A stretch of DNA of 64,000 bases from Jaapia argillacea MUCL 33604. Taxonomy: Eukaryota; Basidiomycota; Agaricomycetes; Jaapiales; Jaapiaceae. Shown here piece by piece: positions 1 to 64,000 of the stretch (position 1 is its first letter; each line of letters begins with the position of its first letter). The notes beneath the pieces were generated by a model, which was not told the DNA's origin, made no database searches, and worked only from the letters and a program-made list of their open reading frames with translations. The stretch spans positions 148,969-212,968 of the forward strand of contig KL197735.1 of the NCBI GenBank assembly GCA_000697665.1. The letters run 5' to 3'. A program made the translations under genes and the position numbers.

Positions 1-117
1 AACAATGAGGATACAACAATGAAAGAGAGAACAATGAAAGAGATAACAATGGTGGGGCAGTACGAGGCTGTACAAGGCTGTACAAGACGAGTCATTGGAT
101 GCTAATAATAGTATCGG

Positions 118-163
118 GTCCAAGATAAGATAAAGGTCCAAGATAAGATAAGATAAGATAAAA
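118..163. repeat. GATAA-type microsatellite
   Basis: A short simple repeat of AAGATAAGATAA units, in two runs split by a few bases. The preceding 110 bases are also low complexity, with repeated ACAATGAAAGAG-like and GGCTGTACAAG words. No gene was seen upstream of the first ORF. Confidence 0.7.
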
Positions 164-425
164 GGATGCTCAGTATCATAGACAAGGGAAATGATACGAA
201 AGCAAATGAAGTCCGATAAAAGAATGAAAACAACAGAAAATATACAAGTCCGGACGTGTTCACAACAACTAACCGTTTCATGCTCTCGGATCTGTCAGAT
301 GACCAGATCTCCTCACTTATGGATCACAGCAGAGTCTCGTTGAAACGTCCGATATTGAAACCTTCATTCCGTTCGAGATTATCATACCAGTCTCAACGCA
401 CTTGAGCCTGGTAGAGGAGCAAAGC

Positions 426-1142
426 TCAATTTCCTGATTCCAACATATGCGAGGGGTGTTGCTCGAGGTTAAAGTAGAACGTCATGAGAGCCGTAACGTG
501 CTTGACACTCCACCCCAGCTTCTTGGCCTTCTGCAGCATGGCATTCTTGCCCATTATCATTTGGTCCCAGGTGAGATCCTCATCCCGTACCACATTTCGC
601 GAGGCCTTGTAGGCTGCAATCGGTCGTAGGGTAACATATCCGTCAGTCCCGGTAAGACCCAGCGCATCATCCGCCGCAGTGTGAGCATTCTTGACTGCGT
701 CCAAGCAGCCTTGGGGGGTGAAGTAGAACAGTTCGACGTACTTGAAATTCTGGAGTTTGTTGATGGCATAGGGCGAGGGGCGAGGGGCAATGGCATCGCT
801 GACCATCCTTTTGTCATCAAAGTCATTTAACTTTGGCTTCTTCTTCTCCACCTCGCATCTCTCTAGCTCAGCCTCGTGCTCCAGCTCTTGCCTCTGCTGC
901 TCAGCGGCATCCCTTTCCACCTGAGCCTGCGCCTCCTGCAAGTTCCTGTCTGCAGCTTCCTGCTGCGCCCAGGTTTCCCTCTGCCTGGCATTGCCTGCAG
1001 TCCAGGCATCAAGTAGGTCCTGTAAAGCTTCCGCCTCTGTCTTACCAGCATTGACAAGCATATTCCGAATCCCAGCGTACGTGTCGTCCGCGAAGTTGGG
1101 TGCTACTTCTAAGTTCGGATTGTGAGTGATTCGGTCAGCCAT
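426..1142 (-). CDS. hypothetical coiled-coil protein (238 aa)
   Basis: An uninterrupted single-exon ORF with an ATG start. Residues about 35-105 are rich in Glu, Gln, Ala and Arg with almost no Pro or Gly, which predicts a long alpha-helical coiled coil. A Lys/Asp hinge (EKKKPKLNDFDD) follows, then a globular half with KLQNFKYVELFYFTPQGCLD and aromatic residues. I recall similar small ORFs as multi-copy families in mushroom genomes, often near repeats, but I cannot name a domain or function. CpG content is normal here, unlike the block that starts about 250 bases further on. The gene could be repeat-associated rather than a conserved host gene. Confidence 0.55.
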   Translation of the reverse strand: MADRITHNPNLEVAPNFADDTYAGIRNMLVNAGKTEAEALQDLLDAWTAGNARQRETWAQQEAADRNLQEAQAQVERDAAEQQRQELEHEAELERCEVEKKKPKLNDFDDKRMVSDAIAPRPSPYAINKLQNFKYVELFYFTPQGCLDAVKNAHTAADDALGLTGTDGYVTLRPIAAYKASRNVVRDEDLTWDQMIMGKNAMLQKAKKLGWSVKHVTALMTFYFNLEQHPSHMLESGN

Positions 1143-1445
1143 TCAGCGAACAGTTCATGCAGCTATGGGGATGCAATTAGGGATGGTAGTAGGTAGTACG
1201 AGCAAGAAGTAACTGAGGAGAGAGAGGAAAGAAAATAGCAGAGACCAGCAGGTATGCTGCTAGTAGACGTCATCGTGGTACAAAGACAAGAGTGTCCGTG
1301 CCGCGCCAGCCGCTCGCTCAAAGACTAAGTTCTATTCCTTCACTCGTGCCTCAATACGTAATAGAACTGGGATCACCCTCACTTGTACCATCCTTATGAG
1401 CACCTCTGCCTACCCTTCCACACCTCCCATCACCACTCTTGAACA

Positions 1446-4400
1446 TTGGGACACCCCTCAGCTGCTCAGTTTCCCACTTCAAGCTGGCAAACCCACCCAA
1501 CACCCAACACCCACCATTGCAATCCTTCTATCCCAACCACCCACTCCTCAAGTGAACCAGCCACCTCATTAAGGTACTGGATTTTCAACTTTGCACCTGC
1601 CCATCCAGATACTGACTCCACCCCTTCCTGGCCTCAAGCTGCCTTCCTGTTGTCAATCATGAAGTTTATTCAACTTAGCAAAGTAATGGAGGGTCAGGGG
1701 GTTAGTGTTCAAGTTTACAGAACTGGGGTAAGTAGCTATTTCTTCTTAATTCTGACTACCTACATCTTATGGGAACCTGATGCACTCATTGAGCTATCGC
1801 TTTCATTCCTATATAGACTTTCCTCATGCCTAACCCCCTTGACCCTGCTCCAGCCTCAAGCCCCTTGTATTTGTCTCAGCAGATGTATGTTCAACATATG
1901 AAGGTATCAGAGGGTTAGAAGGGTGTAAGTATGAGGTTATAGCCTTGCAGTAAGTTCAGGGTTCCTTTCTTGATGTATTGTTTGGCATATAAATTTTCTT
2001 TGTTCTTTAGATCTTTCCATCCACCCAACAACCCCAAGTCCACCTCCATGAACAACTCTGGCATGAGAGCATACTGCATCCCCACCTGTAGGCCCTCACC
2101 CATTCCACACTTTACTTCTCCAGCAGTAGACTCTGCCCAACACACTATCTTTGTAAAGTAATAGTGAGATAGATCTGATTCAAATGCATCTGTGAAGATT
2201 CTATACCTATCTATGCTGGCTATAAGAGAAAATATTGGCACCTATTACTATAGAACATCAGCCAGAAATATCTTTACTATAGAACTCTTCTAAGATTCCA
2301 TGGAAGCTATAGAATCTTCTTCTCAGAAGGTGGCACTATTATAGTGTTTTTCAAGAGGGACCCTTGGTATAAGGACTTTAGGTTCTATTATGTCTAGATA
2401 CATGCATCTAGGCACTCTGAATTTCAAACCCCTTTTTCTGATGCTGCAGCAGTTTTCACATGAACAACAGGTAGCCAGCTAATTGACAGGCAGCATCACC
2501 ATCCATAACAAAGCACCATGGTTGGATGAAAGGTGTGAGTGAGGGATGCTGATGTACACATTCCACAACCATTCTAATTATTCCTCCCATTGCTCCTGCA
2601 TCCATCTGTTTACATGTTGGCACAGCAAGAATTGGCAAGACACCTCACTCACCAAAAACCTTCAATGCCGCAACACTCATCTCCTTCCCCATATCTATGA
2701 TCTTGTTGTGATGTTTTGAGTATGATGTTCACTCCTCAAGTTGAAACTCATCCATATGGACTGCAGCTCCTCTCTGTCAAACAACATACATCAGTGATGA
2801 TATCATATCCTTCCAAACCTTCACAAAAGTCTCCTCTATATTGTGGTTGATCTCATTCACAGTGATAAGGCCAATAGAAGGCTCAAGTTGGGTCATGACA
2901 TGATGGTTGTGGATCATTGTTACAGATGGAAGCCCACATCCATGGTTCATAGTGAATGTGAGCACTCAGTTTCCTCTTCAATATCAGAGTGCTCCCATGT
3001 TAAGGTGTCACAGCATGTACTGGACAGGCTTGTACTGGCCCTCCTTGGCCTGAATCAACTTCTGTGCAATGGATTTGAGGCTCGAACCACGACATTACTG
3101 TGTATCGATGACAATGGGTCCTTGAGGAATGTCAGCAGTAGTGATTTCATTGAGAAGGTTCTTGTGATCTTGGAGAGTGGACTTGAGTGAATTAATGTGG
3201 TGGTGATCATTAGCAGCCTGTCACTGAACATTAGTGATCAAGATCTTGGAAACTTGGACCATATGAACTGTTGTCTCAGATCCCGAACTCTCCAATTTGA
3301 TTGATCAAGAGCATTGCAAAACTGTTTTGCACTCATCTTGGACACAGAGACGGACTTGTGTGAGGCCTGTGCAGTCTTCACAGCTTGCTAGAGATATCAA
3401 GGGACATCAGCTGTGCAGGCAGGGCAAAGATAGTCCCCATTGAGCCATTGTTGGTGACAATTCATCGCAAACACATAATGATTTTGATTCTGATCAATTG
3501 TGATGTCCATTGCAAGAGAGGTGCCAAGAGAGGACCAGGAGAAGGTCATATTGAAGCTGCCAATACACTGAAGATTCTCAGGCCACTGGATCACAAGTCT
3601 GGGACATGATTATTTATGCACAAAAGCAGGTGGTGTTGTGGTGGGAGGATGAGACAACAAAATTTGATGTTGCGAGATTAGGAAGCTGAGGTATCAAACT
3701 TCATTTGGGGATGCAGCCAGCAGGAGCATCCCAATGCTGGTAGAGATGTGATAGATTGTGCCACTCCAGTTGTTTTGAAGCTTTGATATTCATACCAATC
3801 CACTCATCACATCTTGGGCACTCCAACCACCATCAATTTGATTCTTGGTTCACACATGTCTGGATGACTTCTTCATCACTGTAATGGTCTGGACCTGGTA
3901 TCCTGGGATGTGGTAAATGATTCTCACCCTCATGGTCAAGACAGACTGATGGAACACTGGAGGGAGGAAAGGATGGATGTTGGCCAAAAACTGGTGAGAG
4001 TGGTGATGATCTCAGAAGGGCCCAATCCTCAGCTGACTGGGTTTGAAAGAGAAGAGACAAAGCAGAGTGGGTGGATTTGAGTGGAATGCAGGAGGTTTGA
4101 CAGGGTAGTAGGGTGGGTGGTTGTAGGAATGAATATACTGGCCATGCAATCTGTTCAAATCACCAACTGTTAGGACTGCAGTAGATCACATGCAGATGAA
4201 TTACTTACATTCACATTTTGAGACCTATCAAACAGGCTCTCATTTATGTTCAGCGGCAGCTCATGGGCTGAAAGTATTGAGGTATTTGAGAGAAGGAGGA
4301 GTTCATTATTTTGGGTAATATGATGGTTTACAGGGGTACCATAGTGGGCATTAGTGTTCTGTGAAGGATGAATTATTCATTAAGAATAACAACAAATTGG

Positions 4401-4900
4401 AGAGTGGGAGAACAAAAGGCATGCATAGTCCCCCAAGCCCACCAAGGATGGCAGGACAATATCCTTGGGGGTAGAATTCAAGGAGATTGAGGATGTGGTA
4501 TAGAGAGGATTTCTGTCCAGATAGAAAGTGGACAACAAGAACAGACATGTCCAATCTCTTTGACAGGTTTCAGCCACTGCTTACAAGATTTGAATACTCC
4601 TTTTGGTAGCATTTCACAGTTCTTTGCTCCAATGACCTAACAGCTCCACTCTCAACCCAATTGTCTGGAATTGCTGATCTGTTTGCCTCTTGGTTTCACC
4701 AGTCTACAGTCATATACGACACTTATCTGAATGCCCTGACATTCTACATGCGAGTTGTCTTATATCAGGACATCATTTGCCCTGCAGGATTGTCAACATC
4801 CAACATAAGGTTGATTTGAACCTTGATGGACCAATCATCCCAGATATCTCATTGTCATTATTGTTGTTGTTGTAGAGGCTGTTTGGTGAGTTGAGTTGGG
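1446..4900. other. decayed sequence, no confident gene
   Basis: Only short ORFs are present on either strand. The minus strand between about 4.06 and 3.38 kb keeps protein-like stretches with cysteine pairs (WWWLECPRCDEWIG and NGDYLCPACTADV) separated by frame breaks, and further remnants continue to about 2.45 kb. This suggests an old Cys-containing, probably transposon-related ORF on the minus strand. On the plus strand near 1.82-1.90 kb a stretch reading NPLDPAPASSPLYLSQQMYV looks like an old exon end. I could not assign a family to either. Confidence 0.35.
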
Positions 4901-5089
4901 GAGGTTATAAGGGTCTTGACTTCAAATCTCTGCCCCATTGAATCCAGTGTGGCAGAAGTAATGTCAGAGAGATAGAGACCAGTGAGTTGATCTGTTGCTG
5001 GGAGGGGAAATAAGTGTATGAGAATCATCAAACACATACTAGTACCACAGTCCTGCTTGTTCTGTTAATTAAGAATTGGAAATCCAAAA

Positions 5090-5410
5090 ATGCTCTGATC
5101 CTTCCAAAACAGGAAACAAGTCAGTCACTTATTCCCAACGGTGGCAAAGACAAAGCTAGTCCTTGCCATGGGCCACCAAACAGGATCAGCAATAGGGAAA
5201 TGAAAGCATTCTTCAAAAAAAGACAATGGAGGAGCAGATGGACCAGCAAAGCCAGGTCCCAAAGAAAAATATATCCTATGACAAGTTTCCCACCACAACC
5301 AGTTATCTATTATCTTCATTGCTTTGTATTTTCCTTTTTTTTGCAAGGTAGAAACAGCACTATCACTAGCATACCCATCCAAATCCCTTCTCCAACCACA
5401 ATCTATTAGT
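5090..5410 (+). pseudogene. trm8 5' fragment, CpG-decayed duplicate
   Basis: This segment matches the 5' end of the intact tRNA m7G methyltransferase gene at 15.25-15.59 kb over exon 1, intron 1 and the start of exon 2. The start codon is kept at 5168, but the reading frame is broken soon after (GGAAAACGGAAG becomes GGGAAATGAAAG). Most differences are CG to TG or CA: GGCCGCCAAACGGGATCA in the intact gene reads GGCCACCAAACAGGATCA here, and CGGCACTATCGCCAGCGTG reads CAGCACTATCACTAGCATA. The rest of the gene is absent, so this is a truncated non-functional duplicate. F-box-like sequence follows almost at once, as if the intervening kilobase were deleted. Confidence 0.85.
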
Positions 5411-5454
5411 ATACCCCCACCTTAAAGCCTGTTTGAACTAATTACCTCTGGAGC

Positions 5455-6050
5455 ACTGAAAGTTCAAAGTCTCTGACAAGATGTACTAAGCAACCTGGTC
5501 AGGGTAGCAAATTTGATAGGTTCATCCCCAGATAATGAACTCTTCTTGAATTCAAGGATATTAGGACAGTGATTGATAAGAAAGGCACAGCTGTATGAGA
5601 TGATGTGCTACTCAACTATAACCAATGGTCTGTGAGTTTTAATGAGATTGGCAAATGCACAACAGAATTTGAGAAGAAAAGAATCTTGGATTCAGAGTGC
5701 GAGGGCACACAGTCGAGAGGGAGGTGAGAAATATTGGGAGGTGTGTGTATGTTATTGGAGAAGGGCAATTGGTTGTGTTGTCACCAACCTAAGCATCAAG
5801 CTTGAAGGCTTTGAATGAGGTGGAAGATTCAGCAAGGAGTGGGATGCTTTTGAGGTGGGAGAAAAATATACTTGACTGCATGACACAAAGAAGGGGTCTT
5901 GATCATATGTTTCATCTTTTTGTCAAACACCTTCCAAGATGAACTGTTCAACAATGCTTTGTTAAGAGTCACCTGTTTGAAGAACCATGGATAACATGCC
6001 TCCCTCATTTAGGTGTCAACTATAGAGACTATGATGTAAAACCCTGGTTC
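5455..6050 (-). pseudogene. F-box/LRR gene relic, CpG-decayed
   Basis: This segment aligns along its length with the F-box array at 16.6-22.5 kb on the same strand. Landmarks such as AGGATATTAGGACAGTG, GAGAAATATTGGGAGG and the Trp-Leu-Phe-His-Lys region are recognisable. CpG sites are largely converted and several frame breaks exist, so no product is expected. It lies directly after the trm8 fragment, in the same order as trm8 and the F-box genes in the intact locus, so both probably came from one duplication of that neighbourhood followed by internal loss. Confidence 0.75.
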
Positions 6051-6719
6051 TATCTCTTCTCCATCCTATCCATTTGTCTGTGGCCTTCTGTTTTCTGGTT
6101 ACAACCAGCATAATAGTGGTAGTAATACAACATACTGGTCCTACTGTTCATACTTGTTTCACATTTATCATTGCTGCTCCTTTCATCTCATTGTTTCTTA
6201 CTAAGCATCTAGTCTCTCCATAGACCTTCTATGCTCCCTCTTAGTTCTACTCCTATACTTTAGACATTCTTCAACTCAGATCCTAGGGATTTTATTTTAT
6301 TCTATCTCTTCTCTGTCCATGTATAACCTAGCTGTAGCAGAATAGATTCTTAAATACTGTGAACCTATAAGTCAAGGCCTGTCACTGTGTAGATGTATTG
6401 AGAGCAATAGAGCAAACAAATATGAAGAGCAGGAAACCAGAACCCAAGTAGTACAACAACTATAGAAAGAAATTTGGATTGATATGGAAAGAGTTGACTG
6501 GTAGAGAGAATCAAAATGAAAACAACTACAATTATCAGATATATTTGTAAGACATATTGAGAAATGAAATACAATGACAGAAGTTCTAAGGACAGAATGT
6601 TCACAGTGAGGAGGATCATTCAGAAATTGTAGAAGTAGAATAGAGAGCCATGAGGAGCCCATTTTAGTGAGGCTAATGATGATCAAAACAAAGTTAGTGA
6701 GGATTACTTGGAAATAGAA

Positions 6720-9700
6720 GAATTTTACCATCAAATTATCCACAATGAGCAGATAGAGCCACTTTTCTTTAGCCTTCTTATCCATTTGAAAAACATCAAC
6801 TTCAGTATAACTGTTCTCGACCAACTGCCTGACATAAGTGACATAGCCAGATGAATTGTACTTCTTCACAGCTTTAGCAAATTTGTCAATAAATCCCTTG
6901 CCAGAGAACCAGAATGAATGCTCCACAATTAGCAGAATGGCTGAAAGAAAAGTTAATAGAGTAAGAATGCCAAAAAATATGTGAAGCACCTGCAACACAT
7001 TGCAAATAGAAAAGATTCTAAAAAGGAAAAAAGTTCAAATGGCTAGCAATCAGAGTATACTAAGAGTATAGTGTGGGTCTTACAGAAGAAACACTGCCAA
7101 GCATCCTAAATGTGGGCTGCAACATTGCAAGGGATCCAATCTAGGATATAGTATACACAACCATTGGATAGTGAAAAATAATGGACATGAGATAAAAAAT
7201 CTCATTGAAATTCTGGAGTGAATACATACAGTCTGGATGAGAAAACAATAAGAAAAGAAAGATCAGTTGATAATAAAATAGAGGTCATTGACAACTTATG
7301 ACTCACTTGCTGATGAAAGACAGAAGCAGGCAGGCTTCAGTCAGCTGGCTATGAAACAGAAGTCATTGGCAACTTATGACACACCTCCTGATAAAAGACA
7401 GAAGCAAGCAGACTCTAGTCAGCTGGCTAGGAAACAGAAGTCATTGTCAACTTATGACTCACCATCTGATGAAAGACAGAAGCAAGCAGACTTCAGTCAG
7501 CTGGCTAGAAAACAGAAGTCATTGACAACTTATGACTCACTGCCTGATGAAAGACAGAAGCAAGCAGACTCCAGTCAGCCCACCATGAAATAGAAGTCAT
7601 TGGCAACTTATAACTCACCACCTGATAAAAGACAGAAGCAAGCAGACTTCAGTCAGCTGGCTAGAAAACAGAAGTCATTGACAACTTATGGCTTACTGCC
7701 TGATAAACAACAGAAGCAAGCAGACTCCAGTCAGCCCACCATGAATTAGAAATCATTGGCAACATAAGACTCACCACCTGATAAAAGACAGAAGCAAGCA
7801 GATGTCAGTCAGCGGGCTATGACACAGAAGTCTCTGGCAACTTATGACTTACTTGCTGATGAAAGATAGACACAAGCAGACTCCATTCAGATGGCTAGGA
7901 AACAGAAGTCATTGGTAACTTATGACTCACTGCCTGATGAAAGACAGAAGCATTCAGACTCCAGTCAGCTAGCTACAAACAGAAGTCATTAGCAACTTAT
8001 GACTCACCCACTAATGAACAACAGAAATAAGCAGACTCCAGTCAGCTGGATATGAAACAGAAGTCATTGGCAACTTATGACTTACTCCCTGATGAAAGAC
8101 AGAAGCAAGTGGACTCCAGTCAACTGGCTATGAAACAGAAGTCATTGGCAGCTTATAACTCACAGACTGATGAAAGATACAAGCAAGCAGACTCCAGTCA
8201 GCTGGCTATCAAATAGAAGTCATTAGTGACTTATGACACACCTTCTGATGAAAGACAGAAGCATTCAGACTCCAGTCAGCTGGCTACACAACAGAAGTCA
8301 TTGGCAACTTATGACTCACCAACTGATGAAAGACAGAAGCAAGCAGACTCCAGTCACTGGCCATGAGACAGAAGTCACTGGCAACTTATGACTCACCCCC
8401 TGATAAAAGACAGAAGCAAGCAGATGTCAGTCAGCTGGCCATGAAACAGAAGTCACTGGCAACTTATGACTCACTCGCTAATGAAAGACAGACACAAACA
8501 GACTCCAGTCAGCTGGCTATGAAACAGAAGTCATTGGCAACTTATGACACACCTTCTAATGAAAGACAGGAGCAACCAGACTCCATTCAGCTGGCTATGA
8601 AACAAAAGTCATTGGCAACTTATGACTCACCCACTGATGAAAGACAGAAGCAACCAGACTTCAGTCAGCTGGCTACTAAAGAGAAGTCATTGGCAACTTA
8701 TGACTCACCACCTAATAAAAGACAGAAGCAAGCAGACTCCAGTCAACTGGCTATGAAACAGAAGCCATTGGCAACTTATGACTCACCAACTGATGAAAGA
8801 CAGAAGCAAGGAGACTCCAGTCAGTTGGCTATGAAACAGAAGTTATTGGCAACTTATGACTCACTAACTGATGAAAGACAGAAGCAAGTATACACCAGTC
8901 AGCTGGCTAGAAAGCAGAAGTCATTGACAACTTATGACTCACTGCCTGATAAAAGACAGAAGCAAGCAGACTCCAGTCAGCCCACCATGAAATAGAAGTC
9001 ATTGGCAACTGATGACTCACTATCTGATAAAAGACAGAAGCAAGCAGACACAAGTCAGCTGGCCATGAAACAGAAGTCTCTAGCAACTTATGACTTACTC
9101 GCTAATGAAAGACAGACACAAGCAGACTCCAGTCAGCTGGCTAGGAAGCAGAAGTCATTGACAACTTATGACTTACTTGCTGATGAAAGACAGAAGCAAA
9201 TAGAATCCAGTCAGCTGACTATGAGACAGAACTTATTGGCAACTTCTGACTCACATGCTGATGAAAGACAGAAGCAAGCAGACTCCAGTCAGCTGGCTAT
9301 GAAACAGAAGTCATTGGCAACTTATAACTCACTTGCTAATAAAAGACAGGTGCAAGTAGACTCCAGTCAACCAGCTATGAAACAGAAGTCATTGGCAACT
9401 TATGACTCACTCCCTGATGAAGACAGAAGCAAGCAAACTCCAGTCAGCCATGAAACAGAAGTTGTGGACAGCTTATGACTCACAGACTGATGAAAGACAG
9501 AAGCAAGCAGACTTCAGTCAGCTAGCTATGAAACAGAAGTCATTGGCAACTTATGACTCACCCACTAATGAAAGACAGAAGCAAGCAGACTCCAGTCAGC
9601 TGGCTATGAAGCAGAATTTATTGACAACTTATGACTCACCGACTGATGAAAGATAGAAGCAAGCAGACTCTAGTCAGCTGGCTATGAAATAGAAGTTCTT

Positions 9701-11180
9701 GGCAACTTATGACTTACCCACTGATGAAAGAGAAGCAAGTAGAGTCCAGTCAGCTGGCTATGAAACAGAAGCCATTGGCAACTTATGACTCACCCACTGA
9801 TGAAGGATAGATGCAAGCAGACTCCAGTCAGCTAGCTATGAAACAGAAGTCATTGGAAACTTATGACTAACCTTGTAATCAAGAAGGGGAGTAAATATTA
9901 GTATATTGTTTCATCTTTATGGTCACCTACCCAATAGTGGGGGTATATCATCAACATGTCATCCAATATCTTCTCATCCATATATCCTTCACTTTCTACT
10001 CTTGACCGCCTACACATTCAATATGTTATCTCTAACATGCAGTATAATATTCTATAAGTTGCTTACTGAATTGCTCGGCTAATACATAGCTTCAGATTGT
10101 TTGCCTGAGTTGTGATAAAGATTTGTTGTAATGTGGTGTTGTTAATAGCTGCTGCTGTCTTTTCTGTAAGTTCTGGACACTGATTTAAGGGCTTATCCAT
10201 ATCTAGACAAATTCAACTTCATAACTTGCACAATATTTATTAATACACACACCTTGAAGGCAAACCCATTCTTTGGGAGGGTACTTTGCCTTCTTAAGTT
10301 GATTGAGATACTGCTGCTGAAAATTTTCAAGTGCATATTGAGGTGCTTCTTTCCAAGCACTCTTAAGGTCTTGACCCTGTGACTTTAACTCAACCACAGC
10401 CTTTACTATTTGAGCATCAAATTTGGTGAAGATGGCAACCACAGGTACTACAATTCAACATTTTCTAAGCCATCAAATTGCTATCATCAAATTTCTCACT
10501 TACCATCTCCAGTTCCAATCTCAAAGAATGTCATCTCTGCAGCGGAAACTGGTCGATCCCCATCCAAGGGGATGCAATACCTATGGCCCAGGTGCTCAAT
10601 GACAAATAAAGCAAAATTTGGACAGAACAGAATATTGAATACTAACCAAATGACATGCAGTCTGTCCCTCAATCTTTCATAGGTAGCATACACATCAATG
10701 AATTCCTTCACTGTTTGTAACTCTTTTTCTGATCCTGCTTCAAAGCCTCGAGAGTCATGAAACACAAAATTGCTGCCAGGATAAGTAATTTGGTGCTGGA
10801 TATCATGCTCTCCTCGCTATTGAGAAAAGTGGAAAACTTCATATGATATCACCAGAGTAACCCCCTTGCCTACCATGGTTGTTGGCTGTTTAAACCAAGA
10901 TGATCTCAACTAATGCCTGTCAGCAACCAAACAACGACAAAATACACTTAGCACATACCTTGTTCCCGTCCTTATCGTAAATGATGGGCTTGGTTCCGGG
11001 TTTTGCATTGCAAACCTTCTGAAGAATGGTTGTTTTACCGGCGTTGGCTCTCCCGATGATGAGGATCCGAAACTGGGGGCAATCCCTTTTGGCCTCGATG
11101 AAGTCAGTGTATAATGGGGTGGTTTCATCGAGGGGGCCTGGATTGACGTTTGGGGCGGAATGGTCAGCGATATTAGCCAT
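6720..11180 (-). pseudogene. P-loop GTPase (G domain) gene, probably damaged
   Basis: Six exons are visible: 11180-10959, 10816-10647, 10580-10504, 10447-10253, 10202-10067 and 6940 to about 6720. A short exon between the first two may be missing from this model. The Walker A/G1 motif is GRANAGKTT, G3 is HDSRGFE and G4 is TKFD. The last exon carries HSFWFSGKGFIDKFAKAVKK, the hallmark C-terminal block of a GTPase family expanded in Agaricomycetes whose role is unknown. Damage: exon 5 appears to lack two bases before ITTQANNLKLCISRAIQ, which breaks the frame. The final intron is about 3.1 kb instead of about 55 nt and contains the minisatellite. Exon 1 is CpG-rich and the rest CpG-poor. The 3' end is uncertain. 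The gene may be recently dead, or expressed only as a truncated GTPase. Confidence 0.7.
7283..9868. repeat. 78-bp minisatellite, about 33 units
   Basis: A head-to-tail array of a 78-bp unit (starting AAGTCATTGGCAACTTATGA) runs for about 2.6 kb. Units vary by scattered substitutions with few indels. On the plus strand each unit is open in one frame and encodes 26 residues with the core ATYDSPTDERQKQADSSQLA, so long ORFs arise by chance (8363-8995 is the longest). Several units carry TAG stops or small deletions in that frame. The array sits inside the last intron of the GTPase gene on the opposite strand. It is more likely a non-coding tandem expansion than a repetitive protein gene. Confidence 0.9.
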
Positions 11181-11269
11181 GGTCGACAGCAGGTGGCTCC
11201 GATGGAGTAGCGATCGAGGTGGATGGAGTTGGGAGGGCTGTGAGTCTGAGACGCGGTCAGGATCTCTGA

Positions 11270-12850
11270 TTTAGACGATTGGGGCTTCGTTTACCCACGT
11301 TGTTCGCCTGTCATTATCGACTTACAACCTGACGGGGACTAGCAAGAGGAGTTCGAGATGCAGGTATGCATTAACACTCTCCTCGACAAATCATTCCACT
11401 TCCCATTCATGGATCATCGCTCCTAAACGGCCGGGCGGCCAATGACCAACTTCCCTCCCCTCCAACTTCGAGGGACTCACACCGTCTGCTTACCTTTCTT
11501 CAGTGGTACTCGACCAACTTCCAGTTCACTCCAACAGCCACATTTCACTGAACAGTCCCCACTTCGGTTCGGTCGCCACTCTCGATGGAGTTGAAGAGCC
11601 AAGTATCTCGATACATCCCGACAGGTTTCGTTCTTGTCACGCATTTACACGCTTCTCTATGCTTGTCGTTTCTCATGTTGCCGGCCCTTCACTTTACTTT
11701 TCAATCTCCAAACCCGACACCATCCTGACCGGCGTCCGCTTATCCTTTCAGACGCGACTATGACCCGTCCGCGATGAGGCTCGGGACCTCATCGAAGAAA
11801 CCAGGGAAATTCAAGTGCAACCTGATCGCAAGATTCCTGTCTCACTTTCGTTTTCATCCTCCCATCTCATTTAATATCTAATATGTCTGACCTCTTGCTT
11901 CAACAAGAGTCAAATCTGCAACTACAGTCTTCCCACCGCCTTCGTCGTCACCTTGACATGATCATCGTCTCCGAGTTTCAAGTGGTGGTTTTCTTACCAA
12001 TATTTGGGGTGCCTTCGATCGTCTGGTCCCTCCTAGAGGCCTTACTTCACGCGCTGGGGATGGGTGAATGGCGAGGGTTCATGGGTTGCGCGTCGCGGGA
12101 AGCATTCAGCAGTGTTGCAAGTGCGTATTTGTACGCGCTCTCTTGGTTGAAGCCCTCTCCCGTCACATTAATTGCTTCCTCTCCCGCCTTCTTTCTGCCC
12201 ATTTCCCCTCTATCGCCTGCCTCCCTTCCTGGTCTTGCTCGAACGACACTGCTTTCCGAAGAACCTACATTCGTTGTTCGACCACACAGTCAAGAATTCA
12301 AGGAGACATCGGAATTTGGATGAGTCAGTCTCCTTCATACAGTTGTTTTGTTCTGTTGTCTCTATTCTGTGTTATCTTGTTCGTCGTTTGGAATCGCGCG
12401 CTGGTGCACCCGTTCGATCTGGTCACATAGATTCGATGATATTCCCTTGTGTTGTATGTTGGACGTTCGATTCCTTACCGTCGGAGTGCTATGTGTCGTA
12501 TGTGAACGTGTCGCTTTCGGGTGGGGAAGTAATCATTTCTGCTCAGGATCTAAAGTACGGCCCAACAACACTACTGTCATTTCCCTACTTCTGCAAAACC
12601 TTCCATCGAATGTGTAGCATTCAATCAGATGAAAAGTCTGTCGTTGCGCAAACCACCAAGTCAAAACAATAGTTTGAGATCCAAAAGTTTGCCAATTCAT
12701 TGTCCTTCGCAGATGCCGGACGTCTCTAGAGGCGGAGGACAAGAATTCGTAGGATACACTGGCAAATGCGGATAACAAGGAATATTCACCCTCACTCCCG
12801 AGCCTTCCACCTCGCTTTAAGCGATGTCACGCGTTGCATCCCGCCCATAT
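11270..12850. other. no supported gene
   Basis: CpG-rich sequence upstream of the GTPase gene. Overlapping ORFs of 80-166 codons exist on the plus strand (for example from 11883), but none shows a domain, conserved motif or convincing exon structure. The first few hundred bases probably include the GTPase promoter. Confidence 0.4.
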
Positions 12851-12949
12851 TCGTTCTGCTCGTCGTCATCCCAGCTTGCAAGATATTCGCACCCTCCGCC
12901 CCAGTCGAGGTGATATGACGACCCCATGTCCATCAACCCAATACGAGTG

Positions 12950-14430
12950 TGCTCCCAGTCCCTGAGCAGCAGCCACGATATTATCCGAACTGGTCACCAT
13001 CAGCCCAGCCGTCATATTCGTCATATTGGTTCGAGCGCGTATTCATATCATCCCAATCTCGAATGTGCACGCCTCGGTAAAATCGTTGTAAGCTTGAGCT
13101 CGTTGTTGAGAGGCTGTGACGAGATACGATAAATCGTTGATGGCGCAGGCTTCGGCCCATATCTTGCGCATACGCGGCGAGTAGAGTTCGCAGGGGGCTA
13201 CGTTGGGGGCTTGTATTCCATGATAGGTCAAGGAGGATTCGAGGGATGAGGAAGCGATCACGTCGTGGCTGCATTCTTCACAAGCCAAAAAGCCCCTCTC
13301 GACACCATCTCGGCGTAGGTCCTGATATAGGACGACAGGACGATGAACTGGTGGAGATCGGCAGCAGCGCCAAGCTTGTGGATGTATGGAACGAAATGCC
13401 CAGGAGTTCGCTCAAAGGAGCAAACGCGAGTCGTGGTGGGTGGGTCGTGGCGGAGTGTTGAATGATCGCCAAACCGGTTGGCTCGGAGGAGACAATGACA
13501 ACGAGCTGGACGGACGAAGGATCGCAGCCCGGGAGGGCATACCACGCACTGTTCACCAAACCACTCGATATGCACGGCGTGAGCACAACGGAGCGGCTTC
13601 TCGCCACTGCTCGAGAGGTGCCTTGTTGTCGTTCATGAGGACCCATGCTAGTTTGATCTTCAAATCGGCTATGTCACGACTCCACGAGTTACCGGTACTA
13701 TCTTTTCGCGTGACGACGCACTACATGAATTCGTTCTACAGGCTGAAGGCGACGTGGTCGTGATAGCGAGCGTCCCAGATGACCATTCCAGTGAGTTGGA
13801 GTCGAGGAGTCCACCATCTTCTCGACTAGGGTTGAACGGCATTGGTGCCAGGACGCGGCGATATGCCCGCATATTTGAAAGCGACGGCTCGGAAGAATTG
13901 GTTCCACGGGTCGTCGTATTTCGAATGCGCCGCCAAAGCTTTCTGGATGAAGAGGCACGATGACCCACAAACCCACTTCTCGCCGACAGCAGGATGCGAA
14001 GGGCTAGGTCGGAACTGAGCTGAAAATTGCGTAGCGAGGATCTGATCCTCGAAATACGCTCGCAGATTGGGAACTCCTTCATAGGCGTCACGGTGGCGAA
14101 CCACCTAATACCGCGACCTCCCTCCATGCCACCTTCTCCACTACAATCGGGGATCTGCTCACGGTGCCGGATATACATCAGGACAGGGTTCAGATCCCCG
14201 GCCTCGGATGCATGTCGCCCTAAACTGACGATACGAGGAGTGTTGAGTCGCTCATAAGTCGCAGGGTGTCCCAAGAGGATCACGATCCTCGTTACGCATA
14301 CGAACTTGATCTCGAAGCGACGACGGATGGATGTGCTCCATGTATCAATTTGCGCAGATTTCGAAATCTGGAACGGATGGTATCAACGAAACGAGCGTCC
14401 TATGTTCTTTGTCTCTTTTGGAGCAAATCA
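12950..14430 (-). pseudogene. decayed hypothetical gene
   Basis: Protein-like pieces lie in order on the minus strand but in different frames. An N-terminal piece carries GHPATYERLNTPRIVSLGRH. The middle piece reads HPAVGEKWVCGSSCLFIQKA and NQFFRAVAFKYAG. Distal pieces contain HKLGAAADLHQFIVLSSYIR and RKIWAEACAINDLSYL. The first two join if a single extra base near 14100 is ignored. The pattern loosely recalls a mushroom family of unknown function with a WVCGT-type motif, but I am not certain. Multiple frame changes without good splice signals suggest a pseudogene. Confidence 0.4.
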
Positions 14431-15090
14431 TTGGCGCTCCGTCGAAGTCTATGTCTTCTGAGGGTGTGAGATCCTCGAATTATGGCGGAGGTGAGAGATT
14501 CGCATGGGGTTCTCCATTTGCAGTGGTCCCAACCTTCGCCGTGTTCGCCTGTGTCGTTCTGGGAGAGCGGAGGAAGATCTTGCTCTGAAGTGACTAGTGG
14601 AGGATGATTCGAAGGTGGATTTGGAGGAGGGGAGGGAAAGTGTGTTGTGGGAGAATAAGCCGGAGGATGGGGAGCTTCATTGCCTCCTAATTGAGTCGGG
14701 TCTAAAAGCAGCAGATTTTGATACTCCTGTGAGGGTCCTTGATGAGAAGCCGGAACGGGAGGTGGAAATGATAATATTGCTCCGGAGATGCTGGTGGAGG
14801 CCGTTGGGATTGTTCCTGTGATGGTGGGGGAGGGGGGGGGGATATACCAGAGGGTGAGCCGGATACCCTGGTTGAGGTTGTTCAACCGCTCCGCGCGGAG
14901 GAGGAGAAAAGCTGGGCGAAGAAGCGCCTTGCGGTGGACGGGGTGGAAGAGGAGGTCGTTGATAGCTAGGTGGCATGGGATATCGAGGTGGCGGCCTCGG
15001 TGAAGGTGAGCCATGTACGGGTGGCCAAGGTAGCAACGACAGGGAGGGGGCCTGTGGGCCAGGCGATGTGACTGTAGGTGGCATCGACAT
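14400..15090 (-). CDS. proline-rich protein, frame split at a G10 tract
   Basis: Two overlapping minus-strand frames are compositionally alike. The first (ATG at 15090) begins MSMPPTVTSPGPQAPSLS and is rich in PP, RPP and YP motifs. The second continues to 14400 with PPAYSPTTHFPSPPPNPPS and a Ser/Arg-rich end. They meet at a run of ten G residues on the plus strand (14832-14841), so one base of slippage would join them. The product would be a low-complexity Pro-rich protein with no recognised domain. It lies head-to-head with trm8 and 250 bp away, so the two may share a promoter. Either the tract length is an assembly error or the gene is interrupted. Confidence 0.4.
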
Positions 15091-15339
15091 CGGAGACGAT
15101 GGACATACTTAGGGCGGAGACGCGATCTGTGCGGGATGTGGGTTCGTCTTTGGCGGTCGCTGTGGTCCTCGAGAAATTAGAGGGGAGGTGAGGTGAGAGT
15201 CGTCGAACGCATGCGATGTTGAGAATTGTACATGTGAACATTCAAGTTCTCTGATCCTTCCAAAACGGGGAAACAAATCACTCATTCCCTACTCAGTACT
15301 GCGCAAAAGACGAAGGTACAAACGGCTGTAATCCTCGTC

Positions 15340-16362
<1,023 letters not shown>

Positions 16363-16599
16363 TAGCTGGGGACTCCTTCTAACACCACTAGGGGAAGTGC
16401 GGTTCGCAGATCAATGTACGATTCGCAGTGGCAATAATGACGGCGATTTGGATGGGCAAAAATGTCTTCCGCTGCGGGAAGCCACAGAAGTCAGGGAACA
16501 ATGCCCGTTCTAAAACACCAATAACCCTTCTCGGGTCAAACTCATAACTCCCTTCTCGTCACGTTAAAAGTCGAACGATCTAACCCATATCTCCATCAC

Positions 16600-17245
16600 A
16601 CGACTCCAAACCTATTGTCAGAAAGTTGACCTCGAATTCCAGGATAGTGCGTCAATTAGGAAGTGACAAACCCGAGATGGTGAGTTTCTCGATGGTAACG
16701 AAGGACCCAGGAGTCTTGACGACATCGTCGAAGACCGAACAGAAGCCAGCCAGGGACGAACGGATCCTGCACCCGGAAGGTAATGGTGCGTAGGCGAGGC
16801 AATGAGACAAGAAATAAGGTGAAGAGAGTGTACGTGGTCGACATGAAGGGCAATGTTTTCGGTACAACTTCCCCAGGCGTCGAGCTTTAACTACCTAAAA
16901 ATTGGATGACCAGATGTCAGGTTTGGCGATCGAATCTATCGAACAAACTGCTCCACGTACTTGACTGTTCGACGTAGAGTGGGGAGCTCAAGCATATCCC
17001 TCATCCGCTCATCGAACACCTCCCAATGCAGGCTGGGCGACGATGTCTTGTTGAAAATCACCTTGTGGAAGAGCCATGATAGGCATGCCTCCCGGGTGCG
17101 ACAGTCGATCAGGGGAAGCAGGGACTTGCTACAGACATTGTTGACTTGCGAAGAGTCGTATTGTGGTGCATTCAACTTGTCTAGGGGTTCAAGGGTACCT
17201 GTTGCTTTACACGTCGTATGGGATGTCATTCCAGCGAGTCATGAT
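16600..17245 (-). pseudogene. F-box/LRR copy 1, truncated
   Basis: The most degraded CpG-rich member of the array. It starts with the conserved TRWNDIPYDV but meets a stop straight after, and the F-box helix region is missing or replaced. Later it regains CRTREACLSWLFHKVIF and HWEVFDERMRDM, then a frame-broken LRR part with DDVVKTPGSFVTIEKLTISG. The final two exons found in copies 2 and 3 are absent. It lies tail-to-tail with trm8. Confidence 0.75.
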
Positions 17246-17449
17246 GTTATGTTGGGAGAAATAAACTTGGAAGCGAAGGTGGTGTTGAGGGCTCCATGCG
17301 AAGCCCTCATCAGAGCTCAAGTTGGATCTAAAGCAGCATTTTGAAACTACGCATGAATTCGACTGACACAAAGTATTGGTACATATACACCTGGGGGAAA
17401 CAAAGCGCAACAGGCGGGGAATTGAAACGATCGAGACCAAATCGCCATA

Positions 17450-18710
17450 CTACCGATCCTCCTCTGGGTTGGAGCGAACCATGATCCCTTTCTCATCACG
17501 CCTGAAGCAAATGTGTCCAACCCACAACTCACTCACAACCGAGCAAAGAGTCTGCACCCCATTGGCAACCCGTTCGGAAGCCTCCCGACCTTCCCTCGCC
17601 ACCCGCTCAACCAAACCAGGATTATTATCATACGCATTACCGCACCAAGGAGGATCGAAACCGATGTCAAGAGAAGATGCATTGGGAAGTACTAGCTTGC
17701 GAAGGGTAGGAAAACGGGCGAAGGTGGGAAGGAATTTCTGAGGGGTTGGGTTCGTCTCTTAGTTGAACCGATAAAGGGGAGGAATAAAGCGCACCATGAT
17801 GCCTTGCCCACTAGTTTCCTGATCTTCGGGATCATTGCACCAAGACTGTACGCCGCCGTTCAACTTCAATTCCTCGAGGTGAGGGATGTATGTCAACAGA
17901 TCTGTGACATCCGCTGATGTTAGACCCTATGGGACGATAGCCTCATCAACATGACACTTACCTCGAAGCGTCTTCGAGGTGATCACCTCCTTTGTGCTGA
18001 AATGTCGAAGTCCTTGGCAAGAAGTGCTCAATGGCTTGGTGATGGCGATATATTGCACGTCTTTGTCTCTATATAGCGAATCCTCCTCGAATTCGAGAAT
18101 ATTAGGACAGTGCTGGATGAGGAAGACGCAGCTGCGTGAGATGGTGAGGTTCTCGATCGTGAGGAAGGGTCCGTGAGTTTCGACGACATTATCGAATGCG
18201 GTCTGAAAGCCGGGAACGAAGGGATCTTGGATTCGGAAAGTAAGTTTTCGTAGTTGAGGGAAAGAGGCGAGAAATGTTGGGAGGAGTGCGTATGTCGTTG
18301 GAGAAGGACAATTGTTTTCCACGTCGTCAACCCAAGCGTCAAGTTCGAAAGTTCTGGGTCCGATGGAAGATCGCGTGAGGGGTGGGATCCTTTCGAGACG
18401 GGAGAACAACGTACTTGACTGCACGACACAAGGCAGGGTTTTTGACCATAAGTTTCATCCTTTCGTCGAACACCTCCCAAGATGGGCTACTCGCCCACTT
18501 CTTATCGAAAGTCACCTTGTGAAAGAGCCACGGATAGCACGCCTCCCTAGCCCGGGAGTCAACCACGGAGAGGGCAAACAGGGACTTTCGACCATCATTG
18601 GGAGCTCGGCGTCGACTTGACGTCTCATTGAGACCCGATCTGGAGGAAATGGCTGTCTCTTTACAGAGAGCCTCAAGAACATCGTACGGGATGTCATTCC
18701 ATTGGACCAT
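17450..18710 (-). CDS. F-box/LRR-like protein, copy 2 (364 aa)
   Basis: Exons are 18710-18415, 18353-17962, 17913-17795 and 17737-17450 (296, 392, 119 and 288 nt). Phases agree and introns are 49-61 nt. The N-terminus WNDIPYDVLEALCKETA is a degenerate F-box, the part that would dock on Skp1 of an SCF ubiquitin ligase. Exon 2 carries leucine-rich segments such as FLASFPQLRKLTFRIQDPFV and LIQHCPNILEFEEDSLYRD. Exon 3 has TDLLTYIPHLEELKLNGG, and exon 4 ends with PPWCGNAYDNNPGLVE and a Val/Gly-rich tail. Role inferred: substrate adaptor of an SCF complex. The target is unknown. Exon 2 is also open in a second frame. Confidence 0.8.
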
Positions 18711-19306
18711 TTGGTAGTCGTTGGGATGTTGTGAGTAGAGTGAATGCAGCAGCCGTCGATAACGGAATCATATAAGCTCTGACTCGTGACAGAAGTACAG
18801 CATTGCGCAGCATCAAACTCGAGGTGGAAATTCTGGAGTGGAATATTGATGGACTGGATCAAGAGGGGCGCGAAGGCAGTTAGAGTTGTAGATGTGTATG
18901 TACCTAGTATCTGATAATCGTTTGACTATTGTGCTGCCAGGCTGTGTCCGAAACATGCCGACGAAATATTGGTGCGATATCAAGTTGTCAAGCAATGAAC
19001 CCGCCTATCAAAATCCAAAATACCACACACCCAGCTCGACGATGACGGACCACACAGTTCCGTTCGTTGCCAGTGGGGGAAATGAATGGGAAGCGAAGGC
19101 GGGACTAGCTTGATGACCATGACCGAAGCCCTAATCGGAGTTCAAGTTGAATCGAACTTGGAAGCGATAACTTATCGACGGAGTACGAGTTGGATCCAAA
19201 GCAGTGTTTTGAAACTATGTATGCATTCAGCCGACACAACATATACACGTGAGGGAGCAAAGCACAACAGCCGGGGAATTGAAACGATCAAGACCGAATC
19301 ACCACG

Positions 19307-20567
19307 CTAACAATCCTGTCCTGTGTCGGGGCAAACCATGATCCCTTTCTCATCACGCCTGAAACAAATGCGCCCAACCCATAACTCACTCACAACCGGA
19401 CATAGGGTCTGCACTCCTTTAGCGACCCGTTCGGAAGCCTCCCGACCTTCCCTCGCCACCTGCTCAACCAAACCAGGATTATTCATATATGCATTACCGC
19501 ACCAAGGAGGGTTGAAACCGATGTCAAGAGAAGATGCATTGGGAAGTATAAGCTTGCGGAGGTTAGGAAAACGGGCGAAGGTCGGAAGGAATTTCTGAGG
19601 GGTTGAGTTAGTCTCTCAGTTGAGTCGATAAAGGGGAGGAGGAAAGCGCACCATGATGCCTTGCCCACTGGTTTCCTGATCTTCGGGGTCGTTGCACCAA
19701 GACCGTACGCCGCCTTCCAACTTCAATTCCTCGAGGTGAGGGATGTATGTCAACAGATCTGTGACATCCGCTGACGTTAGACTCTATGGGACGATAGTCA
19801 CGTCAACATGATCCTTACCTCGGAGCGTCTTCGAGGTGATCGACTCCTTCGTGCTGATGTGTCGAAGTCGCTGACAACAAGTCCTCAACGACTCGGCCAT
19901 GGTGACAAATTGCACGTCTTTATCTCTATATAGCGAATCCTCCTCGAATTCGAGGATATTAGGACAGTGCTGGATGAGGAAGACGCAGCTGCGTGAGATG
20001 GTGAGGTTCTCGATCGTGAGGAAGGGTCCGTGAGTTTCGACGACACTGTCGAATGCGGTCTGGAAGCCGGGAACGAAGGCATCTTGGACTCGGAAATTAA
20101 GTGTTCGTAGTTGAGGGAAAGAGGCGAGAAATGTTGGGAGGAGTGCGTATGTCGTTGGAGAAGGACAATTGCTTTCCACATCGCCAACCCAAGCATCGAG
20201 CTCGAAAGTTCTGGGTCCGATGGAAGATTGCGTGAGGGGTGGGATCCTTTCGAGACGGGAGAATAACGTACTTGACTGCACGACATAAGGCAGGGTTCTT
20301 GACCATAAGTTTCATCCTTTCGTCAAACCCCTCCCAAGATGGGCTATACCTCCGCTTCTTATCGAAAGTCACCTTGTGAAAGAGCCACGGATAGCACGCC
20401 TCCCTAGTCCTGGAGTCGACCACGGAGAGGGCAAACAGGGACTTTCGGGCGTCATTGGGAGCTCGACGTCGACTTGACGTCTCATTGTGACCCGAGTTGG
20501 AGAAGATGGCTGTCTCTTTGCAGAGAGCCTCAAGAACATCGTACGGGATGTCATTCCATTGGGTCAT
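19307..20567 (-). CDS. F-box/LRR-like protein, copy 3 (364 aa)
   Basis: The exon layout matches copy 2 base for base (20567-20272, 20210-19819, 19770-19652, 19594-19307), so it also encodes 364 residues. It starts QWNDIPYDVLEALCKETA. The LRR part contains FLASFPQLRTLNFRVQDAFV and RSCVFLIQHCPNILEFEEDS. It differs from copy 2 by scattered substitutions, for example Asn/Ser and Arg/Lys swaps, and keeps all splice sites. Both copies being intact suggests recent duplication or selection. Role inferred as an SCF adaptor. Confidence 0.8.
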
Positions 20568-21065
20568 TTTATGGTGCCACTGATTGGGATGCTGTGAGTG
20601 AAGTGGATGCAGCCACCTGTCGATGTTGTAACAGAATCATATCGACTCTGACTAGAGACTCGTGACAGAAGCTCAAGTACAGCATTGCACAGCATCAAAC
20701 TCGAGGTGAATGTGCGGGATCAAGAGGGGCGAAGGCAGTTAGAACGATCTCAATGGAACCTGCTTATTGCAGTAAAATTTTAAATACTTACTTGAATGTG
20801 CCATTCTACACACTTCCGTTGGTCGGAAGAAATGAACTTGGAAGTGAAGGAGGCGTTGGCGACCAAGACCGAAGCCCTTATCTGAGCTCAAGCTTCAAGT
20901 TCGACAAATTGAAATCAGCGTTTAAGTTGAAACCATCATTCGACGGACACATTGTCACACAAACTGATGAGTAGCACATAAATATACACGCGGGGGAAGC
21001 AAAGCGCAATAGCCGTGGAATTAGAAGGCTTCTGAAGATCAAGACTGAGACGCCATACTACCAAG

Positions 21066-22319
21066 TCACTCCGTCCCAGGCCATGGGTCGGGGCAAACCA
21101 TGACCCCTTTGTCATCACGCTTGAAGCAAGTGCCACCAACCCACAACTCACTCACAACTGGGCACAGAGTCTGCACTCCTTTAGCGACCAGCTCGGAAAC
21201 CTCCCGATCTTCCCTCTCCACCAGCTCATCCAAATCAAGACTGTCCATGGATGCGTTACCCCACCAAGGTGGGTCGAAACCGATGTCAAGAGAAGATGCA
21301 TCGGGAAGCGGAAGCATCAGCTTGCGGAGGTTAGGGAAGCCGGAAAAGGTTGGAAGGAATTTCTGAGGGATTGGGTTAGTCTCTCAGCTGAATCGATGAA
21401 GTAAGGGAGGGATGCCTACCATGATGCCTTGCCAACTTTCCCGATCTTCGGGATCGTTGCACCAAGACCGTATATCGCTATTCAACTTCAGTTCCTCGAG
21501 GTGAGGGATGTACGTTAACAGATCTGTGACAAACACTGACGTTAGACCCTTGAGGACCATAGCCACGTCAATATGATACTTACCTCGAAGTGCCTTCGAA
21601 GTGTTCACCTCCGTTGTGCTGAGACGTCGAAGTGCACAATGCCTCGACCATAGCGATAAATTCCACGCCTTTGGCTCTATATAGCGAAACCTCCTCGAAT
21701 TCGAGGATATTAGGACAGTGGCTGATGAGGAAGACACAATTGCGTGAGATGGTGAGTTTCTCGATTGCGAGGAGGGGTCCGTGAGTTTCGAGGACACTGT
21801 CGAATGCGGTCTGGAAGCCGGGGACAAAGACATCTTGGATTCGGAAAGTAACTGTTCGTAAGTGAGGGAAAGAGGCGAGAAATTTTGGGACGAGTGCGTT
21901 TGTCGTTGAAGAAGGACAGTTGCCCTCTGTGTCTGCAACCGAAGCATCAAGCTCGAAAGTTCTGGATCAGGTGGAAGGTTGGTAAGGGGTGGGATCCTTT
22001 CGAGATGGGGAACACTGGCAACATACTTGACTGCGCGACACAAGGCAGGGTTCTTGACCATAATTTTCATCCTTTCGTCATATACATCCCAAGATGGGCT
22101 GTTCGACCACTTCTTGTCGAAAGTCACCTTGTGAAAAAGCCACGGATAACATGCCTCCCTAGTCCGGGAGTCAACTACGGAGAGGGCAAACAGGGATTTT
22201 CGAGCATCATTGGGAGCTCGACGTCGACTTGGCATCTTATTGGGACCGGAGCTGAAGGTGGCTGTCGTTTGACAGAGCGCCTCAAGAACGTCGTACGGGA
22301 TATCATTCCATCCGACCAT
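21066..22319 (-). pseudogene. F-box/LRR copy 4 with a 14-bp deletion
   Basis: By homology the exons are 22319-22027, 21961-21584, 21535-21420 and 21362-21066. The F-box WNDIPYDVLEALCQTTA and the C-terminal exon with GFDPPWWGNASMD are kept. Exon 2 lacks 14 bases near 21.63 kb compared with copies 2 and 3, so the spliced mRNA shifts frame and stops in exon 3. If intron 1 (65 nt) is retained, the 65-nt gain and 14-nt loss cancel. That gives one unspliced 368-codon ORF (22490-21384, with the F-box ATG at 22319) whose middle runs in the alternative frame. It is either a pseudogene or an intron-retaining variant. Confidence 0.6.
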
Positions 22320-22499
22320 TCTGTAGTGGTTGGAATGTTGTGAGTTGAGTGGATATAGCAGTCTGTCGATAACGAAATCATATAGACTCTGACTCATGAC
22401 AAGAGTACAGCATTGCGCAGCATCAAACTCGAGGTGGTTATGGAGTGGAATGACTGGATCAAGAGGGGCGCGAAGGCGGTTGGATATCACTTCCCACAG

Positions 22500-23890
22500 C
22501 TCGTGTATCTATCTATCGTACAGTATCGTTGCCAGCCAATCCTCTCTCCAGGCACCTGCGGTGGTTGATTTGTACCTTATCCTCGTCACTAAGTATTGTG
22601 CGACGACGAACCACGTCGTCACTCTCCCCAAGCCTGAGCCGTCCACTTCCGAAGAAGGTTAGAGATGTTGACTGAGGTTGATTGATGAATTCGAATGGGA
22701 GAGATTTGACGAGACGGAGGATGCTTCTGGATTGCAGAAGCGTCGACCTTTGAATTAGCGGAACGTCAATTACGGCAGCCCCTTCTCGAGCGCTTGGTGT
22801 AGACTTGACTAGTACACCAGAAGCGAGATGTCCAATGGCCACTATTCCGCTGGTCTCACCAGACTCTCACCAGTCAAAGACAACATGTAAAAGATTGGTA
22901 ACACTTGGCAAGCGATGTAAGAGGGGAGGTGTCTTGAACCGATGGTCGCGCAGGAAGCGAAGAGTTGAATTCCTAACGGGGATCAAAGGGGAGGCAAGGC
23001 AGACGATCCATGCAAACTCTTGTCGTCGACGGTGGATCAGGCCCCATCAAAGCAACTGAGACGACAATTTGTACATGCCAAGGTCATTGTCATCGGTGTC
23101 ACTGTTTGATGGCAAACTTGATATGGGATCCATCAGTGATTAGACTCGAGTTAGAGGACGTACAGGAAGGTCGAAAGGGGTAAATCCACCAACGAAAGTG
23201 ATACCGTCAAGCCTCGAGGAGGTGTATTGGAGCCGTTACAAGGTCAATAGGACCTGTATAGGCGCTCAAACCACGATAGGGGTGAAGGTTGACAGATTGC
23301 GTGATAGCATTGGAGGGAGGCGGTAGCAGAGTAGCCCTTGACCGCAGAGTTACCCCGCAAATCGCTGGCAACGTGGACGAAAAGGGCAGGGGGGTGTCAG
23401 GTGTGCATTTGTCTCATCCAGTCGGAGGGTGTCCAGCAAATGTCAGGCCGTAAGAACCTTCGAAAGTCGCCTCTTATTTTTGCGGTGGATATGGAGAAAG
23501 GCAAATGAACAATCACGGTCCCGGTAATTCACGACGCAGTACGTGACGAAGATCCGAACTATATTTCTCCTCCGCTTCATAATCCCTAAATGTCGGATAC
23601 ACACACACACGTTCTTCGGTGCTCCTCTCTCCGCAACGTCCATCATCGCCAACATTGTCGTCCAAATCCCTGTCCTAACCAGGACGAACGGCGACAACGA
23701 CGAACGCACAGATCCTCGATAGTCGGGTTTGAGTCGGGCATCGAAGGAGGGATCGAGCGAGATAACGGAAACTCTGACTCTCCGCAGGAAGAAGACAGTC
23801 GAGTTAACCCGTTTTCGTAGCGAGATTACCCGAACGTTCCGTCGAAACCCAGACACAACGGCCTCAGCCCACAGCCAGTGATTTCGTTGA
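22500..23890. other. intergenic, no supported gene
   Basis: A CpG-rich spacer between the F-box array and the next gene. A 109-codon minus-strand ORF (22842-22513) has no recognisable motif. The 300 bases before the next start contain CA-repeat (ACACACACACG) and short pyrimidine stretches compatible with a promoter. Confidence 0.4.
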
Positions 23891-23902
23891 TTGTCGTATG
23901 AT

Positions 23903-26822
23903 ATGGCGCGCCCAGGACCTCCGTACTTGCTAATTCCCCAAACGACTCCTTTCGTACACGCCTCAAATCAACAGCGTAGAAGACCTAGCTTTCCGATAGG
24001 TCCTCACGCTTTCTCCGGGGGAACAGGGACTGGATCTTCGCCTCCTGGCGCCGGACCGAGTCATTCAACCAACACAAGTCCTCACCTGGCGCACCAATCA
24101 ATACCAGGTCAGAGCCATGGCTCTCCGACCCTGGGTCACATTCCACCCTCGTCGCCGACGTACCCACCCCAAACCCTTCCTTTCAAAGCACCAGCTCACA
24201 GACATGCTCATCATCTCCACTCCATTCCCCCTAGGGAGAAATCAACTCGTACGCTGATCATCGACCACATCCTATGGGTCCATGCTCGCACCCGATTCGC
24301 TGAAGCTCGTGCTGAGCTTGGGATGACCGATCGCACTGGCGGTCCATCCCACCCTAATTATGTCTTCAGGGAGAGACCCGAGAACTATGATGAGGGGGAA
24401 GAGGCCGAGAGTGACGGGGAAGAGGTTGATGTGTTGAAAGTCAGGGATGGGGATGGGAGTAGTATGGGGAACCTGGAGGAAATGATGAGGCTCAGGAAAC
24501 AGAGACAGGATCTGGCGTTCGCCAAAAGTCTCAAGTTACGTTCGGAGGGGCTCGAGAAGACTGTGACTTCCATGCTCGACCAACCTCCTCCAGTCCATCC
24601 ATTCCCTTCTACCTCTTCCTCATCGTCATCGCTCTTCCCACCGTCTGAGCCGAAACCTCGTACCCGAGCCAGCCATCCCCATACGTTACCGAACGGCGTG
24701 AGGCTGCGGTTGGCGTTGGCGACCCTCTACAACGATCTATTCTCTCGTGGGCCCCCTCAGTCGAGTGGACCTTCGGCTATGTCGAATGGTTTACCCCTCG
24801 CCATCTTGCCATTGTCTCTCATATCGACTGGATCCATGGACCAAGGACAGGGAGGTGATATGTGGAATCTGGTGAGTTCCGATCACATACTACCAGATCC
24901 TTTGTGTTCTCATGTCTGGTGACCTCTGTTCATGTTGATCCGTAACTGATCAAACTCTACAGGGCAACTCGTACCCACCATCCCAGCCATCGCACCACAC
25001 ATTAACCCTTTACTCATCCGGCATATCCTTTTCTTCATCCCATCCGCAACATCAACAACATCACCATCAACACACCCACTCACATCCCCACTCCCAACAT
25101 AGCAACTCTCATCACCCTCACCACGCCCACTCCAATAGCTACCCTCAACAACACAATCAACCCCAACATCAGAGTAATCAGAACCAAGGCCAGAAACAAC
25201 AGCTCTCGCCTTCCAGGCGGTGTGCTAGGCATTTGTATCTGGATTGTTCAATATGTCATGAATTGCGCGATAGGTCGAACACTACTCGCTTCGGGTTTGC
25301 GCCGGGGTTATCATGCTCGTTCGTCCGAGCTGAATGGAAGGGTCGACATGTTTCTCCCAACGCTGCTTCCACATCCACCACCAGTCCCGTATCTTCGTCT
25401 TATCACAATGGGAGTAAGACCCGTGACGGTGTCGGTGGATCAGCAGACGGACATGGAGGGATCGACGCTCGAGATGAAGGACTTGCCGAATTTATCGTTC
25501 GATTTGTTCGACTTTCCGCTCTCGTCGCTTTGGAACTTGGAAGGGAAGTCGGACACATCGGCGTTGACGAGGATAGTGGCGATGAAGGCGATGGTGACGA
25601 AGGCCAAGCTCAGTCCCCTAAAGAAGGTGGTAACACCCCTCGGATCGGTGGTTACTCCCCCCCTCAAACTCGCTCTCCAAACCTAGGAACGACAGGGCTC
25701 TTCGCTCGACAAAACCAAAGTAATAATAATAATCGGTTCTCATCGGCGAGTTCAACCACGAGTTCTTCGACGACTACACCTCCGAATCCATTGTTGCCGA
25801 CCAGAGAATGGTATATGTTGTTGGCGGGATTGTTGACTCGGGCTGTGTTGGAAGGATATCTGATGAGGGGATGGGTGGGTGTAAAGGGTGTCGAATGTTT
25901 GTTTGGAGTTGGGCTCGGTGCTGGTTCGCAACAGCTGCACCAAATTCAGAATCAGACTCAAGCTCAGAGGAATGGCAAAGGGTATGCTGCTGATGATGAA
26001 GAGGAGGAGGATGGAGAGATGAGGTTCGAACCGGATGATTTGCCGGAGTTGGAGCAGGCTGCTAGGATATTGTTCCCTTCCAATTTTAGAGTTGGGGGTG
26101 GCGGGGATGAGATTAAAACGGAGGCGGAGATTGAGTATGAGAAGGAGATTCGGGATAGGATGAGGAGGGTGAGTGACTTCCTTCCTTCCTTCCATTCGCT
26201 GTTGATCTCATCTCGTGTTTATGGATGGTAGTTCCTCGATATCCCACAATCATGTCACGACCTCTCCGCACACCTGGAAGACTTAGCTAGTCGATACCCT
26301 TCTGAGCCTGTTGAGAGAGCCGCCTTGAGGTACTACGAGGCTGTTGCCAAGTGGAGAGGCAAACCTGAGTTAGAAGTCGTGCGTCACTCCTTTCCTTCGT
26401 CTGGTTGGTTTCGCAGTACTCATCATAACCCTTTCCTTCGCACCTCATCAACAACCCACTGCCCTTCTGCCTCGGGTTCCCCTTGGCCCTCGGTTCCGGT
26501 TCGACAACACCAGTCCAAAACCCGTCCTCCCAGAGCCCAACCAACCTCACCTTCATCGCTCGCCATGGAGTCCTACCTCCGTTCAAACCCGACTTCACCC
26601 GAAGCACCGTCAGCCTCAAATGACCCAAACGCGACCTCACCTGCCAGTAGTAGTGGGAGGTCCAAGAGGCAGCCAATCGAAAAGTATTATACGCTGCCTA
26701 TTACTGGCTTTGGGTACGGCGGCAGCGGTCGGCGGAAGAGGGGTAGGGAGGGCAGCCTTAGCGTTGGTAGTGGTGATGGTGGAGGGAAGAGAGGTCGAGG
26801 GGAGGGCGTTTACATGGGTTGA
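23903..26822 (+). CDS. large low-complexity orphan protein, about 921 aa
   Basis: Exons are 23903-24871, 24963-26168 and 26232-26822, all in phase. The open frame extends upstream without an ATG, so the ATG at 23903 is chosen. The N-terminal third is Pro/Ser-rich, followed by a helical segment (EKSTRTLIIDHILWVHARTR) and an acidic patch. The start of exon 2 is His/Gln-rich, then a Cys-containing block CARHLYLDCSICHELRD follows. A hydrophobic helix (WYMLLAGLLTRAVLEGYLM) and an acidic stretch precede a helical end, FLDIPQSCHDLSAHLEDLA. The tail is basic (GRRKRGREG), possibly a nuclear signal. An extra intron in the last exon is possible. I do not recognise the family. The composition suggests a nuclear regulatory protein, which is inference only. 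Confidence 0.7.
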
Positions 26823-27975
26823 GTAAGTAATACGAGGATGTGATTCATCTCTCCATCCGCCGTCGATGTGGCCACGACATAACATAGCCTTGGGGTTTAG
26901 TGTGTATGATTTGATGGGATAGGTTGTGGATCGCGGACCACATTATACACTGGTAGGGGTTGATTGGGGGTATATCGATATCATTCACTCCAGGCTCGTG
27001 TATACCTCATTTATTGTGTTTTGGATGTCCTGACTACGCCTGTGACCCGCTGTATTTTTAGACTTTTTTGTTTGTTTTATATCGGCTTGTTCGTCTCATG
27101 GGTTTCGCTCCAGTAGGATTGTGTCGTTGTTGTTTACCTATTATTCTTTCCCTTTGCTAATTGCTATCCTATGCTTCCCCACTCCGATTGTACTCACGTC
27201 GCCGGAGAAACTTCAAGACCCCTATCAAGTAGCGGCGCAGTCAGCGTTAGTCTGCTCATTTCCAGGTGAGTCAGTGTCCTGGAAATTCTCGGGCTTGCTT
27301 TCGTGTTCCTCTCTGCTTTTGTAGGTTCTGGGCTTGTAGCACAGCCCGATAACGGAGACGGAGAACGCCAGCTTCGGACATGTCTCTTCGTCCATTCTGT
27401 GTGACGTGTCACATCCGGTCACACCCCGCGCCCGTGCTGAGAATCACTGTTCAATGATGGCGAGACCAGCCAGCGCCCCAAGAATACAAGAGTTATGGCC
27501 GCGCGTCCAGCTGTGCCAATTGTGCGGTGATGCCATCCAACTGCTTTGTGTTCGCCACTCTTGTCACCCCCTGTGTGCGGAGTCACATTCTTCTCTTGGG
27601 TTATTCAGATGCGCCACCCGACTTTGCTCGCCGCTCTTGTCCCTAGCTGGATATTGATGTTTTCCAGTCATTTTGCTGTGCATCACGACGGAGAGCCTGC
27701 CTCATGTTTCTTTCTCGCGCGTCCCAGCACGTCGTGCAATTTCTTTGACCCCACACAGCCTGCTTTGGTTTCCTTTCCCGTATTCATCGGTCTGCGACTG
27801 TCGTGCTCACATCTCTCTATGATTGAGCGTATAAGAAGCTCTGGAGAAGCTGCTTGACCGGACATATTCCTTTTTGCCTTGCCACACGAGCCCATCCTCC
27901 CGCTACATAAGGCTCGCCACAGATACCCTCCCCTTCTCATATTTCATTGTCCTCGTGTGCTATTGACATCCGAAT
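26823..27975. other. intergenic, no supported gene
   Basis: The 3' flank of the preceding gene, with T-rich stretches near 27.06 kb, and the 5' flank of the membrane-protein gene. The short ORFs in this interval overlap one another and lack recognisable domains. Confidence 0.45.
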
Positions 27976-28722
27976 ATGTCTTCCCGAGATTATGCGCTCC
28001 CTCGTTTCTCCACCTACAGCGCGGAAGACTCGAGTATCAACGAGAAAGACGGCGACCCTCGTATGTGATCTTCAACAATTTCATCGTGTCTCTTTCGTTG
28101 ACCCGCGTTTATTCACCCAGCTATTTTAGCCGATATCCTCGTACACTGGAAGGATTGGATTAGATCATACATGAATCGAATCGTCCTCAAGTTATACTTC
28201 TCTTTCAAAGATCACGACATATCCCTTCTCTACATCCTCCTCCCATTCTTCGCTTTCTGCGGCGGTCTCGCTTTCGTCCTAGCGGTCGCCACGCTCGATA
28301 CCGGACTCAGTCTTATGCTGGGTCAAGCCATACTCAAAGCAGCCGGACATCCCGGTTACGCTGCATCGTCGAAATTCATATGGACGGCGAGTCTCGTTGG
28401 GGGTTCCCTCGTATACGTGCCTCTTCATCTCGTTGAGGGGGTGTTGAGGTCTCTCGCTTCTCAGACGGAGGACGATAGGAGACAATCGTCGGGGTTGCTA
28501 GCTGGGATATTGATGTCTGTGGGGTCTGCTGCTTTGAGCAGCTGCGCAGGCGCCGCTATACTCGCAGCTGATATGGAGGGGAGGCTTGACCCTACTCACG
28601 CGGCGAGAGCAGGCGCGTTAGGAGCTGTCATCATCACTGTTAGTTTGCACGTTCTGGCGTTGCTCCTGTTTTTGTTCGTGGGTTTGGTGTTGTATTGCTG
28701 TGCTCTTTGTTGGGCGGAGTAA
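27976..28722 (+). CDS. four-pass membrane protein, unknown function (225 aa)
   Basis: Exon 1 is 27976-28060 (MSSRDYALPRFSTYSAEDSS...) and exon 2 is 28130-28722, which begins with DILVHWKDWIRSYMNR. The 69-nt intron has GTATGT and TTTTAG ends, and the phase is correct. Four hydrophobic segments are visible in exon 2: YILLPFFAFCGGLAFVLAV, FIWTASLVGGSLVYVPL, SGLLAGILMSVGSAALSS and AVIITVSLHVLALLLFLFV. The N-terminal 55 residues are polar and probably cytosolic. No signal peptide or known motif was recognised. The product is a small integral membrane protein of unknown role. Confidence 0.75.
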
Positions 28723-29477
28723 CTTCGCGAGTCATGAGAAGTTGGCTACGATGGTGCGTATCTGCGAGTCACTCGTTATCGATATCTTTGACTGGTTCTG
28801 ACTCGACTTCTTTTTGTGAGTCAGATTCGACCAAACGGACCCGACTTTGGACTTTGACTTCGACTTTGGACATCGCACCTTCTTTCACTGGAAGAGAGTT
28901 CAATTTGAGATTCCAGCAGTATAGATAAGGCTACATTCAGAGATAAGTCGAAGGATAAGGTACAGATACAAGGGATAGCAGCACTCCAAGATGATAGCAG
29001 GTGACGGGGTAGTTGAGACCTAGGAGAGACATATAGTTTGGAGAACGCCTCATAGAGGCAAGAGATAGGATAGTGGTATCAAAAGCAGGATTAAATCGAA
29101 AGCTAAATGCGAAGAAATGCGAAAGGCGATTGCAGCCAATAAAGTGTGATGTAAAATGACGACGATGAGGAGGATGAGAGGATGAAGAAGGGAAAGGCAT
29201 AGGTCAAGATAAAGTCCGGACGTTATCGAGGAGATAACTCTATAGAAGAAATCAAAATGGAAAGGAAAACAGTAAGACGGAATCCAAAATCGTGGTGGGG
29301 GGTATAAGTTTTGTAGCCCCGTCTTGAGTTGTGGGTCGTTCAAACAACAACACCGGGTTGTGAATGCATTCCCCACATTCCTTCCCCTTTATGCTCCTTC
29401 CCTTCTCAAGGGTCCACGGTAGTAATCGAGAGCCCAACGATGTGGCTTTACGACGAGCAGGGGGTGGGGAGTGAGGC
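28723..29477. other. convergent 3' intergenic region
   Basis: Lies between two genes that point at each other. From 28.93 kb it is purine-rich on the plus strand. No gene is supported and it probably holds both 3' untranslated regions. Confidence 0.5.
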
Positions 29478-30948
29478 TCAGAGAGGCGAGCGTCCCCCCG
29501 AGCCAGAGCCCGAGGCAGCCCCTCGTTTCTCGTGGACGTTCTTCCTGTGCCTGTTGAGGTCGCTAGGACGGGCGAACGCCTTGTCGCATTTATCACATGC
29601 GTGTGGTTTCTCTCCCCTATGAGCCGTTTGGTGCCCTGAAGATCATACAACCATTTAGCCTCTTGGACCACACGAGAAAGCAAGGAAAGATACTCACCGA
29701 TGAGGTTGTTCCTCCTGGTGAACGACGAATTGCAAAATTCGCATTGCCAACGGGCAGGGTTCTGTCTCCTCGACATTGCAGCTTCCGTGATAGCTGGTGT
29801 GGACACCTGAGCTTTGACTATTGGTGGTGGGTTGAGGTCGGTAGTGTAGGGTAGTGAGAGACCATGACCGTTCGACGGGCCAGCACCGGGAGAGGAAGGA
29901 GTCAAGTTCTCCATGGCGAACATCACATCTTGAGGGAGATCGTCATAGTTATCGAGGTTGGGGCTCGACATTGGGCTAGTGTAGGGTGTGGACCTCCTAG
30001 AGCGATTGGAACAGACTGATGAGGAACGAGAGTGGGAACGGGAGGGACGGTAAGTTGGGCTTAGGAAGTTTGAGGCATCGTCAGGGCTCGTTGGGGATAG
30101 ATGTGATGATCCGGTCTCGTGTAAGGAACGCCATCGACGATGACCTTGCATTCCACCCTCACGAACGGAAAGTGATTGGTGATTGGAACTGGGAGAGAAG
30201 CTGAACGAAGATGACAATTCGCCACTGCTGTGGGAGTTCCTGGATAAACCGCACTCGTCCATCGAAGACGCCACATGGATACTTGGTACCGAGTTACTAC
30301 CAGATGAGTAGACATCGGACTCGGACCCACTGCGCTTACGGGTGGGGACGTTGAGGTACCTGGTGTTGGTGTTGGTAGGTGGTGTGTAGGTGGGTTGGAA
30401 GGAGTCGGCGGAGCTGGGGGTATAGGGTGATTCGGGGTCCGAAGCTGGGATGTTGTAGGAGTTGGTTTGGTTGTAGGTTGGGAAGGTCCAGTTCTGAGAA
30501 GAGGAAGGGTATGCAGAGTCGTATGCTACATCGAATGGGTAAGGAAGGGTGGAAATTATAGTCGTGTGGTACTCACCTGACTCGAGTGTGGCGCTATGAT
30601 CGGACCCATAATCGTACCCAACGGAAGCAGGCTCATCCGTGGTGAGGGTCAACACAGGCCTCCCATCACGTCCGTGTCCGTAGGTAGCCCTTGACGCGTC
30701 CTGGAACTGGTCGGTCTGGTAAGGGAAGTTCGCAAGTCCGAGAGTCGACAATGGCTCGGTCTTCAGCGCGTCGTATGAAGGGTTCTCGGAGTCACTGATA
30801 ATGGATTCAAGCTCAGCACACAGGTTACACTGTACATGATAAATGAAGCTAACACTTGATCGTCATACCGGATCCCATTGTCCAACAAAGTGGATTCGAG
30901 TTCGTTGAAGTATGAGTCCATTGCTTGACTTGCTGCGAGTCGAGTCAA
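29478..30948 (-). CDS. two-finger C2H2 zinc-finger transcription factor (454 aa)
   Basis: Exons are 30948-30856, 30811-29698 and 29635-29478. Intron 1 is short (44 nt, GTGTTA..GAG) and is the least certain junction. Intron 2 is canonical. The long middle is Ser/Thr/Pro/Tyr-rich, as in fungal transcriptional regulators. Near the C-terminus are two adjacent C2H2 fingers: [21 protein letters not shown], split by intron 2, and [20 protein letters not shown] followed by VH. A short Gly/Ser tail ends the protein. The finger pair with a TAHRGEKPH linker would bind a short DNA site in the nucleus. The target genes are unknown. The gene has a long 5' flank of about 3.4 kb shared with the divergent JmjC gene. 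Confidence 0.85.
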
Positions 30949-33900
30949 GAAGCTAGGGCGATCGGTGGTGAATGTTAGGCAAAGCTGTGTGGAGTTGTGG
31001 GTGGTGGTGGGAGGGAGCAGATAAGTTGGGAGGCGGAGTCATGGCAGATACAGCACTTTATAGCTGCGCTGTCGGATGCGAAGAGGCTGTGTGCTCTGAA
31101 AAGCTCGGTAGACACCTCAACCCATGAATAGGCAACGACGTCCCAAAATGGTAACTTTTCGCACAACATAGGCGCTCGCATAGCCTGGGAGGCCCCAGGA
31201 TGACACCCACAATTGTCCGGACCGTTAATGGGTTGCATTGGTATGGGCGCTACCTGACTCGCGTTCTTACAGGACAGGGGCCGTGTAGTTCTGTATTCTG
31301 ATCAAGAAGAGGTCAAGAGGGACATGTGTTTGGGATCTGAGCCTGTCGTTTGGAACCTAGTAAACCGATTTGGAAGGAAAGGACGGATTGGGATACTTGG
31401 AAACGTGTTTGTCGTGAGTATGAGAAGGACGATGCGGAGGTGGAGGTGATATCGATTCGTTGCCGGCCGGGTTGTTGTGTTCGTCTAGCGCGTTGATCGA
31501 GTTGAAATTGTGAGGGCGGAGAGCAAGAAAAGGGCATATGTCGCCGAGAGTGGGAGCACGAGTTGCTGTGGAGAAGAAGTCTACGTCACGGACGAGCAGA
31601 GCACAGGCTCGAGATCCCGACTTGTTCCCCCCTTCCTAGGCTCTTCATTCGTTGACGCGAAATAAAGACCCTCAATCTTATCGGACTAGTTCAGGGATGG
31701 GGTGAAGAACCCCAAGTGAAATCATCAAAAGGTGCAGTGTCCACGCATGCGACAGAGCATACTTGCAGAGCACGGATTGATCCACACTTTAGACCCAAGT
31801 CAGGCCCTTACATATCAAGATAATCTGCTCACCGCCACTCCACTTCCACCACATGGCAACAAGCGCCCAAAGGCTCAACCAATGGCCATCGGAAGGAACA
31901 CATTTGATAAGATTCCGTGCCATCTCCGACGGCGAATGGTCGTGTTATCAAGCACCGCATTTGGTGACCTTCGGAAGTAGATAACCTTTCTGAACACGGG
32001 TTCTTTCAGATCTGAAATTCAAAAGGGGTGCATGACTTGTCAAAGACTGCGAGCAGGCCGCGAGTGTGCCGAACGAGAAGGGGGGTTGTGAAGATGTTGA
32101 TTCTGTGGCGAGGGGACACCGAAACATGTTCTGGAACGGAACTGACTAGGCTCATGGGCCCATGAGTAGACGTGTCAGCCTGTCATATGGCCGACATTTC
32201 GTCAGCCCACAAGCCTTGGTCAGCCTCCACATTCCAACCCGCACAAAAAGTAGAAAACAAACTCGCCTTACACTTGTAATCCACCCGGAACGATCGACCA
32301 GGGGGGCAGTGAAAGCAGAGTGTTATCACCCAGAGCCAAGTCCGAGGAATCGGTTTCTCCATGGTCGGTAAGCAACCCGACTAGCGGGTCGAGGTTTCAT
32401 CTCAAACCCAAAGGAAAGTTAGTGACCAAAGTCGGGCAACGATGTTCGTTATATCCCAAAAGCAGCGTAGCGCGGGAGGAGCGATGCTACAGTAGAGTCT
32501 CTGCGCATATGTATAGCAGCGTCGTCGAGCTCCGAGTACCCGCCACAACACCCGGCTCCGGCTGGAACCCCATTCCCCTTCCTCACTCTTGCTGGGCGGC
32601 TCGGTACTTCGGTCCCGCATGCAACAACATTCGATCCGGGGTAAGTGAAATTTAAAACCGCTACTAAGCCTTAGCAGTTTTAGGCGAGAAAAACCCGGGT
32701 ACAGAGTTATGAAAATGCGATGCAGCCGTTCGCCATAGTATTGGGTAAGTGGATGGCGGTGTAAGTGGCGATACAGCAAGTTACGAGGGGTTGTTCGACG
32801 TGGAACTTTCGCCTCGAGGCGGCGCTTGCGGGGGGTGCCGAGGTGATGACCTTGTGGACCTTGTGAACGTTGAGGGCTCGATGGGTGCATGACGTCCGTG
32901 GAATGAACAGGCATGGCAGCATTTTTCTTTCCAGAAAACAGAGGCGGTGTGGGGGAGGGGGACATGCAGAGCCTCAACGGAGCGCCTGTTGCCTGGAGGA
33001 GGTCGATGGATAAATCGGGTCATGTTTCATCGCGTGGCTAGTTCACACGGTCTTCCGTCGCAAAACGTTTGGCGGTTTCCAGCGTCCCCGCCGAATACTC
33101 CTTGCAAACTGGACTTGTTTCACTTGTTATCCGATTCCTCATCGTGTGTCACTTATGGCTAGGTTGCTGAAATTCCACGATGAATGTGCAAGAGGGGTAT
33201 GCGCACTTCGTCGACGGTCTCCCCCGAATCATATCGACAACCAGGGGTGTAACGAGCCTCGACGCAAGTGGCGATGTATCTCGATTGTCCAAGTTCATAC
33301 CATGGCCAGACATCTTGACTCCCCCCCTCATTCGTACGCTGTGCCAGACCCAACAGGACAGGGGAGAGGGAAGTTCGTCATCTCTAGGACAGCCCTGCGC
33401 GCACGTCAGTGGGCGATATTCACATTGTATCTTCTGCTTCTGTGCTTTCTCCATGCCGGACGAGTCAGCTCCTTTCAACGTGTGTCCTTCGTTTCAGCTC
33501 CAAGCCAAAACTGGATGAATGGGTGAGACAACTCAGCCTCTCTATCTCAGGGCTGACGGAGACCTCACGAGCTGAACTGGTCTAAACTAGTTTTTCAGGA
33601 TGGACTCGCCGTCGTCGGCCATCTCCAGTTCATAGGCTATTTCTCCTCGACGATTTACGTGTAGAGGTACTTGTGCCGTTGTCTTGGCTTACGCGCTGAA
33701 ACAGTTCCCCTATGTAGCGTATGTTCACCAAAAGTGGACATGCATACACCCTTGGCATCTGACAAAAAAAATCTAACCTCGAGTCAGGATGGAAATTTTT
33801 CAATCAGCCTCGGTGGAGCTCCAAAGGCAGTACTAGAGAATAAATTCATCATTGCGAACATCTCCGGCTCACTCCCTGGAGCCGGTATCTTCATCATCTT

Positions 33901-34387
33901 AACCGTTCATCCTCTCCCGTTGAGGACTGGGACTGACAGAGGATTTCTGTCACATTCCAGCCACGTCGCAGTGGGAGATCAGCGAGGCTTCTCCGGGGTG
34001 TTCGTTTCCTTTGGAACTTGGGGTGTGGTATCATCATTAACTGGCTTTTGTTGCGTTTAGGCTGTGCAGCCTGAACTGACCTGGTTAGTCTTACCAACAC
34101 ACCAAACCAAGCGAGTAGATTGAATCCGACGCGTGTTTTTGCTTTGAGGGTGTGTGAGAGGCAGCATTGACATTTGGTTGACGAGAAACATGTCAACTGC
34201 TTGGAGCTATCGACCAGGTTATAGTGTAAACTTGTATCGGACTTGCCTAACTAGTGGCAGACGTTCACCTTGGGCAGGTCACCAACATGTCACAAGTTTT
34301 CCTTGTCACACTTGTACCCAACCCTTCATGCAAATATTTCGCACAAAAGTCCTGGCGTAAAAGCCTTGTAACCGCCAGCTGATTGCA
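30949..34387. other. long divergent intergenic region, no supported gene
   Basis: 3.4 kb between the C2H2 gene (minus) and the JmjC gene (plus). Overlapping ORFs up to 191 codons exist (for example 32977-32402 minus), but they show no domain, no codon regularity and no splice logic. It is likely promoter and 5' leader DNA for both genes. An unrecognised non-coding transcript cannot be excluded. Confidence 0.45.
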
Positions 34388-36140
34388 ATGTCGGACCACG
34401 TTCCAGGTGGAATCTCATACCAAGGTGATTCTCTGATCAACCTTCAGAGGATCCCACACCAGTTTCTCACTTTATAAGTTTTTCGAATATGAATAACTGT
34501 GCGCTCTTCATCTAGGATGGGAACCCTCCAAACCCAACACCCCCTTGGACCGCATTCCCCCTTCAATCTCCCCGTCGGAATTCCTAAAAACCTATATCCT
34601 ACCTCGCAAACCCTGTATATTTACCTCCCACCTCACAGACCCCTCATTCCACGCCTCTCGCAAATGGACTGATTTCGCCTACCTCGAAGCAGTGGCTGGA
34701 CACGAAAATGTCAAAGTTGAGAGCTTGGACCCAAAGTCGAAGGCTTTTGGTAGTGCGTTGCCCAGGACGGAGATGACGTTTGGCGAGTTTCTGAAAAAGA
34801 TGATGGAAGAGAAGGCGGATGTAGAGGAGATGTATTTGACGACCCAATACGAAGAACAAAACGCGTCCGAAGACTCCTCCACTCTCGAACCACCATTCTT
34901 ATGCTCCCCGCCCTGTAACTCCCTAACGGCCGACCTCCCACTCCGTCCCCGTCTTCTCCACTCCTTGGTCCCCCACCAAATCAACCTCTGGCTTGGCCGT
35001 ACATTCCCTCCCCCAAAACGACCAGAATCCGAAAGTGCAACTAGTAGATCCAGTGGATTACATCATGACCACCACGACAATCTCTACATACTCCTCTCCG
35101 GCCACAAACGATTCATCATATTTCCTCCTTCAGCCCACCCACACCTCCATTTCCACGGCACGGAAGACCTCCAAAACATTCATCCAAACGGCGTGATCTC
35201 CTACGAAGGCATGGGCGACATGGGCGGTGACGCGCTGTGTGAGCGGGATAGGTGGGGATGGGAAGTCAAACGACTGGAACGCAAAGTCCATGAGTTAAAA
35301 AGGGCGAAAAAGGATGTAGTGCAAAAGGCGAGGCTTAAGGGGAAGTGGAAGGGTAGAGCGAAGAATCAAGCTTCTAGGGATCTGCGAATCGCTGAGGACG
35401 AATTAGCAGAAGCTGAGGATCGGCTGTTGGATGCTATTGGGGAGGAAGGAAGTTTGGGAGGCGAAGTGGATGATTTCGACGCCTTGGGTGATCTATTGGA
35501 TGTCGATGATCCTGATTTGGATGACATGGATGCGGGTAGTATCGATGACCATGGATCAATGGTATCTGCCTCTTCAAAAGCATCAACTTCTCGCGATCGT
35601 AAGAAACCCCGTTCGCAAGGCACGGAACCTCCTTCCTTCTCTCGTATCCCAGCCTCTTACCTCCACCATAAACTCGGCCTGCTCCCAAAGTTCCATCCTA
35701 TTCCTACCCTCCCAGAAGACATATCAGAAGGCGACGTCGATATACCGTCTCTTAACCCTATCGTCGTTCATCTTGAACCAGGCGAAATGTTATACCTCCC
35801 AGCAAGCTGGATACACGAAGTCTCGTCTTCCTCGTCCTCTTTCTCATCAAAAACATCCAGTTCCGGTTCATCGTCTTCCGCACCCAAGTCAAAAAGGTCG
35901 AGGGGAACGAAACCGGATGTTCATATGGCGCTCAATTATTGGTTCTATCCTCCTGATCGTCTAACCCCCGAAGATGGTCAGGATGGGGATGAGGATGGAG
36001 GGGTATATCAAATGCAACCGTTATTTGATTTCCTTGGGAAGGAGGTTAAAAGGGTGTGGAAAGAATCTGCTGGGAGTGCCGATGCGCAAGGGGAGGGTGT
36101 GGGGTCGAGTGAGGAGAGCAAGTGTCGGAAGTTCAAGTAA
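34388..36140 (+). CDS. JmjC/cupin-8 domain protein (553 aa)
   Basis: Exon 1 is 34388-34424 and exon 2 is 34516-36140. The joined frame starts MSDHVPGGISYQGWEPSKPN. The N-terminal part has the family's EFLKTYILPRKPCIF motif, in which a protein hydroxylase or demethylase fold receives its substrate. HQINLWLGR and then HHDHHDNLYILLSGHKRFII contain the HxD iron ligands. The distal ligand is the His in MLYLPASWIHEV. Between them is an unusually long acidic and coiled insert (about residues 240-390), and a Ser-rich loop follows the distal His. This predicts a 2-oxoglutarate/Fe(II) oxygenase. The substrate is unknown and could be protein, histone or RNA. Confidence 0.85.
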
Positions 36141-37013
36141 AAATGTACTTTCATTCGCTTCAAGCCAGCACGGTTTCTCGGCAAGTAAGTCGGCGCCTAT
36201 CTCTGCCTGCAAGAGAGGATTGACCCGAGCATAGTGATTACACTTGGACAAGAAAATTCAAGCGATACAAACGGCAGTACTATACTCCAGTGGCGGTAAG
36301 CCCTGTACCATTGGCTACACATTCTTTCTGGCCATCCCTATCGTTCTTGGCTATCTCTCCGTGTGATAGACCGACTCGCCACCATTTCATCCTGATCCCA
36401 ACGTCCGTGCTGTCCATCCACAAAGGATGCTAGTCGTTGTGAAAGCACGTATAAATGATGTTGTGAATGCCGTGACGCCCGCTTCCCTTGGGTATCCTGA
36501 CCTTTCACTGCTCGTACATCACCAGATAGAGTGGTAGGATGGCACGTTGGTCAAACACAACCAGACCGTCATATTCATTAGCAGGCCGACTATGCCTTTT
36601 AGGCTCCGTCGGTTGCCCACTTGATTGGCGGCCATTCCTCGGATAGGGTACGCCAGCCTGCAAGTTGTCGAAGCTGTTGCCAGAGGTTCGGCGCCATGAT
36701 TGGGACCCCGATGCTGCTGACTTATCATGGGAGAATTCACATTCATCACTGTCAGACGCATTGAGTGGCAGGTCCCCTGAAATCAGACGAGAACAATGGC
36801 GAAAATCTTACCCATTATAACAGCCCTTTGGTGTATTATAGAAGGCGCATGGTCGTTTTGGCCTTCGACCCCCGTTGGCCGAATATGTGCGGACGGTCTC
36901 AGACAACCCCCTCGTGGAGCTGCTGATAGCGCGGGGGAAGGTGCCGTGATCACGGGGTGAGGACTGCTCACTTTGCGACGGCGCTCTGAGACGCGGTGTG
37001 ACTTTAGGGCTCT
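36141..37013. other. convergent intergenic region
   Basis: Between the JmjC gene and the kinase/PARP-like gene. No ORF with a recognisable domain. CpG content is normal. Confidence 0.45.
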
Positions 37014-40000
37014 CTACAGCAGACAGTTCTCCGACCTAGAAAATGAATTCATATCAGAGAAAATCAAGTCACCCGAATCCGCCGCACCGAGTCGTATCCT
37101 GGAGGGCTCTGTACAGCTGGCTCGTTTCTGTCAAGTGTGTAAACATTTCCTGCAGTCACTTCACATAATAGCAGGGGCTTCAATAAAATGGGATGAGACT
37201 GTTGTACAAGCCGATCGCAAAATCTTGGTGGAAGTCAGAGCTGGCGCTACCGTAAATGCGATCGGCCTACTTGGAAGCTGTTGAAGATGTATAGAAGCCT
37301 GACCCAAACCTGGAGTCCAAAGGTCATCTTTATTACTTTGGGTACATTCAAGAGGAGAGTACCTTCGCCAACTGGTGATTTCACCACTTGTATAGGCGGA
37401 AGATGTCATCATGCAGCAAATGCCGCACGTATTTGAAGAGCAGATCCCGGTAGGTTGGGATTGTCCGAGTGTACATGCGCATCGAGGACCATACCAACGT
37501 CGATCCTGATTCCCGGAGGTTTGTCCCAGAGAGCGTGAAGAAATGATACCTTGACTGAGAATACAGTGAGCAGATATTACACACAGAGCACTCGCGGCTC
37601 ACCGGAATGACTCATGCATATCTTGAACTTGCGATGAAGAGATGACCCGAAAGACTCTGGCTACAACTGGAGTTTTCGATTCACCTCCCCACGACTCTCC
37701 GAAAGATTCGGCCACTTAAAAGGGCCAGTTCAGTACCGGCAATAGAAATTCAAAGATAAATGCCCTCACCACGTGTAAACATTGGGTGGGTGTTGGGTAC
37801 CTCCAATAGTATTGGAGCGGAGGCAACCGCAGCCCGAGCACATGGATCGGCACAGAAAGGGTCATCTAGAGTATCCCACATCCGACAATTTGTGCGGCAA
37901 AATAAACAAAAGTTGGCGCGAAACCTAGAGGGAACACCGTGAGCCACTAAAAGAAGACGAAATGAAGTCGACCAGCTCACATCTCATAGTGTTTGAAGCA
38001 GACCTCGAACGCTTGTGCGCCATCTCTTATGACGGGTTGCTCACATCCTGATATTCCACACGTCCGATCCCATTCTGCGGCGCACGTGTCGCTACAAAAG
38101 TCGTACTTGATGTCCCCAAAAGAGTATTTCGGGCGAATGTGACAAATCTGTAGGGGAGTTCAGACAATCCGATAGATTAGTACAAAATTAACCCACCACA
38201 CAGAACTCCTGCGCATGAGCTTGGATAGGATTGGAAGATATGGGTGAAAGGTCCATTGTTCCGGGAGGCCAACGCTGCTCGGTGGAATTCTCCGTCGCAG
38301 GAAGTGCCGAAAGGTGTCGAGTAGGAGGGTATGTGAGCAACCCAGAAGTTACTTCTGGTAGCGGGGGGCATTCATTTGTGGGAGTCGTTTCAGTTCTTTT
38401 GCAAATATCCTCCATTGCACGAAGAGCCATGCCCGTGCTTGGCCTCTCTGCAGCGATCTCCGACCAGCAGTTCTCGATAAGGGACCACAAAGCATCAGAT
38501 AGGGTTCGCTCCATACACTGAACAGGCGTTGGGCGTTTAGGCCTGAATCCTTCGTTGAGCTTTAGGATGAGTTGGCCCTCGCTGCAGCTCGGAAATGGCT
38601 GGTTGCGTGTATAAACCTGGAAATCGAATTATTGAATCATCGGAAGCAGATGGGCTGTTTCGAAGGAAATGCTGACCTCCAAATATACACAACCTAAGGC
38701 ATACACGTCACTCGCAAAGGTTCTTTTCAAAGGAAGGTTGAATTTATCTGGGAAATGGAGTTCGGGAGCCATCCACTGAGAGGAACCACCGTGGTTTGTG
38801 CTCGATGCCCCTTTGGTCACGTCAGCAATGGTTGCGAGGCCGAAGTCGGCGAGACGAGGGTGATGGTCATCATCGATGAGAATGTTGCTCTACGAGTGTT
38901 TCGTCAACACAAGTTTTGCAAATGTAGAGGGAGCACATACGCCTCGGAGATCACCATGTATCATGCCTGACTGGTGAAGATAATTCAGTCCCTCCGTAAT
39001 CTCGAGCAGCTGTAATGGTTCCATCGAACTATCGAAATGGATGAGGACCGAAAAGCATACCAGTTCGTCGATGTCAACTTGCATCGAAGCCGACGTTTCC
39101 AGAAACTTCAATATGTCACCATGTCGCATCCATGGCGATACCATACAATACATTGGAACGAAGGAGACAGCATCGATCCCAAGGAAAGGAAGGATATAAC
39201 GATGTTTGAGTGTTTGCCACATCAGTGCTTCCTTGAACAGCATCTGGTTCCGAGTTCTTTCATCAGAATTCTTCTCAGCACGAAACGGAGACCCACTTTT
39301 TGGATGCTCAGCTGGTTCCTTCGGCTATCATGGGAGACTCTCAGACGTTTGAGAGCGACTTCCGTTTCTCCGAGTCCCCCTTGAAAGACGTCCGCGAAAG
39401 AACCCCCTCGAGCAGAGTCCTTGCTCCGTAACTGCACACCAAGCACGCATATAGAGGAGGGAAGCTGTTGACATCGCAACGACAAGTTGATCTGGAGTTT
39501 ATGAACGTCTCGGCGAAATTTCTCGTTGAAGTTGAAGAAAAGATCAGATTTATCTGCGCCGCCGCCGGAGTGGCTGAGGCTCATTCGGTGCAACTTGCTC
39601 CAGTCGTCTAGAATCTATGACCAAGATAATTAGAAAAATTTGCGGGTGGGAGAGTGTAACACGAGCCGTTTGTGCCAATATCATAAATGAATCCGCCTCA
39701 TCGCCCTGCAGTGAGAACACTACCTCCTTTTGCTCGTCCGAGTCGAGAACCCTTCCGAATAAAGATACGATATCAGTTTCGTCCTTGACAATAGCCTCCC
39801 TTTCTTGCATCTTGTCACGGTGCGGGACATCCTTTAAAACCTGGGGATATCTGAGGACTGGGTGGGCCATCTGCATGGTAATGGGCGCTTACGTGATATA
39901 AGGAGTCCCGAAACTTGGTGCTCTGGACTAAACTGTGAACAATGTCAAAGCCTGACATTTGACGCAAGCAATCTCCCAGTGTTGTCCAATGTCTGAACCA

Positions 40001-40621
40001 CTCATGAGACGGGATAAGGATGATGAGGAATGTAGCTTCTCTATACCCGTTCTTAGATAGATCATTATCGGGCAGAGATGTCTTCTGAATGGCTCGGATG
40101 ATCAACGATGACAGATTCTAGAGGAAGGTCCCATGATGATAAGTAACCGAGGACGAAATAGCAATTAGACATACTTACCTTGTAGACTTGAGGCTCTGGC
40201 AAGTCAGACGGCCAGGAGGGAGAAATAAAGGGCATGGCGGTCAAGAGATCTCGGCGGAATCGGGCGAAACGTGTTATATCCAAGCGATCCCTTGGGTGAG
40301 AGAAGAGAACTGGATATAGCCCAAGATCCACCGATGCCGAGCCCTCCGTTCGGTCGATGGACCCGTGGCCAAGGAATGAAACCTTAACGAAAGGCTTCTT
40401 GAGCGCCTAACTTTGGTACTATAATGGGGTCTTCTAGTGAACATATCAGCAGTGCGCTCGAAATAAAACCACTCCTCAAACACAAGATGCTCACCATCGC
40501 CACACAACTTCTCCGTCTCTTGCTGAGACACTGGGGCTATGGTTACGCACCACGCAATGGAGCATGGAAGACGTTGACATTGAGGACCGAGAAGAAGATA
40601 CCACTTTACGGTATCGTGCAT
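37014..40621 (-). CDS. TKL-type kinase joined to Cys clusters and a PARP-like region
   Basis: Read 5' to 3' on the minus strand. Upstream exons (40.6-39.6 kb, start uncertain) are helical. The kinase N-lobe is ARGGSFADVFQGG with VALKRLRV. The catalytic loop IHGDLRG has Gly in place of Arg in HRD, followed by SNILIDDD, ADFGLAT and SSQWMAPELHF. After the kinase, exon QAHAQEFCV joins ICHIRPKYSFGDIKYDFCSD across a 49-nt intron, so a C-x2-C pair spans the junction. More Cys clusters follow (CGISGCEQP, CLFCRTNC), then VAESFGESWGGESKTPVVAR, RRWYGPRCACTLG, ICSSNTCGIC and PPGYDSV. These resemble a fungal PARP-like family that usually has WHGT; here it is WYGP. The frame is continuous to about 37.35 kb and then breaks at least once. 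The kinase is probably active and the PARP-like part probably not. Confidence 0.6.
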
Positions 40622-40994
40622 AGCATGAAGTCACAGAGCCATGAAACGTGAATTTCAGTGAAATTCGGCGGGAATGGGTCTCGGACAAAGTGGCAGTCCA
40701 ACAACCAACTCAACTGATATCGATCAGGTACACGGGTTTGTCATATCGTACACGTCAACAGTTCGAAAGGCAGATACCTCAGTCGACAGTCAGAATGGGG
40801 GGAGTAGACCCAGCATTCCCGGGTGCCTCAGGTTGCACTGGCCCCGCTACAGCTTCTTGGAGGCTAGCCGGAATCTCGATTCTTCCAACTGGAGGTACAA
40901 ACGGTCAGTCGTACACAAGGGCCAAAAGGAGGACACTGACCTCCATCCACGACGTTGATCCCTGGGCGCAGTTCATCCAAGTTGGACATAACTT

Positions 40995-42188
40995 TCAAGG
41001 GATTAGGTGCGTCCTAACCGACGAGTAAGAAACGAGATGGATGAGATACTCTTTGAAAAACAAGACCTCGCTGAACGGGAAAATATCTTGATCGTGCGCT
41101 ATGGCAACTTCGAGGGAAGAATCCTAGGATGAAACATCAAGACAGATCCCAAACAACCGATAATGCAGACTGACACGGAGTACGTATTCTAGGATTGGCG
41201 CGAGTAGGTTGATGCTCTGGGGAAAGTGTCGTAAGGCGATCGCAGGAGATCAGTGCTCCACTTACTTTGCAATCATCAGGAATCATCTCTATTATAACAT
41301 CCTCGTCTCCGTATTCCTCAGGGAGAGATCGATCCATCATGCGGAATCCCCTGATAAAAAGACACTGGTTGTATACGGGTTCGATCGGCAATTCACCGGG
41401 AACTGGTGGCGAGATACGATACGGTCCACGGCGGCGATCGACAGAAGGGGTCCATGTCGTACTCGAGGTGATCACCGCTGTGCTGTTCTCATACCCAGTC
41501 ATGTCAACCGTCCCATGAGACTCTTGATCCTCGCGAATGCTGGAGGAGGTTGTCACTTCCCATTCGACGGATTTATCGCACCCTGTCACAAAATAGAAGT
41601 CGGAGAGGTCGATGCCGAAACCGTTATCCTCGTTCGCCCATTCGAGCCATGACTTGTAGTGCTGAATCATGTACTGCTGGAATAGAGGGAGGAGGTTGGT
41701 GTCCTCTTGCAATACCTGGTTGGAAGTCGTCACTGAAGCAGTCTGTTGTCGAGTGACCGAGGTGGCGAGCTCATCAGGTCTTGGATGTGAGATCAGTAAA
41801 GAGGTGATGCCCTTCAAAAGCGGTCAACTCACCTAATGTAAGAGTAAGATCCCGATGACTTTAGAACCCCTGGACCCAGGGAGGATTTGCTTGAAGTGAC
41901 AAAGTCCAGGACTTGTTGTGGTGTAAGGCCATCCGTTCCAGGAACCTCCAACTGCCGAAAGTCTGGGGGAGTGCCCCATCTCTGCGATGCGTGATCGGAG
42001 GGAAGCAACACGTTGAAAAGAGTATGAAATCCTCCATATCTCAAATATCCAACATCACCAATCCGAACTGGGGGAGAAAGCGCGTCACCACCTGAGACTC
42101 GAGGAACATCTGGCTGCCAGAGCGCGTGCCCGTGGCGAAGGGTGGAGAGTTGGGAAGCATAAGTTTCTGAACTCGCAGTAGGATCCAT
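40995..42188 (-). CDS. Agaricomycete orphan protein, multi-copy family
   Basis: The start codon at 42188 opens MDPTASSETYASQLSTLRHG. Exon 1 ends at 41833, and after an intron of about 57 nt the next exon reads PDELATSVTRQQ. It contains LPLFQQYMIQHYKSWLEWAN, FGIDLSDFYFVTGCDKSVEW and YNQCLFIRGFRMMDR. Later exons give INLLAPILEYVLR and DSSLEVAIAHDQDIFPFSE. This layout (a GDVGYLRYGGF start, an SWLEWAN helix, an NQCLFIRGF strand) matches a mushroom protein family that I know only as hypothetical proteins. No catalytic motif is visible. It sits upstream of the kinase/PARP-like gene on the same strand. Confidence 0.65.
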
Positions 42189-42269
42189 AATGGTGATGGT
42201 AAAAGGTGACCAAGAATGTGCTACCAGACCAGGGATTTGCAGCTTTATAGTAATAATAATTTATACATA

Positions 42270-42400
42270 GTCAGCAAAGCAGAGCGGCACCGAAAGTGTA
42301 CAGCTTCAAGTTTGTCCTTTCTAGCTCTTCTGCAGCCTTGATTGTCGTCGAGAAAATCCCTCGCCGGAGATTGATCATTTGGGTGGACAATTACAGAACG
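42270..42400 (+). pseudogene. fragment shared with 51.7-51.8 kb
   Basis: Reads SAALIVVEKIPRRRLIIWVD in one plus-strand frame and matches PAALTVVQRIPRRRVIILVD at 51.73-51.82 kb in both DNA and protein. Only about 120 bases are kept here, and the CpG-poor block begins straight afterwards. It is a broken copy of the ORF at 51597. The family is not recognised. Confidence 0.6.
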
Positions 42401-42499
42401 CGGCCTCCTGGCTTCAAGGGCTCTGGTGTCATATCCTGAATTTGAAATTGGAAATCAAAAAGTCATGTGATACACCATATATACACTCTAAAGTGAGGA

Positions 42500-42592
42500 A
42501 AAATATCGCTAGCTTGGTGAAGTGGTTATATTGCCTGGAATTTGGACCTGTTGGGAGACTTTGGTTCAAACCAGCCTGGGATCACTTTTTCA
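42500..42592 (+). mobile_element. tRNA-derived SINE-like element
   Basis: An A-box-like TAGCTTGGTGAAGTGGTTA is followed 35 bases on by a B-box-like GGTTCAAACC (42563-42572). After that come CCTGGGATCAC and a TTTTT run (42586-42590) fitting a Pol III stop. The B box has CA where the consensus has CG, which matches the CpG loss of the block. The cloverleaf does not pair well enough for a functional tRNA, so a decayed tRNA-derived SINE is the better reading. Confidence 0.5.
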
Positions 42593-42762
42593 ATTCTTGG
42601 TTTTGAATTTACATGATTTTTTTCTCCACAACTAACAACAAATCAAGTACATATACTTTCATGCTATCTACAAAGTTCAATACATACTTCATGAAAGGGC
42701 AGCTTTTTCAAGGATTAGTCAGCTCTTCAATTAATAAAAATCAAGAAAAACACTTACTCAAG

Positions 42763-45700
42763 TTATCGAAACATGCATAGTTGTCTGTTTCGATTTCCAG
42801 GACACTCAAATCCATCTCAACCAGCTTGAACACATACTGCACATCTTCTTTGTCTCCCAGGTGGTCCATCTCTTATTGAAGTCTCACGTCGTCGATCCTG
42901 GACTATATTCTCCGGTTTCCACACAATAAATGTTGGATCAAAAACCTGTGGTTGGAATTCTGATTCTATGACAGGAAAACTGGAGGCAACACTTGGCCCT
43001 GCTATTGGTTGCATAATAGAGAAAGTTTCTGATTGGTTTTCAGGGAGAGATGGGCCAAACATGTCAATTCTCATAGGTGATTGACTCAAAGATCTGTCCA
43101 CTGGTAGCTCAATATCTGCTTGCATATCCACATCAGCTTCAAGTATAGCAATAACAGCAGCTTCTGGATTTATTTCCTCAATTTCTATATCTTGACCAAG
43201 GGGAGTGGTAGGCATAGCATTTACAGGTGGTTTGGATGAGGGGATGGAAATGTACTGTGTTTCAGATTCTGTTGCAGAAATTCCTGGCTGAAGTCGATGA
43301 GCAGCATTTAATACAGTTGACTGGTGGTTCTTAGATCAGATTCATTTCTCATGTGGGGCTCGTTGCTCATGGCTAGCAACTAGAGTAACTTGGCGAGCCT
43401 GAGCCTCTTTATACTTCTTGTATTGTGCAGATAGCTGCTCTTCTAACTTGTAGAATATAGTCTGGCCATTTGCCTTTCCTGACCACCATGCAGCCATTTC
43501 TGCAAAATTGGGACCTGAAGCAGATGATGCTGCCCATTCTCCACCAGGAGATACACTTTGATTAAAAAGCTCAAACTCTTGCTTTGTATGGACTGGAGTC
43601 ACAGCATATCTTGTTTTCTGAGCAGCAGCCAGATATGCATAGAGACTACCATGAGTTGTCTTCAAGGCTGATAGATGAAGCTTCATAGGATAGACATGTG
43701 TAAATGGTAAGGACTGTTCTGATATAGCTGCTTCTGTAAGCACAGCAGGATTCTCAAAGTTACTATCATTACGGATTTGTTCTGAAATACTAGCAATACC
43801 AAAGGCCTCATGAGTTGTAGCAAAACTGAGGGGGTCAGTGTCCTGGCAAATCCGTCCCATTGGAGGATTAGTTGACCATGGAATATCAGCTCTAAGAACT
43901 TGAACTTTATGGTCAAGCCACTGATCATAATGTCCTTGATATTCCTTTCCTGTTTTATGTCGCTGGCCAGCATCAAGATTATGTCGATGCCGAAAGTCTG
44001 CCATCCAACAATCTGCAAGTTCAACAGAGGCATTCAAAGAGGCAAAATTTCAACGAATTGGATTATGTACTGCACCCTCCACAGAGTTTGTTCCACGAAT
44101 TGTGTGGTACAGAGTTAAACCATTTTCATCATATCCAATAACAGTATACAAACTAATGCCAACAGGATCAGATACCCAACCTTTCTTGACATCATGAAGA
44201 ACTGCTCTGCTTTTTTTCCAAGACTCCTCATTAAAAAGTGGCTGTCCTGTGGCTGAACACTTTATATGTCCCCAACACTCAAAGAATTCATCTAGAATCT
44301 TATACAAGAGATCAGCAGCAGGAACATATCGACGGACCTGCTGCCAGAGCCAACGGGGAGAGGACTTGTGAACTGTATCCCATTTCTTGCCCTTTTTAGT
44401 TAGATAAGCCTCAACTTTTGCTCTGTCATTTTTATCTGGAACTAGCATTGTATCACTCAATGCAATACCAAATTCATGGTTCAGAGAATGTTTACGTGAG
44501 ATGGTATGTATCACTTTATCCATCTCATGAAACATGTCCACTAATATTCCTGAAGGACGTGATGGGGAATCTTCTGTTAAAGATGGCTGGACATATCTAT
44601 CTTCATTATCCAGTAATCCACTAGTTCCTTGTGTAGTTGGTGTTTTAGTCTTGCTATTCTCAGCAGCATTGTGCTCACTACTAACCACATGGCCATTATT
44701 ATCATCATTACTACCTTCATCATAACTACTACCTTCATCATCCTCACTCTCTGAGTTTGGATCAGGACCAGGTGTCTGCTTTTCCATACAATGACAGTCC
44801 TGTGGTGGTTGAATAAGGACCACATCAGATATCTCTGGTGGTAGCATAGAGGATGAAGCCACTGAAATGGCTTCTGGTTTCAATGGTGCTCGTGTTCGCA
44901 GAGTTGATAATGTTACCAAAGCCTGGAAGGATGTTTTGCCCTCTTGAAGTGACTCTAATGTCTGTTTATGATAGGCTAGCATACATTTTGGAGCAAGAAC
45001 CTCAGTAATTTCAACTACAGCTCTTGTACGGGTAGTTGATACATTAATATTGACAGAGATTTCTCTATCAGAAGTCTTTCGAGTTATATTGAATTGCTGT
45101 GGCTGCTCAACCAACCTTCCTCTTGCAACTTCTTGTCTCTGTAAATATAGGCTAACCTCCTGTCCAATAGGTCCTGCAGACTCTAATGGCTTTCCATAAG
45201 ATGTCTCAGCTTTGAGAGCCTCCCAAACCTTCAGAGCAACCCAGGCATCAAGAGCTGCATAATGAATCTGCTCTGTAGAAAGTTGACGTGCTGCCCATTC
45301 ACTTATTCTTGTATCCTTAGATAAATTTTGCTGAAGAGTTGCTGCAACTATTGCTGCAAGAGATGCAGTACCTTTTGGAATCACATTCTTTCGCCTAGCC
45401 AGTATACCTAACTCAATGATTCCCCGTGACATTTTTGGCTCCTTTGCAGGCAGTTTATATTCAGGAAAGTCACGTGAAAGCTTTGATAGATCTCCACCAA
45501 CATTTCTGCCAATTTTCATAACTTGTGAAGTTGTCAAAAGTGTAATCAGAGATCTGGGAAGATGCCGCAAATTGCATACCCGAAGCAAGTAAACAGTATT
45601 TGGAAAGGCAAGTTGAATAAGTGCAGTTCGCCTTGGGCCTCCTGACGATGGATCAGTACTGAACTCCCACTCCATATCAAATCCCAAGTAGACTCTAGCA

Positions 45701-47220
45701 GTGTCATCATCTAGCTGCTGAAGGATAAACCCACAAGCAGTCTGGATTTCTTCCTCATTGGAACAAACATGAACTATAACAGTGTCTGGAAGCAACAACT
45801 GAGGGAGCTCAGAAAACTCATCTATCTGTACAGGTTTAACACCTTCTGCTAATGATGGGATGCATTGCATAAATGTTGCAGAATCACTAGCTACATTATC
45901 TGAAAATCCAATAACTGGCTGACAAAGTCCATGATCATCAATACTCCTCACCATGGCCATAAGGCTTCCTTTTATATTGACTAAAGCCCTGGTTGAAAGG
46001 AGTAATTGAATACAAATTTGCTCAAATTCATTTACAGCTGTAAATAGCACTGGAAAAGGTGTTGTGCCTTCAAGCATTGAGATATACTTTGGCACTTTGA
46101 AAGATGTATCCCATTTAAGCACATAAGCACTTAGTGAAGACATATACTGGTCCAAGACTGGGCGGATATGCTCCATGTAGTCCATGTAGATACTATTTAA
46201 ATACCATCAGGAAGGGTAAAATCCTGCATATCCATCACTGTCATCAAAAGCTGAGAATGGAGCATATGACTTTCGCTCATCAACATTATCTCCTTGCTCT
46301 TCACGATGTTTAACAACATCCTGATCATATTTGATAGCATACAAATAACTAAGCTCCCGTATATCATGCTCTCGAACATGTAATTCACGAAGGATCTGTG
46401 ACCAAGCATTTGAGCTAACACGATGAGCCATCCCAGCATGAACTAATGTCATCAGAGTCTTGTCAATTCCACTCCTATGGGTCAGAAAGGCAGGAAATTC
46501 TGAAGCTAGGCCCATATCAAGTTGTTGAAGTATTGATGGATCATATAGGTTTACTGATTTGCCACATCCTCCTTTTGAGGACTGGCAGTAAAATCGTTGA
46601 GTCATAACATAATAAACCCTATCAAGAGATACAACACGTCTAGCAACTGGATTGTTATTCCAGCCTTTACATGCAAGAGGATATTTCTTGTTGTTTTTGT
46701 TGCGACATTCTGGATTCTGACATGTGAGGGGTCTAGAATCCAAAAGATGTGGGAGCCACACAAAAATTGAGGGCCGATAGAGCAGGTTTGGGATGATACC
46801 ATCAGGCAATGTAACTGCCTTCCTCATTGCAAAATAAGAATCAGGAGGATGGATCCAAAATGAGCCCTCCTGGTAGCATTTTGGCTTAGTATAACTCTGA
46901 ATATCTCGAATCAATTGATCTTTGATGGTTGTGAGATATGTGCTCACATAACCCCTTAAGGGAGCATTATTCTCTTGCTGGGCATGTTGCTGACCAGAGA
47001 GGTGATTCTCATTGTTGTCATCAGGGACAACATCATTCTCATCATCAAAATCACTTTCATCAGGATCATAACCTGTTTCTGCTAGGAAAAGGGCATTAGA
47101 AGAATCAAATGTGAATCAAAACTGCTTACCATCATCATCCTCAACGTCTATAAATTGTTCAGAATTTTCACAGATTTTAACAAATTTTTACTCACCAGTG
47201 GTTGACTTTTGTTTTCCCAT
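42763..47220 (-). pseudogene. DUF6729 / 3'-5' exonuclease gene with five in-frame TGA stops
   Basis: The likely start is 47220 (MGKQKSTT), with two small introns (GTGAGT..TTATAG and GTAAGC..CCTAG) before a long exon. Domain order: DUF6729 (LYRPSIFVWLPHLLDSRPL, RRVVSLDRVYYVMTQRF, LTHRSGID); then a DEDDy exonuclease of the Werner type with YLGFDMEWEF, NVGGDLSKLSRDF and IHYAALDAW, so the acidic ligands and the Tyr are kept; an acidic spacer; RGTNSVEGAVH with FRHRHNLDAGQRHK, similar to mushroom transposase-like C-termini; and a Cys tail, RRCAVCVQAG. One frame runs from 46947 to 42763 and is broken only by TGA at 46207, 44050, 43342, 43336 and 42817. Each fits a CGA arginine codon after CpG deamination. 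It is probably a decayed DNA-transposon-like gene. Confidence 0.75.
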
Positions 47221-47439
47221 ACTGCCAGATGGCATAGGAGCCCCCAACACTTTAGGAACACAGTTTGCAGATTTCCGTGGGTCTACTCAAAAAATATAAG
47301 CATTTGTTACCCAGTTGATTTTCAAAATACTCACAAAAGATTGGAAAAAGATCATGTTGTGGTCCTGAGAAAAGTGGGTCTCTTTCTGAACAGAAAACCT
47401 TCAATTCAAGTGGAAGAATATATAGAGACTTTAAACACA

Positions 47440-47987
47440 TACCTCAAGCTGATGTGGAACTCTTCATATCCTTCTCTTCTTCCCTCTGTCTTTTTCGCCC
47501 TGCTCCCTCTCTGAAACCTCTAGCCTGATGACCAGGCTGATTCTTAGACCCTGAGGGCCTACCTGTCTGCATGATTGATGTAATTTGGGGGATTGTTGCT
47601 TCCTAATAGCTGTGGAATGAGGGGAAAAGCACAGAGCTAGGGTCAGAGGCAATACTGGGGCAAAGGGTTGGAAGCTGTGTGGAAGCCATGTGGAAGCCAT
47701 GTGGAAGCGCGGGAACATCAGCCAAACCTGGCTATTCTGACAGGTGGGATAGCTGACAAATCAGTTACCAAAATGAGAATAGCCATAGTTGGCTATTTTA
47801 CAAAACGGGACACTATTTTACAAATGCGGCTATTTGGCAATTCAGGACACCATGCGGGAACCGCTTCAAGTTCTGTCCTCTATTGTCGCTCAGGTCCAGA
47901 CTCGGTGGGTCCTTTTGCGATCAACCTTGGCTCTTGAAACGTAGCTTAGTCTCTTCCTTCGAAACCTCTCCTTCAGGCCAAAAGAGC
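47440..47987. other. boundary region with short inverted and direct repeats
   Basis: GTGGAAGCCAT is repeated about three times near 47.67-47.71 kb. AATAGCC (47779) and GGCTATT (47791) form an inverted pair, and CTATTTTACAAA occurs twice (47793 and 47813). CpG-rich DNA resumes near 47.85 kb. These may be subterminal repeats of the decayed element, but I could not define matching termini or a target-site duplication. Confidence 0.4.
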
Positions 47988-50900
47988 ATGAGCGGTTCAT
48001 CTTCGCAACACGGGACACCCTCGATAGGCCCATACCCTATTGCCGAGCCTGTGTCGGTGTCATCCCTCGACAACTCGGTGTCTGCAAACACTTTGAAAGA
48101 TGACCTAGAGTGTGTCGCCTCTCTGCAAGATTATGCAGATTTCATCCCCTATCGATTATTGTTTCTGTGGGAGGTGGTGGAAGGTCTTCATACTGGACTC
48201 GATATTCGACGCAGAACAGAACTTTGGTTATCCTTAATTGAAGGGGGTGAAGAAGACGATGTCTGGCTGTGGGTAGATGGGGACGAGGCGTGGGCACAGC
48301 AGAATTATCAGCCTGAATCTTCCGCTCTACAAGGCCTGACGCCTCGCGCTTTGCAAGATGCTTTAACTGCCTTGCAGAGGCGTCTCACCCGTGGGTCACC
48401 TGTGGGTCAAGACACTTCCTCGGAGGCCTTGTCGTACGTTCAACGGGTGCGTTCTGTCGGTAACCCTAGCAGCCGCTTTTTGGCTATCGCGTGGCTCGTT
48501 TCCACATCACGGGATTCTAGCAATCTCAGCCTTTCGCAAGGATATGGACCTGCTCGAACTTTCAATCTTGTATTTCTTGTTACTGTTTGGGTTCGCAGAA
48601 CTCGGGGACTCCCTGATGGGCTTCCTTCTTCATCGCACGATGTCTACGATTCGTTCGACAGGACCATCAGGGATTCAGGCCATCCATGCTACACGTTAAT
48701 GCTTCGGAACGTTGCCTCGGAAGACTGCAGGCTGTGGCTACGCTTCTTGCTTTGGCTTTACGACAAGTCAGAGTTGGGAATTATATGCTTCTACCAAGCC
48801 GAATGTCCTGCTCGGTGAGAGAAACCATCCCCACGAATTAACTCAGTTGACTCTTGTGGCAGATTCCTACCAGCGACGTCTTGGCTTTTCTACCCAGAAG
48901 ATCGCCGGCAACAACCACTTGTACTCATAAAGTCCCAGAGACCAAAGGATAATCTAGGAATGGAGCATCCCAAACTCCTTCACGCAATCGTATGGCTAAC
49001 TGCGACTCGTCATGGATCGGTCGCCCTGTCTGATCAGAAATTAGAGGAAATCCATGCCTCGATTGCTAGGCTGTCGAGGCAGATGTGGGATAAGTCTGAA
49101 GCGGAGTTGAGTGAAAGGGTACAGGCCGGCAAGCCCAATCTTATCTTTCTCGCATGGATGAACGTATATCCACGAGAGTGGCGATTGCAATTGGGCGGCG
49201 GCCTCACGTCCTTGAACTGGCGGCAGTTTGAGGAGGTTCGAGTGGCAGCTGCCAACAATCCCCCTCATTATCCTCCCACAAATAGCATCATGGCTTTAGG
49301 TGCTATTTTGTGGCTTACCGTTCGGGCCGTTCAAAACGTGGGGAACTCAAAGTCTACTCTGAAAGATATTCAATCCGCATGGTTCGCGTGGTTTTCCGCC
49401 GTCCATCGATATATTCAGCCATTTACCAACCTCCCAGACGTTCCAGAAAGTCCCTCCATCCTTCGCTTCCATGCTCAGTTGGCACGATCCTCCCACACGT
49501 GTTACCTACAGTTGAGTAGGTTCGAGCAAAGTTTATATGCCGCCGTGACGTCTTTCCTCGAGAAAGGCCAAGATATCATATTTGTCGGAGTGGGCGACCA
49601 GATTTCGTGGGGAGATCAGGAAGCTATTCGTGGTGAGGGTTGCGAAGAATGCAAGATGATGCGGTCGCGACTGAGGGACCCTTTATCCTCTATCACCGGA
49701 GTGCCAATGCCAATCTCATCAGTGACCAGTCTCGGTGTCGTGGCCTCTTCGATCTCTCCAACTCCTCGTCCCCCTCTCGATGTCAGCCCCAAGCCACCAG
49801 CGGTAAGACATCTTATTCGTCATTGTCCTATTTATCAATGACTTTCGATGATTGAATCCTCCTGTTCCTCAATTCATCGGCATCACCTCGCAGGAGCCGG
49901 AGATACTTCCCTCCGCTCCGTCACACAACGATCAACTTCATGATTTGACCGATTGTGTAAAAATATTCCCTGGTCCATTGTGTGGTGGGTCGACTTGCGA
50001 TATTTAACATCGGCCAACTGGAGTGGAAGGGACGTGCAACGAAGACCGCGCTGAAACAGCTGAGGGTATTCATGAACTGGTCAGTCACAGAACGAGAGAA
50101 AGCAATGAATGTACGTGGGTTCCCCTGCCTCAACGTCTCATGTGTACAACCCCTTTGGTGCGCTAGTCATTTCGTAGGGAGATGAATATTTGGTCTCGGT
50201 TCAACCATCCCAACATTCTGCCCTTCTACGGCTTCGTCCTAATCGAGCAATCACGGCTCTTCTTGGTGTCTCCTTGGTGCAACAACGGCAACTCCATGGA
50301 ATTTCTCGGACGAAATCCGCATTTCAGTCGACACAAGCTAGTGAGTCCAATTTCGAGCAGAATCTGGAGGTATGCAGCATGGCGTTTTCAACTGTCGCCA
50401 GATTTCTCAGGTAGCAGATGCTCTTGACTACCTGCATTCCGGCCGATCAGGAAAGTCCTACATCCACGGCGATATTAAAGGGGTGAATGGTTTTCTCCAT
50501 GCAGAAGGCATGCAATCGCCGTTGACTTCTTGCATAGGATAATGTCCTCATTTCGGATGACGGCAAGGCCTTGCTGACTGATTTTGGGCTCACGAGGCAC
50601 GTCGAGCAAGTAACCACCGTAGTAACTGCCACACCCTCCCGTATGTCTGCACTTGGACATGTTCGCTTTTCCGCTCCGGAACTTTTCAGAAGTCAGCGAC
50701 CCACAACCCCGAGCGACTGCTTTGCGTTCGGTTGCTTGGTTATCCAGGTTCGTGACAAACTTGATCCTCAGCGGACTACTTTCCGACATCGACCATCTCC
50801 AGGTATACACCGGACATCTGCCATATGATCACCTTGATACCGATCCACTAGTCCTTGGAGCTGTACTCGCGGGCGAGAAGCCTCATCGTCCGACAAGCTC

Positions 50901-51054
50901 GAACGTTATTGCTGCCGGGTTGGATGACGAGTTGTGGCAGTTGGTGGACGAATGTCTTGACAATCAGGCAGCTATGAGGCCGGATATGAGCGAGATACTT
51001 TCCAGATTGAAACAACACCCACGTTTTCAACCGTTTTCCGTCCGTGAGTACTAA
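47988..51054 (+). CDS. TKL-type protein kinase with helical N-terminus, one frame break
   Basis: Exons are 47988-48814, 48863-49802, 49894-50110, 50182 to about 50339, then three more to a stop at 51054. The first 590 residues are helical and Trp-rich with no known domain. The kinase begins KIFPGPLCGGSTCDI, with TKTALKQLRVF holding the lysine. Later come NHPNILPFYGFVL, YIHGDIKG (Gly for Arg in HRD), DNVLISDDGKALLTDFGLTR, FSAPELF and a C-lobe ending RLKQHPRFQPF. In exon 3 the frame stops at 50005 because of one extra base in GATATTTAACATCGGC, inside the Gly-rich loop. Everything after is intact in the shifted frame. It is either an assembly error or a very recent loss. The role is probably in signalling; the substrates are unknown. 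Confidence 0.7.
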
Positions 51055-53652
51055 GAGTACTTAACTCGACGTGTTATTACACCAATTACTGAACTCGCTG
51101 TCTACCTCAAGAATTATATGAACAACCTCAAGAACAATCTTCTCCCTCTTCTCCCCTACCGGGTGCCGACTCCGTGGCAGACCCCGACCTTGCTTGAAGG
51201 CCTCGTCGGGTCCGTTCAGAAGGTCCGTGGGTTGATGTCAATCCTATCAGATCTTTCTCTTGCTAGTCCTCGTAGCCTCACGTCCTTTTTGAATCTGCCA
51301 AGGTACGCCCGAGGGCCTGCTCGTACGAAACCGTCCCTATTGATGACACTCCTTAGTACTTTGCTATTTATTTTGTTACTGTAAATTGTTTCTTGGCATT
51401 GAAAATGCCTGGAAGTGGGAAATTGGCAATGTCAAAGGATATGTCTGTTATAGCGACTCTGCGACGATCAACGGGCGGTAGGAGTGTCACAGCGTGACAT
51501 GTTCCACGTGATCAAGTCGGGTTGGTCACGTTATTCAAGATCTTGCATCGAACACCATCTCCACCCTGAAGGGGAGATCCGACGCCTACATCAAACATGG
51601 ACCCTTCCCCACGAATCGTTCAAGTGTTTCACCCTCGAACAGCAAGGATCGGGATCGAAAAGAAGAAGGCATGGTGGAAACCCCAGAACATGCTCAATAT
51701 CGTGCGCGTGGCACCCGATAGTGCACGGCTTTGTCCTTTGTCTCCTGCAGCCTTGACTGTCGTCCAGAGAATCCCTCGCCGGAGAGTGATCATTTTGGTT
51801 GACAATAACAGATCTAGAGTCAACGGGGAGGGATGTTGCAATTGAACTGAAGGTAAATCTAGTCATTGCGCACAGCTCCGGTCACGGAAGCTCAAGTCAA
51901 AGTATAGTAGGTGGTCGCACTAGTATTGTGTTCCGTGATATCTCTCATTAATGTTCCACAGCTACTTTCGGTGAGCATATCTTACGCTATGCCACTCTGC
52001 TGGGCTTCAACAACTGGAGTGTGATTGGGCGTAGTGGCATTCGCCCACCGAAGTTTGGAGGGGAGGACCTCAGTGGTCCACACGACCACAACACCGTCCG
52101 GAGTGACCAGTTCAGAGAATATTATTGATAATGAGTGAGCAGATTTCACCCGACGCCTTCATCCGCAACTGCGGGTCCTTGGATTCTGGGACGCAGAGGT
52201 TGTAGCTAGGAAGACTCCGTTACCTACGATTCGCCAAGTCGTTCACTCTGCTACAATTATGGGCTATCCCTGGTTCCAGGGGCCCCTAAACTCGGGATAT
52301 CAAACCATGGGCGTTTACAGGTACCGTGCGCGCTACAATGCCTCATTCTTGGACGTTGTCTCGTATCACATCCCCCAATTCGCAGCCAGGCAGGACCCGG
52401 ATGGAACTCCCAGGATGCAATGGACATGCTTGAGTATTTTCCGGTCTTGTATTGTATTCGATTGAGTGAGTTGCGTAGATATTGAACTTACTACCATTGG
52501 CCTGACCATCGCCGCAGTGACAGCAATAGACCGAACGCCAATCGAACCCCCAGCTCAGACCTGCATGGAAGGTTCAGGGAAAGGCCGAGGAGCTTTCCAT
52601 ACTTATAGTCAAGAGAACTGCTATCTCAGGCTGCCCACGATGACCGATCGTCGCCTTGAACACAATGGACAACAGTTAGCCTTGACACCGTCGGGCGCCG
52701 CAGCCCACAACCCACCCATTCACTTCCCTGACAGAATGCCAACGAAGCTCCTTCATCGCGCTTATGCATTGTTCTCATGCCTCTACAGACACCGTGGCGA
52801 CACGCTACCATGGTGAAGGATTACCATATGCATGCCAAGATTAATCATCCTTGTAGGGGGCCGCCCAAGAACCAAGAATTATGCACACTCTTCTCCCCGG
52901 GTTCCGATGACCTCGATGCTGAATCACATTTGTATTTCTTGCTCCCTTCTTGTGCCCGAGAAGTGCGGATTTACAAGGGCGTCTGGAGAGCTCGCCTCGA
53001 TGTTCACGCGTTCGCGGATCTTCTTATCTTCTTTCTTCCCAAGACGACCGTGATATGCAAATCCTTGATTGATTCCATCTTTAGATAACATCATAACAGA
53101 GGACGAATGAGACTATCTAACTACTAAGCTACAATTAACACAGGAGAGGAGATTCATCTTCAGGTATACATTTCAACCGTACACAAATTCACAACGAAGG
53201 GGGAGAGAAAGTCATGAGAAGGAACCCTTCTACAATGGAAGTGGAAACCAAAGTTCGTACGAGTCGTGGCCGAACGTCCGTTAAAATGGGAGGAAGAAAT
53301 GCGTACATACAGTGATCGATGCAGCAATAATAGACAAGACAGGTATATAGTCCGTGCTGCAATTACAGAGAAGCCATATTGCACAACGAGAATATGGGGG
53401 GTGGCGCGGACGAGGACGACAAGATCCCGGGAGTTTAATCATCTCTTCAATTTGAGGTTGGACGGGATAGATGGTGTGAGGTGCAGGGCGGACGGCTGGT
53501 CTGAGGGATGGAAGTGGGGGTGGACAACACGACAAAAGTCTTGCAATCAGCCATCCAAGCTGACAGTCTCCCTCACTCCCGCCACTCGACGCCGAGACGC
53601 TCCCTCAACCCACTACGATCAATCCAATCCAGATAACACCAACGGCGCCTCA
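51055..53652. other. mostly non-coding; one conserved ORF fragment at 51597-51845
   Basis: The plus-strand ORF at 51597-51845 (82 codons) contains WWKPQNMLNIVRVAPDSARL and IPRRRVIILVDNNRS. A fragment at 42.3 kb keeps the second half, so this was a real protein segment, but the family is unknown. Another open stretch at 52259-52465 starts MGYPWFQGPLNSGYQTMGVY and has no recognised domain. From about 53.1 kb the sequence is probably 3' untranslated DNA of the Crz1-type gene. Confidence 0.4.
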
Positions 53653-56149
53653 CTACATGATGATCCCATTCGTCCCATTTGGCCAATTACCCTCCCCTGG
53701 TTCGCTTTTGGGGAAGGGCATGGTGGCGTCGATCTCCCCACCGAGATGGGAGGAAGGGTCGGGAGTGTTCATGTTGTTGGCCAGCTTAGCTCGATGTTTT
53801 TCTTCTTGGAACTCCTGGTGCGCCTTCTGACATTCAGCTCCACCTTCTGAGCGAACTGTGGATCACAAAACGATCAGTGGATCGCCCCGATGAAAAAGGC
53901 AAGTTGAGACGTACGATGTCTATTCAGCGCATCCATCCTAGCAAACTCTTTCCCACATCCCCCACACTTGAACTCCCTCACACCCAAATGTAGCTGCTCA
54001 TGTCGTTTACAATCATGTTGTCTCGCAAAACTCTTCGAACATCCCGGCCACTTGCACTTGAACGGCCGATCATCAGTATGTGATCGTAAATGACCTGTCA
54101 ATCAACGCAAATCATAGGTCAGATCAACGATCCGCCACCATCAATGCCAAGACCGGAGACGTACCTTTCAAGTTGAAGCTCCTCGTAAATGTACTTCCAC
54201 ACCCAGCAACTGGGCACACGAACGCCGCGTCCGTCTTCCTCCTTCTCTCGCTAGCATCCTTAGTAGCATGCGTCGTCACATTTTGCTTCTGAACTGGGCC
54301 CTGCTGTCCCTGCTGTCCCTGACCACCCGCGGGCAAAAGAGGTAATCCTTGGCCTCCAACCAAGTTCATCCCATTCATCCCACCAGTTCCGAAATCAAAC
54401 TGCTCATCATCCAACAACGGCACACCAGGTCCTCTCATCATACCCTTCGCAAACCCACTAACAACACCCACACTCCCATCATCATACTCGTACTCTCCCG
54501 GGTACAGGCCGTTGTTGGGTAACATCCGGGGGGAAGATCTAGGGCTGGGGGTGGGATAGGGACTCCGACTATGGGCGCTCCGACTCCCTGAACTGGCTCT
54601 CCGATGATGACCTCTCGCAGGGCCCATACCCATCCCGCCATCCAACGCAGATGATAGGGGTTGACCAAGACTACCCGCATGGGAAGGATGAAGGAATTGG
54701 CTCGAAGTCGACCCTTGACTCTGAGAATGGGCATGTCGGATGAAGTCTTGATGACTACTAGGAGGGTATGGTAATGATTGACCGCCAAGGGTTGGAGTGC
54801 TTAGGAGGGAGGCACTCCCACGTCCTCGACCGAAATCATCACTGCGAGCCATACGAGTATGGCCCTGCCGGTTCGATCCGTCACTCTTGGCTCTCCTCAA
54901 AGGGCCAGTACCGGCAAGTAAGTCCGGAGAAAGGAAGCCATTCCCTCCAGATGACGACGATGGGGGACCAAAGGTGAAGTTGTGTGTGAGATGGGGAGGG
55001 TGAGGGTAGGGGGGCGACTGCTGGGGTGACATATTGTTCATATTGAGTCCACTATCGTCCAACTCCAAAGCCGACTGGTCGTGATAGTTATTGTGCGAGG
55101 GAGGAGGGAAAATAAAGTCAGGCCTCAATGAGGAAGTATCGGATTTACTTCTGCCTCTCGGTGACGAAGGGATCAAATAGTTGTTGGTATTGTTCATATT
55201 CGAACTGACGTTGGGAGTATTTAGGCCCAAGGAGGAGGGGGCGGTGTTGGGGTTGAACTGAGAGGGCTGTGCGGGGAACGTAAACGATGTCTGTGAGGTG
55301 GCTGTGTTGACTCGAGATGACGGGGCCGTGTCGTAGGCGTGTTGCTGAAAGGGTTGTGAAGCGTCGGGTTGCCATGCATCTGCTAAAGCTGTTAATGAAA
55401 ATGCTGTGTACAGTTACTATTCAGAAGATCGACGTACCTTGAGTCACATAATTTGCGGGTCCGCCGACTGGTGTGGCGGGCTCGACATGCAGCTGGGGAC
55501 CGAGCCCGCCTCTGCTTCCTCCGGTGCCTTCCGGTGCGTTTATTGTTGGCATGTTACTTCCATCATCTGGAATCAACAACTGCGGTGGCGATTGGGGTTT
55601 TTGTGGGGGAGAGTGCTGATCGAAAGAGAGTCGATTAAAGTTGGGAAGGGGTGATTGGCGCTGAGAGACGGATGATGCTCGGCTTCTCGAATCTTCACCG
55701 TAGGAAGATCCTGGTGAGGGATTATCAAAGGAGTGGGGGGAGTTTTCGTCCATCGGAGGGGTGACTGCGACAGATACTTCGCTATCGGCGAGGGTGTTCA
55801 TAAAGTCTGAATTGAACATCAAAAGGCCTCCTGAGTTGGGGGCGTCGTAATCGTTGGGATCGTAGTCGTAACGATTGTCTGGCTCCTCGATAGTGATGCC
55901 GACCTCGCTATCAAAGAGACCTCGAGATGATAGATGGGCGGAATGGGCACCGGCGCTTAAGTCGCTCGGGTCGAAGCTGAGCTCGGAGGGAGCGGAGTAC
56001 GGGGAGTTTTGGTATGATCCGTTGTAGGAAGGAGTATGGGAGAAAGAGCTGCCCTGACCACCGAATTCAAAGGAATCGTACTGGGATTGGTTTGGGGAGT
56101 AATCGAAGGACTCGAGGTCGCCTAAATACGGGGAGACTACGACTTCCAT
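53653..56149 (-). CDS. crz1: Crz1/Prz1-type C2H2 transcription factor (769 aa)
   Basis: Exons are 56149-55438, 55379-54165, 54094-53915 and 53855-53653, total 2310 nt in phase. The open frame extends upstream of 56149 without an ATG. The first 600 residues are Ser/Pro/Asn/Gln-rich and suit multi-site phosphorylation. Three fingers follow: [20 protein letters not shown], then [20 protein letters not shown], then [19 protein letters not shown]. The end [17 protein letters not shown] is typical of Crz1. Known biology: Crz1 is dephosphorylated by calcineurin when cytosolic calcium rises, enters the nucleus and activates stress and cell-wall genes. I did not find a clear PxIxIT docking motif. The upstream gap is 3.7 kb, unusually long. 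Confidence 0.85.
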
Positions 56150-58319
56150 AGTGGCTGATTGTGCTGTATAACAGGGAGTATACAGCGAAGGGGCTGTGCC
56201 TTTAACAAGGGGCTGTGTTTCAGAGGCAGCAGAGAGAGGGTTCGGAGAGGACAAGGCTTATTGCAGGCTTTACTAACTCGGTGCAAGATACATAGCGCCC
56301 ATATTTAAACTCCGATGATCTGGCTCTGGTTCCATTGTTTCCGACTCTCCGTACTTTCAGGACAATCCAGCGGTGGGATACGATATGCGTCGCTTAGCAT
56401 CCTCCACGCTCTCCAACGACAAACATCCTCTAATTCTACCACCCTCGGTCCTTCTCCAGCACCGCCCTTAGCATGGCGGTGTTTTCTACCCTCCGTCTTT
56501 TTGGAGCACACACTGCCAGGCACCAGCCACGTTTTCAGTAAATGCAGATTGCCGATCCAGATCGAAGCTTGGGTCGCTTCCCCCGCCGGCTTCTCCAATC
56601 CTGCCAAACCGGGCACCGTCGACTTACATAACCTGCGCGACCAACGAATTACCTGACAGCATGCTTGGATACGCTGGGAACGCCCAAAATACCGAGTCCA
56701 AGTTCAAAAAAACTCGGAGGGAGGAGCCGGGGATGCCTGAAATACCGTCGTAGATCCTGATTTATGCCAATCTGGGGAGGCGTATTAGCCTTGGGCACAG
56801 CCTGCATCGACGTACCCGAAATGATCGAAGGATGCGGGTGGCTGTGCTTACGTCAGAAGCGGTGCGGATGGACCGACCGGAGACGGCGGAACAAACGCGG
56901 CGTCATGATCCGGTCCTCTGGTCCATCCTCGACCTCGGGGCATACACGATGCATCGACCATTGACAATTACCCTGTCGAAGGTTCCACGATCCTTGCACC
57001 AGCCAATCATCCAGCCTGCCTTGTATTGATAGCAAAATTCATCCGTGGCCTTGGTCGGTTTTATCCATCTCCGTCGTCCTTTCATCTCTCCTGGACCAGT
57101 TAGCACTTGCTCAGGGCCTCCAATGAGATCCGTATTTCAAGACTTTGTCAGCAACATCGTTTTGTGCTTTCTGTGTTGGATCATTCCAGGCGCCCGACAG
57201 ATCGTCTCCAGTCGTCTCCACACCAACAAAATGATCAGTTTCATAATGATAACAACATTTCAAACACCGATCCCTTCTCTCCCTCAATCTCACAATCTCG
57301 TATGATCGCCAGACCGGTCTCCGATGCCTCCAAGCCTTTCGCACAAAACCAGAGGTCTGGTTGGAACAGGTGGAAGGGGATCCGTAGATGTCGCCCCAAT
57401 CTCTTCTCTCGCGATATGTTTATTCCTAGATAAGGCACTCACTCGTCGCCTTTCTCACAAATCAAAGCTGCAATTTGATCGCAGACAACGGATTTTTATT
57501 TCGGATGATCTGCACGACTTGCCAAGCCTCCATCGTCAAGTTGGAGCGGATCCTTACCAAGATCCAACAGATCCCCACTGACCGAGCAACCCATTCACTG
57601 CATCCAATCAACAAGTCCTCCTCCCTCACCTCACGCTATTCGCTCCTTGTTCCCCTCCGACCCTCCCAACCCTTCATCCGGGACTTTGCCCAGTGCCAAA
57701 CTTTCCTCCAGAAAGTCTAAAACAATATCCATTTTCGTCATGTAGACCGAGAACCCGTGCCAGGGACATGCTCCGGGCAATCGGCGGCAGCTTCTTTGTT
57801 TCTTTCATGTATCCTTTCTTTCTCATGTACGCCGTTCCTGCTTCGAAGAAGGTGACGACCATTTATGAGTGATATCGCTGTGGACAAAATCGAGTTCTGG
57901 ATGGCACCTATGCATGGCAGCTTTGAACCTCCTTGCAAGAAATGTTTCGCCGACGAGATAGCTCGAGAAACCTTACTTCCTAGTTACATAGTACTGCAAT
58001 CGCGAAACTTGATCCTGCAGATCATACACATCGATGTACCATCCACACCACATCGCGCTGTCATATCGGAATGATAGACTTCAAGGTTGCCGAGCTGATG
58101 ATGCCCTGACGTCAACCCAACCCTACATACGCGCGACGGACGACGGAACGCCACCACTGCAAATCTACGTTGGCGAATGTCGGGTCGAAACACAAGATCG
58201 TCGTCGCCGAAAGTCGTACGTTCCCCGCTACGACCGAGTTACCCGAAACTCCTCGCGGAGTGTGCAAGCGTGAACGGCCGGATAGACGCGGGGGCGCGGA
58301 TACCTGTGCCGTTCGGTCG
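56150..58319. other. long upstream region of the Crz1-type gene, no supported gene
   Basis: CpG-rich and full of short overlapping ORFs on both strands (up to 113 codons), none with motifs. It probably holds the promoter and leader of the C2H2 gene. Confidence 0.45.
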
Positions 58320-58990
58320 TAACATGCAGTGGCTGTGTTTTGGAGAAAAAAATCCGGGGGAAAAGATACCTGTGCTACAGAGGATCCTGGCTGTGAAGTG
58401 TGCCTTTCAGTCAAGTAACCGTGTCATACATGCAGTGGCTGTGCTTTGGAGAAAAAAATCGAAGGGAAAAGATACCTGTGCTGCAGAGGATCCTGACGGT
58501 GAAGTTCGTAAGTGAGAGGGTGCCTTTCAGTCAAGTAACCGTGTCGTCGCCTAGAAAAATATGGTAAAGGTAACCTGTGCGAGGGTCCTGACGGTGGAGC
58601 TCGTAAGTGAAAGAGTGCCATTCAGTCAGGTAGCCGACAATCATCGCCTAGGGAATTATGGAAAAGAGAAGCGGAGGGAGGATCTTCTGAAAGGCCATCA
58701 CCTAGCACAGATACCATGCGTTGGGAAGTGTGATTTTCGTAAAGATGCCCTGAGCTGTGTCGCCGATGACGGTAGTGGTCAAGCTTGGTTTGCTGGAAAT
58801 TTACGAGTGAAAGGATGCCTTTCAGTCGAGTAGCCGTTCTATCATCGCTAAGAAATGATGGTAGAGAGAACGGCTATAGGGAGGGAAGCCAAAGCCAACG
58901 GCCATCAGTTCCTAAGATCAGACACCCCTGGATTCCGAACAGTAATTTCCGTAAAGGGTTCCTGAGCTGTGTCTCAAAAACGACAATAAG
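58320..58990. repeat. degenerate tandem repeats of about 105-125 bp and longer
   Basis: The words ATGCAGTGGCTGTG, GAGAAAAAAATC, AAAAGATACCTGTGCT, GAGGATCCTG and GTGCCTTTCAGTCAAGTAAC recur in the same order, starting near 58.32 and 58.43 kb. Weaker units follow near 58.56 and 58.68 kb, and traces (CGTAAAG..CCTGAGCTGTGTC) appear near 58.74 and 58.95 kb. No ORF runs across the units. Confidence 0.75.
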
Positions 58991-59854
58991 TAATAAGTAT
59001 GCCAAAGTTGGTGTGGTGGAAGGTTTCGTACCCTCGCCAGGATTCAGCATGGTGATTGGTGATTGATTGACGGAGGTATATATCCCGATAAAGTCGGGGA
59101 GAAGTAGACGGTCGGATGGAGGGGCATGTGAAAGTGTGGGGTAAGGGTGTGGTTAAAATGAGCGCATCATAGATGTTTATCAGTGAAACTGATATCCGAG
59201 TGGGTGCAAGATGCGGAGAGGGTATGGACATGAGGTTGAGGATCCGTACCGGTATGTGTGGTCAGTGGGTGATCAACGGCACATATTTTGTAAACTTACA
59301 GAACGAGGAACATGTGGACCTGTCAACATCCGTCGGCGAACACTGTGAAATAATCCAGAATTGACGAGAGGTCAGGGAAGAACACCTCGAGTTTACAGCG
59401 GATTTCGTTCCAAGGGTCTAGTGGATCAAATGACCAGGGAAATTACAGCCCCTGGTGATTGATAGAGGAAGCGAAATGAAATTCGTAAGTACTCAGGCTT
59501 TAAGTTGTCAGAGATTGAAATGGGACAAATGATGTCGAGTGAAACATGAGGCACAAAGTTTGGCTGATCAGGCAAAGAGCAAACGGAGACCTGAGCATAT
59601 ATTCTTCAAGGAGGGGGGGATAAGGAGCAGGATAGACCTTTGCGGCTGATATGTTATGTGGAGCCGGTCATTCGAGTGTGACTGAGTTGAAGTTGCTCCG
59701 AAGTTTGCACTGGAGTACCGTGGGAACATCGAAACAAAGTCGCCCCATCTGCTGCTTCGCCACCTCTCAGGATCTCAAGGACCATGGGCGCTAAAAGGCT
59801 TGTACTAAGGTGTGGTTGCCACCGCGACCAAGACTGTGCCTCCCAGATACCGCC
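58991..59854. other. intergenic, no supported gene
   Basis: Between the degenerate repeats and the next orphan gene. The short ORFs lack motifs. The last 200 bases probably include the promoter of the gene at 59855. Confidence 0.4.
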
Positions 59855-60632
59855 ATGACCTCTGCGCCTGTCGATCCAAGCTCGCTCTCATTGACAGTAC
59901 CAACCAAAGAAATATCAGCTCTAAATGACGAGTTGAAGTCTCTGGGGCTCGATGTCGATATCGATACCGCCAGTACTTCCACTGCGTCCGATTTGGACGG
60001 ACCGGGACGTACGGTGGGGGGGGTGGATCTCCAGCGCCGGGAAGCGGTTCGAGCAATTGGTAAAGGGCCGCGTCGCAGATCCTTCACATATCGAACAAAA
60101 CGACGATATTCATCACACTGCTGCCCCCTCCGCAGATGTCGGCCCAAGTCTGGGACGGTCATTTACAGTTCCAGCGAACGAAATACTCGACGCCGTGGAA
60201 CATGCTGGTGATCTTGGGCTCGATCTCGAGGTCGGTAGCGCATCGGAAACGACAGCGTCTGATCTACCTGGCGCAGGTCGCACAGTTGGAGGCTGGATCT
60301 CCAAGGCGGGGACAAAGGTTGAGAGTGCGGTGACTAATGTTGCAGAGCGTTTTGGGTCGGGGCCGAACGCCATCATGGATCGTATCCTCACTAGAGCACA
60401 AAAGTTGGAGAAGCGGTATAGGCTGCAGCAAGGGGGACAGATATCCCCCTCTGCTGTGGTCCCATCTTCCTCTTTTCTGAAGTCCCCACGCTCTTTTCTA
60501 TCACTGGTACAAGACCCATCAGTGTGTCAAAGATTCGAGTGTGAGCACATCATCAGCGACGCCCGCATACAAGCGGATTTTCGGCGTTTAGTGACGTTTC
60601 TCAAGTTCGCATCTATCCCTCGCGCACGTTAA
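59855..60632 (+). CDS. orphan protein with an internal repeat, frame split at a G8 run
   Basis: The start codon at 59855 gives MTSAPVDPSSLSLTVPTKE. After about 57 codons the frame shifts at a run of eight G (60013-60020 region). The second frame then continues GWISSAGKRFEQLVKG to a stop at 60632. A repeat inside the protein shows the intended frame: LGLDVDIDTASTSTASDLDG then GPGRTVGG, and later LGLDLEVGSASETTASDLPG then AGRTVGGWISKAG. With seven G the two frames would join. The rest has a short helix (AIMDRILTRAQKLEKRYRLQ). The family is not recognised. It may be the 5' part of the next gene. Confidence 0.5.
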
Positions 60633-60701
60633 CGTTCATGCTTACGAAACTTCACCAGAGATAACAACAACCAAAGTCAATTCCTCGCAACTTACTACAT
60701 C

Positions 60702-62382
60702 ATGACTATCGTTTGCGCATTCCCCCAATCCCAGTATATCTTCCAGCGGGACGGAGCTTTGTCCCTCGTCCGCAAGAAATCTCTATATTTGGCTTCGCTC
60801 CCAAGGCACCATCGCGATCGGGACTTACTTCTCCACCCATCGCGAAAGGCTCTTGTCCTCTTGTCGGAAACCCAGGCCCTAACTATAATAAAGGAGTGTG
60901 CTGCTGACCCGCCAGATCCAGCTCCGCGGTCTCACCACGTAAAGCTCCTGCAGTATTCCATGTATGCATCATCCGCTCTTATCAGCCGTAGGCAAAAGAT
61001 TAACTCCTCGTTGACCAGGTCCTCGAAAGACAATGTCCTCGCGGCTCGATACATAGCAGATAATCTCAGCGGCTCTCGTATGCTGATCCTTAAGTGTTTG
61101 ATGACTCCCGACGTAGTCCAGTCCTGGGCTCGGAATGCACAATGTGCAGACCCGCTCATCGGGAATATTTTTTCCACGTTGCTTCTCCGAATGATTGAGC
61201 TTCACCGAAAGTTGCTTCTCTTGCGGAGTAGTGGTCCCAGTGACTGGGAGTTATGGGTACTTCCTCTCTGCAGATCCCTCATCCATGGTCCAGGTTTGTT
61301 CAGTGTTCCTGACCGGGTTCGACACCTTTTGATGGTTGACGTGTAGGTCATACGCACCGTGTCGTTTGGACCGCTGGTTTGCGGGAGGTGTTTAATCTCT
61401 CAAGACTCGCTCTCCAAGGCACCGACACTCTTGCGTTCACGTTTACCAAAGATATCCAATCGCACCTATTCCAACTCTTTGTAGGAATACATATTGCGGG
61501 ATCGGCCCCAAAAGATCTAGACCTCCACCAATCCGTCCGTGTTTTCTTGCAGCCATTCTTTCTCCTCTACTCCGAGTTTCTTCGGGGATGGTCATTCCCC
61601 GGCCGTCGTCATGATCGCAACTTTGACATCGTGAGGTCAATCCCTCCTCGAAGGCGTAGGCACCTTTGTCGCCAACTTGTGGACCTTGCTTTGACGTGGG
61701 TTCTCAGTGTCGTCGAGCGTCGAGCGCTTCGTTCTGACGGTTTAAAATTAGGTCTAGATGTCTATTTGACGATGTCGTGAAGGTTGTCGAGCGGGACGTC
61801 GCTTGCTACGATGAGATTATTGGCATACTTGGGTCAAACCGAGACAATTCCACCTTGCAACAATCGAATCGCCTTCTGCAACACCTGCGGACTTGGAGAG
61901 CACAGTTTCCAAGAGAGCGTTATCAACTCCCCATCGGGATCATGAAAGGTGTTTGTGCGGACGATGGCCTTTATTCTGACTTTCAGGGACAGGTTAAGGC
62001 AAGGCCATTCTTCTTGTTATTGATTTTACGCACTGACAACTTCATTTGTAGGTCTTTACCAGATCTATACACAATCGCCGGTACATCGCCCCGCCTACTA
62101 TGCTGTGGATTGACCTCTACCATTGTTTTTGGGTTGGTGCTGGACACCTACCCTCCCTAAGTGGGCCGTACAAGCCGTTCCCGCTACAGGGTGATGGACA
62201 ACAAGGGAAACAATACATTTGTTGCATGCAGGACAAGGACGATATGCGGGAACTTAATGTGTTCTCGGCGGGTGCCAACCTGTTCGTGCCGGAATCGGTT
62301 AAATCTCTCTCGGGGGGTTTGCTGTACGTCTTGGCCACTAGGGATCGGGAGGATGGTTCTCGTTTGTTTTATTGGAAGTAAA
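60702..62382 (+). CDS. orphan multi-exon protein, one frame break
   Basis: The first ORF (ATG at 60702) contains LAARYIADNLSGSRMLILKC. An intron of about 54 nt ending at 61347 joins it to GHTHRVVWTAGLREVFNLSR. This continues through QLFVGIHIAGSAPKDLDLHQ to LGLDVYL, where one base seems to be missing near 61762. The shifted frame gives VVERDVACYDEIIGILGSNR and LPIGIMKGVCADDG. A second intron (about 61996-62051) leads to TMLWIDLYHCFWVGAGHLP and the C-terminus LYVLATRDREDGSRLFYWK. No domain was recognised. The upstream end may continue from the gene at 59855. A copy of its last 30 codons and 3' flank lies at 63.69-63.9 kb. Confidence 0.5.
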
Positions 62383-62571
62383 ATATAGCGAGGCTGAGCG
62401 TTCATATATTCATAAGGTAGACGAACTATGGAACGTGGTTTAATCAGGCAAGTAACTAGCATTGATTTGTGCTGCTGCCACCGCTTGCTACTGCACATGA
62501 GCTAACCCCCGTTCCTCTCCTATATTCACCATCCTAACATTCAGTGCGAGAGTCGACTCCGATATCAATTA

Positions 62572-63284
62572 TCACGACATCAACCACTTGTACATGGCAT
62601 GCGCGGTGGGATCATATCTATTGGCCCGTTCCCTACTTACCCGAATGTACTCGACATACACCATGGTCACAACAATCAGATCCACCATATGTAGGCCTGC
62701 AGGTTGTATCTCAAGGAATGCAGGATGCTTCTGGTTACGTACACCCTTGGAAGCTCCGTGGAGCGCTGCCACCTCAGTCTTTGATTCGTCATCGACGTAG
62801 AGCTGGGGAGCATCAATACTGGGTAAGTCGTCAATATGTTGGATACGCACCTCAAGGTGACCCCTTGACGGTATTTTCCATATGTAAGCAACTCCGTTTG
62901 GTCCAATGAACTGACGGTCACTGTTTGTCGTAAGTAGACAATGTCCGACGTATGGGTCAAGATGAACCCTCACCGATGCAAGAAACCAACGGATGCCATG
63001 ACTTGCTTCAGTATGATCTTCTGCCCTTTGAATATTAACTCCGTGGGGTAGACCCTATGCCAATATATGCGAGCAATTTCCGAGAATCCTTCGACCTGCT
63101 CCTCCGAGTCCTCTTGTTGTGGTTGGGAGGAAGTTGTGGCTTCTGGAGCATTGTGGCGACGACTGATCGTAGTGGTGTCGCCCCGGGCGAACTTCTTGGG
63201 CGTGGTGATTTTGTAGACCTCGCGGCCTACATCATCAAGAAGCGTTGTGCGTTTCGGATCTTCTTTGGTGAGAGTGAGCTTCAT
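62572..63284 (-). CDS. DUF6593 domain protein (219 aa)
   Basis: Exons are 63284-62974 and 62920-62572, in phase, with an intron of 53 nt. The start MKLTLTKEDPKRTTLLDD with VYKITTP, the middle IARIYWHRVYPTELIFKG and FIGPNGVAYIWK, and the end HPAFLEIQPAGLHMVDLIVV with TMVYVEYIR match the Agaricomycete DUF6593 family. Members are small beta-rich proteins of unknown function, often in tandem copies. A low-complexity Gln/Glu insert (TTSSQPQQEDSEEQ) interrupts the N-terminal half. It is convergent with the gene ending at 62382. A partial second copy of its C-terminus lies at 63.55-63.69 kb. Confidence 0.8.
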
Positions 63285-63544
63285 TTGTGTGTTAAGGGTT
63301 TCCCTTCAACCACGCTGGTGCCTATATAAGTGATTGAAGAAAACCTAGTTGAAGAAAACCTAGACTGCGGAGGCGTTTACTTCCAGACGGTCCTCAGTCC
63401 AATATTTCACAGCGTCGAAGTGGTGATACGACGGTGTTTGTAGATCTGGAATGTTCGCCTCCTTAAACCTTGCCGTTTTGTCTCTTGGAAATGTGGAAAG
63501 CTCGCTCAGGCTATGGTGAGGGGTTTAAGATTAAAGTAGGAGGT

Positions 63545-63900
63545 TTAATCGACTCGGCACTGATTTATCACGCCAGCAGCCCTTGTGCATCCCATACGCG
63601 ACGGGATTGTACATATTGGCCCGTTCCCTTTCTATCTGGATGTGTTCGACGTAGACGAAAGTTGCAACAATCAGATCCACCAATAATGGAATCTGTTAAA
63701 TCTGGCTCGAAGGGTTTGCTGCACGTCCTGGTCACCAGGGATCGGGAGGATGGTTCTCGTTTGTTTTATTGGAGGTAAAATAGTCCATATACAGAACATT
63801 GCTCGTCTATGAATTCTGTGTATGAGAGACGCCGTAACAAGTCTAGTAAAATAGACCCAAGGATTAGTACAAGATGTACGAGTTACAGGACATGGCACAA
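63545..63900. pseudogene. chimeric partial duplicate: DUF6593 tail abutting the orphan-gene tail
   Basis: The minus strand of 63545-63686 encodes LVDLIVATFVYVEHIQIERE, like the end of the DUF6593 gene. It abuts a plus-strand piece (63687-63778) that encodes SVKSGSKGLLHVLVTRDRED and GSRLFYWR then a stop, like the end of the gene at 62382. Similarity continues into the 3' flank (CTCATGAACTAACC against ACATGAGCTAACC). This shows a tandem duplication of the locus with rearrangement. The window ends before the full copy can be seen. Confidence 0.65.
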
Positions 63901-64000
63901 GTAGGTCAGTGAGGGGGGATTGATTTTCGCTGGCGCACCCCTGTTCTACTACTCATGAACTAACCACTCGTTCTTCTCGTGCATACCGCATCCAAAATTT

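What the first reader, a model, noticed from the sequence alone, without database searches (positions are those of the whole stretch)
37014..40621. Kinase, Cys clusters and a PARP-like region in one gene
Seen: a complete TKL-like kinase (VALKRLRV, IHGDLRG, ADFGLAT) is followed in phase, through four canonical short introns, by Cys clusters and a region with RRWYGPRCACTLG, ICSSNTCGIC and PPGYDSV. The C-x2-C motif FCV/ICH is created only when the 49-nt intron at 38.15-38.2 kb is removed, which argues for one protein rather than two neighbours. From memory, the second half resembles a mushroom PARP-like family with Cys clusters and WHGT. Here WYGP replaces WHGT, so the triad His is missing, and the last 300 bases show frame trouble. 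Inference: a signalling kinase that gained an ADP-ribosyl-binding or dead transferase module, possibly in stress or self/non-self responses.
Basis: partly seen in the sequence, partly recalled or inferred. Interest (0 to 1): 0.75.

Follow-up and report, generated by a model that had tools for sequence, protein, structure and literature searches.

The report
Mushroom kinase fused to dead PARP
A fungal gene joins a working-looking signalling kinase to a PARP-like module that has lost catalytic residues and gained a zinc finger, and a second copy in the same genome indicates that the join is real and kept by selection.

Summary
The gene lies on the minus strand, 40235-36505 (model of 16 exons, 975 aa), past the stated end; the 'frame trouble' is introns. 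Order: N-terminal region, TKL/RIPK-like kinase with its catalytic residues, linker, Cys clusters, PARP domain with a CCCH zinc finger inserted before its last strands. A second copy on another contig (594 of 962 aligned residues identical) has the same order and a counterpart for each of the 15 introns, including the 49-nt intron that makes the C-x2-C at the kinase-Cys junction. Segments tested with intervals show constraint. Nine other relatives of the PARP half found in this genome read H-Y-E, with no kinase hit in their loci and no insert; the two kinase-fused copies read Y-Y-G and Y-S-S. Best reading: an active kinase steered by a pseudo-PARP/zinc-finger binding module. The nearest functional analogue is human PARP13/ZAP (CCCH fingers, Y-Y-V, inactive), which has no kinase. 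No other fungal genome could be searched, there were no transcripts and no structure model, and the paper searches made showed no kinase-PARP fusion. Rated a new variant of a known kind.

The parts
36505..40235 (-). whole gene W, model of 16 exons, 975 aa (start codon at 40235, stop codon ends at 36505)
   Evidence: gene model; homology to second copy
39396..40235 (-). N-terminal region, residues 1-225, no Pfam family for residues 1-219; residues 117-153 have a match before the kinase of C91
38386..39395 (-). TKL/RIPK-like kinase domain, residues 226-490 (G-loop begins at 222); Lys241, Asp339 of HGD, DFG, APE present
   Evidence: PF07714 5.5e-36; best solved chain RIPK1 2.2e-24; numbering
38203..38385 (-). 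Pro/Ser/Thr-rich linker, residues 491-551
   Evidence: pN/pS 0.62, interval 0.46-0.85
38148..38196 (-). intron 8, 49 nt; its removal creates C-x2-C (CVIC) and joins kinase to Cys clusters; same position and phase in second copy
37701..38202 (-). Cys clusters, residues 552-665
   Evidence: 32 of 106 identical, 1e-13, to the Cys region of an H-Y-E relative on C30
37088..37508 (-). PARP domain, first part, residues 714-820: WYGP (Tyr719 in place of His), inner Cys, GFYT (Tyr768), PPGYDS
37224..37270 (-). intron 13, explains the in-frame TAG read as frame trouble
37036..37087 (-). intron 14
36580..37035 (-). insert in the PARP domain, residues 821-951, with intron 15 (36811-36749)
   Evidence: 508 nt (W) and 836 nt (second copy) between the GYDS/GYNSV and NEYD motifs, against 70-106 nt in 9 of 9 other relatives
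36727..36849 (-). CCCH zinc finger C-x8-C-x5-C-x3-H, residues 883-902, split by intron 15
   Evidence: zf-CCCH_9 1.2e-4 and zf-CCCH_4 5.9e-4, below curated cut-offs; two fingers in second copy, PF00642 26.6 bits against 20.5
36508..36579 (-). last PARP part NEYDGLVVF...YLVMYEQ, residues 952-975; Gly956 at the place of the catalytic Glu
39615..39666 (-). intron 3 with GC donor (GT in second copy)

Best explanation
One protein: a catalytically competent tyrosine-kinase-like kinase whose C-terminal half is a recognition module built from a Cys (probably zinc-binding) region, a PARP fold that can no longer transfer ADP-ribose (pseudo-PARP), and one or two CCCH fingers inserted into it. Proposed working: the pseudo-PARP/CCCH half binds a ligand (most likely a protein surface or RNA; an ADP-ribosylated partner is possible), which places or pairs the kinase and starts phosphorylation. 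Shown from sequence: conserved order in two copies, kinase motifs, PARP homology, loss of His and Glu, finger insertion, constraint on the parts tested. Inferred: kinase activity, absence of transferase activity, zinc binding, the ligand, and the switch by proximity.
For: Same order and a counterpart for 15 of 15 introns in a second copy, with C-x2-C across the junction in both. pN/pS kinase 0.30, Cys 0.26, PARP 0.47, CCCH to C-term 0.31, upper interval limits below 1. Kinase PF07714 5.5e-36 and 9e-38 in the two copies; RIPK1 is the best solved match, with LCK and B-Raf close behind. PARP: PF00644 matches 8 of 8 members of A1 at E up to 10, best 4.9e-14, W 1.3e-06; profile to PARP4 7.1e-11 with the Glu column aligned to PARP4 DDEFVVY. 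Triad: 9 of 9 relatives without a kinase hit H-Y-E, 2 of 2 kinase-fused Y-Y-G and Y-S-S; the two are split from the other nine with support 100 on a branch of 1.24 substitutions per site. The four inner Cys are kept in 11 of 11, so structure seems held while catalytic residues are lost. Inactive PARPs kept for other uses are known: PARP13 Y-Y-V and PARP9 Q-Y-T (PMC9189837, passages), TASOR (PMC7532188, passages).
Against: No transcripts. Splice sites were chosen by eye, and those of the second copy with W in view, so the intron agreement is not fully independent. Intron 3 has a GC donor; if unused, translation is disturbed before the kinase (an in-phase GT donor exists upstream at 39723). PF00644 is only just over its cut-off for W and is not reported for the full second copy at E up to 1. 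The CCCH finger of W is below curated cut-offs. The His column is placed by the motif RRW[HY]G, not by the solved-structure alignment, which starts after it. Constraint is weaker in the PARP part, and in one short stretch (residues 698-716, 19 codons) omega is 0.76; YN00 failed in four of the twelve stretches. No structure model was made.
Confidence: 0.62

Rival explanations
1. Two neighbouring genes, a kinase and a PARP-like gene, or a kinase-only isoform through retention of intron 8.
For: In W, retention of intron 8 gives a stop two codons after FCV (FCV-VG*), so a kinase-only product is possible.
Against: Same order and same junction intron in a second copy at 62% identity; the retained-intron stop is not shared, the second copy would read on for about 55 codons; the first Cys pair would be cut in two; the linker is constrained too, if less.
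Confidence: 0.08
2. A decaying gene: the PARP half has lost catalytic residues because it is on the way to being a pseudogene.
For: Loss of His and Glu; GC donor at intron 3; Pfam does not report PARP in the full second copy; PARP part evolves faster than the kinase.
Against: Open frames through 16 and 17 modelled exons in two old copies (dS about 1.1); pN/pS of the PARP part 0.47 with interval 0.36-0.61; 21 of the last 23 aligned residues identical.
Confidence: 0.1
3. The PARP half still binds or turns over NAD with a rearranged active site, or acts as a mono-ADP-ribosyltransferase.
For: Tyr768 is kept in W; mono-ARTs of H-Y-Phi type work without the Glu (PMC9189837, passages).
Against: The His, described there as essential for NAD binding, is Tyr in both copies, and the second copy has also lost the Tyr.
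Confidence: 0.12

Closest known systems
Human PARP13 / ZAP (ZC3HAV1)
   Same: CCCH zinc fingers with a PARP domain whose triad is Y-Y-V and which is inactive (PMC9189837 and PMC8568172, passages); the window gene reads Y-Y-G
   Different: no kinase in the ZAP domain plan seen; four N-terminal fingers, a fifth and WWE there, one or two fingers inside the PARP domain here; the shared Tyr is taken as convergence, since nine fungal relatives are H-Y-E
TASOR pseudo-PARP of the HUSH complex
   Same: degenerate PARP domain needed for function without catalysis, reported to bind weakly to ssRNA (PMC7532188, passages)
   Different: no kinase or CCCH finger in the passages seen
WHGT-type PARP-like genes of the same genome (C30 array, C16, C8)
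   Same: similar Cys region (one compared) and PARP core
   Different: H-Y-E kept (9 of 9), no kinase hit in loci L042, L043, L044, L047, L048, no long insert
RIPK1-like / TKL kinases
   Same: kinase domain, best solved match RIPK1; TKL expansion reported for Laccaria bicolor (PMC2838846, passages)
   Different: the word PARP does not occur in the main text of that kinome paper
Fungal Clade 6A PARP-UBCc proteins
   Same: fungal PARP with a second signalling domain (PMC2964712, passages)
   Different: partner is a ubiquitin-conjugating domain, not a kinase

Membership tests
TKL protein kinases | kinase domain with Lys, HxD Asp, DFG, APE | tested here: met
   PF07714 5.5e-36, residues
TKL protein kinases | closest to TKL rather than other groups | tested here: inconclusive
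   RIPK1 first (2.2e-24), but tyrosine kinase LCK close (1.4e-23); no kinase tree made
PARP catalytic-domain family (PF00644) | profile match over curated cut-off | tested here: met
   27.3 bits against 26.7 for W; not reported for the full second copy
Active PARP / mono-ART | His and Tyr of the triad, Glu for polymer | tested here: not met
   Y-Y-G in W, Y-S-S in second copy, against H-Y-E in 9 of 9 relatives
PARP13/ZAP family | CCCH finger plus PARP domain without the triad His and Glu | tested here: met
   finger of W below Pfam cut-offs, those of second copy above
PARP13/ZAP family | N-terminal multi-finger RNA-binding domain and WWE | tested here: not met
   no WWE among the 13 families listed up to E 10; finger lies inside the PARP domain
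Pseudo-PARP | no NAD binding or transfer in assay | not testable with these tools
   needs protein
WHGT-type fungal PARP-like family | Cys region followed by RRWHGT ... GxYT ... YDELVVY core | tested here: inconclusive

The most novel reading that the evidence does not exclude
A single-chain sensor kinase that detects foreign or aberrant RNA with a ZAP-like pseudo-PARP/CCCH module and answers by phosphorylation: a fungal counterpart that combines in one protein what ZAP and PKR (recalled) do in animals with separate proteins.
Probability: 0.15. Interest if true: 0.85.

Novelty: new variant of a known kind. Interest (0 to 1): 0.6.

Why it matters
It ties two signalling folds together in one chain and shows, inside one genome, loss of catalytic residues in the PARP half that goes with the presence of a kinase and of zinc fingers, while nine relatives keep the triad. 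That is a clear natural case of an enzyme domain apparently turned into a binding domain, and a testable candidate for RNA or protein sensing by a kinase in a fungus whose genome holds many similar kinases and whose kinase inputs are, as far as I recall, mostly unknown.

Tried and rejected
Rejected: frameshift or pseudogene for 37.0-37.3 kb (introns with counterparts in the second copy). Rejected: assembly artefact (same order on contigs C27 and C56 at 62% identity). Rejected: a 5' end at 40621 (homology stops at 40253).

Led nowhere: relatives in IMG/VR (13 stretches matched a pattern, none confirmed) and in prokaryote genomes (62 stretches, none confirmed). Paper searches for kinase-PARP fusions: 0 papers for five phrases; nothing to the point among the 20 listed of 758, 3 of 3, 15 of 20, 20 of 46.

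Limits of counts: the kinase search scored 106 of 508 candidates, so it cannot exclude fusions with other kinases elsewhere. The PARP search gave 27 matches, which I grouped by eye into 11 loci. The loci of the nine other relatives reach about 2.9 kb or more upstream of the PARP part; they were checked for a kinase by tblastn with the W kinase at E 1e-2. Branch-site motif CTRAY was found in 7 of 15 W introns, so it supports some of them only. The tree's placement of the kinase-fused pair among the nine is weakly supported.

Full report
What is there. The window is C27:148969-212968 of a 43.7-Mb genome held without a name. On the minus strand, 40235-36505, my model of 16 exons (W) gives 975 residues. 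Residues 226-490 are a kinase (PF07714 5.5e-36; best solved match RIPK1 2.2e-24, then LCK 1.4e-23) with Lys241, Asp339 of HGD, DFG and APE. Residues 552-665 hold Cys clusters, 714-820 and 952-975 the PARP core, and 821-951 an insert with a CCCH finger.

One protein. The second copy (P, L041 5393-1335 minus, C56) has the same parts in the same order; 594 of 962 aligned residues are identical. Each of the 15 introns of W has a counterpart of the same phase in P, 14 at the same alignment column and intron 4 one column off beside a one-residue gap; P has one more, from a doubled finger exon. I placed the splice sites by eye and those of P with W in view. Intron 8 (38196-38148 in W) makes C-V-I-C in W and C-V-V-C in P. 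Blastn homology spans 40253-37140 and 36896-36473, from 18 bases before the W start codon to 32 bases after the stop, with the diverged insert in between. In W a retained intron 8 gives a stop two codons on; in P reading would go on for about 55 codons.

Selection. pN/pS with intervals from 2000 codon resamplings: all 0.37 (0.33-0.41), N-terminal 0.36 (0.28-0.47), kinase 0.30 (0.23-0.39), linker 0.62 (0.46-0.85), Cys 0.26 (0.18-0.37), PARP 666-820 0.47 (0.36-0.61), insert 821-880 0.48 (0.33-0.68), CCCH to C-term 0.31 (0.20-0.47), residues 714-820 0.43 (0.32-0.58). So each of these stretches is constrained, the PARP part less than the kinase. A 19-codon stretch, 698-716, has omega 0.76 without an interval, and YN00 failed in four of twelve stretches.

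The PARP half and its triad. A search of this genome with an H-Y-E member gives 27 matches that I group into 11 loci: six on C30, two on C16, one on C8, and W and P. The nine others read H-Y-E; W reads Y-Y-G, P reads Y-S-S; the motif exons of all 11 were found in order in the DNA. The Glu column is tied to PARP4 by a profile alignment; the His column rests on the motif with HG that the nine share. W and P are split from the rest with support 100 on a branch of 1.24 substitutions per site. The shared Tyr suggests that the His was lost before the duplication; Glu is replaced by different residues (Gly, Ser), so its loss may be shared or separate. No kinase was found by tblastn in the five loci that hold the nine others. 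The four inner Cys are kept in 11 of 11.

The zinc finger. W has one C-x8-C-x5-C-x3-H, P two; those of P pass Pfam cut-offs (PF00642 26.6 against 20.5; PF22623 27.3 against 27), that of W does not. They sit between the GYDSV motif and the strand that carries the catalytic Glu in relatives: 508 and 836 nt in W and P, 70-106 nt, introns included, in the nine others. From general knowledge of PARP structure (recalled), this is the ARTT-loop side of the active site.

Meaning. Inactive PARP domains kept for other uses are established: PARP13 (Y-Y-V), PARP9 (Q-Y-T), TASOR (passages seen). In ZAP, changing the residues at the triad places lowers antiviral activity (PMC8568172, passages), so such a domain can matter without catalysis. 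The likeness to ZAP (CCCH plus Tyr in place of His) is of possible working, not of descent. What the fungal module binds is not known; RNA is suggested by the fingers only.

Against. No transcript data; GC donor at intron 3, though an in-phase GT donor lies upstream at 39723; the PARP match of W is marginal on its own and that of the full P is not reported; nothing from other fungi could be searched here; the literature searches cover open-licence full text only and I saw the top of the longer lists.

Noticed in passing
34497-36140 (+): Cupin_8/JmjC-like open frame (PF13621 1.8e-36), tail to tail with the kinase gene.
   Followed up: partly
50541-51021 (+): A second, distant kinase-like stretch in the window (tblastn 4e-7 and 4e-5).
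   Followed up: no
40779-41823 (-): Coding-looking open frames upstream of the gene; no Pfam match for the one joined stretch tried.
   Followed up: no
L043, L044, L047 (G000:C30:410-428 kb): Array of six PARP-like genes with H-Y-E, all on one strand, in different degrees of divergence.
   Followed up: partly
G000, whole genome: 136 matches (exon by exon, so not genes) to the kinase domain at E 1e-3, a lower bound, several in clusters on C27, C33, C39, C17.
   Followed up: no
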